A DNA stretch of 49,553 bases from Thermoleophilaceae bacterium (GCA_030447905.1 JAUJNZ010000003.1:330234-379786); one strand, 5' to 3'; positions 1 to 49,553 are shown, numbered from the stretch's first letter. Notes: generated by a model from the letters alone, not told the origin. Made by a program: numbers and translations.

Positions 1-1280
1 GCGATGCTCGCGCCCACGTTCACGAGCCCGGTGACGACGTCGTTGACCCCCGTCGCGATCTCCACCGCCGCGTTGCCCACGGTGGCGATCTGCTCGGCGA
101 GCTTGTCATCGCCGGTGAGCTTGATCGCCTGCGCGAACAGCGAGACCAGCTTCCCCGCCTCCTTGATCTGGGCCTCGCGCTTGGCGGCGTCACCGATGAA
201 TTTCTTGAGCTCGGCGTCCGCGAGCTTGTCGCGCTCCGCCCGGAGCACGCGCTTCTGCTCAAGCAGCGTCTTGGTCTCATCCGTGCCGGCGGCGGTGGCG
301 CCGTTGGCCTTCGCGAAACCCCCCTCGACCGCGCTGACCATCCCCGCCTTGTCGATAGCCGAGCCATCCTTCTTTTCGAGCACGCCCGTCGTGTCATTCA
401 GCCTCACGGGCAGTCCCGGTACCTCGACCTGGTTGGAGATCGTCTGCCCGTCGACGACGGTCTTGACGGTCTTCGCCTCGCCGGCGACGAAGCCGGTCGC
501 GTTGATCTGGGCCGGGGTGGCGTCGAACCCCACGCCCATCCACTGCTTGAAGGTGTCGTTGGCGGCCTTGAGGCAGAGCGGGTTCTTCTCGGCGCAGTCG
601 AGCAGAGCGAGAGCGGCCGGCTCGAGGGCCGGATCGTTGAGGCCGTCCTTCAGGCTTTGCGCGCTGTTGAGCGGCGTACCCAGGGCCATGCCCTCGCCGA
701 CCTGCGCGACCGCGCGCCGGTAGCGCTCCTTGAGCGCCGGAGTGAAGGCGTCGCGGCAGGTGGCGTCGCAGACGATGAGCTGCGCGCCGTCGCCTTTCTT
801 GATGGCCGCGAGACCCTGGGGAAGGGTCCAGGACGCGAGGTCCTCGCTCTCGCACGGACCCGAAGCGCACGCGCCCTCGAGTGCAGACGAGAGTGCCAAA
901 GATGCGGCCCGCGGATCGAAGGTGGGGTCGCTGTTATAGAGCTCGACCACGGTCTGGGCCGCGATCGCAAAGTTGAGGGCGGGAATCCGCCCCTTTCGCT
1001 CACCGAATCCACCGTTCTCGTAGACGTACCACGACGTATCCGCCTCACGGGCCTTGTCGGCAAAGAGGCTCGCTACGAGCGCTCGGCGGTCCTGCTTTCC
1101 CTCGGGCGTAAGGGTGCCCTGAGCAAAGCCCCCGGCGGGGAAGACGAGCGTGAGCAGGACGCCGAGGGCGGTGGCGGCGGCCAAACCACACGTGCGCGAG
1201 CGGCTCCCCACCCACGCCGTCGCGAGGCGAGCAGTGGACCGGCTGGCTGGTGCTCCCCTTCCCATGGCGACGAACAGCAT
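1..1280 (-). CDS. Secreted protein of unknown function (C-terminus beyond window edge)
   Basis: The reading frame stays open from an ATG at 1280 (alternative ATG at 1265) to the left edge, so only the N-terminal ~426 residues are seen. A basic N-terminus is followed by a hydrophobic stretch (LAAATALGVLLTLVFP) and an alanine-rich AGGFAQ segment, which looks like a Sec signal peptide with cleavage near residue 54. The mature part has four cysteines in a short span (ACASGPC and IVCDATC) that could pair outside the cell, then a charged, probably helical or coiled-coil stretch (KTLLEQKRVLRAERDKLADAELKKF), then an Ala/Gly/Val-rich stretch at the edge. I recognise no family. It lies 83 bp downstream of clpB on the same strand, but nothing suggests a chaperone role. 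Confidence 0.7.
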   Translation of the reverse strand, partial: MLFVAMGRGAPASRSTARLATAWVGSRSRTCGLAAATALGVLLTLVFPAGGFAQGTLTPEGKQDRRALVASLFADKAREADTSWYVYENGGFGERKGRIPALNFAIAAQTVVELYNSDPTFDPRAASLALSSALEGACASGPCESEDLASWTLPQGLAAIKKGDGAQLIVCDATCRDAFTPALKERYRRAVAQVGEGMALGTPLNSAQSLKDGLNDPALEPAALALLDCAEKNPLCLKAANDTFKQWMGVGFDATPAQINATGFVAGEAKTVKTVVDGQTISNQVEVPGLPVRLNDTTGVLEKKDGSAIDKAGMVSAVEGGFAKANGATAAGTDETKTLLEQKRVLRAERDKLADAELKKFIGDAAKREAQIKEAGKLVSLFAQAIKLTGDDKLAEQIATVGNAAVEIATGVNDVVTGLVNVGASI

Positions 1281-1363
1281 CCCCGACCGACCTTGGAAAA
1301 ACCTTGGAGCGCCGGGAGAGCCCCGAACCGGCTGGCGTCCTCCGCCCCGGTCTTTAGAGCGGC

Positions 1364-3897
<2,534 letters not shown>

Positions 3898-3899
3898 AA

Positions 3900-3927
3900 G
3901 AAATCTATGTGTAGGTATAGCAGATCC
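3900..3927 (-). promoter_or_regulatory. clpB promoter element shared with dnaK
   Basis: On the minus strand this reads GGATCTGC-T-ATAC-N7-TAGATTTC, ending 2 nt before the clpB ATG. The same 28-nt arrangement, with the same internal spacing, lies upstream of dnaK at 8366-8393. TATACC (with TGC before it, extended -10 style) or TAGATT could be the -10. Either would give a leader of no more than about 10 nt, consistent with the lack of a ribosome binding site. Confidence 0.6.
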
Positions 3928-3938
3928 CCGGGGAGGCC

Positions 3939-3959
3939 CTTGACAACCCGTGAGTCATC
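3939..3959 (+). promoter_or_regulatory. Possible HspR operator (weak HAIR-like repeat)
   Basis: CTTGACA-N7-AGTCATC has the spacing of the HspR operator (CTTGAGT-N7-ACTCAAG) but matches only 5 of 7 and 4 of 7 arm positions. It lies just upstream of the putative clpB promoter, and hspR is the neighbouring gene. The match is too weak to rely on. Confidence 0.25.
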
Positions 3960-4047
3960 GACGGCACAACGCCGACCGTCATCAGCTCGTCGAGCGGCGA
4001 ACGACCCTGCGCTTCCGGTGGCAGTGGCTCGTGTGCCCTGCGACGCC

Positions 4048-4521
4048 TCAGGCCTTCGGCCGCCGTCGCACCGGCACGAGCGCACGTCCCGGCGCCTCAT
4101 AGCGCACAAGCTCCTGCCGGTAGGCTTGGTGAACGCGCTCGACCTCGGCCAGCCCGGCCGCTCGCGTGCGCTCGAGCTCGCGCTCGAGGCGATCCGCGCG
4201 CCGGCGGGCCCGCTCGACCTCCCGCTCGAGCTCCATCACGCGCTCGACTCCCGCCAGGTTCAGCCCGAGCTCGGTGGTCAGCTCCTGGATGCGCCGCAGC
4301 CGTTCGACGTCCACCTGCGAGTAGAGGCGGGTGTTCTTCGCCGAGCGCTTCGGCGTGATCAGCCCGCGCGTCTCGTAGATGCGCAGCGTCTGCGGATGCA
4401 TGCCCGCGAGCTCGGCCGCGATCGAGATCATGTACACGCCGCGGCTCGGATCGGACCCGGCGCCGTGGCCGCTGCTCGCGCCGGCGACCCGGCGACCGTC
4501 TCCGGCCTCGGGCGCGGCCAT
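4048..4521 (-). CDS. hspR: HspR, MerR-family heat-shock repressor
   Basis: DNA-binding repressor of the dnaK operon and clpB in actinobacteria, known to use DnaK as co-repressor. The 157-residue protein has a ~28-residue N-terminal extension, then the MerR helix-turn-helix and wing ([21 protein letters not shown], then [17 protein letters not shown]), then a long charged coiled coil ([25 protein letters not shown], written here only by its ends in function) for dimerisation, and a basic tail. The ATG overlaps the dnaJ stop (ATGA), so it is translationally coupled as the last gene of dnaK-grpE-dnaJ-hspR, giving autoregulation. The [10 protein letters not shown] motif is diagnostic of HspR. Confidence 0.93.
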
Positions 4522-5633
4522 CAGGCGGTCCGCTCTGCCTGGGCGAGCAGGCGATCGCGCGGATTGCCGTCCATCACCTCGGCCAGCTCGTCGACGGCCT
4601 GCTGCTGCTCGCGGCTCAGCGAGCTCGGCACGTCGATCGTGAGCCGGTAGCGGATGTCCCCGCGGCCACGTCCGCCGAGTCGTGGCGGTCCCTCGCCGCG
4701 CAGCCGCTGTTGGGTCCCGTGCTGGGTCCCGGCGGCCACGCGGATCCGCTTGGTCCCGCTGAGCGTCGGCACCTCGACGGTCGCCCCCCGGATGGCCTCG
4801 ACGATGGTGATCGGCACGTCGACCTCGAGGTTCTCCCCCTTGCGCCGGAACACCGGCGACTCGTCCACGCGCGTGACCACGTAGAGGTCGCCGGGCGGGC
4901 CGCCGCGCAACCCCGGCTCGCCCTTTCCGGCCAGCCGGACGCGGCTGCCGTCGCGGACGCCCGCCGGCACGTTCGCTCGGTAGCGCCTGGTCTGACGCGT
5001 CTGGCCGCGTCCGGCGCACGTAGGGCAGGGATCGTCGATCTTCGTGCCCGTACCGCCGCACTCAGAGCACGGCTGGGAGATCGAGAACATCCCCTGCCCC
5101 TGCGACTCGATGCCCCGGCCCTGGCAGCGCGGGCACACCGAGGGAGAGGTGCCGGGCTTGGCGCCGGTGCCGCGACAGGTCGGGCACGGCGCCGACATCG
5201 GGACCGTGACGGGCACCTGCGCGCCTTCCATCGCCTGGTCGAAGGAGAGGTGGACCTCGACCTCGAGGTCGCGTCCGCGCTCGGCCGCGGGAGCCCGGCC
5301 GGCGCCCGCTCCGCCACGGCCGCCGAGGATGTCGGAGAGGATGTCGCCGAAACCGCCGAAGCCGCCTCGGAACGAGTTCGGGTCGAAGCCCCCGCCTCCA
5401 CCGAAGCCGCCGAAGACGCCGCCTCCGGCGTCGTACTGCTTGCGCTTCTCGGGATCGGAGAGGATTCCGTAGGCCTCCTGGATCTCCTTGAAGCGCTCCT
5501 CGGCCGCGGGATCGTCTGGATTGCGATCGGGATGCCAGCGCCGGGCGAGCTTGCGGTAGGCCTTCTTGACCTCGTCGTCGGAGGCCTTCTTGTCGACGCC
5601 GAGCGTCTTGTAGGGATCCTTGACGGCGGGCAT
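4521..5633 (-). CDS. dnaJ: DnaJ (Hsp40) co-chaperone
   Basis: Delivers unfolded substrates to DnaK and stimulates its ATPase. The 370-residue type I DnaJ has the J domain (residues ~5-70) with the HPD triad in RRWHPDRNP, a Gly/Phe-rich linker ([13 protein letters not shown]), a zinc-binding domain with four CxxCxGxG repeats ([32 protein letters not shown]), and C-terminal substrate-binding beta domains. It starts 12 nt after the grpE stop with GGAGGG upstream, and its TGA overlaps the hspR start. The linker is shorter than in E. coli DnaJ. Nothing essential is missing. Confidence 0.97.
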
Positions 5634-5645
5634 GGCTCGACCCTC

Positions 5646-6398
5646 CTAGGCGGAGACGATGACCCGCGCCGGGCGCAGGACGGTTTCCTCGAGCCGGTAG
5701 CCCTTCTCGACCACGTCGACGACCACGCCTGGGTCGGTCCCGTCGGCCGGCCGGGTCGACAGCGCCTCGTGCAGGTTGGGGTCGAAGACCTCCCCGCTCG
5801 GCTCGAAGGCGGCGACGCCGTTGCGCTCGAGTGCGCCGACGATCTCGGCGTGGACCATCTGGACCCCGCGCGCGAAGCCGTCGTCGATGTCCCCGGCCGC
5901 GGCGAGCGCCCGCTCGAGGTTGTCGAGCGCGGGCAGGAGCTCGCGGACGAGCCCCGCCTTGGCGCGAGTGCTCGCCGCCGCGGCTTCGCGGGCGGCGCGG
6001 CGACGGTAGTTGTCGAAGTCGGCCTGGGTGCGCTGGGCGAGCGAGAGGTACTCGTCGCGTCGGCGCTCGGCCTCGGAGAGCGGGTCGGCCTCCTCGACGG
6101 AGGGATCGGAGCCGCCGGCCTCGGTCACCGCGCCCTCTGCACCGTCCTCCCCGGGAGGCGACTCGACGGCGCCGGGGTTCGCCTCGTCCTCCGCCGACCC
6201 CGCAGGGGCGTCCACGAAGCCGCCCTCGTCGCCGCCCTCCTCTTCGACGCCGCCGCCGCGCGCATCCTGCTCTTTGGAGGGAGCACCAGCCCCCCGGCCT
6301 GCTGCCGGCGCGCTCGAGGCGCGCGGCCCGGCGTCCTCGCGGAGCTGCTCCCGGACCGCGCCCTCGCTCGGCGTCTCGCGCTCCTCGGCGGGACTCAC
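5646..6398 (-). CDS. grpE: GrpE nucleotide-exchange factor
   Basis: Releases ADP from DnaK. Of 250 residues, the first ~110 are acidic, low-complexity and probably disordered. The conserved part then starts ([24 protein letters not shown]), with the long helix and the C-terminal beta domain typical of GrpE ([18 protein letters not shown], then [10 protein letters not shown] and [18 protein letters not shown]). The N-terminal extension is longer than in E. coli. The start is GTG, overlapping the dnaK TGA (GTGA), so translation is coupled. Confidence 0.95.
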
Positions 6399-8326
6399 CG
6401 GCGCTCCTCGCCCTCGACCACCTCGGCGTCGACGACTTCCTCCTCGTCGGCCGAGGCGCCGTCGGCGCTCGCGGCGCCGTCGGGTCCGGCGGCCCCGTCG
6501 GGGCCGCCCGCAGCGCCGGCTTGGGCGGCCGCCGCGTACATCTGCTCGGAGACTCGGTGGAAGGCCTCCTGCAGCGCCTGGGTTCTGGCCTGGATCTCGG
6601 CCGCGTCCTCGGAGGTCAGCGACTCGCGCACCGACGCGATCGCGGACTCGATCTCCGTGCGCGCCGCGGCATCGACCGTGTCGCCCATCTCCGAGAGCTG
6701 GCGCTCGGCCTGGTAGGCGGCGTTCTCCGCCCCGTTGCGCGCCTCGACGAGCTCACGCTGGCGGCGATCCTCCTCGGCGTGCGACTCGGCGTCGCTCACC
6801 ATCCGCTGGACTTCCTCGTCGGAGAGCCCACCGGCCGCCCGGATCTCGATCTTCTGCTCCTTGCCGGTACCGAGGTCCTTGGCCGACACGTTGACGATCC
6901 CGTTGGCGTCGATGTCGAAGCCGACCTCGATCTGGGGGATCCCCCGCGGCGCGGGCGGGATGCCGGTGAGCTGGAACTTGCCCAGCGACTTGTTCGAGTA
7001 GGCCATCTCGCGCTCGCCCTGGAGGACGTGCACCTCGACCGAGGGCTGATTGTCCTCCGCGGTCGAGAAGACCTCCGACTTGCGCGTCGGGATCGTCGTG
7101 TTGCGCTCGATGAGCTTGGTCATCACGCCGCCCTTGGTCTCGATGCCGAGGGTCAGCGGAGTGACGTCGAGCAGGAGGACGTCCTTGACCGCGCCGGAGA
7201 GTACGCCGGCCTGGATCGCGGCGCCCACGGCGACGACCTCGTCGGGGTTCACGCCCCGGTGGGGGTCCTTGCCGGTCAGCTCCTTGACCTTCTCCTGGAC
7301 GGCGGGCATGCGGGTCATGCCGCCCACGAGGACGATGTGGTCGATGTCGGAGCCCGTGACGCTCGCGTCCTGCATCGCCTGCTTGGTCGGACCGACCACG
7401 CGGTCGATCAGCGGTGCGGTCAGCTCCCCGAGCTTCGAGCGGCTGAGCCGCTGGTCGAGGTGCTTGGGGCCGGACTGGTCGGCGGTGATGAAGGGCAGGT
7501 TGATCTGCGACTCCTGGGTGGTCGACAGCTCGACCTTGGCCTTCTCGGCGGCCTCGTAGAGGCGCTGGAGGGCCATCTTGTCCTGCGAGAGGTCGATCCC
7601 CTGCGAGGCCTTGAACTCCTTCACCAGCCAGTCGACGATCGCCTTGTCGAAGTTGTCGCCGCCGAGGTGGTTGTCGCCCGCCGTGGCCTTGACCTCGAAC
7701 ACGCCCTCGCCGATCTCGAGCACCGACACGTCGAAGGTGCCGCCGCCGAGGTCGAAGACGAGGATCGTCTGGTCGGTGCCCTCCTTGTCGAGCCCGTAGG
7801 CGAGCGAGGCCGCCGTCGGCTCGTTGATGATGCGCTTGACGTCGAGCCCGGCGATCCGACCCGCGTCCTTGGTGGCCTGGCGCTGGTCGTCGTTGAAGTA
7901 GGCCGGGACGGTGATCACGGCCGAGTCGACGGTCTCCCCGAGGTAGGCCTCGGCGTCGGCCTTGAGCTTCTGGAGGATCATCGCGCTGATCTCGGGGGGC
8001 GAGTGCTCCTTGCCGCCGGCCTGCACGCGCGCGTCGCCGCCTGGCCCCGCGACCACGGTGAAGGGGACTATCCGCTCCTCCTCCTTGACCTCGGCCTCCT
8101 TGCGGCCCATGAAGCGCTTGATCGAGAAGACGGTGTTCTCGGGGTTGGTGACGGCCTGGCGCTTGGCGACCGCGCCGACGAGGCGCTCACCGCTCTGGGT
8201 GAAGGCGACGACCGAGGGCGTGGTGCGAGCGCCCTCGGCGTTCTCGGCCACGCTCGGCTCGTTGCCGTCGAGCACGGCCATGCAGGAGTTGGTGGTGCCC
8301 AGGTCGATGCCGATCGTTCTTGCCAT
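6395..8326 (-). CDS. dnaK: DnaK (Hsp70) chaperone
   Basis: ATP-dependent foldase, first gene of the heat-shock operon. The start is the ATG of [14 protein letters not shown] at 8326, with GAGGAGG upstream; an in-frame ATG 32 codons earlier has no site and would lie over the promoter. The 643-residue protein has the Hsp70 nucleotide-binding domain (phosphate-1 loop [30 protein letters not shown]), the hydrophobic interdomain linker ([16 protein letters not shown]), the substrate-binding domain, and a helical lid ending in an Ala/Gly-rich acidic tail. The C-terminal [13 protein letters not shown] resembles the EEVDADFEEV-like end of other DnaKs. Confidence 0.98.
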
Positions 8327-8365
8327 GGTGGGAAGTCCTCCTCTAGGTCTGTCTTGACGCGCTAC

Positions 8366-8393
8366 GAAATCTAAGCGGGAGTATGGCAGATCC
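8366..8393 (-). promoter_or_regulatory. dnaK operon promoter element shared with clpB
   Basis: On the minus strand GGATCTGC-C-ATAC-N7-TAGATTTC, same layout as the element before clpB (3900-3927); 21 of 21 non-spacer positions agree except one C/T. It lies 40 nt upstream of the dnaK ATG. CATACT or TAGATT is the likely -10. No CIRCE repeat is present. A loose CTTGA...CTAAG inverted pair overlaps it but its spacing (9 nt) does not fit the HspR operator. Confidence 0.6.
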
Positions 8394-8414
8394 TTGAAGC
8401 GGCGTCCACGGAGG

Positions 8415-9119
8415 CTACCCATGCCTCGCCACTGCGGCTCGCGCCCAGGGGCACATCCGTCGCAGGGGGCACTCCTCGCAGCGCGGCGACCGCGCGACGC
8501 ACGTCCGCCGCCCGTGGCGGATCAGCGCCACGTGCAGCTCGTAGGCGTCGTCCGGGTCCCCGCCGGCGAGGCGGGTGAGCTCGTCGTGAGCCTCGTCGAA
8601 CCCCCCTCCGGGCCTGAACAGGCCGAGCCGTCCCCCGACCCGGAAGACGTGGGTGTCGACGGGCACGTCGGGTCGACCGAAGGAGAACAGGAGCACGCAG
8701 GCGGCGGTCTTGCGTCCCACGCCGGGCAGGGCGGTGAGGAAGTCGCGTGCCTTCTCGAGCGGCGCCGTCTCGAGCCAGGCGAGGTCGTCGTCGCCGAGGG
8801 CGCGCAGGATCTCGCCGATCCGCGCCGCCTTGGTGTTCGACAGCCCGCCCGGGCGAATCGCCGCCTCGACCTCGTCGGCCGGCGCGTCGCGAACCTCCGG
8901 CCAGCCCCCGGGGAAGCGCTCGCGCAGGCGCCCGTAGGCGACGTCGCGGTTGCGGTCGTTGGTGTTCTGGGACAGGACGGTGAGGATGAGCTCGTCGACC
9001 GGCGCTCGGTGCGGGTACAACACCGGCCTGCCGTAGGCGGCGCGCAGGCGGTCGCGGATGGTGCGTGCGCGGCGGCGGTCGGGGCGCCGCCACGCCTCGA
9101 TGTTGCCGTTTCCGGGGAT
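8415..9119 (-). CDS. nth: Endonuclease III-type DNA glycosylase/AP lyase, probably ATC start
   Basis: Base-excision repair enzyme for oxidised pyrimidines. It has the helix-hairpin-helix LPGVGRKTA with the catalytic Lys, the catalytic Asp in [10 protein letters not shown], and the C-terminal 4Fe-4S loop as C-x6-C-x2-C-x5-C ([11 protein letters not shown] then PLRRMC). The first in-frame GTG (9023) would remove the N-terminal helix that the family has. The coding sequence continues upstream ([14 protein letters not shown]) to an in-frame stop at 9138-9140, and the only place with a ribosome binding site is an ATC at 9119, preceded by AAGGAGGA with 4 nt spacing. I therefore place the start there. 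It could also be a one-base change of ATG. The gene diverges from the hydrolase at 9167. Confidence 0.85.
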
Positions 9120-9154
9120 GGCGTCCTCCTTCGAGGGCTAGATGGGCGCCGTGA

Positions 9155-9160
9155 TATCAA
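9155..9160 (+). promoter_or_regulatory. Candidate -10 box for a leaderless hydrolase mRNA
   Basis: TATCAA lies exactly 6 nt before the GTG at 9167, the spacing seen at several other genes here. The last base is not the usual T, so this is the weakest of the set. Confidence 0.35.
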
Positions 9161-9166
9161 GCGCCC

Positions 9167-10006
9167 GTGGCCGGCATCGACACGCGCATCGTCGAGCGGC
9201 ACGAGGACGTCGCGGGCGTGCCGGCGCTCTGGCGCGAGGCACCTCCTCCGGCCGGGACCCCGGACGCCGCACCGGTCCTCTACCTCCACGGCAACCCGAC
9301 CGACGGCGACGACTTCCTTCCCTTCCTCACGCGGACCGGCGGCATCGCCCCCGACCTGCCCGGCTTCGGACGCTCGAGCAAGGCGTCGACCTTCGACTAC
9401 TCGATCGATGGCTATGTCACCTTCCTCGAGGCCTTCGTCGCCCACCTCGGGCTCGAGCGCTTCTCGCTGGCCGTGCACGACTGGGGCGCCGTCGGGCTGG
9501 TGCTCGCCCAACGCATGCCCGCGCGCATCGAGCGGCTGTGCGTCATCAACTCCACGCCCCTCCTTCCGGGCTACCGCTGGCACCGCTGGGCGCGCCTTTG
9601 GCGGACGCGGTTCGTCGGAGAGCTCGCGATGGGACTGACGAACCGGTTCATGCTGCGCCGCGCCCTCCGCGAGGCGTTCGTCGAGCGCAAGGCGGACGCC
9701 GACGCGCTCGCCGAGCGCGCGTGGGCTCGCTTCGACCACGGCACCCAGCGGGCGATCCTCAGGCTGTACCGATCGGCTCCGCCCGAGGTCCTCGAGGCGG
9801 CGGGGCACGGGCTCGGCAAGGTAGAGGCTCCCGCGCTGGTGATCTGGGGAGAGGAGGACCCCTATGCGGGAGCGCGGTTCGCCCACGCCTACGCCGAGGC
9901 ACTCGGCGGCCCGGCGCGCGTCGAGATCGTGGCGGGCGCCGGTCACTGGCCGTGGCTCGAGCGGCCGGAGCTCGTGGAGCAGGTCGCCTCGTTCCTGACC
10001 GAGTGA
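9167..10006 (+). CDS. Alpha/beta hydrolase, haloalkane dehalogenase / epoxide hydrolase type
   Basis: 279-residue single-domain hydrolase. The oxyanion-hole motif is LYLHGNPT, as in haloalkane dehalogenases. The nucleophile elbow is AVHDWGAVG, so the nucleophile is Asp, which places it with dehalogenases and epoxide hydrolases rather than Ser esterases. A cap domain follows (residues ~130-205), then IWGEEDPY (likely the catalytic acid) and AGAGHWPWLE (catalytic His). The substrate cannot be told. GTG start, no Shine-Dalgarno sequence. It stands alone, divergent from nth. Confidence 0.85.
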   Translation: MAGIDTRIVERHEDVAGVPALWREAPPPAGTPDAAPVLYLHGNPTDGDDFLPFLTRTGGIAPDLPGFGRSSKASTFDYSIDGYVTFLEAFVAHLGLERFSLAVHDWGAVGLVLAQRMPARIERLCVINSTPLLPGYRWHRWARLWRTRFVGELAMGLTNRFMLRRALREAFVERKADADALAERAWARFDHGTQRAILRLYRSAPPEVLEAAGHGLGKVEAPALVIWGEEDPYAGARFAHAYAEALGGPARVEIVAGAGHWPWLERPELVEQVASFLTE

Positions 10007-10042
10007 CGACGCAGACGGTCTGGTAGCCCGCACACCGGTCAG

Positions 10043-10048
10043 TAAGCT
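10043..10048 (+). promoter_or_regulatory. Candidate -10 box before the PIP synthase gene
   Basis: TAAGCT, 8 nt before the GTG at 10057, no ribosome binding site between. Fits a leaderless transcript. Confidence 0.4.
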
Positions 10049-10056
10049 CATGCACT

Positions 10057-10782
10057 GTGAGCGGCCCGGGCGATCCGAGCGACCGCACGCCGACGCGCTC
10101 CCCGCGCGGCTCCGCTCGTCCACGCGGGAGCGCGGACGGAGCGCGGGCGCGTCGACGCGCCGCCGACGGCCGCGTCGGTCGCGAGGCGCGCGCAGCCGAG
10201 GTCCGCGCGCTCGCTCGCCAGCGGCTGATCGACTCGCGCCTCACCCCCAACGCGATCTCGCTCACGGGCCTCGTGCTCAACCTGGTGGCCGCCGGCCTCA
10301 TCACCCAGCGCCTCTTCCTGCTCGCCGGAATCGCGTTCATGGTCGGCTCGACGATGGATGCGCTCGACGGTCGCTATTCCCGGATGTCTGGCAAGGGGAC
10401 GCAGTTCGGCGCCTTTCTCGACTCGACGCTCGATCGCGTGGAGGAGGGCCTCGTGCTGGCCGCTGTGGGGGTGTACTTCGCCTCACGGCAGGACGAGTTC
10501 GCCGTGGCGGCCACGATCGTCACCGTGCTCGGATCGCTCATGGTCAGCTACACACGCGCGCGGGCGGAGGCGCTCGGCGTCGAGTGCAAGGTCGGCTTCG
10601 CGCAGCGGCCCCCGCGCGTAGCGATCCTCGCGGTCGGCATCGTCTTCGGCGCGGGCGCCGGCCTCGGCGACTTCTCGCTGCTAGCACCAAGCATCTACGC
10701 GCTGGCGCTGCTCACCTCGATCACGGCGCTACAGCGCGTGCTCCACGTCCGCAACGAGCTGCGTGCGGCGGCCCGCGTGTGA
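10057..10782 (+). CDS. CDP-alcohol phosphatidyltransferase, probable phosphatidylinositol-phosphate synthase
   Basis: Integral membrane enzyme that would join CDP-diacylglycerol and inositol 3-phosphate. The signature D-x2-D-G-x2-(A)-R-x8-G-x3-D-x3-D is present as D101, D104-G105, R109, G118, D122, D126; the usual Ala before Arg is Ser108. About 55 basic, Arg-rich N-terminal residues precede the first helix; a later start is possible but none is obvious. Several hydrophobic helices follow (AISLTGLVLNLVAAGLI, then FLLAGIAFMVG and further). Specificity for inositol phosphate is inferred from the next gene, inositol-phosphate synthase, 105 bp downstream on the same strand; PgsA-like activity on glycerol phosphate is the alternative. 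Confidence 0.85.
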   Translation: MSGPGDPSDRTPTRSPRGSARPRGSADGARARRRAADGRVGREARAAEVRALARQRLIDSRLTPNAISLTGLVLNLVAAGLITQRLFLLAGIAFMVGSTMDALDGRYSRMSGKGTQFGAFLDSTLDRVEEGLVLAAVGVYFASRQDEFAVAATIVTVLGSLMVSYTRARAEALGVECKVGFAQRPPRVAILAVGIVFGAGAGLGDFSLLAPSIYALALLTSITALQRVLHVRNELRAAARV

Positions 10783-10887
10783 GCTGCGTGTAACCGGGAA
10801 AACAGGGCGAGGGTTATCCCTTCGGCGCGCCGCCCCCACCGCGCGGGCGCGCGCCGTCGCCTCATCGCCAGCAGGGAATCCATCTTC

Positions 10888-12054
10888 ATGACCGCAGACC
10901 AATCCCCGAACGGCGCCTCCCGCTACACCCCCGAGAAGGTGCGCCTCGCCATCGTCGGCGTCGGTAACTGCGCCTCCGCGTTCGTCCAGGGCGTCGAGCA
11001 CTATCGCCACGCCGATCCCGCCGAGCAGGTCCCGGGCCTCATGCACGTCGAGCTCGGCGGCTATCACGTCGGCGACATCGAGTTCTCGGCCGCCTTCGAC
11101 GTCGACGCCGACAAGGTCGGCAAAGACCTCTCCGAGGCGATCTGGTCCGGGCAGAACAACACGCTCCAGTTCGCAGAGGTCCCGCGGCTCGACGTGCCCG
11201 TGCACCGCGGCATGACCCACGACGGCCTCGGCAGGTCCCTCCTGGAAAAGATCGAGAAGGCCCCGGGGCAGACCGACGACATCGCCGAGATCCTGCGCGA
11301 GACCAAGACCGACGTCGTCGTCTCCTTCCTCCCCGTGGGAGCCGAGCAGGCGACGAAGTGGTACGTCGAGCAGGTGCTCGAAGCGGGCTGTGGCTTCGTC
11401 AACTGCATCCCGGTGTTCATCGCGCGCGAGGAGTACTGGGCGCGGCGCTTCGCCAAGGCGGGCCTGCCGATCGTCGGCGACGACATCAAGTCGCAGGTCG
11501 GCGCGACGATCGTCCATCGCCAGCTGGCGCGCCTGTTCGCCGACCGCGGCGTGCGCCTCGCGCGGACCTCCCAGCTCAACGTGGGCGGCAACATGGACTT
11601 CTACAACATGCTCGAGCGCGAGCGGCTCGAGTCGAAGAAGGAGTCGAAGACCAGCGCGGTGACCTCGATCATGGGTCATGAGCTGCCGACCGACGACGTC
11701 TACATCGGGCCCTCCGACTACGTGCCCTGGCTGACCGACCGCAAGTGGGCGCACATCCGGCTCGAGGGCGAGGCCTTCGGCGGCGCGCCGCTGACCGCGG
11801 AGCTCAAGCTCGAGGTCTGGGACTCGCCGAACTCGGCGGGAATCGTCATCGACGCGGTACGCTGCGCCAAGCTGGCGCTCAACCACGGGGTGGGGGGAGC
11901 GCTCGAGGCACCGAGCTCCTACTTCATGAAGTCGCCGCCGAGGCAGGTGCCCGACTCGGTGGCCAGGGACGACACGGAGCGCTTCATCGCCGAGCACGTC
12001 GGGGCGCCGAAGCTGCCGAGCGGGACGCCGATCGAGGCGCGGACCGAGGCCTGA
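10888..12054 (+). CDS. ino1: Inositol-3-phosphate synthase
   Basis: Converts glucose 6-phosphate to 1D-myo-inositol 3-phosphate with bound NAD. The 388-residue protein has the Rossmann motif [15 protein letters not shown], the central [19 protein letters not shown] segment, and the conserved catalytic-domain stretch [21 protein letters not shown] followed by [14 protein letters not shown], all diagnostic of the actinobacterial/archaeal enzyme. AGGGA lies ~10 nt before the ATG. With the PIP synthase upstream it supplies the head group of phosphatidylinositol; the glycosyltransferase downstream may use inositol lipids. Confidence 0.95.
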
Positions 12055-12086
12055 CCCTCGGCAGCCGGGGCTCCCTCGTCCCCGCC

Positions 12087-12092
12087 TATGCT
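12087..12092 (+). promoter_or_regulatory. Candidate -10 box, leaderless start of the GT-PHP gene
   Basis: TATGCT exactly 6 nt before the GTG at 12099, with no ribosome binding site. The gene may therefore have its own promoter despite lying 44 bp after ino1. Confidence 0.5.
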
Positions 12093-12098
12093 GGCGGG

Positions 12099-14015
12099 GT
12101 GAGCTTCGAGCGCTTCGCGATCGCCCAGGTATCCCCTTACGCCTGGGACGCCCATCGCGAGGTCAACCGCTACGTCGAGCGGCTGTCCGACGAGCTCTGT
12201 GCCCGCGGGCACCGGGTGGTCGTCGTGGCGCCGGCGGACTCCCGCGAGCTTGTGCGCGAGTCGCGAGCGCTGGTTCGGCGCGTCGCGGACGATCCCGAGG
12301 CGCTGTGGGCGGAGCCGGGGTGCGCCCAAGTGGTCGCCGTCGGCCAGGGACTTCCCTTCCCGCCCACCCGTCGCGGCTCCTCGGCCGCCCTACCGCTCGA
12401 CCTCGCCCGCACGCTCGAGGACCTCCTCGAGAGCGCCGAGCTCGACTTCGTTCACGTACACGAGCCCTTCGCCCCGAGCGCGGCCTCCGCCGCGCTCCGC
12501 CACTCGCGCGCGCTCAACGTGGGGACCTTCCACGCGCCAGCCGAGCGGGTGGTCTCGACGCAGCTCGGGCGGCGCTTCACCGAGCTTCGCTTCGGGCGCC
12601 TCGACGGACGCACGGCGAGCCTACGCACGACCGCCGAGCTCGTCGGCCGCTACTTCCCCGGCGACTACCGGGTGATCCCGCCGGGCGCCGACCTCGCCGA
12701 GCGTCCGGCGCGCGCCGACGACGAGCTCGTCGAGATCATCTTCTCGGCCGAGGAGGAGCGGGGGGCGCTGCGGACCTTCCTGCGCGCCCTGCGTCGGCTC
12801 CCGCCCGCCTTGCCGTGGAGGGCGACGGTGTGGTCGCGTTCCGGGGAGCGGCGTGTCCCCATCTCGCTCTCTCGGGCGATTAGCGATCGCATTCACTTCG
12901 CTGGTCCCGAGCACGGCTCCGAGGCCCAGCACCTCGCACGCGCGCACCTGGCGGTTGCCGCGTCGAGCGGCGTTGCCCCCGCTCCACAGCTCGTCCAGCG
13001 CGCACTCGCCGGCGGCGCCGTGCCCGTGACCGCCTCCCTGCCCGAGTACGAGGAGCTCCTGCGCGAGGGCGAGCTCGGCCTCCTGTTCGAGCCCGGCGAC
13101 GCCCAGACTCTCGCCGCTCAGCTCGAGCGTCTGGTCGTCGAGGAGGCGCTGCGCCGCGACCTCCACGACCGCGCCGCCGCCCGTAGAGACGATCTCGGCT
13201 GGTCGAGGGTCGCCGATCGCTTCGAGGAGCTCTACCGAGAGATCGCCGCACGCCGCCACCCAGCCGACGGCAAGCCCGCGATACGCCGCCGGCTCGAGCG
13301 CAGACCGATGATCGACGTCGACCTGCACATGCACACCGACCACTCGCCTGACTGCGCGACCCGAGTCGAGACCCTGCTCGAGACGGCCCGACAACGCGGT
13401 CTCGGGGCGATCGCGGTCACCGACCACAACGAGATCAGCGGCGCTCTCGAGGCTCGAGAGGTGGCGCAGCGCGACGGCCAGGGCGTGCCGAAGGTGGTCG
13501 TCTCCGAGGAGGTCAAGACCGCCGACCAGGGAGAGGTGATCGCGCTGTTCATCGAGGAGAAGATCGAGCGCGGGATGACGCTCCGCGAGACCATCGCCGA
13601 AATCCGCCGGCAGGGCGGGCTCGTCTACCTCCCTCACCCCTTCGACCGCATGCACACCGTCGCGGGCTATGAGGACCTGGTGGACATCGTCGAGGAGATC
13701 GACGCGATCGAGGTCTTCAACGCGAAGGTGGCCTACTCGGGCTTCAACGAGGAGGCGGCGCGCTTTGCGGCCAAGTACAGGCTCGTGGCCGGGGCCGGGT
13801 CGGACAGCCACGTGGCCCAGGGCCTCGGCTCGGTCCGCATCCGCATGCGTGACTTCGAGGGGCCGGAGGAGTTTCTCGAGTCGCTGCGGGCCGCCGACAT
13901 CGTACGCCGGCGGCAGAGCCTGCTCTACGTGCAGGCGCTCAAGCTCATCCAGCAGCGCGGGCCGGGCCGCAACCTCCGGGCGCAGGACCGGGCGACCGCT
14001 GCGAGCAAGGAGTGA
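12099..14015 (+). CDS. Fusion of GT4-type glycosyltransferase and PHP-domain phosphoesterase
   Basis: 638 residues in two parts. Residues ~1-390 look like a GT-B family 4 glycosyltransferase: N-lobe VSPYAWDAHREVNRYVERL, HVHEPFAPSAA, GTFHAP, RVIPPGAD between lobes, and a C-lobe ending in VTASLPEYEELLREGELGLLFEPGD. Residues ~405-615 are a PHP domain with metal ligands in VDLHMHTDHSPD, AVTDHNE, LPHPFDR and GAGSDSHV. The frame is continuous across a short basic linker (RRRLERRPMID). Fifteen more codons reach the stop. The start is the GTG in front of SFERFAIAQ; the open frame extends further upstream but overlaps ino1. By position it could modify an inositol lipid; this is inference. The PHP part could be a phosphatase acting on the same pathway. 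Confidence 0.85.
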   Translation: MSFERFAIAQVSPYAWDAHREVNRYVERLSDELCARGHRVVVVAPADSRELVRESRALVRRVADDPEALWAEPGCAQVVAVGQGLPFPPTRRGSSAALPLDLARTLEDLLESAELDFVHVHEPFAPSAASAALRHSRALNVGTFHAPAERVVSTQLGRRFTELRFGRLDGRTASLRTTAELVGRYFPGDYRVIPPGADLAERPARADDELVEIIFSAEEERGALRTFLRALRRLPPALPWRATVWSRSGERRVPISLSRAISDRIHFAGPEHGSEAQHLARAHLAVAASSGVAPAPQLVQRALAGGAVPVTASLPEYEELLREGELGLLFEPGDAQTLAAQLERLVVEEALRRDLHDRAAARRDDLGWSRVADRFEELYREIAARRHPADGKPAIRRRLERRPMIDVDLHMHTDHSPDCATRVETLLETARQRGLGAIAVTDHNEISGALEAREVAQRDGQGVPKVVVSEEVKTADQGEVIALFIEEKIERGMTLRETIAEIRRQGGLVYLPHPFDRMHTVAGYEDLVDIVEEIDAIEVFNAKVAYSGFNEEAARFAAKYRLVAGAGSDSHVAQGLGSVRIRMRDFEGPEEFLESLRAADIVRRRQSLLYVQALKLIQQRGPGRNLRAQDRATAASKE

Positions 14016-14668
14016 TGCAGGGAAGAGGAGGGCGAGCGGAGCCGTCCAACTCCCTCCACCGGATGCCCGCGACCGACGACGAGATACGGGAGAAGTACCT
14101 CGAGCGGGCGATCCGCGAGTTGAACGGCCTCACCCGAGAGATCCAGGCCTGCGACCGCTGTCCGCGGGGGAACCTCGCCCCGGTGCTGGCCTCGGGGCAT
14201 CCCCAGGCCGACGTCTTCCTGCTCAAGCACGCTCCCAGCGCGGCCGAGGTCCACGAGGGCGTGGCCTTCTACGGGCGTTCGGGCCAGGCCCTGCTGAAGA
14301 GCCTGCGACGGCTCGGGATCGATCCGCTCGTGGTCTACGGCACCCTCGCCGTCAAGTGCCCGGTGGACGACCCGACGCTGTCGGCGTCGGAGTGCCGCGC
14401 TCACCTGCTGACCGAGCTGACGATCGTCGGGCCGCGTATCGTCGTCGTGATGGGCGAGGACGCGCTCGCGGTCCTCAACGAGCTCGAGGTCCCACTCGGG
14501 CGACGGGTCGAGCCCCGATCCGGGGAGGTCCAGGCGCTCACGCCCAGCTGCGACGCCCTCTACGTACCCGACATCGACTCGGCGCTCGACGAGGAGGGAG
14601 AGAAGCGGGCGTTCTGGCGGGCTTTCCGCGCGCTCGGGGAGTGGTATGAGGAGCTGCCGCCGTACTGA
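14015..14668 (+). CDS. Uracil-DNA-glycosylase-superfamily protein with degraded active site
   Basis: Resembles Fe-S-containing family 4 UDG over its length: cluster cysteines at 47, 50 (CDRCPRGN), 116 (VKCP) and 128 (SECRAH) by the numbering from the GTG at 14012, and the conserved GRSGQALLKSLRRLGI helix. The catalytic parts differ. Motif A, normally GEAPG-like, reads LKHAPSAAE. The second motif, normally His-Pro-Ser/Ala, reads YVPDIDSAL with no His. The fold and the cluster are probably kept but uracil excision is doubtful. The ATG overlaps the stop of the GT-PHP gene by one base (TGATG), so the two are coupled. A GTG one codon earlier is also possible. Confidence 0.75.
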   Translation: MQGRGGRAEPSNSLHRMPATDDEIREKYLERAIRELNGLTREIQACDRCPRGNLAPVLASGHPQADVFLLKHAPSAAEVHEGVAFYGRSGQALLKSLRRLGIDPLVVYGTLAVKCPVDDPTLSASECRAHLLTELTIVGPRIVVVMGEDALAVLNELEVPLGRRVEPRSGEVQALTPSCDALYVPDIDSALDEEGEKRAFWRAFRALGEWYEELPPY

Positions 14669-14710
14669 GGCGGGGCGCGGCACCCGAGCCGCCGCGCGAT
14701 GGTCGTTCGC

Positions 14711-16090
14711 TCAGCCGACCCGCTCGAGCAGGGCCACGCACTCGATGTGCGGGGTCTGCGGGAACATGTCGACCGGGCGCACCGCGGCGAGCCGGTAGCC
14801 CGCGTCGGCGATCTGGCGTGCGTTCGGAGCGAGCGTCGTCGGGTTGCAGGAGACGTAGACGATGCGCGTCGCACCGGTCTCGAGCACCCGGCGAACGATC
14901 TTCTGGGATAGGCCGGCGCGGGGCGGGTCGACGACCACGACGTCGGGCTTTCCCGCCTCCTCGACGAGCGGGCGGAGCGCCGTGCGCACGTCTCCCGCGA
15001 AGAAGCGGACGTTCTCGACCTCGTTGCGGCGCGCGTTCTCGATCGCGTCGGCGACCGCGGGCTCGATGCTCTCGATCCCCAGCACCTCTCGGGCGCGCAG
15101 AGCCAGGCAGAGCGCGATCGTCCCGATTCCCGAGTAGAGGTCGAAGACGCGCTCGGAGCCGTGCAGGCCGGCAAGCTCGGCGGCGATCGCGTACAGCCGC
15201 TCGGCCTGCTCGGTGTGGACCTGGAAGAAGGCATCCTGGGAGATGCGAAACCGCAGCGCGGCGCCGAATATCTGTAGCTCCTCCGCGATCGTCTCGACAC
15301 CGGACAGCAACTCGGTCTCGCCGTCGCGTGTGGTCTCGGCGACTCCGGCGGCACGGGTCCACAGGACGCCGTCGGCGTCGGGCAGGGCGGCGGCGAGCTC
15401 GCGGGCGCGGAAGTCGCCGGGGCTCGTCACGATCCGGGCCTGTAGCTCCCCGGTGCGCCGCCCTTCGCGGATCACCAGGTTGCGCAGGAAGCCAGTCCCG
15501 TCGCGGCGGTCGTAGGCCGAGAGGCCTTCGGCTCGGCACCACTCCTTGACCCGCTCGCGCAGCGCGTAGACGCGCTCGGAGGCGAGCACGTCGTCGGTCA
15601 CGTCGTCGATCTCGTTCCAGCGACCCGGCCGGTGAAAACCGAGCACGAGCTCGCCGTCCTCGCTCTGCCCGAACGAGTACTCGACCTTGTTGCGGTAGCG
15701 CCAGGGGTCTTCGGCCGCAAGCACCGGTGCCACCGGTGGCGCCTCGAAGTGGCCGATGCGGCTCAGCGCATCGCGGACCTGGGTCTCCTTCTCGGCGAGC
15801 TGGCGCTCGTAGGGGAGGACCTGCCAGGGCGCGCCGGGGTGCGGCGACCGCGGCTCGATTCGGTCCGGGCTCGGCTCGACGAGCTCGAGCGTTCGCGCCT
15901 CCGCGTAGCTGCGCTTGCGCTTGGTGACCTGAGCGCGGACCCGGTCGCCCGGAACGGCCCCGGTCACGAAGACCACATAGCCCTCGAGCCGGGCGACCCC
16001 CGCCCCGCCGTAGGCGAGCGCGTCGACGACGAGCTCGAGCTCGTCGCCGCGCTCCGGGCGAGCGGCGCTGGTGCCGGCCGGAGAGCTCAG
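14711..16090 (-). CDS. RNA uracil-C5 methyltransferase, TrmA/RlmC/RlmD family
   Basis: SAM-dependent m5U methyltransferase of rRNA or tRNA. N-terminal TRAM domain (ELVVDALAYGGAGVARLEGY), central domain, then the methyltransferase domain with QVHTEQAERLY, VFDLYSGIGTIAL, DPPRAGLS, catalytic Cys in YVSCNPTTLA and the Glu in PHIECVALLER. The Fe-S region of RlmD (CPHFGxCGGC) reads SPHPGAPWQ, so the cluster is absent, as in some RlmD homologues. The first GTG (15976) would cut the TRAM domain in half. Coding sequence continues upstream, where the only start-like codon is CTG at 16090, 4 nt after the preceding gene's stop. I use it with reserve. Confidence 0.85.
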   Translation of the reverse strand: MSSPAGTSAARPERGDELELVVDALAYGGAGVARLEGYVVFVTGAVPGDRVRAQVTKRKRSYAEARTLELVEPSPDRIEPRSPHPGAPWQVLPYERQLAEKETQVRDALSRIGHFEAPPVAPVLAAEDPWRYRNKVEYSFGQSEDGELVLGFHRPGRWNEIDDVTDDVLASERVYALRERVKEWCRAEGLSAYDRRDGTGFLRNLVIREGRRTGELQARIVTSPGDFRARELAAALPDADGVLWTRAAGVAETTRDGETELLSGVETIAEELQIFGAALRFRISQDAFFQVHTEQAERLYAIAAELAGLHGSERVFDLYSGIGTIALCLALRAREVLGIESIEPAVADAIENARRNEVENVRFFAGDVRTALRPLVEEAGKPDVVVVDPPRAGLSQKIVRRVLETGATRIVYVSCNPTTLAPNARQIADAGYRLAAVRPVDMFPQTPHIECVALLERVG

Positions 16091-16094
16091 GGTC

Positions 16095-16409
16095 TCAGCT
16101 GAGCTTCGACTCGATCGGGGCGAGCACCGTCTTGCGGTGGGCGTGGCGGCGCTCGTGATCGCGAACCTTGCGCAGCTCTGCGGCGTTCAGGGTGCCGAGG
16201 CGGTCTTGCACCTGCGCGGCGGTGAGGCCGTCGTAACCGGTGATCGGGAAGCTCGGGCCCACGCCGGCCACCCGAAGCGCGCGGTCGGCCTGGCCCCCGC
16301 GGTCGAGCAGGCTCTCGAGGTCGTCGTGCCTCGACCGATCTCCGCCCCGGCTCGACGATCGCGACGATCCGCCGCTCCTTCGCTGAGACTCGCCGCCGCG
16401 CTCTGCCAT
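16095..16409 (-). CDS. Small conserved actinobacterial protein (DUF8129-like C-terminus)
   Basis: 104 residues. The first ~45 are Arg/Ser/Gly-rich and probably disordered. The rest (PITGYDGLTAAQVQDRLGTL, then AAELRKVRDHERRHAHRKTV) matches a short helical module I recall from the C-termini of actinobacterial lipid-droplet-associated proteins and small stand-alone proteins; function unknown. GGAGGAG lies 8 nt before the ATG. The stop is 4 nt before the proposed start of the RNA methyltransferase, so the two probably form an operon. Family assignment is from memory of the motif only. Confidence 0.65.
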   Translation of the reverse strand: MAERGGESQRRSGGSSRSSSRGGDRSRHDDLESLLDRGGQADRALRVAGVGPSFPITGYDGLTAAQVQDRLGTLNAAELRKVRDHERRHAHRKTVLAPIESKLS

Positions 16410-16547
16410 CACCCAGTCTCCTCCCGCTCTTGTCCTTCACTTCGAGCGACGCCATCGGTCCGCGCGCCGCGCGGGCCCATGGTGCCACGAAGCGCCTCGC
16501 GATGGCACCCCGTCGCCGAGACCGGCCGGCGCCCCGCGCACGCGGAC

Positions 16548-16553
16548 TACGCT
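16548..16553 (+). promoter_or_regulatory. Candidate -10 box, leaderless start of argF
   Basis: TACGCT exactly 6 nt before the GTG of argF, no ribosome binding site. Confidence 0.5.
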
Positions 16554-16559
16554 GCGTCG

Positions 16560-17513
16560 GTGCCACGCCACTTCCTCACCGGCGAGGAGCTTGAGACCGA
16601 CGAGCTCTCCGCGCTGCTCGAGCGTTCGCTCGAGCTCAAGGCGGCGCGCGCGGCCCTCTTCGGCGGGGCGACCGGCGGCGGGCTCAACGGAGCGCTCGCC
16701 GGCCGCAGCGTCGCGCTCCTGTTCGAGAGGCCTTCGACGCGTACGCGGATCTCGTTCGAGGTCGCGGTCCACGAGCTCGGCGGGCGTCCCCTCGTGCTGC
16801 GCGAGGGCGAGACGCAGCTCGCGCGCGGCGAGTCGGTGGGCGATACCGCGCTCGTCCTCTCGCGGCTCGTGCACGCGGTGGGCATCCGGACCGGGTCTCA
16901 CGCGCTGGTCCAGGGGCTGGCCGCCCACGCGAGCGTGCCCGTGGTCAACATGCTCACCGCCGACCACCATCCGTGCCAGGCGCTCGCCGACCTGCTGACC
17001 CTGCGCGAGCGCTTCGGCCGAACCGCCGGCCTGCGGCTCGCCTACGTCGGCGCGGGCAACAACGTAGCGACGTCGTTGATGCTCCTCGGCGCACGGGCGG
17101 GGCTCGAGGTCGCGGTGGCCACCCCGGACGAGCTCGCGCCCCCGCCGCAGGTGGTCGAGGCGACCAAGCGCGCCGCCCGCGAGGGGGGCTCGGTGAGCGT
17201 GACGAGCGATCCGGCCGAGGCCGCGGCGGGGGCCCACGCCCTCTACACCGACGTATGGGTGAGCATGGGCGACGAGGTCGAGGCCGGGCATCGCCGCGGA
17301 CTGCTCGAGCCCTACCGGCTCGACGCGGCTCTCTTCGGGCGGGCGCGTGACGATGCGGTCGCTCTTCACTGCCTCCCCGCCCATCCCGGCGAGGAGATCA
17401 CCGAGGACGTGCTGTACGGCGAGCGGTCGGCGGTGTGGGACCAGGCCGAGAACCGCCTGCATGCCCAAAAAGCGCTGCTCGAGCTGCTGCTCGTCGGGGC
17501 CGGGCGCCGGTAG
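16560..17513 (+). CDS. argF: Ornithine carbamoyltransferase
   Basis: Forms citrulline from ornithine and carbamoyl phosphate (arginine synthesis). 317 residues, normal length. Carbamoyl-phosphate motif FERPSTRTRISFE, HPCQALADLLT, and the ornithine-side motif HCLPAHPGEE are all intact; YTDVWVSMG is typical of OTCases and separates it from aspartate carbamoyltransferase. The start is the GTG at 16560, giving VPRHFLTGEEL; the frame is open far upstream but without a plausible start. No other arginine gene is nearby, so it is not in an arg operon here. Confidence 0.95.
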   Translation: MPRHFLTGEELETDELSALLERSLELKAARAALFGGATGGGLNGALAGRSVALLFERPSTRTRISFEVAVHELGGRPLVLREGETQLARGESVGDTALVLSRLVHAVGIRTGSHALVQGLAAHASVPVVNMLTADHHPCQALADLLTLRERFGRTAGLRLAYVGAGNNVATSLMLLGARAGLEVAVATPDELAPPPQVVEATKRAAREGGSVSVTSDPAEAAAGAHALYTDVWVSMGDEVEAGHRRGLLEPYRLDAALFGRARDDAVALHCLPAHPGEEITEDVLYGERSAVWDQAENRLHAQKALLELLLVGAGRR

Positions 17514-17549
17514 CGGGGGGCGCCCGGCAAGCTCACCGTCGCTGCGCCT

Positions 17550-19031
<1,482 letters not shown>

Positions 19032-19033
19032 GC

Positions 19034-20233
19034 TCAGCGCTCCCCGAGGGCGGCGGCGGTCGCTACGGGTGGGCGGTTGGGGGCGAACCGATCGAGGGAG
19101 AAGGGGAGGACCGCCTCGGGGGCGTCCTCGCCGCTCAGGCAGGCGGCGATGGCCTCGGCGGTGATCGGCGCGAGCAGGACGCCGTTGCGCCCGTGCCCCG
19201 TCGCCCACAGCAGTCCGTCGATCTCCGTGCGGCCGACTACGGGCGCGTTGTCGGGCGTCACCGGGCGAAGGCCCGCGCGGGCGGCCACGAAGTCGAGCTC
19301 GTCGACGTCGGGAAGGACCTCGCGTGCCGCCTCGAGCAGGCGGAAGACGCCCTCCGCGGTCACGCGCACGTCGAAGCCGCGCTCCTCTGTCGTGGCGCCG
19401 ACGACCACGCGCCCATCGCGGCGGGTGACCAAGTAGCAGCGCGGCGTGCGCACGAGCCGCCCGGCCAGTGGCGCTCGCCCCTCGGTCGCCCGCAGGGTTA
19501 GGATCTGGCCCTTGACCGGACGCACCGGCGGCACGACCTCGGACGGCAGCCCTTCGAGCAAGCCGCTCCATGTGCCCGCGGCGCCCACCATCTGCTCGAC
19601 CTCGACAGACTGCTCGTTCCCCAAGGCGAGACCAGCGACCCGGGATCCGGTTGCGTCCAGCCGGACCTCCTCCACGCCGACGCCCTCGAGCAGCTCCCCG
19701 CCCGCGGCCAGGAACGCGGCGCGCAGCGCCTCGACGGTTGCGCCCGGATCGACGTGAGCCTCTCGCGGCGCCTCGATCCCGCCCGGCACGCGCGGCGACA
19801 GCCCCGGCTCGAGCCGCCGGCACTCGCGCCCCGAGAGCCAGTCCGCGTCGAGGCCGAGGGAGGCCTGCAGGTCGGCGAGGCGGCGGAGCTCCTCGGCGTC
19901 GTCGCGGTCGGCCGCGACCACGAGCGCTCCGCTCTCGCGGTATTCCGGTTCGAGGCCCGAGCGCTCTGAGAGCTCGGCCGCGAACGGGGCCCAGCGCCGG
20001 AGGCCGGCGAGGTTGAGGCCGAGCAGGGACTGCTCGCCGAAGTCGGCCTCGGTCACCGGGGCGAGCATCCCCGCGGCGACACCCGAGGCGCCGGCGCCCG
20101 CGCGCTCGCGTTCGAGCAGGACCGTCGAGAGCCCTTGCTGGCGGGCGCGCCAGGCGCACGCCAGCCCGACGACCCCACCGCCGACGACGGCGACTTCGTA
20201 GCTTGGGTGTCGCGGACCGTGACTCATCTCCAT
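19034..20233 (-). CDS. thiO: Glycine oxidase ThiO
   Basis: FAD enzyme that oxidises glycine to dehydroglycine for thiazole synthesis. 399 residues, DAO family: N-terminal VAVVGGGVVGLACAWRARQQG dinucleotide fold, ASGVAAGMLAP, and C-terminal GLRPVTPDNAPVVGRT with ATGHGRNGVLLAPITA, as in ThiO. First gene after the TPP riboswitch. Two in-frame ATGs (20233 and 20227) lie in or next to the hairpin at 20228-20246; the second follows GGATGGAG directly. It is 2 nt from thiS. Confidence 0.93.
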   Translation of the reverse strand: MEMSHGPRHPSYEVAVVGGGVVGLACAWRARQQGLSTVLLERERAGAGASGVAAGMLAPVTEADFGEQSLLGLNLAGLRRWAPFAAELSERSGLEPEYRESGALVVAADRDDAEELRRLADLQASLGLDADWLSGRECRRLEPGLSPRVPGGIEAPREAHVDPGATVEALRAAFLAAGGELLEGVGVEEVRLDATGSRVAGLALGNEQSVEVEQMVGAAGTWSGLLEGLPSEVVPPVRPVKGQILTLRATEGRAPLAGRLVRTPRCYLVTRRDGRVVVGATTEERGFDVRVTAEGVFRLLEAAREVLPDVDELDFVAARAGLRPVTPDNAPVVGRTEIDGLLWATGHGRNGVLLAPITAEAIAACLSGEDAPEAVLPFSLDRFAPNRPPVATAAALGER

Positions 20234-20246
20234 CCGGCGGACGGAG
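20228..20246 (-). promoter_or_regulatory. Hairpin over the thiO start (riboswitch expression platform)
   Basis: In the transcript CUCCGUCC-GCC-GGAUGGAG folds into an 8-bp stem (one G-U) with a 3-nt loop. The 3' arm holds the purine-rich site and the first ATG of thiO. It lies just after the TPP aptamer, so it may block translation when TPP is bound. No poly-U follows, which argues for translational control. Confidence 0.6.
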
Positions 20247-20259
20247 GGCCGCGACGAAA

Positions 20260-20345
20260 TCCCCGCGCCGGCATTACCCGGGTCGGGTCAGACGGTCGGC
20301 GGCGCCCAGCCGCCCTCTCAGCCCGGTATCGCCCGAGCTCCCGTG
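20260..20345 (-). promoter_or_regulatory. TPP riboswitch (THI element)
   Basis: The minus strand shows the conserved thi-box parts in order: CGGGAGC near the 5' end, GGGCTGAGA (CTGAGA at 20316-20321), a GC-rich variable hairpin GGGCGGC-TGG-GCGCC, then GACC...CTGACCCG, CCGGGTAATGCCGGCG (GGGTAATGCC at 20270-20279) and closing GGGGAT. It lies 27 nt upstream of thiO, first gene of thiO-thiS-thiG-SnoaL-like. Known action: TPP binding lowers expression. Confidence 0.92.
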
Positions 20346-20396
20346 ACAGACGAGTCTAGCTGTCCCGGCACCGCTCAAACGGCGGCGGGCGGTCGC

Positions 20397-20708
20397 TCAG
20401 AACCGATCCCGGCGGCGCGTGCGATCGTCGTAGTACTCGCGCTCACGCACGACGTCGGGTCGCTCACGCACGACCTCGGGTCGCTCACGCACGACCTCGG
20501 AATCGACTGCGCGGGCGCGGTTGCTGAGGACCCACCCGTAGATGATCGCCAGCACCAGGGTGAGGATGCCGATGAGCAGTAGGATCGTGCCGGCGGCGTC
20601 GATGTCGAGGAAGAAGATCTCTCCCTCGTTGATCGCGTACTTGAGGATCGCGCCCACGGTGATCAGGACGATCGAAGTGCCGATGCCTATCGGTGCGGCT
20701 GGGGTCAC
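20397..20708 (-). CDS. Two-helix membrane protein, DUF6458-like
   Basis: 103 residues. Two hydrophobic helices: GIGTSIVLITVGAILKYAI and, after the acidic DIDAAG turn, TILLLIGILTLVLAIIYGWV. The GIGxSI start and DIDxxG turn are typical of a short actinobacterial family I know as DUF6458. The cytoplasmic-looking tail is highly charged with a heptad repeat (VVRERPE, VVRERPD, VVREREY) and an Arg-rich end. Function unknown. Its own short transcription unit, upstream of the riboswitch. Confidence 0.75.
   Translation of the reverse strand: MTPAAPIGIGTSIVLITVGAILKYAINEGEIFFLDIDAAGTILLLIGILTLVLAIIYGWVLSNRARAVDSEVVRERPEVVRERPDVVREREYYDDRTRRRDRF
20441..20503. repeat. Three 21-bp tandem repeats inside the DUF6458-like gene
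   Basis: Units at 20441-20461, 20462-20482 and 20483-20503 on the pattern GCTCACGCACGACSTCGG plus 3 nt. In frame, they encode the VVRERPx heptads in the tail of the membrane protein. Being a multiple of three they can vary in number without breaking the gene. Confidence 0.9.
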
Positions 20709-20807
20709 TGCTTTCTCCCTTGGGGTGCGGGCCGTATGACCCCGAATCTAAGCAGGCTCGGCGGCGGCCCGTTCGATGGCGCAGCCTCTATGCCAGGATG
20801 AGAGGCG

Positions 20808-21494
20808 ATGTCCGCACGCGTGCAGGCAGTGACGGGCGCAGAGCGTCGCGCCCGTCTGGCGGCCGCTCGGGTCTACCTGGTGGTCGAGTCGAGGGTCGGC
20901 GGAGAGCCGGCTGAGCCGCTCGTCGAGGCCGCTCTGGCCGGCGGCGTCGACGTCGTCCAGCTCCGCGACAAGGACGCCGCCGACGAGCAGCTGGTGGCGA
21001 CCGGACAGCGGCTCGAGACGCTGTGCGCGGCCGCGGGTGCTCTCCTGATCGTCAACGACCGACCGGATCTCGCGCTCGCCTGCGGAGCCGACGGGGTCCA
21101 CGTCGGACAGGGGGACGAGCACCCCGACGCGGTGCGTCGCTCCTTCGGAAACGAGCTTCTGATCGGGATTTCGACGCACTCGCGCGATCAGATCGCCGCG
21201 GCTCGGTGCTCGTCCGCGGATTACCTCGGCGTCGGCCCGGTGTACGCCACGGCCACCAAGCCGGGGGTCGCACCCGTCGGGCTCGAGCTCGTGCGCCACG
21301 CCGCCGCCCATGCGCAGAAGCCGTTCTTCGCGATCGGAGGGGTCGACGCGGAGCGCACGCCGGAACTCGCTGCGGCCGGCGCCGAGCGGATCGCCGTCGT
21401 GCGGGCGATTCGCGACGCCGGCGACCCGGGTGCGGCGGCGCGGGCGCTGCGCGAGGCCGTCGAGCGAGAGCTCGCCGGTGGGGCGGCGGTCTAG
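20808..21494 (+). CDS. thiE: Thiamine-phosphate synthase
   Basis: Joins hydroxymethylpyrimidine diphosphate and thiazole phosphate. 228-residue TIM barrel: YLVVESR, GGVDVVQLRDKDA, LLIVNDRPDLALACGADGVHVGQ (in parts), IGISTHSRDQ, YLGVGPVYATATKPGV and FFAIGGVDAER all fit ThiE. GAGAGGCG precedes the ATG. Opposite strand to the thiO operon and without its own riboswitch: the region between holds none. Confidence 0.95.
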   Translation: MSARVQAVTGAERRARLAAARVYLVVESRVGGEPAEPLVEAALAGGVDVVQLRDKDAADEQLVATGQRLETLCAAAGALLIVNDRPDLALACGADGVHVGQGDEHPDAVRRSFGNELLIGISTHSRDQIAAARCSSADYLGVGPVYATATKPGVAPVGLELVRHAAAHAQKPFFAIGGVDAERTPELAAAGAERIAVVRAIRDAGDPGAAARALREAVERELAGGAAV

Positions 21495-21522
21495 GCGGCG
21501 GGCGGCCGCGGGGTCGGGGGGC

Positions 21523-21972
21523 GTGGAGCCTCTGGCGCAGGCCGCGCGCCCCTCCCGCTCCGAGGCCCGCAACGCGGCCGCTCGCGCGAAGCTCGACCCG
21601 CTGGCCGGGGGCGAGCGCCCGCGGGCGGTCACCGTCGGAGCCATCGTCGCCGCGCTCTCGGGAGTGGCCAACCTCGGGCTGTGGCTCAGCGGGGTCGAGG
21701 TCGGCGGCGAGCAGCCCTCGGTCTTCGCGATGGGCTTCTCGGCCCTCCTGCTCGTAGCCGCGGGGGGAATGTGGCGCGCTCGCTACTGGGCGGTCCTCGC
21801 CTTCGAGGCCCTGCTCGGGATCACCCTGGTGACCGTCGCGGTGCCCGTGGCCATCGGGGCATCCGTCGTCCAGGCGCTCATCTTCTTCGGGGTCGTGCTC
21901 ATCCCGGGCGGCTTGCTCTTCTGGTTCCTCGTCAGGGCGATGGCGCGGATCCAGATTCCCCGGGGCGGATGA
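21523..21972 (+). CDS. Small membrane protein of unknown function
   Basis: 149 residues from a GTG at 21523, 28 bp after thiE. A polar N-terminus (ARPSRSEARNAAARAKLDP) precedes four hydrophobic segments: VTVGAIVAALSGVANLGLWL, VFAMGFSALLLVAAGGMW, YWAVLAFEALLGITLVTVAV and VVQALIFFGVVLIPGGLLFWF. No catalytic motif. Start inferred from the first in-frame codon after the thiE stop. Confidence 0.65.
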   Translation: MEPLAQAARPSRSEARNAAARAKLDPLAGGERPRAVTVGAIVAALSGVANLGLWLSGVEVGGEQPSVFAMGFSALLLVAAGGMWRARYWAVLAFEALLGITLVTVAVPVAIGASVVQALIFFGVVLIPGGLLFWFLVRAMARIQIPRGG

Positions 21973-22137
21973 GCGCGCGGCGCAGCCGCTGGCGAGCAGC
22001 CGCGTGACCGGCTGATCCGGGCAAGCGCCAACAGCCCGACCTGATCTGTTGCGCCGAGCCTGACGAAAGCGTGAACATCGCTGCGCGGCGGTGGCCGACC
22101 GGGGCCCGCGCGAGGATGCTGACAGGCTACGTTCTCC

Positions 22138-23466
22138 ATGCTGATTCGCCTCCTGCAACGAGCGTTCGGGGTCGATCCCGAGGCCAGGCCGCTCCCCGGG
22201 CCCCAGCCGCCCGACCGCGGCCCCTTCCGGCGTGACTTCTGGCGCAGTCCGCTGCGCGGTCCCTGGCTCGCCTCGCTGCTCAGCTCCGCGCTGCTGCCGC
22301 TGATCGTGATCTGCGCGCTCACCGGGTTTATCTCCCACGTCGCCTACGACTCGGAGCTAGGCGGCAACTCGGTGACCGGCGGCGACGGCCTGCTGGCGCC
22401 GATCTACGCGGCCCTCGACTGGCCCGCAGGCTGGCCCTGGCTTTACGCCGTCAACCAGGGGCTGCACATGGTCTCGGGGCTCGCGGCGATCCCGATCCTG
22501 CTCGCCAAGCTGTGGGCGGTCATACCCAAGCTCTGGGAGCGCCCGGCGCTGCGCTCGCTCGCCCACGCGCTCGAGCGCGCGAGCCTCACGCTGCTCGTGG
22601 GCGCGAGCCTGTTCGTCTTCTTCACCGGCGTCCTCAACATCCAGATCTACTATCCGTTCGGGTTCGGGTTCGTCACGGCGCACTACTACGGCGCTTTCAT
22701 CTTCGTCGCGGCCCTCCTATTCCACGTCGCGGTCAAGCTCCCCGATCTGGCCAAGGCGTTCCGCGAGCGGGGAATCGTGGCGCCCCTGCGCGAGGATCGC
22801 GCCTCGACGAGGTCCGAGCCGCCCGAGTCCAGCGAGAGCGCGCCGACCGCCCCGCATGCGCCGACGATCTCACGCCGGGCTTTCGTCGGTGCGGTCAGCC
22901 TCGGTTCGGTCGGCCTCGGGCTGATGGCCGCCGCCCAATCGATCGGGGGACCACTGCGTCCGCTCGGCCTGCTGGCTCCCCGCGGGCGCTACTACGGCGC
23001 GGGAGCTAACGACTTCCAGGTCAACAAGACCGCGACGGCGGCGGGCATCAAGCCCGCCCAGACCGGCACGAGCTGGCGCCTCGAGCTCGAGGGTGAGCGC
23101 TCGCTCGAGCTCTCCCGCGACGACTTGTTGGGGCTGCCCCTCTCGACCCAGAGGCTCCCGATCGCCTGCGTCGAGGGCTGGTCGACGACCCAGACGTGGA
23201 CCGGCGTGCCGCTGCGCGATCTGGGGCGCCTTGCGGGCGTCGAGGACGCGGACGAGCTGTTCGTGCAGTCGCTGCAGAAGGCCGTGCTCGGCCAGACGAC
23301 GCTCAACAACTCACAGGCGTCCGACCCGCGGTCGCTGCTCGCCCTGCGCGTGAACGGCGAGGACCTCTCGCCCGACCATGGCTTCCCCGCGCGGATCATC
23401 GTCCCGGCGCTGCCCGGCGTGCACAACACCAAGTGGGTGCGGCGCCTCGAGTTTCGGAGGGCGTGA
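22138..23466 (+). CDS. Fusion of cytochrome-b-like membrane domain and sulfite-oxidase-type molybdopterin domain
   Basis: 442 residues. Residues ~43-200 hold four membrane helices with histidines at 67, 110, 182 and 196 that could bind b-type haem (GFISHVAY, NQGLHMVSG, FVTAHYYGAF, ALLFHVAVKLP). A linker is followed by RRAFVGAVSLGSVGLGLMAAA (~246-266), a Tat-like or fifth helix. Residues ~290-440 are an oxidoreductase molybdopterin domain; Cys344 in PIACVEGWST is the Mo ligand expected for sulfite oxidase/MsrP relatives. In MsrPQ the catalytic and haem subunits are separate proteins; here they are one chain. Substrate unknown. The next gene overlaps the stop. Confidence 0.85.
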   Translation: MLIRLLQRAFGVDPEARPLPGPQPPDRGPFRRDFWRSPLRGPWLASLLSSALLPLIVICALTGFISHVAYDSELGGNSVTGGDGLLAPIYAALDWPAGWPWLYAVNQGLHMVSGLAAIPILLAKLWAVIPKLWERPALRSLAHALERASLTLLVGASLFVFFTGVLNIQIYYPFGFGFVTAHYYGAFIFVAALLFHVAVKLPDLAKAFRERGIVAPLREDRASTRSEPPESSESAPTAPHAPTISRRAFVGAVSLGSVGLGLMAAAQSIGGPLRPLGLLAPRGRYYGAGANDFQVNKTATAAGIKPAQTGTSWRLELEGERSLELSRDDLLGLPLSTQRLPIACVEGWSTTQTWTGVPLRDLGRLAGVEDADELFVQSLQKAVLGQTTLNNSQASDPRSLLALRVNGEDLSPDHGFPARIIVPALPGVHNTKWVRRLEFRRA

Positions 23467-23984
23467 GCGAGGTGCGTCGCTTCTCGGTCATGTACGGCTC
23501 GAGCCCGGCGCACTTGCTGCTTGGGCTCGCCACTCTCGTGGTTTCGGCCTGGGCGGTGGTCGAGGCCTTCAGCCGGGACTCGCCGCTGTCCCTGACGAAG
23601 TGGTTCGTCGGCTCGATCCTCGCCCACGATCTCGTGCTGCTGCCGCTCTATTCGCTGTTGCTGATCGGGCTGCTGCGCGTGGTCGGCGGACGCGGGGTGC
23701 GGGAACGCTCGAGCCCCTCGCGGCGGCGCCTGCTCGTGCTCAACCACCTGCGCGTGCCCGCCGCCTTGTCGCTGCTCATGCTGCTGGTCTTCTTCCCGTT
23801 CATCCTCGGGCTCGCCGGCGGGTACCAGGGGGTGAGCGGGCTCTCGACGGACCCTTTCCTTCCGCGGTGGCTGCTCCTGAGCGCCGGCCTGTTCCTGCTC
23901 TCGGGACTGGTGCTGGCGGTGCGGCTGGCGCGCGGCCGGACACCGGCGGCGGCGGCGGAGCGGTCTGACTCGCCGGCCGGCTGA
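23463..23984 (+). CDS. Membrane protein, partner of the molybdopterin oxidoreductase
   Basis: 173 residues, GTG start overlapping the previous stop (GTGA). Four predicted helices: HLLLGLATLVVSAWAVVEAF, FVGSILAHDLVLLPLYSLLL, VPAALSLLMLLVFFPFILGL and WLLLSAGLFLLSGLVLAVRL. No recognised domain. The overlap suggests co-expression with the fused oxidoreductase; a subunit or assembly role is only a guess. Confidence 0.7.
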   Translation: MSEVRRFSVMYGSSPAHLLLGLATLVVSAWAVVEAFSRDSPLSLTKWFVGSILAHDLVLLPLYSLLLIGLLRVVGGRGVRERSSPSRRRLLVLNHLRVPAALSLLMLLVFFPFILGLAGGYQGVSGLSTDPFLPRWLLLSAGLFLLSGLVLAVRLARGRTPAAAAERSDSPAG

Positions 23985-24075
23985 CCTCCGCGCCGGGCCC
24001 GTCCCTCGCGTGACGAAAGCCTTACGCCCACGCCCTCACGCGTCCGTAGGAATACGAGAAAGCGACAATTCCCAC

Positions 24076-24774
24076 ATGGCGGCCGCTCCACGAGGCATGA
24101 TCCTCGTAGTCGACGACGAGCCGACGATCGCCGAGATCGTAGGCCGCTACCTCGAGCGCGCCGGCTACTCGACCCGATCGGTGGGCGACGGAGGGCGAGC
24201 GCTCGAGCTGGCGCGCGCCGACCCGCCCGACCTCGTCGTGCTCGACCTCATGCTCCCGGGGATCGGGGGGCTCGAGCTTCTGCGCCGCCTGCGCGAGCGC
24301 GAGCGCGAGCGCGTGCCCGTGGTCATCCTCACCGCCAGGGACCACCCGAGCGAGCGGGTGACGGGCCTCCGGCTCGGCGCCGACGACTACGTCGTCAAGC
24401 CGTTTTCGCCGGCCGAGCTCGTCGCGCGCGTGGACGCCGTGCTGCGGCGCGCCCGACCCCAGCCGGGCCGCGAGGACTCGATCGTCTTCGACGGGCTCGA
24501 GATCGACCCCGACGGGCGCCGCGCGTTCGCCGACGGCAGCGAGCTGGCCCTCACGGTGCGCGAGTTCGAGCTGCTTCTGTTCCTGGCTCGCCACCCGGGC
24601 CGAGCCTTCTCGCGCGATGAGCTGATGGAGGCGGTATGGGACTTCTCGTTCTACACCGACACCTCGACGGTGACCGTGCACGTCCGCCGTCTGCGCGCCA
24701 AGATCGAGTCTGATCCCTCACAGCCGCGGCGGTTGCAGACCGTGTGGGGCGTCGGCTACCGCCTGCAGCCGTGA
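24076..24774 (+). CDS. OmpR/PhoB-family response regulator
   Basis: 232 residues. Receiver domain with ILVVDDEP acidic pocket, phospho-acceptor Asp57 (VVLDLMLPG), TAR and the K of VVKPFSP; winged-helix output domain with LTVREFELLLFLARHPGRAFSR and TSTVTVHVRRLRAKI. The start at MAAAPRGMILVV is preferred to an ATG 22 codons upstream, because the receiver domain begins only after residue 8. Forms an operon with the histidine kinase (4-nt overlap). Its position after the Mo oxidoreductase hints at redox or envelope signals. Confidence 0.93.
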   Translation: MAAAPRGMILVVDDEPTIAEIVGRYLERAGYSTRSVGDGGRALELARADPPDLVVLDLMLPGIGGLELLRRLRERERERVPVVILTARDHPSERVTGLRLGADDYVVKPFSPAELVARVDAVLRRARPQPGREDSIVFDGLEIDPDGRRAFADGSELALTVREFELLLFLARHPGRAFSRDELMEAVWDFSFYTDTSTVTVHVRRLRAKIESDPSQPRRLQTVWGVGYRLQP

Positions 24775-25976
24775 GCGGGTGGCGCGGCGCGGCGCTCGTC
24801 AGCGTCGTGGCTCTCGCGGGCGGCATCATCACCGGCGCGACGTTCGGCCCGACCGACGGGCTGGTGCTCGCGGGTCTCGTGGCCGCGTCCGGCGCGTTGA
24901 TCCTGGCGCTCTCGCACCTGCTGGCCCGCCGGCGGGCGCGCGTCGGGTCCCTCTCCCGCCAGTTCGGGCTCTCGATAGCGCTCGTGGTGGGGCTCGCGCT
25001 GGCGAGCGTCGCCGTGGTGGCCGGGTTGATGTTCGTCTCGACCCACGACGCCGTCGTGCTCATGCTCATGCTCACCTCTGCCGGAGTGCTCGCCGTGTAC
25101 TCGGCGTCGCTGCTCGCGCGCGAGGTCATGTGGGACATCGGCGTGGTGCGCGACGGCGTCGCCGCGGTGGGCCGCGGAGCCCGCGACGTCCGCCTCCAGA
25201 CCCGGGCCGCAGACGAGGTCGCCGAGCTCGCCGCCGCAGGCAACCGCATGATCGAGCAGCTCGCGGTGCGCGAGGCCGAACGCGACGCCGCCGAGGCCGC
25301 GCGCCGGAACCTCCTGGCCGCGGTCTCGCACGACCTGCGCACCCCGCTCGCGTCGCTGCGGGTGCTCGTCGACGCTCTGATGGGCGAAGACGAGACGCTC
25401 GACGAGGACACACGCCGTCGCTACCTCGGACAGCTCGCGGTGCACGTCGACTCGCTCGGGGCCCTGATCGACGATCTGTTCGAGCTGTCGCGACTCGAGG
25501 CCGGCGAGGTCGATTGGACCACCCAGGAGCTTCAGCTCGGCGAGCTTCTCGAGGAGACCGTCGAGGCCATGGGCGCCAGACTCGACGCCGCGGGGGTCAC
25601 CGCGGAGGTGCACGCCGATCCCGACCTCCCTCCCGTCCGGGCCAACCCCGAGAAGCTGCAGCGGGTGCTCTTCAACCTGATCGACAACGCGGCTCACTAC
25701 ACGTCCGCGGGCGGCGGCGTGGCGATCAGCGCGGAGGCGACCGGGGCGTGGGTCGAGGTCGAGGTCGCCGACACCGGCGAGGGCATCGGCGACGCCGACC
25801 TCGAGCGTGTGTTCGATCCCTTCTACCGGGGCGGGCGCGAGGCGTCGCGGACGCGCCGGGGAGCGGGCCTCGGCCTGACCATCTGCCGCGCGATCGTCGA
25901 GGCGCACGGCGGGCGCATCTGGGTCGTCCGAGCCGCGCAGGGCGGACACCTGCGCTTTAGCCTCCCGAGGACATGA
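24771..25976 (+). CDS. Membrane sensor histidine kinase
   Basis: 401 residues from a GTG overlapping the regulator stop (GTGA). Four N-terminal helices (~5-24, 28-50, 65-88, 96-114) with almost no extracytoplasmic loop, so it likely senses within the membrane. HAMP-like stretch, then H-box AAVSHDLRTPLASL (His187), N-box NLIDNAAHY, G1 DTGEGIG, F-box FDPFYRGG and G2 RGAGLGLTI. All kinase motifs are intact. Confidence 0.92.
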   Translation: MSGWRGAALVSVVALAGGIITGATFGPTDGLVLAGLVAASGALILALSHLLARRRARVGSLSRQFGLSIALVVGLALASVAVVAGLMFVSTHDAVVLMLMLTSAGVLAVYSASLLAREVMWDIGVVRDGVAAVGRGARDVRLQTRAADEVAELAAAGNRMIEQLAVREAERDAAEAARRNLLAAVSHDLRTPLASLRVLVDALMGEDETLDEDTRRRYLGQLAVHVDSLGALIDDLFELSRLEAGEVDWTTQELQLGELLEETVEAMGARLDAAGVTAEVHADPDLPPVRANPEKLQRVLFNLIDNAAHYTSAGGGVAISAEATGAWVEVEVADTGEGIGDADLERVFDPFYRGGREASRTRRGAGLGLTICRAIVEAHGGRIWVVRAAQGGHLRFSLPRT

Positions 25977-26479
25977 TGGTCCTGCGCGAGGCGATTGTGC
26001 TCGAGCCGGGGCGGCCCTTCCCCGACCTCGACCTGCCCGACCACACCGGGCGTCCGCGCCGGCTGTCGGAGGTCGCCGGCGGCGACCCGGTGGCTTTGGT
26101 GTTCTTCCGCGGCTTCTGGTGTCCCAAGGAGCAGCGCTACATGCGCGCGCTGGTTGGGGTGCAGGATGAGTTCGAGGTCGCCTACGCGCGGCTCGTGGCG
26201 GTGAGCGTCGACTCCCCCGAGGTCCAGTCGGCCTTTCGGGCCGGCCTCGGCGCGCGCTTTCTGTTCCTCTCGGACGCGGAACGGCGCTGGCTCGGACCGC
26301 TCGGCCTTCTCGAGGCCGACGACACCGTCCACCACCCCTACCGGCCGACCGTCCTGACTCTGTTTCCGGACCTGACCGTGCATGCGCTCTACCGCGGCGA
26401 CTGGTACTGGGGCCGGGCGACGATGGAGGAGCTGCGTCGGGACATGCGGGCGATCACCCGGGCGGTGCGGGAGCGGTGA
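25973..26479 (+). CDS. Peroxiredoxin-like (AhpC/TSA) protein, single cysteine
   Basis: 168 residues, thioredoxin fold: PFPDLDLPDHTGRPRRLSEV, VALVFFRGFWCPKEQRYMRAL, VAVSVDSPE, FLFLSDAERRWLGPLGLL. Cys50 is the only cysteine; the position of the usual second Cys (CPFC) is Glu, so it would work as a one-Cys enzyme or needs a partner. Start overlaps the kinase stop (ATGA; two ATGs in a row). Confidence 0.8.
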   Translation: MMVLREAIVLEPGRPFPDLDLPDHTGRPRRLSEVAGGDPVALVFFRGFWCPKEQRYMRALVGVQDEFEVAYARLVAVSVDSPEVQSAFRAGLGARFLFLSDAERRWLGPLGLLEADDTVHHPYRPTVLTLFPDLTVHALYRGDWYWGRATMEELRRDMRAITRAVRER

Positions 26480-26970
26480 GCGCAGAGGTGGCGAGGGGCT
26501 TTCGCTGGCTCTGGCTCGACGGGGATCGGCTGTCGCTTGACCCCGATGCCGGCGGGCGGCGCTTCGGCGCCGATCCGCGTCCCTTCGAGGCCGAGCCGGT
26601 GCGTGGCGCCTGGGCGCACGTCTGCGCCGTGTGCGACGACGAGAGCGCGCGGATCCCCTACGACCAGCCCGAGGTCCAGCTCGCCCGCGCCGACGCCCTC
26701 GCCTGGTGGATCCCCCTCCTCGGCGACTCGCTCGTGTGCCTGACCACCCTCTCGCTCGACTCCGTGCACTACGGCGGAGCGATCACCGTCACGCGCGACC
26801 CGGATCGCTTCCGCGCGGACCCGTTCGCGCGGCTCTTCCCGGGGCGGGTGATCCGCACGGACCTGTTCGGCGAGGTGCCGCCCCCGCCGGGGCCGGTGCT
26901 CGAGCGCTACGCGGGGGCCCCGTGGCCGGCGGGGAGCTTTTCGGCGCCTTCGGAAGGAGACAGAGCATGA
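26476..26970 (+). CDS. Hypothetical protein following the peroxiredoxin
   Basis: 164 residues, GTG start overlapping the peroxiredoxin stop (GTGA). Soluble, acidic, Trp-rich (FRWLWLDGDRL, GAWAHVCAVC, ALAWWIPLLGDS); VCAVC has two cysteines three apart. No family recognised. It is the last gene of the regulator-kinase-peroxiredoxin unit. Confidence 0.65.
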   Translation: MSAEVARGFRWLWLDGDRLSLDPDAGGRRFGADPRPFEAEPVRGAWAHVCAVCDDESARIPYDQPEVQLARADALAWWIPLLGDSLVCLTTLSLDSVHYGGAITVTRDPDRFRADPFARLFPGRVIRTDLFGEVPPPPGPVLERYAGAPWPAGSFSAPSEGDRA

Positions 26971-27002
26971 GCGGTTCGAAGCCGTCGTCTCCTCTCACCG
27001 GC

Positions 27003-27008
27003 TAGTCT
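27003..27008 (+). promoter_or_regulatory. Candidate -10 box before lpd
   Basis: TAGTCT, 7 nt before the ATG; no ribosome binding site. The same hexamer is found before 44628(-) and 49169(+). Confidence 0.5.
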
Positions 27009-27015
27009 CACTCCC

Positions 27016-28392
27016 ATGGCCGAATCCCGCTACGACTGCATCGTCGTCGGCTCGGGACCGGGCGGCTACGTGGCCGCTATCCGCGCCGCCCAGCTCGGAA
27101 TGAAGACCGCCATCGTCGAGAAGGACAAGCTCGGTGGGCGCTGCCTCAACTACGCGTGCATCCCCGCCAAGGCGGTCCTGCGCGCCGCCGACGTCTTCTC
27201 CGAGATCAAGGACGCCGGGGAGTTCGGCATCGAGCTGAACGGCGCCGAGCCGACCGTCGACTTCGAGGGCACCGCCAAGCACCGGGATCAGGTCGTGAAG
27301 ACCCTCACCGGCGGGGTCGGCAGCCTGATGAAGGGGAACAAGATCGACGTGATCGAGGGCCTCGGCTCGGTTACCGGCGACGGCAACGTGCGGGTGGGCG
27401 ACGACGAGATCGAGGCCGGCTCGGTGATCCTCGCCACCGGCTCGTTCTCCACGCCGGTGCTCGGACTCGATTTCGGCGAGCGGGTACTCGACACCGAGCG
27501 TGCGTGGGCCCTGCGCGAGTTGCCGAAGAAGATGGCGGTGATCGGGGCCGGCGCCTCCGGCATCGAGATCGCCTCCGCCTACGGGCGCCTCGGCACCGAG
27601 GTCACCCTGCTCGAGAGGATGGCGCAGATCCTCCCGCGGGAGGACGAGGAGATCGCCAAGGCGACCGCGCGCGAGATCCGCAAGCAGCACGTGAAAATCG
27701 TGACCGAGGCCAACGTCGAGTCCGCGGAGGTGAGCGACGACGGCGTCGAGATCACCTACGGCGGTCAGACCGAGCGCTTCGACTACCTGGCGATCGCGGC
27801 GGGCCGCGGGCCGGACGCGGAGGGGCTCGGGCTCGACGATGCGGGTGTTGCCACCGGCGAGGACGGCCGCGTCGAGGTCGACGGTCGACTGCGCACCTCT
27901 GTCGACCGCGTCTACGCGATCGGCGATCTCGTACCGGGCCCGGCGCTCGCCCACAAGGCCTCCGACGAGGGCGTGATCGCCGTCGAGGACGCCGCCGGCC
28001 TCGAGACTCACGCGCTCGACCCCGAGTCGATCCCCGCCGCGACCTTCTGCCACCCGCAGGTCGCGAGCTTCGGCCTGACCGAGGCCCAGGCCCGCGAGCA
28101 GGGGTACGACGTGGTCGTCGGCAGGGTCCCGATGGGCGCGGTCGGTGCGCCGACCGTATACGGCGACCGCACGGGGATGATCAAGATCGTCGGCGACAAG
28201 CGCTACGGGGAGCTGCTCGGCGGGCACATGGTCGGCGCGCGGGCTACCGACCTGATCTCGGAGCTCGTGGCGGTACGCGACCTCGAGGGAGGTTTCGCCG
28301 AGGTGGCGCGGACGATACATCCTCATCCGACCTTCTCCGAGGCGACGATGGAGGCAGCGCGGGCGACGGATGGCTGGCTGATTCACGGTTGA
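27016..28392 (+). CDS. lpdA: Dihydrolipoyl dehydrogenase
   Basis: Flavoprotein that reoxidises dihydrolipoamide in 2-oxoacid dehydrogenase or glycine cleavage complexes. 458 residues: FAD fold VVGSGPGGYVAAIRAAQLG, redox-active disulfide GGRCLNYACIPAK, NAD fold VIGAGASGIEIASAYGRLG, VYAIGDLV, and the C-terminal interface with active-site HPHPTFSEA. No complex subunit lies nearby. Confidence 0.95.
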   Translation: MAESRYDCIVVGSGPGGYVAAIRAAQLGMKTAIVEKDKLGGRCLNYACIPAKAVLRAADVFSEIKDAGEFGIELNGAEPTVDFEGTAKHRDQVVKTLTGGVGSLMKGNKIDVIEGLGSVTGDGNVRVGDDEIEAGSVILATGSFSTPVLGLDFGERVLDTERAWALRELPKKMAVIGAGASGIEIASAYGRLGTEVTLLERMAQILPREDEEIAKATAREIRKQHVKIVTEANVESAEVSDDGVEITYGGQTERFDYLAIAAGRGPDAEGLGLDDAGVATGEDGRVEVDGRLRTSVDRVYAIGDLVPGPALAHKASDEGVIAVEDAAGLETHALDPESIPAATFCHPQVASFGLTEAQAREQGYDVVVGRVPMGAVGAPTVYGDRTGMIKIVGDKRYGELLGGHMVGARATDLISELVAVRDLEGGFAEVARTIHPHPTFSEATMEAARATDGWLIHG

Positions 28393-29006
28393 AGACGGAG
28401 GGCGCCGCGGACCCCGAGGAGGGTGCCGCGGGCTCTGAGCCGGCGGCGGCCTCCGAGCGGCCGATCTTCTACTTCGACTTCTCGTCGCCGGAGTGCTGGC
28501 TGGCGGCGGAGCGGGTGAACCACGTTCTGGCGACGGTGCCGGTCTGGCAACCGGTTCGCGCTGGCCCCGGGCGACCTCCGAAGGCGCACGAAGTGGGCGA
28601 GCTCGAGCGCCGCGCCGTCGCCCAAGGCCTGCCGGCGCCCCGCCTGCCCGACCCGTGGCCGGAGGATCTCGACCTGGCGCTGCGTGCCGCCACCTTCGCC
28701 GCGGCTTCGGGCCGGGTGGTCGCCTTCTCGCTCGCCGCCCTGCGCCAGGCGTTCGCGGCCGGGCGCGACCTCTCGCAGACCGACAACGTGCTGATCTCGG
28801 CGGCTGCCTGCGAGCTGCATCCGCGGGCGGTGCTGAAGGGAATCGAGAGTCGGTCGATAGACGAGCGCCTGCGCGCGGCGACGGCCGAGGCCGTCAGGCG
28901 AGGCGTCACGGAGGTGCCGACCGTCGTCGCCCGAGACACAGTATTCAGCGGCCCGGGGGCGGTCGAGGAGGCCGCGAGCGCAGTAGAAGGTGGACGCGCG
29001 GCCTGA
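28389..29006 (+). CDS. DsbA/HCCA-isomerase-like thioredoxin-fold protein
   Basis: 205 residues from a TTG overlapping the lpd stop (TTGA). After an Ala/Glu-rich ~25-residue lead it reads PIFYFDFSSPECWLAAERV, typical of DsbA-family/2-hydroxychromene-2-carboxylate isomerase proteins (FYFDFxSPxxxL), with a helical insert (LALRAATFAAASGRVVAFSL) and C-terminal GVTEVPTVVARDTVFSGP. There is no CxxC, so a disulfide oxidase role is unlikely; an isomerase or glutathione-binding role is possible. Confidence 0.75.
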   Translation: MKTEGAADPEEGAAGSEPAAASERPIFYFDFSSPECWLAAERVNHVLATVPVWQPVRAGPGRPPKAHEVGELERRAVAQGLPAPRLPDPWPEDLDLALRAATFAAASGRVVAFSLAALRQAFAAGRDLSQTDNVLISAAACELHPRAVLKGIESRSIDERLRAATAEAVRRGVTEVPTVVARDTVFSGPGAVEEAASAVEGGRAA

Positions 29007-29102
29007 CGATCGCCGGTGGAGACGGATACGCGACGGCTCGCGCGCGCCTCGACGACGAGGCCGTGAACCACGAGCGCTTCGTCGGCGGTCGCGCCGCGAA
29101 CG

Positions 29103-29108
29103 TACAAT
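29103..29108 (+). promoter_or_regulatory. Candidate -10 box before rfbC
   Basis: TACAAT, 9 nt before the GTG at 29118; close to the -10 consensus. Confidence 0.5.
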
Positions 29109-29117
29109 GCGCTCTCC

Positions 29118-29711
29118 GTGGGAGAGCGACTTCGCACGCGCCTCGAGGGCCCGATCCTCATACAACCAAAGGTTCTCGGCGACGAGCGCGGGTTCTTCTC
29201 CGAGACCTACCGGCGCGATGGGTGGGCTGCGCTCGGCGTTACCCACGAGTTCGTCCAGGAAAACCACTCCCGCTCGCGGCGGGGCGTCGTGCGGGGAATG
29301 CACTTCCAGACTCGCGGCGCTCCGGGCGACGAGGGCCAGGCCAAGCTTGTGCGCTGCGCTCGCGGGGCGATCATCGATGTCGTGGTCGACATCCGCCGCG
29401 GCTCGCCGACCTTCTCTGAGTGGGAGGCGTTCGAGCTCTCGGACGAGAACATGCACCAGCTCCTCTGCCCGGTCGGGTTCGCCCACGGTTTTTGCGTGCT
29501 GAGCGAGCTCGCCGACGTCGTCTACCGCTGCGACGCCTACTACGACCCGGATTCGGAGGGCGGTATCGCCTACGACGACCCGGATCTGGCGATCGCCTGG
29601 CCGGAGGGACTCGAGCTTGTGCCGTCGGAGCGGGACGCCCGGGCCCCCCGGCTTGCCGAGGTGGCGGACGAGCTCCCGTTCGTCTACCGGCCCGCGTCTG
29701 CCTTGGCGTGA
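29118..29711 (+). CDS. rfbC: dTDP-4-dehydrorhamnose 3,5-epimerase
   Basis: Third step of dTDP-L-rhamnose synthesis (RmlC). 197-residue cupin: ERGFFSETYRRD, FVQENHSRSRRGVVRGMHFQ with the catalytic His, LVRCARGAIIDVVVDIRRGSPTF (in parts), LCPVGFAHGFCVLSE and YRCDAYYDP. GTG start. The other rml genes are not in the window. It opens the polysaccharide region. Confidence 0.93.
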   Translation: MGERLRTRLEGPILIQPKVLGDERGFFSETYRRDGWAALGVTHEFVQENHSRSRRGVVRGMHFQTRGAPGDEGQAKLVRCARGAIIDVVVDIRRGSPTFSEWEAFELSDENMHQLLCPVGFAHGFCVLSELADVVYRCDAYYDPDSEGGIAYDDPDLAIAWPEGLELVPSERDARAPRLAEVADELPFVYRPASALA

Positions 29712-29745
29712 CCGCGGTACCTCGCCGCGCCTCTGGCCGGCTGAG

Positions 29746-30909
29746 CTACCGGCAGGCTCGGGGCTTCGGCCAGGGCAGGCGCGGCGCCGCCTTCGCCCAG
29801 CGCGTCAGCACCCTCCAGGCTGGCCTAGGCGTGTCGTCGGCGAGGCGCAGGCCCCACTTACTGTCGACGTCGCCGGTCGTGGGGTCGACGCGGTCGCGCA
29901 GCGCAAAGGCGAACGTCGGGCCGAGCCCGAGCTCCCGGCGGCGGCGCGTGGTCGCCGCGAGGAAGCCGTTCAGGGCCCGCGCCTGGGCTGCGGGCGTGTC
30001 GACGCCGTAGTAACCACCTCCACCCACGCGCCAGCCGATCTCCGTGGTCCAGAGGGCCACCTCGTGTAGTCCGCGGGAGCCAGCGACCGCCCGGGCGTCC
30101 GCCAGGTGGCCGATCGCCGTCTCTACCGTGGGTGCGTAGGGGTGAACCGAGATCGCGTCCGCTGAGCACGGGCCGGCCGCGTCGAGCACGGCGGCGAGGT
30201 AGCGCGCGCCCGAGTAGCGCCAGGCGATGCCGGCCGAGAGTATGCGGGCACCGGGATCGACGGCGCGCAGCACGGCGCGGGTCTCGCGCAGGAGGCGGCC
30301 GTACTCGCGCGGATTGGCACCGCGCTCGTCCCAGAACTGCGGCAGGTTCGGCTCGTTCCACACCTCCCATATCCGGATCGGGCGGTAGGGAAGGTCGGGT
30401 CGCTCGCGCCAAAAGTTCCCGCCCGGGCCGTAGCGCTCGGCAAAGAAGCGCACGCGCCGCCGCCACTCGGCGTGCTCAGCCGGGCTCTCGGGCGGCGAGG
30501 CGACCCGGCCGAGGGAGGGTCGGTCCTTGAGCCGGCTGCGCAGGAACACCGGGAGCAGCTCGACGCCCTCGCTGACCGCCGCGGCGATCAGCCGATCGTA
30601 GATCCGCACCGCGGGCCGATCGCGGTCGTCGCTGTTGCTCGTCAGCACGCTGAAGCGATAGAAGCCGACACCGCCGTCGCGGATGAGCTCGAAGTCCGGT
30701 TCCCGCAGCCGGTTGGCCCGCTGGGCCTGCATCCCGTAGGCGGGGAGCTTCCCGCGTGCGCCCGGCTTCGCCTGGCCGCTCTTCCCGGGCCCGCTCTCGC
30801 GAAGGGAACTGGCGGGCTCCTTGCTCACGGAGCACCCCAGTGCGGTCACGCATACCGCGAGGACCCAGAGCGTCAAGAAAAGCCTGGCGGGCCGGTGCAA
30901 CGCGATCAC
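29746..30909 (-). CDS. Glycoside hydrolase (clan A, GH39/GH5-like) lipoprotein
   Basis: 387 residues. N-terminal signal with lipobox (LWVLAVCVTALGC, Cys26), so probably a lipid-anchored extracellular protein. The barrel has acid/base Glu in WEVWNEPNLPQFW and nucleophile Glu in ALWTTEIGWR, with ISVHPYAPT between, as in clan A enzymes. GTG start after GGAGG. Converges on rfbC. The substrate may be the locus's own glycan; that is inference. Confidence 0.8.
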   Translation of the reverse strand: MIALHRPARLFLTLWVLAVCVTALGCSVSKEPASSLRESGPGKSGQAKPGARGKLPAYGMQAQRANRLREPDFELIRDGGVGFYRFSVLTSNSDDRDRPAVRIYDRLIAAAVSEGVELLPVFLRSRLKDRPSLGRVASPPESPAEHAEWRRRVRFFAERYGPGGNFWRERPDLPYRPIRIWEVWNEPNLPQFWDERGANPREYGRLLRETRAVLRAVDPGARILSAGIAWRYSGARYLAAVLDAAGPCSADAISVHPYAPTVETAIGHLADARAVAGSRGLHEVALWTTEIGWRVGGGGYYGVDTPAAQARALNGFLAATTRRRRELGLGPTFAFALRDRVDPTTGDVDSKWGLRLADDTPRPAWRVLTRWAKAAPRLPWPKPRACR

Positions 30910-31079
30910 CGCCTCCGGGGGGCCGGGCGGCGGGGAGAAGCCAACCCGACGCTCTTGCCCGCCGCTACGGTCACGGCGTAGACGGCGCCGACCCGCTCGA
31001 GAAGCCCGCGCATCTCCACCTAACCCCAGCCGGCCGGCGAGGTTGCGCGTCTTTGAGCAGGCGAGAACGCGACATCGCC

Positions 31080-31913
31080 ATGGTGGTGACTGGCCCGGCG
31101 GGATCGGTCAGTTCAAGTACCCTGGCCGGCTCTACCCTGGAGGGCAGAGAGGTCACCCCGACGAGTCTCCTAAAGAGCTTCACCAAGCGAAGGGCACACG
31201 CCTGCCCGGTCTGCGAGTCCCGCTTCGCAGGGTTCCAGCCGGCTCATAACCGTCCGGCCGCGAAATGCCCGGGGTGTGGTTCGCTCGAACGCCACCGCCT
31301 CGCCTGGCTCTTCCTGCAGCGGGAAACCGACCTCTTCGCGGGCCGACCGCTCAGCCTGCTCCACGCAGCGCCGGAGCCGATGCTGAAGAAGCGATTCCGC
31401 GCGTTGAACCACCTCGAGTACCTGAGCATCGACATCGAGTCTCCGATCGCCGACGAGAAGATGGATATGACGCAGCTCGACCTCGACGATGAGACCTTCG
31501 ACTGCACCTATTGCAGCCACGTGCTCGAGCACATACCCGACGACCGGGCCGCAATGGGTGAGCTCTACCGGATCCTGCGCCCGGGAGGGTGGGGGCTGCT
31601 CCTGGTCCCGATCCTCCGGGAGACGACGTACGAGGATCCCGCGATCGTCGACCCGGCCGATCGCCTCGAGGCTTTCGGCCAAGCCGATCATGTGCGGAAG
31701 TACGGGCGTGACTTCGCCGACCGTCTCCAGTCGGTGGGCTTCTCCGTCGAGGAGATCCCCTACGCGGCAACGCTGGATCGCCAAACCAGCGCGCGGTACG
31801 GCCTCGATGTCAAAGAGCTCGTGCACTTCTGCCGGAAGCCGAGGGCCGGCGGCGAGGAGCCTGGAGATGCCTCCGGAGTGCTCGAATCGCTGCGGAGCCC
31901 TGTCCGACCATGA
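31080..31913 (+). CDS. SAM methyltransferase with N-terminal zinc ribbon
   Basis: 277 residues from ATG 31080 (other starts possible within the first ~25 codons). A zinc ribbon with four cysteines (ACPVCESRF and KCPGCGSLERHR) leads into a class I methyltransferase: LSIDIESP, MDMTQLDLDDETFDCTYCSH, VLEHIPDDRAAMGELYRILRPGG. The usual Gly-rich SAM motif I is replaced by LLHAAPEPMLKKRF, as in this sub-family. Stop overlaps the next start (ATGA). Confidence 0.8.
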   Translation: MVVTGPAGSVSSSTLAGSTLEGREVTPTSLLKSFTKRRAHACPVCESRFAGFQPAHNRPAAKCPGCGSLERHRLAWLFLQRETDLFAGRPLSLLHAAPEPMLKKRFRALNHLEYLSIDIESPIADEKMDMTQLDLDDETFDCTYCSHVLEHIPDDRAAMGELYRILRPGGWGLLLVPILRETTYEDPAIVDPADRLEAFGQADHVRKYGRDFADRLQSVGFSVEEIPYAATLDRQTSARYGLDVKELVHFCRKPRAGGEEPGDASGVLESLRSPVRP

Positions 31914-34900
31914 GGGCATCGGTCCGCGCTATGGCGCGCCCGCGACGTCGCGCCCTCGTCGTGCTCGGCACGCACCGAAGCGACACGTCGGCGGCTGCGC
32001 GGGTCTTCAGCCTGCTCGGGGGTGACCTGCCGCGCAACTCGAGGCCGAGGGAGGACAGCGATCCTTCCGATTCTTGGGAGCCGGCGGCGCTCGTCGCCGC
32101 CCACGACGCGCTGCTGGCCGAGTTCGATTCGGGCTGGGACGATCCCTGTCCGCTCCCTCCGGGCTGGTTCGAGGCCGAGGCCGCACGCCGTGCGCAGGAG
32201 ACGATGGCGGATCTCGTCGAGCAGGAGTTCGGGGACTCCCCGCTTTTGGTGCTCAAGGATCCGCGGATCTCTCGCACCGTGCCCCTCTGGACGTCGGTGC
32301 TCCGTCGGGTCGGCGCGGAGCCCGGCTTCGTGCTCGCCTTCAGAAACCCGCGGGAGGTGGCCGGATCGCTGGGGGCCCGAGACGGGATCTCCCTCCCGCG
32401 GTCTCTTCTTCTCTGGCTTCGCTACGTGCTCGAGGCCGAGCGGGATACTCGCACGGAGCGGCGGGTCTTCCTTTCCTACGACGCGCTGCTCACCGACTGG
32501 CGTCAGGCCGCTGCCCGCGTCGCCCGTGCGCTCGACCTCGAGTGGCCACTCGAGGTCGGCGACGTCGCCGCTGACGTCGACGCCTTCATCAACGCCGCCA
32601 ACCGTCACCCCACGGTCGCTGCGGAGGACGTCGCGGTCCAGCCAGAACTCGAGGCGTGGGTCGAGAAGGTATACGCCGCACTCGGCGAAGCCGAACTCGA
32701 CGGCGACTCGCTCCCAGACGTGGCCGACGGCGTCCGCGCCGAGCTCGATCGCGCCGACCTTACCTTCGCGCCGGTCGTGGGGGAGACGTCCGCGCGCGGC
32801 GGACAGGTGGAGGAGAGACTTCAGACGGTCCGTGAGGAGCTCTACGAGAGCGAGCGAAAGCTCGATGAGAGCGAGCGGCGCGAGCAGCGCTCAAAGGAAG
32901 AGCTCGCCCAAGCCCGGGAGCAGGCCGGCGACGCCGAGGAGCGAGCCGCGGGGCTCGCGGCCGAGCTCGCCTTCGTCACACGCCCCCGTTCGCTTCGCTG
33001 GCCGCGTGTTCCTCGCTGGCGGTCGCTGGCCCAACTCGGGTTGTGGTTGCTGCCTCCGTCTCGGGCAGGGCTTCGCAACGTGCGAGCCTATCTCGACCTG
33101 AAGAGGGCGCGGGTCTTCGATGCCGACTACTACCTCGAGAACAACCCCGACGTTGGCCGGCGCTCCGACCCCCTCATTCACTACTTGAAGCACGGGTGGT
33201 TCGAGCAGCGCGATCCGAATCCATGGTTCAGCACCTCGTACTACCTCTCGGCGAACGAGGACGTCGCCGAGGCGCAGGTCAACCCGCTCGTCCACTACGT
33301 ACGCCAAGGACGCCGAGGCCAACGAGCCACGCGTCCGCCCGCCCGACTCGACTCGGTGCCCACCTTCGGTCCCCGATCGCTCACGAAACCCGTCAGGCCC
33401 AAGCGGGTGCGAGCCGAGGCCGTCACGCCCGAGCTGCTCTCCGCGGCGCTCGAGCGCCTGACCGCCGCCCCGCTCTCCGTCTCCGTCATCGTCCCGACCT
33501 ACAACCACGCGTCGACGGTCGCCCGTGCGCTGCGATCGGTGCTCGCACAGTCCTACTCCCCGCTGGAGATCCTGGTCTCGGACGACGGGAGCACCGACGA
33601 GACCCAGGAGGTCCTCGAGCAGCAATTCGGCTCCGAGCTCCGAGACGGCCGCATCCGCGTCCTCCGCAACCCGCACCGCGGGGTCAGCGCCGCTCGCAAC
33701 GCGGGCCTTGCCGTAGCCCGCGGCGATGTCGTCGCCTACCTCGACTCGGACAACGAATGGGATCCGGACTACCTCCTGTTGACGGTCGACGCGCTCGGGC
33801 GCCATCCCGAGGCGGGAACCGCTTACGCCGGGCTGCGCGTGGTCGGAGACCCTCGCGGCGACTTCGCTCGTCTCGCCGCCTTCGACCGGGAGGCGCTCTT
33901 CTACGGCAACTTCATCGACATGAACGTCTTCGTGCACCGGCGGTGGGTCGCGGAGCAGCTCGGCGGGTTCGACGAGGAGCTCACCCGACTGGTGGACTGG
34001 GACCTGATCGTCCGCTACACGCGGCTCTACCCCCCGATCCTCGCCCCGTTCCACCTCGTGACCTACCACACCGGCGTCGCGGGGGAGACGATTTCCTCGC
34101 GGGAGGCGCTCGATAAGAACCGGGGGCGCGTGCTGGACAAGCACCGGCATGAGCTGGCTTGGCGCGGCCTCGAGCCGGTGCGCATCGGCTATGTCCTCTG
34201 GGACTGGCCGGCGCTCTCGCAGACGTTCGTCGTCGACGAGATTCGGTGCCTGCTCGAGCGGGGCTATGACGTCAAGGTTTACTTTCGGACCGACCCCGAT
34301 GCTGCGGCGATCATCGACTTCCCCGTGGACGCCGTTCGCGTCTCAGGGCCGAAGGAGCTGGCCCAGCAGGCCCGTCGGGACGAGCGCACGATCCTGCACT
34401 CGCACTTCGCCTACCCGGCCGTGACACGGCTCACCTTCCCTGCCGCGGTTCAGGCCGGGACCCCGTTCACGTTCATGCCCCACGCAGTGGACATCTTCAA
34501 CTATGAGAACGAGGCGAGAAACCGGATCGACGAGATCACCCAGCACCCGCTGTGCCAGCGGGTCTTCGTCCACGGCGACTTCCACCGCAACTACCTGATC
34601 GAGCGCGGGGTGCCCGCGCCGAAGCTGGCGCCCACGCTTCAGGCCCTTCCGTCGTGGATAGCCGGCGGCGACGCCTCGGACGCGGTCGAGCGCAGGCTCC
34701 GCGGGCGTCGCCGCGTGGTCACGACGATCGCGCGCTTCATCGAGAAAAAGGGGATCGAAGACCTGATCAGGGCCGCGGATCTGCTTCGAGACGAAGACGT
34801 CGAAGTGCGGATCTACGGATACGGCCCGCTCGAGGACCGCTATCGCGACCTGGTTGAAAAGCTCCGCATCGACAACGTCCGCCTCTTGGGCTCGCTCGAG

Positions 34901-36634
34901 GACGCAGAGGCCGTCCGGGCTGCCTACGCGGAAGCCGACGTCTTCGCCCTGCCGTGCACCCGCGCCGAGAACGGGGACATGGACGGCCTGCCGACGGTCC
35001 TCCTCGAGGCGATGGCGCTCGGCGTCCCCGTGGTGACGACGGCCGTCTCAGGAATCCCCGCGATCGTGCGCGACGGTGTCTCAGGAATCCTCGTCCCGGA
35101 CCGTGACCCGCCCGCGCTTGCCGCGGGTCTGCGAACAGCGCTCGAGACGCCCGCCCAGCGGCTTCGGCGGCTGATCCGAAACGCCCAGGCCACCGTCGCT
35201 GAGCACGCCGGCGTCGACAGGACCGTGGACACTCTTCTCGACGCTTGGGCGCGTCCCCCGGTCGACATCGCGCTCGTCACCTACTCGCGGGACGATCAGC
35301 CCGGCCGCCGCGAGACCGAGGAGGTCCTGCGGAGGGTCGTCGAGAAGACGACGACGCCCTACACGCTGACGATCGTCGACAACGCAAGCGACGCGGAGTT
35401 CGTGCAGGAGTTGCGCTCGTTCGCAGAGGGTCGCGACAACGTCCGGGTCCTCGCCCTCCCCGAGAACCGCTTCTGGGGCCCGGGGTTCAACGTCGCCCTC
35501 GAGCACGGCTCGGGAGAGTTCGCCTTGTACGTCTGCAGCAACGAGGGCTTCGTGGCCAAGGTCGGGTGGGAGCGGGAGTGCCTGCAGTTCATGCGCGCAA
35601 ATCCCCGCGTCGCCCTCGGGGGACACCTCATCTCCTCCCCGGGTTTCCATGACGGCGACGGCTACCGCCGTCAGCCGTGGTTCTCGAAGTTCCGCAACCG
35701 CTGGTTTGCCAAGAAGAACCCGAAGCGGGCGTTCCACCACGTGCAGGGCGGCATCTTCGCGCTGCGGCGGGACGCATACGAAGAATCCGGGGGGTTCAGC
35801 GAGGCGGTCGCGCAGGCCGGGGCGGACGTCGAATACAGCTACTACCTCGAAAGCCGCGGCTGGGAGCTCGGCGACATCGAGCAGCTCCCCTCCGTGACGA
35901 CGAAGACTCTGCCGCCGGTGGGGGCGCTGATCGATGAGGACACGCTCGCATGCCATCCGCTGTCGCGGGAGACCGTGAGGGATCTCGACTGGACGGTGGC
36001 GATGCGGGGCCGGCGATGCAACCTCTGCGGATGGACCGGCGAGCAGTTCGTGAGCGACGGCGATGCGAACGCGTGCCCGCAGTGCGGGAGCACCCCGTTC
36101 GATCGGGCGACCTATCGCTTCCTCGCCGGGTCGAACCTCGTCTATCGCAAGCGCTCGTGCGCCGCGATCTTGGACGGGGACGCACTCGTGCCCGAGCTCA
36201 AGCGCATGTTCTCGCTCGAGCGGCACGTCGTCGCGCAAACGCCGGAGGCGACAGAGCTCGCAAACCACCTCGCAAATGGGCGCACCGCTCGGGTCGACGT
36301 TCTGATCGTCGGCCCGCTGCGGGTTGCGGCCGGCCAAGAAGGAGCGGTCGCCGCCGACATCGACCGTCTGCTCGGCCGCGACGGGACAGCTCTCCTCGCT
36401 CCGGCCGATCTCTCGTTTAGGCACGGCGATCCGGTCGAGCGCCTGCGCGTGGCCTTCGCGCGCCAGCGTCTCGGTGTCGAGGAGGTCGTGTACCGGAGCC
36501 GGGTAACCGGCTTAGAGAGTACCGACCTTCTCAGCGTGGCGCGACTTCGGCACCAACCGCCTGAGGCCGGGCCTGCGCCGCCTGCCGAGGGGCGCACTCC
36601 TGGCCAGCCAACGCTCGCGCGCGCCCGCGCTTAG
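31910..36634 (+). CDS. 1574-residue fusion: sulfotransferase-like, GT2, GT4, GT2 and zinc-ribbon domains
   Basis: Domains by residue: ~12-225 sulfotransferase-like (LGTHRSDTSAAARVFSLLGG, LKDPRISRTVPLW, LAFRNPREVAGSL); ~298-352 coiled coil; ~403-472 two repeats of the D-x-x-YY-L-x-x-N-x-D-V...HY type (FDADYYLENNPDV; STSYYLSANEDV); ~523-720 GT2 (VSVIVPTYNHASTVARAL, SDDGSTDET, AYLDSDNEWDPDY); ~758-1115 GT4 (HSHFAYPAV, RFIEKKGIEDLI, YGYGPLEDR, DGLPTVLLEAMALGVPVV); ~1118-1340 second GT2 with DxD weakened; ~1370-1392 zinc ribbon (C1370, C1373, C1389, C1392), then a methyltransferase-like remnant. The frame is unbroken. It probably builds several linkages of one glycan repeat. A 4-nt overlap couples it to the methyltransferase upstream. 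Confidence 0.85.
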   Translation: MRASVRAMARPRRRALVVLGTHRSDTSAAARVFSLLGGDLPRNSRPREDSDPSDSWEPAALVAAHDALLAEFDSGWDDPCPLPPGWFEAEAARRAQETMADLVEQEFGDSPLLVLKDPRISRTVPLWTSVLRRVGAEPGFVLAFRNPREVAGSLGARDGISLPRSLLLWLRYVLEAERDTRTERRVFLSYDALLTDWRQAAARVARALDLEWPLEVGDVAADVDAFINAANRHPTVAAEDVAVQPELEAWVEKVYAALGEAELDGDSLPDVADGVRAELDRADLTFAPVVGETSARGGQVEERLQTVREELYESERKLDESERREQRSKEELAQAREQAGDAEERAAGLAAELAFVTRPRSLRWPRVPRWRSLAQLGLWLLPPSRAGLRNVRAYLDLKRARVFDADYYLENNPDVGRRSDPLIHYLKHGWFEQRDPNPWFSTSYYLSANEDVAEAQVNPLVHYVRQGRRGQRATRPPARLDSVPTFGPRSLTKPVRPKRVRAEAVTPELLSAALERLTAAPLSVSVIVPTYNHASTVARALRSVLAQSYSPLEILVSDDGSTDETQEVLEQQFGSELRDGRIRVLRNPHRGVSAARNAGLAVARGDVVAYLDSDNEWDPDYLLLTVDALGRHPEAGTAYAGLRVVGDPRGDFARLAAFDREALFYGNFIDMNVFVHRRWVAEQLGGFDEELTRLVDWDLIVRYTRLYPPILAPFHLVTYHTGVAGETISSREALDKNRGRVLDKHRHELAWRGLEPVRIGYVLWDWPALSQTFVVDEIRCLLERGYDVKVYFRTDPDAAAIIDFPVDAVRVSGPKELAQQARRDERTILHSHFAYPAVTRLTFPAAVQAGTPFTFMPHAVDIFNYENEARNRIDEITQHPLCQRVFVHGDFHRNYLIERGVPAPKLAPTLQALPSWIAGGDASDAVERRLRGRRRVVTTIARFIEKKGIEDLIRAADLLRDEDVEVRIYGYGPLEDRYRDLVEKLRIDNVRLLGSLEDAEAVRAAYAEADVFALPCTRAENGDMDGLPTVLLEAMALGVPVVTTAVSGIPAIVRDGVSGILVPDRDPPALAAGLRTALETPAQRLRRLIRNAQATVAEHAGVDRTVDTLLDAWARPPVDIALVTYSRDDQPGRRETEEVLRRVVEKTTTPYTLTIVDNASDAEFVQELRSFAEGRDNVRVLALPENRFWGPGFNVALEHGSGEFALYVCSNEGFVAKVGWERECLQFMRANPRVALGGHLISSPGFHDGDGYRRQPWFSKFRNRWFAKKNPKRAFHHVQGGIFALRRDAYEESGGFSEAVAQAGADVEYSYYLESRGWELGDIEQLPSVTTKTLPPVGALIDEDTLACHPLSRETVRDLDWTVAMRGRRCNLCGWTGEQFVSDGDANACPQCGSTPFDRATYRFLAGSNLVYRKRSCAAILDGDALVPELKRMFSLERHVVAQTPEATELANHLANGRTARVDVLIVGPLRVAAGQEGAVAADIDRLLGRDGTALLAPADLSFRHGDPVERLRVAFARQRLGVEEVVYRSRVTGLESTDLLSVARLRHQPPEAGPAPPAEGRTPGQPTLARARA

Positions 36635-36717
36635 ACTCACCCACTTTAACCGTCACCGGCCACGGCCATGGAAACCATGCACTGAGGCCCGACGGTTCCC
36701 GCGCTCGAAGAACTAGC

Positions 36718-37566
36718 ATGGCTTTCGCCTACCTCAGAGACAGGATCAGAAGATCCTTCAAAAGGGCGGCCTCGGGCTTGCTTGCTAAGCATGGGTACCA
36801 ACTCTCTAAGCCAGGTGCTGACGTCCCTGCCACGGCTTCCCGAACCTCTCAGGTCGAGCTGGATAAGCGCGAGCTCATCGACTATGTGTTCACCAGGTGT
36901 ATTCCGCGTCCGGTCTCATTTGCGGATCTTGGGGGTGTATGGCGTGTCGAGGGCGCATATACCTTTTACGCTTTGGAGAAACATCGTGCCCAGACCGCAG
37001 TCCTCGTCGATGGAGCGCTTACCGCTGAAGTGATGGCCAAAGCAGCGGGGCATCAGCGGTTACAGTTGCTGAACGGGAATTTCGGCGCAAACTCAATCGC
37101 CGCACGGGTCAGGGGCGTCGAGGCAATCTTTCTCTTCGACGTCTTATTGCACCAAGTAGACCCCGACTGGGATGGGATTCTCGAGAAGTACGCCCCCACG
37201 GCCAACTACTTGCTGATCTACAATCAGCAATGGACGGGCGAGAAGACTGTGCGCCTGTTGGACCTGGGACGCGACGAATACTTCCGAAATACGCCGCGTG
37301 AGCCTACCGACCCCGGGTACGATGAGTTATTCGATAAATTGGACGAACCCCACCCCGAGCACGGCCGACCGTGGCGAGACATTTACAACCTCTGGCAGTG
37401 GGGAATTACAGATGCAGACCTGCTCGCTACCGCCGAGGAGTTGGGCTTCCGGCTGCAGTACTACAAAAACTGCGGACGCTTCGGGCACCTACCTAACTTC
37501 GAAAACCACGCGTTCGTCTTCAAACGCGCAGACCTGCCGGCTGGCTCAACGTCCGGAGACGCGTAG
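36718..37566 (+). CDS. Class I methyltransferase-like protein, lower GC
   Basis: 282 residues. RPVSFADLGGVWRVEGAYTFYA resembles a SAM-binding motif I, followed by AVLVDGAL, LLNGNFGAN, AIFLFDVLLHQVDPDW (motif IV position) and NYLLIYNQQW. The C-terminal part (LGFRLQYYKNCGRFG) is as in putative polysaccharide methyltransferases. GC content and codon use are visibly lower than in flanking genes (many AT-ending codons), suggesting recent acquisition. Confidence 0.7.
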   Translation: MAFAYLRDRIRRSFKRAASGLLAKHGYQLSKPGADVPATASRTSQVELDKRELIDYVFTRCIPRPVSFADLGGVWRVEGAYTFYALEKHRAQTAVLVDGALTAEVMAKAAGHQRLQLLNGNFGANSIAARVRGVEAIFLFDVLLHQVDPDWDGILEKYAPTANYLLIYNQQWTGEKTVRLLDLGRDEYFRNTPREPTDPGYDELFDKLDEPHPEHGRPWRDIYNLWQWGITDADLLATAEELGFRLQYYKNCGRFGHLPNFENHAFVFKRADLPAGSTSGDA

Positions 37567-37854
37567 GCTTCTTAGCCCTCGTGGACACCGGCGTGCGGAC
37601 GCTCGCACCGGTCGACCAGTCGCGAACCCTCGGGGCAGCGATCGCGTCCACGCCCGCCCTGGCTCAGGCTCGTCTCCGTAGCGCCACCCTGCGCGCTGGG
37701 AAGAACGCCTCCTCCAACCGGCGAGCCGAACGCGCCCGCCGAGCAACCTGAGCGCCAAACCGGCGGCCTCACGAGCGATCACTCCGCAGCTCAAGTGTTT
37801 ACTCACCAGCGACGGCTGCGGCACGACTCGCGCTGAGCTTCGTGTACGACCGGG

Positions 37855-39025
37855 CTAGCGGCCGCCCGCGAATCGACGCACAACCCGACCCAAGCGTTTC
37901 GAGATGCGTAGGGCGGCTCGGACGCGATGGTGCTGCGGAGCGTCATTATGGGCGAGTGGGCCCTCGAGCGGGCTGGTTTCGTCCGACGGCAGCCGGCGGT
38001 TGCTAATTACTTCGGCGAGCGCAGTGTGGAGTAGCGCTTGCTCGAGCGGCGAGGCGCGCGACGTCCAGAGGCTCGTCGAGAACCGAGAGATCTCCCGAAA
38101 CTCCTTCGTCCCCGACGCCCTGAATGAACGCATCGGTGTCCCACCCGAGCTCCGCGATCAGCTCGCGGTTCCCCGCTTCGTAGAGATCGTGGCAATAGCG
38201 ATCGAGGATGCGGCGCGAGCGGCAGACCTCCTCGGACTCACCAGCGTCGAGGCGCTCGGTGAGCTTCTTGACCTGACGGAGGGCACGATTGTCATGCGGC
38301 GAGTCCCAGAGTAGGCCCTTCGGCGCTCCCCGAAGCGCTGTGACCACGTCGAGCGGCAGGCCTTGGTTCTCCCATGTCGAATCCGGGGCCAGGGTCGCGT
38401 GCGGTCCGCGCAGGAAGCGGCGATCGAAGTCCGTCGCTACATTCACGTCGAGCAGGTCGCGGCGAAATGGCCTGGGAACGAAGGAAACGTCCGGCGCAAG
38501 CCGCCTGACGCTGCGGTAAGTCTCCACGTATCGCAGGGCGCACTGCTGGCTGGCGATGTAGGCCGACGGAGAAACACCAGATCGAAACCCCCACTGGCGC
38601 CAAGCGGCCTCGAGGGTCGTGTTCTGCGGGCGGACATAGTACGCGACCTGAACCTCGTGTTGGAGGGCCAGATCCTGCAGCGCGGCCAGGTAGGCGGTGT
38701 CGGGCTGACAGAAGAACGGCGCGAATGCCTCGCTTGAGAGCACGACGATCCCGTCCGACTCCACCCGCTCCTCGAGGCTGGCCGCAAACGACTCGAGGAT
38801 TTCTCCGCGGTGCTCCTTCGCCGCGACCGCGGCTAGTAGGAGTGAGGATGAGTTAGGCGAGCCCCGGACGTAGGGACGGACGCGGACGACCCTGTCCTCA
38901 GCTTGCGCAACGCAGAGCCGGATGCCGGAGTGGCTCCAGAGGTCGGCGGCATGCCGGCCGAGCCAGGCGCTTACTGAGGACGAGCCGGCCTTCGGCATCC
39001 CCGCGTGGATGACGATCTTTCCCAT
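37855..39025 (-). CDS. Sulfotransferase-like protein, copy 1, frameshifted near its 3' end
   Basis: Close paralogue of 39800-40903. Starts MGKIVIHAGMPKAGSSSVSAWL, where MPKAGSSS is the PAPS 5'-phosphosulfate loop. Shares VVLSSEAFAPFF, VAYYVRPQNTTLEAAWRQWGF, FVPRPFRRDLLD and LYEAGNRELIAELGWDTDAF. After LSVLDE one extra G (38070-38071 on the plus strand) shifts the frame; without it LWTSRASPLEQALLHTALAEV continues as in copy 2, to a stop at 37855 (389 aa). As read, the protein ends early at 38003. Could be decay of a duplicate or a sequence error. Confidence 0.8.
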
Positions 39026-39038
39026 GCTTTCCCGCGCG

Positions 39039-39044
39039 AGTCTA
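39039..39044 (-). promoter_or_regulatory. Candidate -10 box, sulfotransferase copy 1
   Basis: TAGACT 13 nt before the ATG; the surrounding GAGTCTAGA is shared with copy 2. Confidence 0.4.
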
Positions 39045-39079
39045 GACTGGAGCCCGCATTCCGGCTGAGGAGGAGACGA

Positions 39080-39689
39080 TTGGAAGACAACATCCAATAC
39101 TGGATCGATCGGCACCAAAGGCTCGCGAACAAGCTCGCTTCGGTAGGTCATGTCGGAAAGTCCGAGGAGGAGAACACAAAGCTCTACGCATGGAAGAAGC
39201 GATGGGTGTTCGATGTTCTCAGGACGCTCGGGCTGACGGACCTCAGGGACGAGCCTTCTCGACGCCGGGTGTGGGAATGGAATGGTGAGCGAATTCTTCT
39301 GGGCGCTGGGTGCAGACGTCTCGGGCGTCGATGTCTCAGAGGACGCGCTGCGCGAGGCGGCTCTGCGTGTACCGCTCGGAACGTTCCTTCGAAGCCCATT
39401 GACGACGTTTGAGCTACAACGCGAGTATGACATCGTGTTTTGCGCAGATGTTCTCTACCATATAATCGACAACACCGCCTGGAAGCAAGTGCTCGAGCGG
39501 CTCGTACGCCATACTTCCCCTGGCGGCTGTATTTTCGTAATAGAGCATCTCAAGCCGCGTGAGGACTCGCCCGCTAGCCACGTCCACCACCGGACCCTAC
39601 CGGTATACCAACATGCGCTACAGGAGATGGGCCTCATCGAACAGCCAGTGGAGAAGCCGCAGATGACCCTGGTGTGGCGACGGCCGTGA
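39080..39689 (+). CDS. Class I SAM methyltransferase, frameshifted
   Basis: TTG start with GAGGAGGAG 4-5 nt upstream. First frame: DNIQYWIDRHQRLANKLASV, then WVFDVLRTLGLTDLRDEP; near 39256 one extra base shifts to the frame LDAGCGNGMVSEFFWALGAD, which is SAM motif I, followed by VSGVDVSEDAL, DIVFCADVLYHIID and SPGGCIFVIEHLKP. Restored length ~202 aa. Lower GC than neighbours. Lies between the two sulfotransferase copies on the opposite strand. Confidence 0.75.
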
Positions 39690-39799
39690 TTCAGCCCGCC
39701 TTCGGCTAGGTTCGCCCTACGTATTCCGCGACATCATGGTCATGCCGCCTCCATCTCGCGCGCTCCCCATACGATGTCCGGCGGCGCGAGCGGTCGGGC

Positions 39800-40903
39800 T
39801 TAGCCCCACGATGTCCGCAGAAGTCGCCGAAGCGACTTCGCCCGCTTCCGTCCTACCGGCGCCGCCGCGGCACGCCCGGGGTCACCAACGATCTCGGCAA
39901 GCGCCTGGTGGAGAAGCGCCAGCTCCAGCGGGGAGGCGCGAGAGCTCCAGAGCTCGTCTAGGCGTGAGAGGTCTCCCGACTCTCCGGCGTGGACGCCCTG
40001 AATGAACGCATCGGTGTCCCACCCCAGCTCAGTGATGAGCTCGCGGTTTCCCGCCTCGTAGAGGTCGTGGGAGTACCGCGCGAGGATGCGGCGCGAGCAG
40101 CGCGCCTCTTCGGACTCATCCGCGTCGAGGCGCGCGGTGAGCTTCTTCACGCGCTGAAGGGCGCGGTTGTCGTGCGGGGACTCCCAGAGGAGGCCCGTGG
40201 GAGCTGCTCGGAGCGCCCGGACGACGTCGAGCGGCATACCCTGGTTCTCCCACGGCGAATCGGGGGCCACCGGCGCATCCGGTCCCCGCAGGAAGTGCCG
40301 ATCGAAGTCCGTTGCGACGTTCCCGTCGAGCAGGTCGCGGCGAAACGGCCTCGGCACGAAGCGGACGTCCGGGGCAAGTCGCCTGACGGTCCGGTACGTC
40401 TCCGGGTACCTGAGTTGCGGCTCTCGACTGGCGAGATAGGCTGACGGAAGGGAGCCGTACCGAAACCCCCACTGGCGCCATGCTGCCTCGAGGCTCGTGT
40501 TCTGCGGACGGACATAGTAGGCGACGTGGACCTCGTGTCGGGACGTCAGGTCCTGAAGCGCAGCGAGGAAGGCGGTATCCGGCCGCCAGAAGAACGGAGC
40601 GAACCCCTCGCTCGAGAGAACTACGGCCCCGTCCGACTCCGCCCGCTCGTCGAGGCTCGCCGCAAACGACTCGATGACCTCGCCGTGTTGCTCGTCAGCC
40701 GCGTCCGCAGCGAACAGGAGTGGGGCGGAGTTGGGCGATCCGCGGACGTAGGGAACGACGCTGACGACGGCGTTTCTGGCCTTTGCAACGCACAGACGGA
40801 TGCCGCTCTCGGTCCGGAGCTGGTGGGCATGCCGCGCGAGCCAGGCGCTGACCGAGGACGAGCCGGCCTTCGGCATACCCGCATGAATGACGATCTTCCC
40901 CAT
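39800..40903 (-). CDS. Sulfotransferase-like protein, copy 2 (intact)
   Basis: 367 residues, no frame break. PAPS loop HAGMPKAGSSSVSAWLARHA; VVLSSEGFAPFFWRPDTAF; YYVRPQNTSLEAAWRQWGFRY; FVPRPFRRDLLDGNVATDFD; C-terminal LEAGNREL-like helix. Roughly three quarters of residues match copy 1. Likely sulfates a sugar of the surface glycan; family assignment rests on the PAPS loop and general layout, acceptor unknown. Confidence 0.85.
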   Translation of the reverse strand: MGKIVIHAGMPKAGSSSVSAWLARHAHQLRTESGIRLCVAKARNAVVSVVPYVRGSPNSAPLLFAADAADEQHGEVIESFAASLDERAESDGAVVLSSEGFAPFFWRPDTAFLAALQDLTSRHEVHVAYYVRPQNTSLEAAWRQWGFRYGSLPSAYLASREPQLRYPETYRTVRRLAPDVRFVPRPFRRDLLDGNVATDFDRHFLRGPDAPVAPDSPWENQGMPLDVVRALRAAPTGLLWESPHDNRALQRVKKLTARLDADESEEARCSRRILARYSHDLYEAGNRELITELGWDTDAFIQGVHAGESGDLSRLDELWSSRASPLELALLHQALAEIVGDPGRAAAAPVGRKRAKSLRRLLRTSWG

Positions 40904-40915
40904 GCTGTCGCGGCG

Positions 40916-40921
40916 AGTCTA
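40916..40921 (-). promoter_or_regulatory. Candidate -10 box, sulfotransferase copy 2
   Basis: TAGACT 12 nt before the ATG at 40903, matching the box of copy 1. Confidence 0.4.
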
Positions 40922-40971
40922 GAGTTCCGTAAGCCAGAGGCATGATCGGCCGAGGTTGCAGCCGAGACGGC

Positions 40972-41384
40972 TCACGCCAGCTGCTCGGCGAGGCGGTCGA
41001 GCAAGCTCGCCAGCCCGGCCTCCGTCGCGCCCCGCATCCCGTCGGCCATCTGGATGGTCGTGTGGAAAACCATCACCGTCCGGTCGTCGCCGAGGTCGGT
41101 GAAGGTCACGGCAGTCACCGCGCCCGCGTGCGTGTCTTCCGGGGAGACTCCAGCAGCAACCGCTCCGGCGCGACCACCTCGCGGTACACCGCTGTCTGGT
41201 GGAGCTCCGAGCCGTTTTCGTCGTTGACGAGGCTCAGGCGGAATGTGCCGCCGGGCCTTACGTCCATAGTGATCGCCTCGAGCCGCGGGGTCAAGCCGGG
41301 CGGGCCCCACCATCGCGCGAGCTGCTCGGGCTCCGTCCATGCCCTCCACACCAGCTCGCGCGGGGCGTCGAGGACGCGGGTCAT
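40972..41384 (-). CDS. SRPBCC (AHSA1-like) protein, frameshifted
   Basis: Starts at the ATG of MTRVLDAPRELVWRAWTEPE with AGGAGA 5 nt before. WWGPPGLTPRLEAITMDVRPGG, then after YREVVAPERLLLESP one base is missing in the G4 run at 41141-41144; the rest (EDTHAGAVTAVTFTDLGDDR, then MADGMRGATEAGLASLLDRL) is the normal C-terminus. Restored 137 aa. Hydrophobic-cavity fold, ligand unknown. Start overlaps the stop of the ABC ATPase in its original frame (ATGA). Confidence 0.8.
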
Positions 41385-42222
41385 CGTAATCTCCTGGGCG
41401 CTGAACGCATCAGCCTTTGTTGGGCCTCTTCCGATCTCGCGCTGGTGCTGGTCGAGGCGTTCGTAGCTCCGCTCGAGGTACTCCTCCAGGACCTCCATGG
41501 TCTCGCCGTAGCGCCTGACACGTCCCCGTCCAGCCACAGCACCCTGGTCGCCATGCGGTTTATCAACCTCTCGCTGTGGCTCACCAGAACCAACGCCTCC
41601 GCCCGATCGGTGAGCTCTTCGAGCTTCTCCCGGCACTTGCGCTGGAAGCCGGCGTCGCCCACGCCCAGCACCTCATCGAGCAGCAGGATCTCCGGCTCGA
41701 GGTGCACCGCGACCGAGAACCCGAGCCGCGCGCGCATCCCCGTCGAGTACGTGAGGACCGGCGCCTCGACGAACTGGCCGAGCTCGGAGAACTCGATGAT
41801 CGCGTCGATCTCGCTCTCGATCTTCGCGCGCGAGAAGCCGAGGTAGGCGGCGTTGAGGTAGATGTTCTCCTTACCGGTTCGTTGTCGAAGCCGGTGCCGA
41901 GGGTGAGCAAGGTTGCCTCGCGCCCGAAGGTGGTCAACGCGCCTGCATCCGGAGGAAACACCCCTGCGATGACCTGAAGCAAGGTGCTCTTTCCCGATCC
42001 GTTCATGCCTACTACACCGAGCACCTCGCCGCGGCGCAGGGCGAACGTGACGCCCTCCAGCGCCCAGAACTCGTTGCGGCCGAGCGTGGCCGACCCGTCA
42101 CCGGCCGCGAGCTGGGCGAGGGTGTGGCGGAGGGTGCGCCGGCGCTTCAGCCGCAGGTCGTACTTGACGCCGAGGTCCTTGGCGACGACGGCGTAGTCTG
42201 TCAAGCCCTCGACGCTAGACAA
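41381..42222 (-). CDS. ABC transporter ATPase, polysaccharide exporter (Wzt/TagH type), frameshifted
   Basis: Energises glycan export with the permease upstream. Walker A VVGMNGSGKST, then LLTLGTGFDNE; a break near 41877; then ENIYLNAAYLGFSRAKIESE in a new frame, TYSTGMRARLGFSVAVHLEPE (signature region), Walker B ILLLDEVLGVGDAGF and the switch His in LVSHSERL. A second break near 41520 (after VLWLDGD) leads to RRYGETMEVLEEYLERSYER. The stop overlapping the next ATG is in the original frame, so a further indel probably lies between 41500 and 41390. TTG start overlapping the permease stop. Confidence 0.85.
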
Positions 42223-43071
42223 GCTTCGCGAACGACTTCTGCAAGCGCACGAAGAAGAGGTACCCGAGCACGAGCGCGACGATCGAGCCGCCGGCGACGA
42301 TCCCGAGCGGCGACCAGTCGGGCATCGAGTGCTCCATGACTATCGCTCGATAGGCGTCGAACAACGTAACGAACGGGTTCAGGTCGTACACGGGGCGGAA
42401 CTTGTCAGGCACAAACGACGCCGGATAGAGGGCTGGAGAGAGGAAGAAACCCATGCGAAAGACATAGTTCATGATCTTGGCTGCGTCGCGGAAGAAGACG
42501 TTCAGGGCGGAGATAAAAAAGGCGACCCCGGTCGTCAATGTAAGCTGCACGAGCGCGATCGGGACGACCAGTAGCGCGTACGCACTCGGATAGAACCCGA
42601 ACGGCACAGCCACGACGAGTAGGACGCCGAAGGCGAAGGCGAAGCGGGCGCCGGCGCCGATGACCTCCGAGAGAGGCAGGATGGTCTTCGGGAACCCGAC
42701 CTGGCGCATGGCCCGCTCCTTCTTCAGCGTCGCCGAGGTCGCGCCCCGCGTGGCCTTCACGAGCAGCTCCCACGAGATGATCGCGGTGAGGATGAAGACG
42801 GGGTAGTCCGGCCCCCTCGGCTGAGGATCACGCCTATGAAGACCACGTAGACCGCCATCTGGAGCAGCGGGTCCAGGACCCACCAGAAGAAGCCGAAGAC
42901 GGTGTTCGAGTTCTCGGTCCGCAGAGAAGAGGAGACGAGGAGACGCAGGAGGTGCCGGTAGCGAGCGGTGGCGTGCACCTCGCGCCGAGCGTCTCGCAAC
43001 AGCGACCGTTTCGGCGGCGCCAGGGAGGTCGAAAGGGACCGCAACCGGGGATCGGCTTGGGTGGCCGTCAT
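42215..43071 (-). CDS. ABC-2 type permease, polysaccharide exporter (Wzm/TagG type), frameshifted
   Basis: Six-helix permease. N-terminal part: RYRHLLRLLVSSSLRTENSN, VFGFFWWVLDPLLQMAVYVV, then GVILSRGG. One base is missing in the C5 run at 42812-42816; after it PDYPVFILTAIISWELLVKA, TLKKERAMRQVGFPKTILPL, VAFFISALNVFFRDAAKIMN, FFLSPALYPASFVPDKFRPV and YDLNPFVTLFDAYRAIVM follow, all typical of O-antigen/teichoic-acid exporters. Restored 285 aa. ATG overlaps the stop of the GT gene (ATGA). Confidence 0.87.
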
Positions 43072-44628
43072 CCGGCGAGCATAGCTCCGCGGGTGCCTCC
43101 CCAGGCCGCCGCGTCGCCGCTGAGATGCCGCTCAGGCGGCCGGTCTAGAGCGCGCTCGCCCTCCGACGGGCGGGGGCGGCGCAGGCGTTTTCTCAGCTCT
43201 GCGGAGTAGCGCCACGCGAACCCGCCGAGCAGGGCCTGCTCGCGCCCTAGGGTCTCCGTCCTTCCCGTCCAAGGCCGCAGCGAACGCAGGGCGAGCCACG
43301 CGATCAAGCGCTCGGGGCGGGTGAAGCGCCGCAGGGTCCGGCGCTTCGCCGCGGTCATGACCGCCCCACAGCGCATCTCCGCCACCTTTGTCGCAATGGC
43401 CGTGCCGCAGCAGTGGTGAAGTAAAGCCGACGCGTCCCGCGCGCAAGCCCCTCGGTGGCCAGCTGGGCGAGCCGGCCGCGTCCGCCCGTCCCGTCGCCGG
43501 CCGGCTCGGCGCCGCGAGGCACGCCTCGCAGCAGGCCGTTGCGCGCGCGTGCCCCAAGACCGCCTCCCCATGCTGCACGTAGTCGTACAGCGGCCGGTCG
43601 ACGTAGCCGACGTCGCCCAGTGCCATCGCCACCAGCGCGACCCAGTGGTCGTGGTAGCCGGCGCCGTAATGCGGTGGGAAGGGCAGCGCGTAGTCGAGTA
43701 CGTCGCGCGCGAACAGGGAGGCGGCGCCCGTGACGGTGTTGGCCAGAAGCAACGAGCCGAAGTTCGTGTGGTTGTTTCGGCGATAGGTCCAGTACGTGTC
43801 GGAGCGGACGCGGCCCGTGCGATCGACGATGCGCATGTCGCTGTAGACGAGCTTGGTCCCCGGCTCCATGCTCGACTCGAGCACCTCGAGCTTCTCGGGG
43901 TACCACCGATCGTCCTGGTCGCACATGGTGAGGGCTCGGCTTCTCGCGGGGCGAGCGCGAGCGCCCGCTCGAAGTTGGCGTAGAAGCCGAGCCGCTGGGC
44001 GCCGGGGGTCAGCGAGAAGCGCTCGTCGTCTGCGAGGACCTCGCCCATCTCAGCCAGGCGCGCCGACGAGGAGCCGTCGTCACCAATCACGCAAACCCAG
44101 TTCTCGTAGGTCTGTGTGCGGATCGACTCGATCTGACGCCTGAACAGGTCGAGCGGCGGCTCGTAGGTTGCCATGCAGATCGCCACAAGCGGCCTCCGTC
44201 TCCCCCCGACCGCGCCGCCCGTAACTCCCGCCGCCCGGCTTCGCGGAGGGGACGCGGGGTCGCCGACCTCCACGGAGGGGTGGAGCCTCGACGATTCCCA
44301 GCTGCCCGATGGCTTCTTCCCCGCGAGCCGTCCGGGCGCGCAGGCGAAGCTGCGCGTGCCGTGCCCGCGAGACCGCCTCGAAGGGACGATCGCCCACCAG
44401 TAGTCGCTGCCCTTGAACCCCCGCGGGCGCCGGCATTCCCGTGGCGAGCACGCGGTGGCTGCTCCCGTCGACGTACACCCGCAGATCCTCGAGGGGGCCG
44501 TCGGGATGCGAGCAGAGGCCGTCCAGGAAGATCGCCGTGCCGCCGCCGACCGGTATCCGCTCGGGGATCGGACGGATCGTGCTGACGCGAAAACAGCCTT
44601 CCACCGCACCTACCGAGCCGTCACCCAT
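43068..44628 (-). CDS. GT2 glycosyltransferase with N-terminal beta domain, several frameshifts
   Basis: N-terminal part (PERIPVGGGTAIFLDGLCSH, VYVDGSSHRVLATGMPAP, GSDYWWAIVPFEA) is a beta-sandwich-like domain also hinted in 46804-48864. Then a GT2 domain: VAICMATYEPPLDLFRRQIE, VCVIGDDGSS, then CDQDDRWYPEKLEVLESSM, TKLVYSDMRIVDRTG, and HYGAGYHDHWVALVAMALGD. C-terminal ERLIAWLALRSLRPW. At least five frame changes are needed (near 44422 in a G/C run, 44385, ~44250, ~43935, ~43560-43450). The stop overlaps the permease start, which fixes the last frame. TAGTCT lies 10 nt before the ATG. Confidence 0.75.
43078..43083 (-). promoter_or_regulatory. Candidate -10 box, permease gene
   Basis: TATGCT exactly 6 nt before the permease ATG. 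It lies inside the end of the GT gene, so it would be an internal promoter. Confidence 0.35.
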
Positions 44629-44638
44629 CGCCCGGCCG

Positions 44639-44644
44639 AGACTA
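44639..44644 (-). promoter_or_regulatory. Candidate -10 box of the GT2-exporter operon
   Basis: TAGTCT, 10 nt before the ATG at 44628, in the 72-bp region shared with the divergent methyltransferase promoter. Confidence 0.45.
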
Positions 44645-44688
44645 GCCGAGAAGCCGGTGGCCGAGGCTCCATGGCGCCAGCGTCCGGG

Positions 44689-44694
44689 TAGAGT
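44689..44694 (+). promoter_or_regulatory. Candidate -10 box, leaderless methyltransferase start
   Basis: TAGAGT exactly 6 nt before the ATG at 44701, no ribosome binding site. Confidence 0.5.
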
Positions 44695-44700
44695 GGCCTG

Positions 44701-45662
44701 ATGGACGCCACGGAGCTAGCGGGATTCAGCGGTCGCTCGGCCGAGCGGTTCGTTCCGGAGCTCATGGAGGGCCAGTTCATCGAGGCCCAGCACATCGGTC
44801 GCTACCTTTGGGCCCTCCTCAGCAGCAAGGGGCCGTCGTGTGCTCGACGCGGGATGCGGAGTCGCCTACGGCTCGACCATGCTGGCCGACGCGGGGGCTC
44901 GCAGTGTCGTCGGCGTCGACCTGGCCGAGGACGTGCTCGAGACGGTACGCGAGCGAGTCCCTCCGAACGTGCGCCTCGAACGGGCCGACCTGCGCGACCT
45001 CCCGTTCGAGGACGGCTCGTTCGAGGCTCGTGGTGTGCTTCGAGGTGATCGAGCACATCACGGCCCAGCGGGAGGTCGTCCGGGAGTTTGCGCGCGTCTT
45101 GAGTCCGGACGGGATCCTGCTCGCCTCGACCCCGAACCGGGCGGTCTCCGCCGGAAACAACCCCACCACCTGCGCGAGCTGCTGCCCGAGGAGCTCGAGG
45201 GCCTGCTCGGCGAGCACTTCGCGAACGTCGAGTTCTTCCGTCAGGACTCCTGGTACTCCTCTGCGATCTTCACCGACACCGAATTCATGTCGAAAGGCCG
45301 GTCGGCGAGCGACTCCTGGCCGGTGGGGAAGATCGCGGCACGCGACCCCGGCACGGAGGAGTTCACGATCGCCGCCGGGGAGCCACACTGCGCTCCCCGA
45401 GCTCGGCGGAGCGATCGTGCTTTCGAAGGACAGGACGCGCGAGCTGGTGCAGCGTCTCACCCACCACGCCGAGCTGGCACGCGAGCGACAGGAGAAGCTG
45501 AGAGAAACCGGTAAGGCTCTCAAGGAAGCGAGGAGTGAGCGAGACCAGCTCGCCGCGGCCCTCGCGAAGTCGCTCGAGCAACGCCTGCGTAGGGGTATCC
45601 GCCACCCGGTGGCCACGCTGCGCTCCGCACGCCGGCGCATCCGGCGGCCCGCGAGTCGGTGA
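44701..45662 (+). CDS. Class I SAM methyltransferase with C-terminal coiled coil, four frameshifts
   Basis: Pieces in order: FSGRSAERFVPELMEGQFIE and AQHIGRYLWALLSSKG; break ~44838; VLDAGCGVAYGSTMLADAG (motif I), VVGVDLAEDVLETVRE, RADLRDLPFEDGSF; break ~45025 (extra G); VVCFEVIEHITAQREVVREF, LSPDGILLASTPNR; break at the C4 run 45161-45164; HHLRELLPEELEGLLGEHFA; break ~45390; LGGAIVLSKDRTRELVQRL and a charged coiled coil ending in RGIRHPVATLRSARRR. All pieces are collinear, ~320 aa restored. Confidence 0.8.
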
Positions 45663-45663
45663 G

Positions 45664-46736
45664 CTAGCGGGGATCGGCGCGTTCGAGCGGCGCCGTAGGC
45701 CTACATCTCCCGTGCCACGCGCACGCACGCGACCGCGCAGAGTGCTGCCCACCCGGCGCAGCGGCGCGGTCACCCCGCCAGCTCCGGCTCTGCGTAACCC
45801 TGGCGTGCTCGCGCTTGAGTGCGGCCAGTTGCCTTCGCGCATCCTTCAAGCTCACCAAGGGTGGTGTCCGGGGGCCGCGCGACTTCGCCGAGTCGTCGGG
45901 TCAGGTCCCGTGCGATGCGCCGCTGGTCGGCTGCCTCGGCGTACAGCTGACGGCCTTGGTGGATGGCGGCCGACAGCTCGCGGGGCTCATCAGGCTCGGT
46001 ACGGTCCAAGTCCTCGGAAGTCAGCGTGACGTCGCGGCGGCGCATGACCACGAGGCCTTGCTGATCGAGAGCTTCCTCCTCGATCGAGACGATCTCGAAC
46101 GCACGGCCCCAGTGCGCCCTCAGCCACCACTCGGAGTGGAAGACGAACGGGCCGCCCCAATCCCAGTCCAGGCCGGCGTTGATGACGTTCATCCCTACTC
46201 GCCTGTCGTCCCAGGGCTCGCCGAGTATCCAGCTCTGGCGCTGTCCGAGATACGAAGCCATCAGGATGCCCCCGGGCCTGAGCAGGCGGTGCAGCTCGAT
46301 CATCCAGCGGCTCCACGTCTCGTGGACGAGGTGGGTGAAGACGGAGGTGGCCCAGATCAGGTCGAAGGACGCGTTCGGCCGCTCGAGCGGCGGCACCTCG
46401 CGCGACAGGAACAGCCTGAACGGCGGTGACAGATGCTCGGTCGCCCAGGCGATCGCTGGCTCGTCAATGTCGCAGCCGTGGAACTCGCAGCGGTCGGCCT
46501 GGGGGCGAAGTGCCGCAGACCCGGCCCGCGCCGCAGCCGAAGTCGAGCGCGCTACGCCCCTCCCAGCTCCAGTCGGCGGGGAGGCGGGAGACGATCGCAT
46601 TCCGACACAGCCGTCCGATCCCCTCGTAGTCGCCGTAGGGGTCCGTGGGGTCGAGAGCGCCGGCGCGTGCGGCGATGGCGAGCGGCGGGAGCGGCAGGTC
46701 AGCGCCCGGCGCCTTCGTCTCGCTCGGGGCGGTCAC
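45664..46736 (-). CDS. Class I SAM methyltransferase with coiled-coil tail, several frameshifts
   Basis: GTG start giving VTAPSETKAPGADLPL; SALDFGCGAGRV is motif I. Two missing bases near 46519 and in the G5 run 46501-46505 restore VLRHFAPQADRCEFHGCDID. Then FDLIWATSVFTHLVHETWSR, LHRLLRPGGILMASYLG and WWLRAHWGRAFEIVSIEEEA. The tail changes frame again near 45860 (VSLKDARRQLAALKREHARV, TQSRSWR) and ~45790 (VTAPLRRVG); SRSWRxTAPLR is a common C-terminal end in glycan-locus proteins. The end is uncertain (45664 or 45770). Converges on the previous gene. Confidence 0.75.
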
Positions 46737-46742
46737 AGCGCG

Positions 46743-46748
46743 ACTATA
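46743..46748 (-). promoter_or_regulatory. Candidate -10 box, leaderless methyltransferase start
   Basis: TATAGT exactly 6 nt before the GTG at 46736, no ribosome binding site. Confidence 0.5.
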
Positions 46749-46788
46749 GCGGTGGCCATGAGGGGCATCGAGGCCATACCGACCCCTA

Positions 46789-46794
46789 TAGGCT
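46789..46794 (+). promoter_or_regulatory. Candidate -10 box before the GT2 gene
   Basis: TAGGCT 9 nt before the ATG at 46804 (TATAGG overlaps it). Confidence 0.4.
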
Positions 46795-46803
46795 TGCGCG
46801 TGG

Positions 46804-48864
46804 ATGGACTTAATCCGCGAGGATCCCGACCCGCGCACCTGGCCCGAGCGGGCCGCCGAGCGGGGGAGGGCGTTGAAGCCGGCGGGTGGCGCGCCTCGCC
46901 TCCATTGCTCCTTACCCCGGTGGCACGGCGCCGAGGCCTTCGCGAGGACCCTGGTGGTCCAAGGTTGGGCGCTCGCGGAGAGCGGGACGGCCCGGGTCAC
47001 GGTCACGGTCGACGGCGGGGATCCGTATCCGGTTAAGGCGGGAATCCGGCGCTCAGGCGCCGACGAGCTCAGCCCGCGGGAGGAGTGGAGCGGCTGGGCC
47101 GTGGTCATCGACGCCGAGGAGTGTTCCGCGGGCCCCCACGTCATCACCGTAACGGCCCGCGACGATCGCGGGCGGGCAACCAGCGTGCAGCGCTTCGTGC
47201 ACCACGATCCCGAAGGCGTTTATAGGAGCTGGCGGGCACGCCGCGATCCGGCACGGTGGCGGGCGTTTGCAAAGGAGGCCATGGTCGACAAGGCACTCCC
47301 TCGCATCGCGGTGCTGATCGACCGCGGTGATGAGGGGACGGCCCGGACGGCGGAGAACCGTGGCCCCGCCCACGACTTGCCCTCGGCTCACGACTTGCTC
47401 GAAGTCGAACTCCACGCGATCAGCGGGACCGCGGAGGCGCTCGAGCGGCTGCTCGCGGGCGAGTCCGACTACGGCGTGCTCGTGCGCGCGCGCGACGTCC
47501 TCGAGCCGGACGCGCTGCTCGCGGTCGCGGTCACCGCCGCGGTCACCGGATACCCGGACGTCATCTACGCCGACCACGACCTGACCGACGGGCTGGGTCG
47601 GCGCAGGTCGCCGCGGTTCAAGCCCCAGTGGTCGCCCGAGCTGCTGCTCTCGACCGACTACGTCGGGCCGTTCGTGGCACTCGGGCGGGATGCCGCCCGC
47701 GCGGCGCTGGATGCCGAGGGCGTCCCTCCCTCGTGCGTTTACGACCTTCTCCTGCGTCTGCTCGACGCCGATGTGCACGTCGAGCGGGTGCCGGACGTCC
47801 TCGTGGGCTTGGCCGACCCCGCTCCACCCGACGACGAGCACGAAGCTGAGCTGGTCCGGACCGCCGTTCGACGCCGGGGCTCGTCGGGAAATGTGCGCCC
47901 GCTCGGGCCCGGCCGGCGGAGCGTCATCTGGGAGCCGACGGGGCGGCCGAAGGTATCCGCGGTCGTAACGACCGGCGTGCGTGAGGACCTGCTGGTCAAG
48001 CTGCTCGCCTCCGTGCGTGAGCACACGAGCTACGAGCATCTCGAGATCGTGGTGGTCAACTCGGGCGAGGGCGAGCTCGAGCTCGCCCGCCGGTGGCTCG
48101 ACGAGCTCGAGCATCGGATCGTTCGCGCGCCCCGGCCGTTCAACTACTCCGCGGCCAACAACCTCGGCGCGGGGGCGGCGACCGGGGACTACCTTCTGTT
48201 CCTCAACGACGACGTCGAGATCCTCACCCCTCGCTGGATCGAGCGGCTGGTCGGCCAGGTGCAGCAGCCCGGCGTCGGAAAGGTGGGAGTCAAGCTTGCC
48301 TATCCCGGCGGTCACGTCGAGCACGCCGGCGTCCTGCTCAGCTCGCTCACCGACGTACCTCGAACCCAACTCCACCTCCACCCGCCGGAAACGGCCGGCA
48401 GCGAGCACCTGCTCGAGCTCACCCGCAACAGCGCCGCCGTTGGAACCGCCTGCGCGATGCTGCCGGCGGGACTCTTCTGGGACCTCGGCGGCTTTGACGA
48501 GGACCTTGTCATGGCGCTCAACGACGTCGACCTATCGCTGCGCGTGTGGAACGCCGGGCGCCGAGTGGTGTGGACTCCGGAGGTCGTGCTCACCCACCAT
48601 CGTGGTGCGTCGCGGGGCAGCGACCGCTGGCTGGCCGACGTCGAGCGGTTCAAGCAGCGCTGGGAGCCACTCCTGCGCAGCGGCGACCCCTTCTTCAACC
48701 CGAACCTGAAGGTCGTGCCCGAACACGAGATCGCCGATGCCCCGCCCGACCTCGAGCAGCTCCGGCGCTCGCTCGAACGCTCGCCGGGAAGGCCCCCGTG
48801 GCGTCCGACCCCGACTTCGACGCCGGTCGCGCGACCGCCGGTGCCGGCACTGACGAGGAGCTGA
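46804..48864 (+). CDS. GT2 glycosyltransferase with N-terminal beta domain and two GT-A-like parts
   Basis: 686 residues, intact. Residues ~30-130 form a beta-rich domain (LVVQGWALAESGTARVTVTV, WSGWAVVIDAEECSAGPHVI). ~165-330 is a degenerate GT-A half (VIYADHDLTDGLGRRRSPRF, FKPQWSPELLLSTDYVGPFV). ~380-640 is the active GT2: [60 protein letters not shown], and GGFDEDLVMALNDVDLSLRV with the ND acid pair, then LTHHRGASRG. Typical of rhamnosyl/galactosyl-type transferases, sugar unknown. Pro-rich tail. Confidence 0.88.
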   Translation: MDLIREDPDPRTWPERAAERGRALKPAGGAPRLHCSLPRWHGAEAFARTLVVQGWALAESGTARVTVTVDGGDPYPVKAGIRRSGADELSPREEWSGWAVVIDAEECSAGPHVITVTARDDRGRATSVQRFVHHDPEGVYRSWRARRDPARWRAFAKEAMVDKALPRIAVLIDRGDEGTARTAENRGPAHDLPSAHDLLEVELHAISGTAEALERLLAGESDYGVLVRARDVLEPDALLAVAVTAAVTGYPDVIYADHDLTDGLGRRRSPRFKPQWSPELLLSTDYVGPFVALGRDAARAALDAEGVPPSCVYDLLLRLLDADVHVERVPDVLVGLADPAPPDDEHEAELVRTAVRRRGSSGNVRPLGPGRRSVIWEPTGRPKVSAVVTTGVREDLLVKLLASVREHTSYEHLEIVVVNSGEGELELARRWLDELEHRIVRAPRPFNYSAANNLGAGAATGDYLLFLNDDVEILTPRWIERLVGQVQQPGVGKVGVKLAYPGGHVEHAGVLLSSLTDVPRTQLHLHPPETAGSEHLLELTRNSAAVGTACAMLPAGLFWDLGGFDEDLVMALNDVDLSLRVWNAGRRVVWTPEVVLTHHRGASRGSDRWLADVERFKQRWEPLLRSGDPFFNPNLKVVPEHEIADAPPDLEQLRRSLERSPGRPPWRPTPTSTPVARPPVPALTRS

Positions 48865-48880
48865 GCGGCTAGCCTCTCAG
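48861..48880 (+). other. Hairpin at the end of the GT2 gene
   Basis: CTGAG-C-GG-CTAG-CC-T-CTCAG can fold into a 7-bp stem with one mismatch and overlaps the stop codon. No T tract follows, so a simple intrinsic terminator is not supported. Confidence 0.35.
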
Positions 48881-49153
48881 TTCCTCGAGCACAGAGAGCG
48901 TAGGAACCACATTGGTGGCTTGGCGCTGATCGCGAGCACTCGGCGCCGAGCAGCGTTGGTATAGCCCACAAGGGAAGACTTGGTGGGGTCCACGCTCGGC
49001 AGCCGCACGGCGAGCCGGCGAGTGGCTCGGGCTTGGGGTGGTCGTTCTGGCGCGACGTGGGCGGCGATCCCGCCTTCGTAGGAAGGAAGGCCCTGACAGA
49101 GCCAAACGCGGATGCCCCAAGGCGCGTGGCGCGAATCCGCCCTCGGCACGGTC
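48881..49153. other. Intergenic stretch without a convincing gene
   Basis: About 300 bp between the GT2 stop and the nucleotidyltransferase. A 90-codon minus-strand frame (48877-49149) shows no recognisable domain or start signal. The right end holds the promoter of the next gene. Confidence 0.5.
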
Positions 49154-49159
49154 TAGTCT
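49154..49159 (+). promoter_or_regulatory. Candidate -10 box of the nucleotidyltransferase gene
   Basis: TAGTCT, 9 nt before the ATG, no ribosome binding site. Confidence 0.5.
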
Positions 49160-49168
49160 GCTCGCCCG

Positions 49169-49553
49169 ATGCTCCCTGTAGCCATTCTCTGCGGTGGCAA
49201 GGGCATGCGCATGCACGAGTCCGGCGAGACCTTGCCGAAGCCGCTCGTCGAGGTCGGCGGCAGGCCGATCCTGTGGCACGTGATGTCGCTTTACGCAAGC
49301 CAGGGCTTTCGGCGCTTCGAGCTTCTTCTCGGCCACGGGGCGGATCGGATCGAGGACTTCGCGACCGCCCTTCCCACGGAATGGGAGGTGAGCTGCCTCG
49401 ACACCGGCCTCGACACGCCGACCGGCGGGCGCGTGGCGGGTGCCGCGGACCGGCTGAGCGGGGGCACATTCTGTCTCACCTACGCCGATGGCGTCGCGGA
49501 CATCGACCTGCACGCGCTGGTGGCCTTCCACCGCGAGCATGGCCGCGCGGCGA
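49169..49553 (+). CDS. Sugar-1-phosphate nucleotidyltransferase, RfbF-like (3' end beyond window)
   Basis: First 128 residues only. PVAILCGGKGMRMHESGETLP then KPLVEVGGRPILWHVMSLYA is the nucleotide-binding start of glucose-1-phosphate cytidylyltransferase (RfbF: GTRLSEET, KPKPMVEIG) and related enzymes; FCLTYADGVADIDL gives the metal Asp. The GGKGMRMHE loop departs from the usual GxGTRL, so cytidylyl specificity is a guess from the PILWH motif. It would supply an activated sugar to the locus. Confidence 0.8.
   Translation, partial: MLPVAILCGGKGMRMHESGETLPKPLVEVGGRPILWHVMSLYASQGFRRFELLLGHGADRIEDFATALPTEWEVSCLDTGLDTPTGGRVAGAADRLSGGTFCLTYADGVADIDLHALVAFHREHGRAA

What the first reader, a model, noticed from the sequence alone, without database searches (positions are those of the whole stretch)
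31910..36634. Single 4.7-kb gene for a sulfotransferase-GT2-GT4-GT2-zinc-ribbon protein
Five functional units in one unbroken frame would let one polypeptide add several sugars and perhaps a sulfate to a carrier in fixed order. The coiled coil and the two YYLxxNxDV-type repeats between the first two enzymes may serve as a scaffold. I know of multi-GT fusions in surface-glycan loci but not this order.
Basis: partly seen in the sequence, partly recalled or inferred. Interest (0 to 1): 0.6.

Follow-up and report, generated by a model that had tools for sequence, protein, structure and literature searches.

The report
Fused sulfotransferase-like and sugar-transferase glycan enzyme
A soil actinobacterium carries one 1,574-residue protein with a sulfotransferase-like domain, a coiled coil and three sugar-transferring domains, probably a polysaccharide-building machine assembled from parts also seen in distant bacteria, in which the sulfate-adding part looks broken here but intact in a close relative.

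Summary
One frame (31910-36634 +, 1574 aa) encodes sulfotransferase-like (ST) - coiled coil - two FDxxYYL repeats - GT2 - GT4 - GT2 - zinc ribbon. It is not an assembly error: a second same-genus MAG carries the same frame (80% identity, all junctions to residue 1380, same two upstream genes) under purifying selection. In 232 genomes of the order only these two have it. The fusion is modular. Dinoroseobacter shibae plasmid protein WP_012187257.1 aligns without a break to GT4-GT2-zinc ribbon (40%) behind a different first GT. Novosphingobium has ST-coiled coil-repeats. Salipiger, Shinella and Sulfitobacter have repeat-GT2. So the module order is new, the modules are not, and transfer between Alphaproteobacteria and Thermoleophilia is likely. 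The layout matches single-polypeptide terminator-coiled coil-polymerase enzymes (Klebsiella WbbB, ORF6-O7), with an ST where the chain terminator sits. In the window's copy, however, the ST has lost the invariant PAPS-loop glycine (GMHRSGTS to GTHRSDTS) and the NPxG motif, both intact in the ortholog, so it probably no longer sulfates. Substrates and order of action are unknown. New variant of a known kind.

The parts
31910..36634 (+). Whole fusion gene, 1574 aa; possible true start at 31931
   Evidence: ortholog L009:1842-5984
31949..32554 (+). Sulfotransferase-like domain (residues 14-215), Sulfotransfer_3 type, probably inactive in this copy
   Evidence: Sub-threshold Pfam E 0.056; ortholog and Novosphingobium E 3e-5 and 3e-8; 30-40% identity to alphaproteobacterial proteins annotated sulfotransferase
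31967..31990 (+). 5'-phosphosulfate-binding loop GTHRSDTS, degenerate (consensus GMHRSGTS)
   Evidence: G25D at a position invariant in 12 of 12 homologs and intact in the ortholog
32801..32947 (+). Coiled coil, residues 298-346
   Evidence: Heptad a/d test; 10-residue length difference to the ortholog in this region
33113..33331 (+). Two FDxxYYLxxNPDV...HYxxxG repeats (residues 402-474)
   Evidence: Homologous repeats in D. shibae, Shinella, Sulfitobacter, Novosphingobium and Salipiger glycan proteins
33470..34144 (+). First GT2 domain (residues 521-745), DSD motif at 612-614
   Evidence: Pfam PF00535; chondroitin synthase GT2 is the best PDB match, E 2.5e-27
34178..35239 (+). GT4 domain (residues 757-1110)
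   Evidence: Pfam PF00534/PF13692/PF13439; omega 0.16 against the ortholog
35240..35914 (+). Second GT2 domain (residues 1111-1335), non-canonical SNE in place of the DxD-type NND/NSD
   Evidence: Pfam PF00535 E 1.6e-10 on the piece; omega 0.18; motif comparison
36011..36109 (+). Zinc ribbon CNLC...CPQC (residues 1368-1400)
   Evidence: Zn_ribbon_8 E 0.0013 on the piece; same cysteines in D. shibae; hhalign to zinc-ribbon methyltransferases 97%
36110..36574 (+). Probable degenerate methyltransferase-like domain (residues 1401-1555)
   Evidence: hhalign A3 vs A2 over 129 columns; D. shibae counterpart 94.5% and P 4.5e-4 without the ribbon; weak for the window alone
31080..31913 (+). Upstream zinc-ribbon class I methyltransferase, ATGA overlap with the fusion; start uncertain
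   Evidence: Pfam Methyltransf_11 E 6.5e-12; 42-47% identity to plasmid-borne methyltransferases; syntenic in the second MAG

Best explanation
It is a single-polypeptide glycan assembly enzyme of the terminator - coiled coil - polymerase type. Three C-terminal glycosyltransferase units (GT2, GT4, GT2) build a surface polysaccharide or oligosaccharide repeat on a lipid carrier. The YYL repeats and coiled coil hold these units at a set distance from an N-terminal sulfotransferase that, in the ancestral and sister form, would cap or decorate the chain with sulfate from PAPS. The zinc ribbon plus degenerate methyltransferase-like C-terminus is a binding or docking module, perhaps for the intact zinc-ribbon methyltransferase encoded just upstream and overlapping its start codon. 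Shown: the domains, their order, the conserved fusion, purifying selection, and loss of conserved ST residues in this copy. Inferred: that the three GTs act on one glycan, that the coiled coil spaces ST from the GTs, that the sister ST is active, and that the window's ST is dead and the protein keeps only its GT functions.
For: Domains. Same fusion in a second MAG with omega 0.16-0.18 in GT4 and GT2b and 0.33 overall. The GT4-GT2-zinc ribbon block is fused in a D. shibae plasmid polysaccharide locus with pyruvyl transferases, GalE, sulfotransferases and a coiled-coil + YYL-repeat gene beside it. ST-coiled coil and ST-coiled coil-repeat proteins lie in alphaproteobacterial polysaccharide loci. 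The window has dTDP-rhamnose epimerase, further GT2s, methyltransferases, ABC exporter genes and two more ST-like genes within 15 kb. Literature parallel: WbbB and ORF6-O7 carry terminator, coiled coil and GTs in one polypeptide (PMC11231755); WsaE has a methyltransferase cap domain plus two GTs (PMC2943079).
Against: The window's ST lacks the PAPS-loop glycine and NPxG residues, so a terminator role cannot apply to this copy as it stands. The coiled coil is short (about 7 heptads) for a ruler. The nearby Wzt-like ATPase shows no recognisable carbohydrate-binding domain and looks frameshifted. No substrate or product evidence; AlphaFold on one sequence gave no usable model. The second GT2 lacks a canonical DxD.
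Confidence: 0.5

Rival explanations
1. A modular side-chain or repeat-unit synthase with no terminator or ruler: the three GTs add consecutive sugars, the ST (when active) decorates internal sugars, and coiled coil and repeats only oligomerise or localise the enzyme.
For: ST homologs occur as separate proteins in polysaccharide loci beside glycosyltransferase, GalE or UDP-galactopyranose mutase genes, not always with ABC exporters. The coiled coil is short and fast-evolving (omega 0.83). The YYL repeats also occur in proteins without ST.
Against: The ST-coiled coil-(repeats) block recurs, which fits a spacing role; ABC exporter genes lie 5 kb away in the window.
Confidence: 0.33
2. A decaying gene: the ST is already dead, neighbouring exporter and GT genes look frameshifted, and the fusion is a relic on its way out in this lineage.
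For: ST motif losses in the window only; apparent frameshifts in the neighbouring Wzt-like and GT2 genes.
Against: The 4.7-kb frame is intact, and GT4 and GT2b are strongly constrained (omega 0.16-0.18). The neighbouring frameshifts could be assembly errors.
Confidence: 0.12
3. The frame artificially joins separate genes (assembly or sequencing error), as in the reader's own refutation.
For: Every unit has stand-alone or differently fused relatives.
Against: The independently assembled same-genus MAG has the same joins over 1380 residues with the same two upstream genes; D. shibae has the same GT4-GT2-zinc ribbon join on a complete plasmid.
Confidence: 0.02

Closest known systems
Dinoroseobacter shibae pDSHI02 glycosyltransferase WP_012187257.1 (1302 aa)
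   Same: GT4-GT2-zinc ribbon aligned without a break at 40% identity over residues 757-1414, same C-terminal layout, two YYL repeats, polysaccharide locus
   Different: First GT is GT4, not GT2; no sulfotransferase or coiled coil in the same chain (coiled coil + repeat and ST are neighbouring genes)
Novosphingobium sp. P6W WP_162792492.1 (1359 aa, annotated sulfotransferase)
   Same: N-terminal Sulfotransfer_3, long coiled coil, then two FDxxYYL repeats
   Different: ST motifs intact; no recognised GT unit after the repeats
Klebsiella pneumoniae WbbB (O12) and ORF6-O7
   Same: One polypeptide with an N-terminal terminator, coiled coil and C-terminal GT modules (PMC11231755)
   Different: Terminators are a Kdo-transferase or methyltransferase-kinase, not a sulfotransferase; two GT modules rather than three; no zinc ribbon or YYL repeats mentioned in the passages read
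WsaE of Geobacillus stearothermophilus
   Same: One protein with an N-terminal modifying/capping enzyme and two GT domains (PMC2943079)
   Different: Methyl cap rather than sulfate; different domains

Membership tests
Terminator - coiled coil - polymerase glycan enzymes (WbbB / ORF6-O7 kind) | Catalytic capping domain at the distal (N-terminal) end of a coiled coil | tested here: inconclusive
   ST domain then coiled coil present, but capping is unproven and the ST is degenerate in the window
Terminator - coiled coil - polymerase glycan enzymes (WbbB / ORF6-O7 kind) | GT modules C-terminal to the coiled coil in the same chain | tested here: met
   GT2, GT4, GT2
Terminator - coiled coil - polymerase glycan enzymes (WbbB / ORF6-O7 kind) | ABC-transporter-dependent locus | tested here: inconclusive
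   ABC2_membrane and ABC_tran genes 5-6 kb away on the other strand, apparently frameshifted
Terminator - coiled coil - polymerase glycan enzymes (WbbB / ORF6-O7 kind) | Cap at the non-reducing end and coiled-coil length setting chain length | not testable with these tools
   Needs glycan structure and biochemistry
Sulfotransfer_3 sulfotransferases | PAPS loop GxxRSGTS, NPxGxxE, KDPR and RxPxxVxxSL motifs | tested here: not met
   KDPR and RxPxxVxxSL kept; loop glycine and NPxG lost in the window, all kept in the ortholog. Homologous to the family, probably not an active member
GT2 (both units) | GT-A nucleotide-sugar domain with DxD-type acid and C-terminal catalytic acid | tested here: met
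   First unit DSD and DWD; second unit has SNE and DVE, an unusual variant that keeps an acidic residue (E) there, as does D. shibae
GT4 | GT-B fold with Glycos_transf_1 domain and E/D-x7-E | tested here: met
   DGLPTVLLE in the window and DGIPTTLME in D. shibae
Zinc-ribbon class I methyltransferases (C-terminal unit) | Zinc ribbon followed by SAM-binding domain with LHxAPEP and DIE-type motifs | tested here: not met
   Ribbon met; SAM motifs absent in window and D. shibae; distant profile similarity only

The most novel reading that the evidence does not exclude
The protein family is a sulfate-capping polymerase: a sulfotransferase acts as chain terminator at the end of a coiled-coil ruler within one polypeptide that also makes the chain. 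No such enzyme turned up in the papers searched here. The window lineage has secondarily lost capping while its sister keeps it, a natural active/inactive pair.
Probability: 0.2. Interest if true: 0.7.

Novelty: new variant of a known kind. Interest (0 to 1): 0.45.

Why it matters
It shows a glycan-assembly protein put together from exchangeable blocks (ST-coiled coil-repeats, repeat-GT2, GT4-GT2-zinc ribbon) shared between Alphaproteobacteria plasmids and soil Thermoleophilia. It suggests sulfotransferases as a further class of capping enzyme in terminator-ruler-polymerase proteins, and offers two close orthologs that differ in predicted sulfation for a direct test. Sulfated polysaccharides are thinly documented in Actinomycetota (my own knowledge, not checked).

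Tried and rejected
Assembly-error reading: rejected by the second MAG and D. shibae. Phage origin: viral-contig scans found no relative; the best phage-collection match, with ST and GT2 stretches, is an UNVERIFIED Pseudomonas phage Y4 record with separate ORFs, not pursued. PDB search of the C-terminal 214 aa: no hit; of the ST piece: no meaningful hit. The idea that the C-terminus is a plain zinc ribbon was rejected in favour of ribbon plus degenerate methyltransferase-like domain, with moderate support only; pairwise shuffles of the post-ribbon part alone were mixed or weak.

Full report
Observation. The frame 31910-36634 + is open for 1574 codons, has coding-type GC3 of 0.86, and a stop-free run of this length is not expected by chance (about 1e-13 at this GC). 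Pfam gives GT2, GT4 and GT2 above threshold. The sulfotransferase (ST) and zinc-ribbon units fall below Pfam thresholds in this copy, but are supported by homologs: Sulfotransfer_3 scores 3e-5 in the ortholog and 3e-8 in Novosphingobium, and the four cysteines of the ribbon recur in D. shibae. The gene starts in an ATGA overlap with an upstream zinc-ribbon methyltransferase.

The fusion is real. A second MAG of the same genus (Thermoleophilaceae bacterium MGR_bin71, JACCTJ010000160.1; L009, L051) encodes the same frame from ST to the zinc ribbon, 80% identical, cut only by the contig end at residue 1380, with the same upstream methyltransferase and the same glycosyl-hydrolase-like gene before it. 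dN/dS is 0.16 in GT4, 0.18 in GT2b, 0.40 in GT2a, 0.37 in ST, 0.33 in the repeats, and near neutral only in the coiled coil and the linker at 473-520. This is what a single multi-domain protein under selection looks like.

Distribution. In the 232 genomes of the order that were searched, the GT4-GT2-zinc ribbon stretch beyond GT4 is matched only in these two genomes among the listed matches; the others end with the GT4 domain. N-terminal ST matches at E <= 1e-10 occur in 19 of 232 genomes, only the sister being strong. The other two same-genus genomes show no such locus, though they are 87-88% complete. The C-terminal piece finds only weak GT2 matches in about 700 genomes of class and phylum. 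The strongest outside relative is in another phylum: D. shibae plasmid pDSHI02 protein WP_012187257.1, 40% identical over residues 757-1414 without a break. Together with the ST and repeat-GT2 relatives on alphaproteobacterial plasmids (30-44%), this points to transfer between phyla or through unsampled intermediates. The phylum comparison is one-sided: beyond one pattern scan of genome contigs, only plasmids, phages and viral contigs could be searched outside Actinomycetota. GC falls to 0.64 just downstream.

Anatomy by comparison. The protein can be written as three blocks that occur fused elsewhere: ST-coiled coil-repeats (Novosphingobium P6W; ST followed by a coiled-coil stretch in Cereibacter, Rhodobacter, Phaeobacter and Sphingobium proteins), repeats-GT2 (Shinella, Sulfitobacter, Salipiger), and GT4-GT2-zinc ribbon-C-terminal domain (D. 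shibae). In D. shibae a separate coiled-coil gene ending in one YYL repeat and two sulfotransferase-type genes flank the GT gene, i.e. nearly the same set of parts unfused.

The C-terminus. After the ribbon, both the window protein and D. shibae carry 150-170 residues. A two-sequence profile of ribbon plus C-terminus matches zinc-ribbon methyltransferases (including the window's own upstream gene) at 97% probability over 129 columns, D. shibae alone at 94.5%, and D. shibae without the ribbon at P 4.5e-4 over the SHVLEH...LRPGG region. The window's post-ribbon part alone does not match and pairwise shuffles are mixed. SAM motifs (LHxAPEP, DIE) are missing. I therefore call it a probable degenerate methyltransferase-like domain (moderate confidence).

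The sulfotransferase is probably dead in this copy. Among 39 columns conserved in at least 80% of 12 homologs, the window departs at 8 and the ortholog at 3, all three shared with the window. Window-only losses are M21T, G25D (PAPS loop), N51D, G54D and E101D; G25, N51 and G54 are invariant in all 12 homologs. The 3'-phosphate side (KDPR, RxPxxVxxSL) is kept. The ortholog keeps all of these. This is inference from sequence; no activity was measured.

Mechanism. The order ST - coiled coil - GT modules parallels proteins in which a chain-terminating enzyme sits at the far end of a coiled-coil ruler and the polymerase GTs at the other: WbbB of K. pneumoniae O12 and ORF6 of O7 in one polypeptide, WbdD/WbdA in two (PMC11231755), and the methyl-capping WsaE (PMC2943079). 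The window also holds ABC exporter genes, GT2 genes, methyltransferases, a dTDP-4-dehydrorhamnose 3,5-epimerase and two further ST-like genes. My preferred reading is a glycan polymerase with an ST in the terminator position, active in the sister and lost here. The rival is a repeat-unit synthase with decorating ST and no ruler. The short coiled coil and the absence of a clear Wzt carbohydrate-binding domain weaken the ruler reading.

Novelty. Domain families, blocks and the general layout are known; the full order was found only in this genus, and an ST in the terminator place was not found in the papers searched. New variant of a known kind.

Noticed in passing
38003-39433 and 39800-40903 (-): Two tandem sulfotransferase-like genes (GMPKAGSSS P-loop), 76% identical over 330 aa, with no Pfam hit: a duplication in the same locus.
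   Followed up: partly
41520-42883 (-): Wzt-like ABC ATPase read in three frames in succession (apparently two frameshifts) next to a Wzm-like permease: pseudogene or assembly error.
   Followed up: partly
43068-44609 (-): GT2 gene whose C-terminal translation turns to Arg/Ser-rich sequence, suggesting another frameshift.
   Followed up: no
36000-41000: GC falls from 0.72 to 0.64 in the glycan locus, suggesting horizontal acquisition.
   Followed up: no
36718-37566 (+): Gene directly downstream of the fusion, 282 aa, no Pfam hit; looks like a SAM-methyltransferase relative by eye.
   Followed up: no
L107 (OQ572406.1 Pseudomonas phage Y4, UNVERIFIED): Phage record carries separate ORFs similar to the ST and GT2 units; possibly bacterial DNA in the record.
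   Followed up: no
L118:2983-4863 (Shinella sp. HZN7): A zinc-ribbon methyltransferase of the upstream-gene family within a 626-aa protein, i.e. itself fused to something else beside a glycosyltransferase gene.
   Followed up: no
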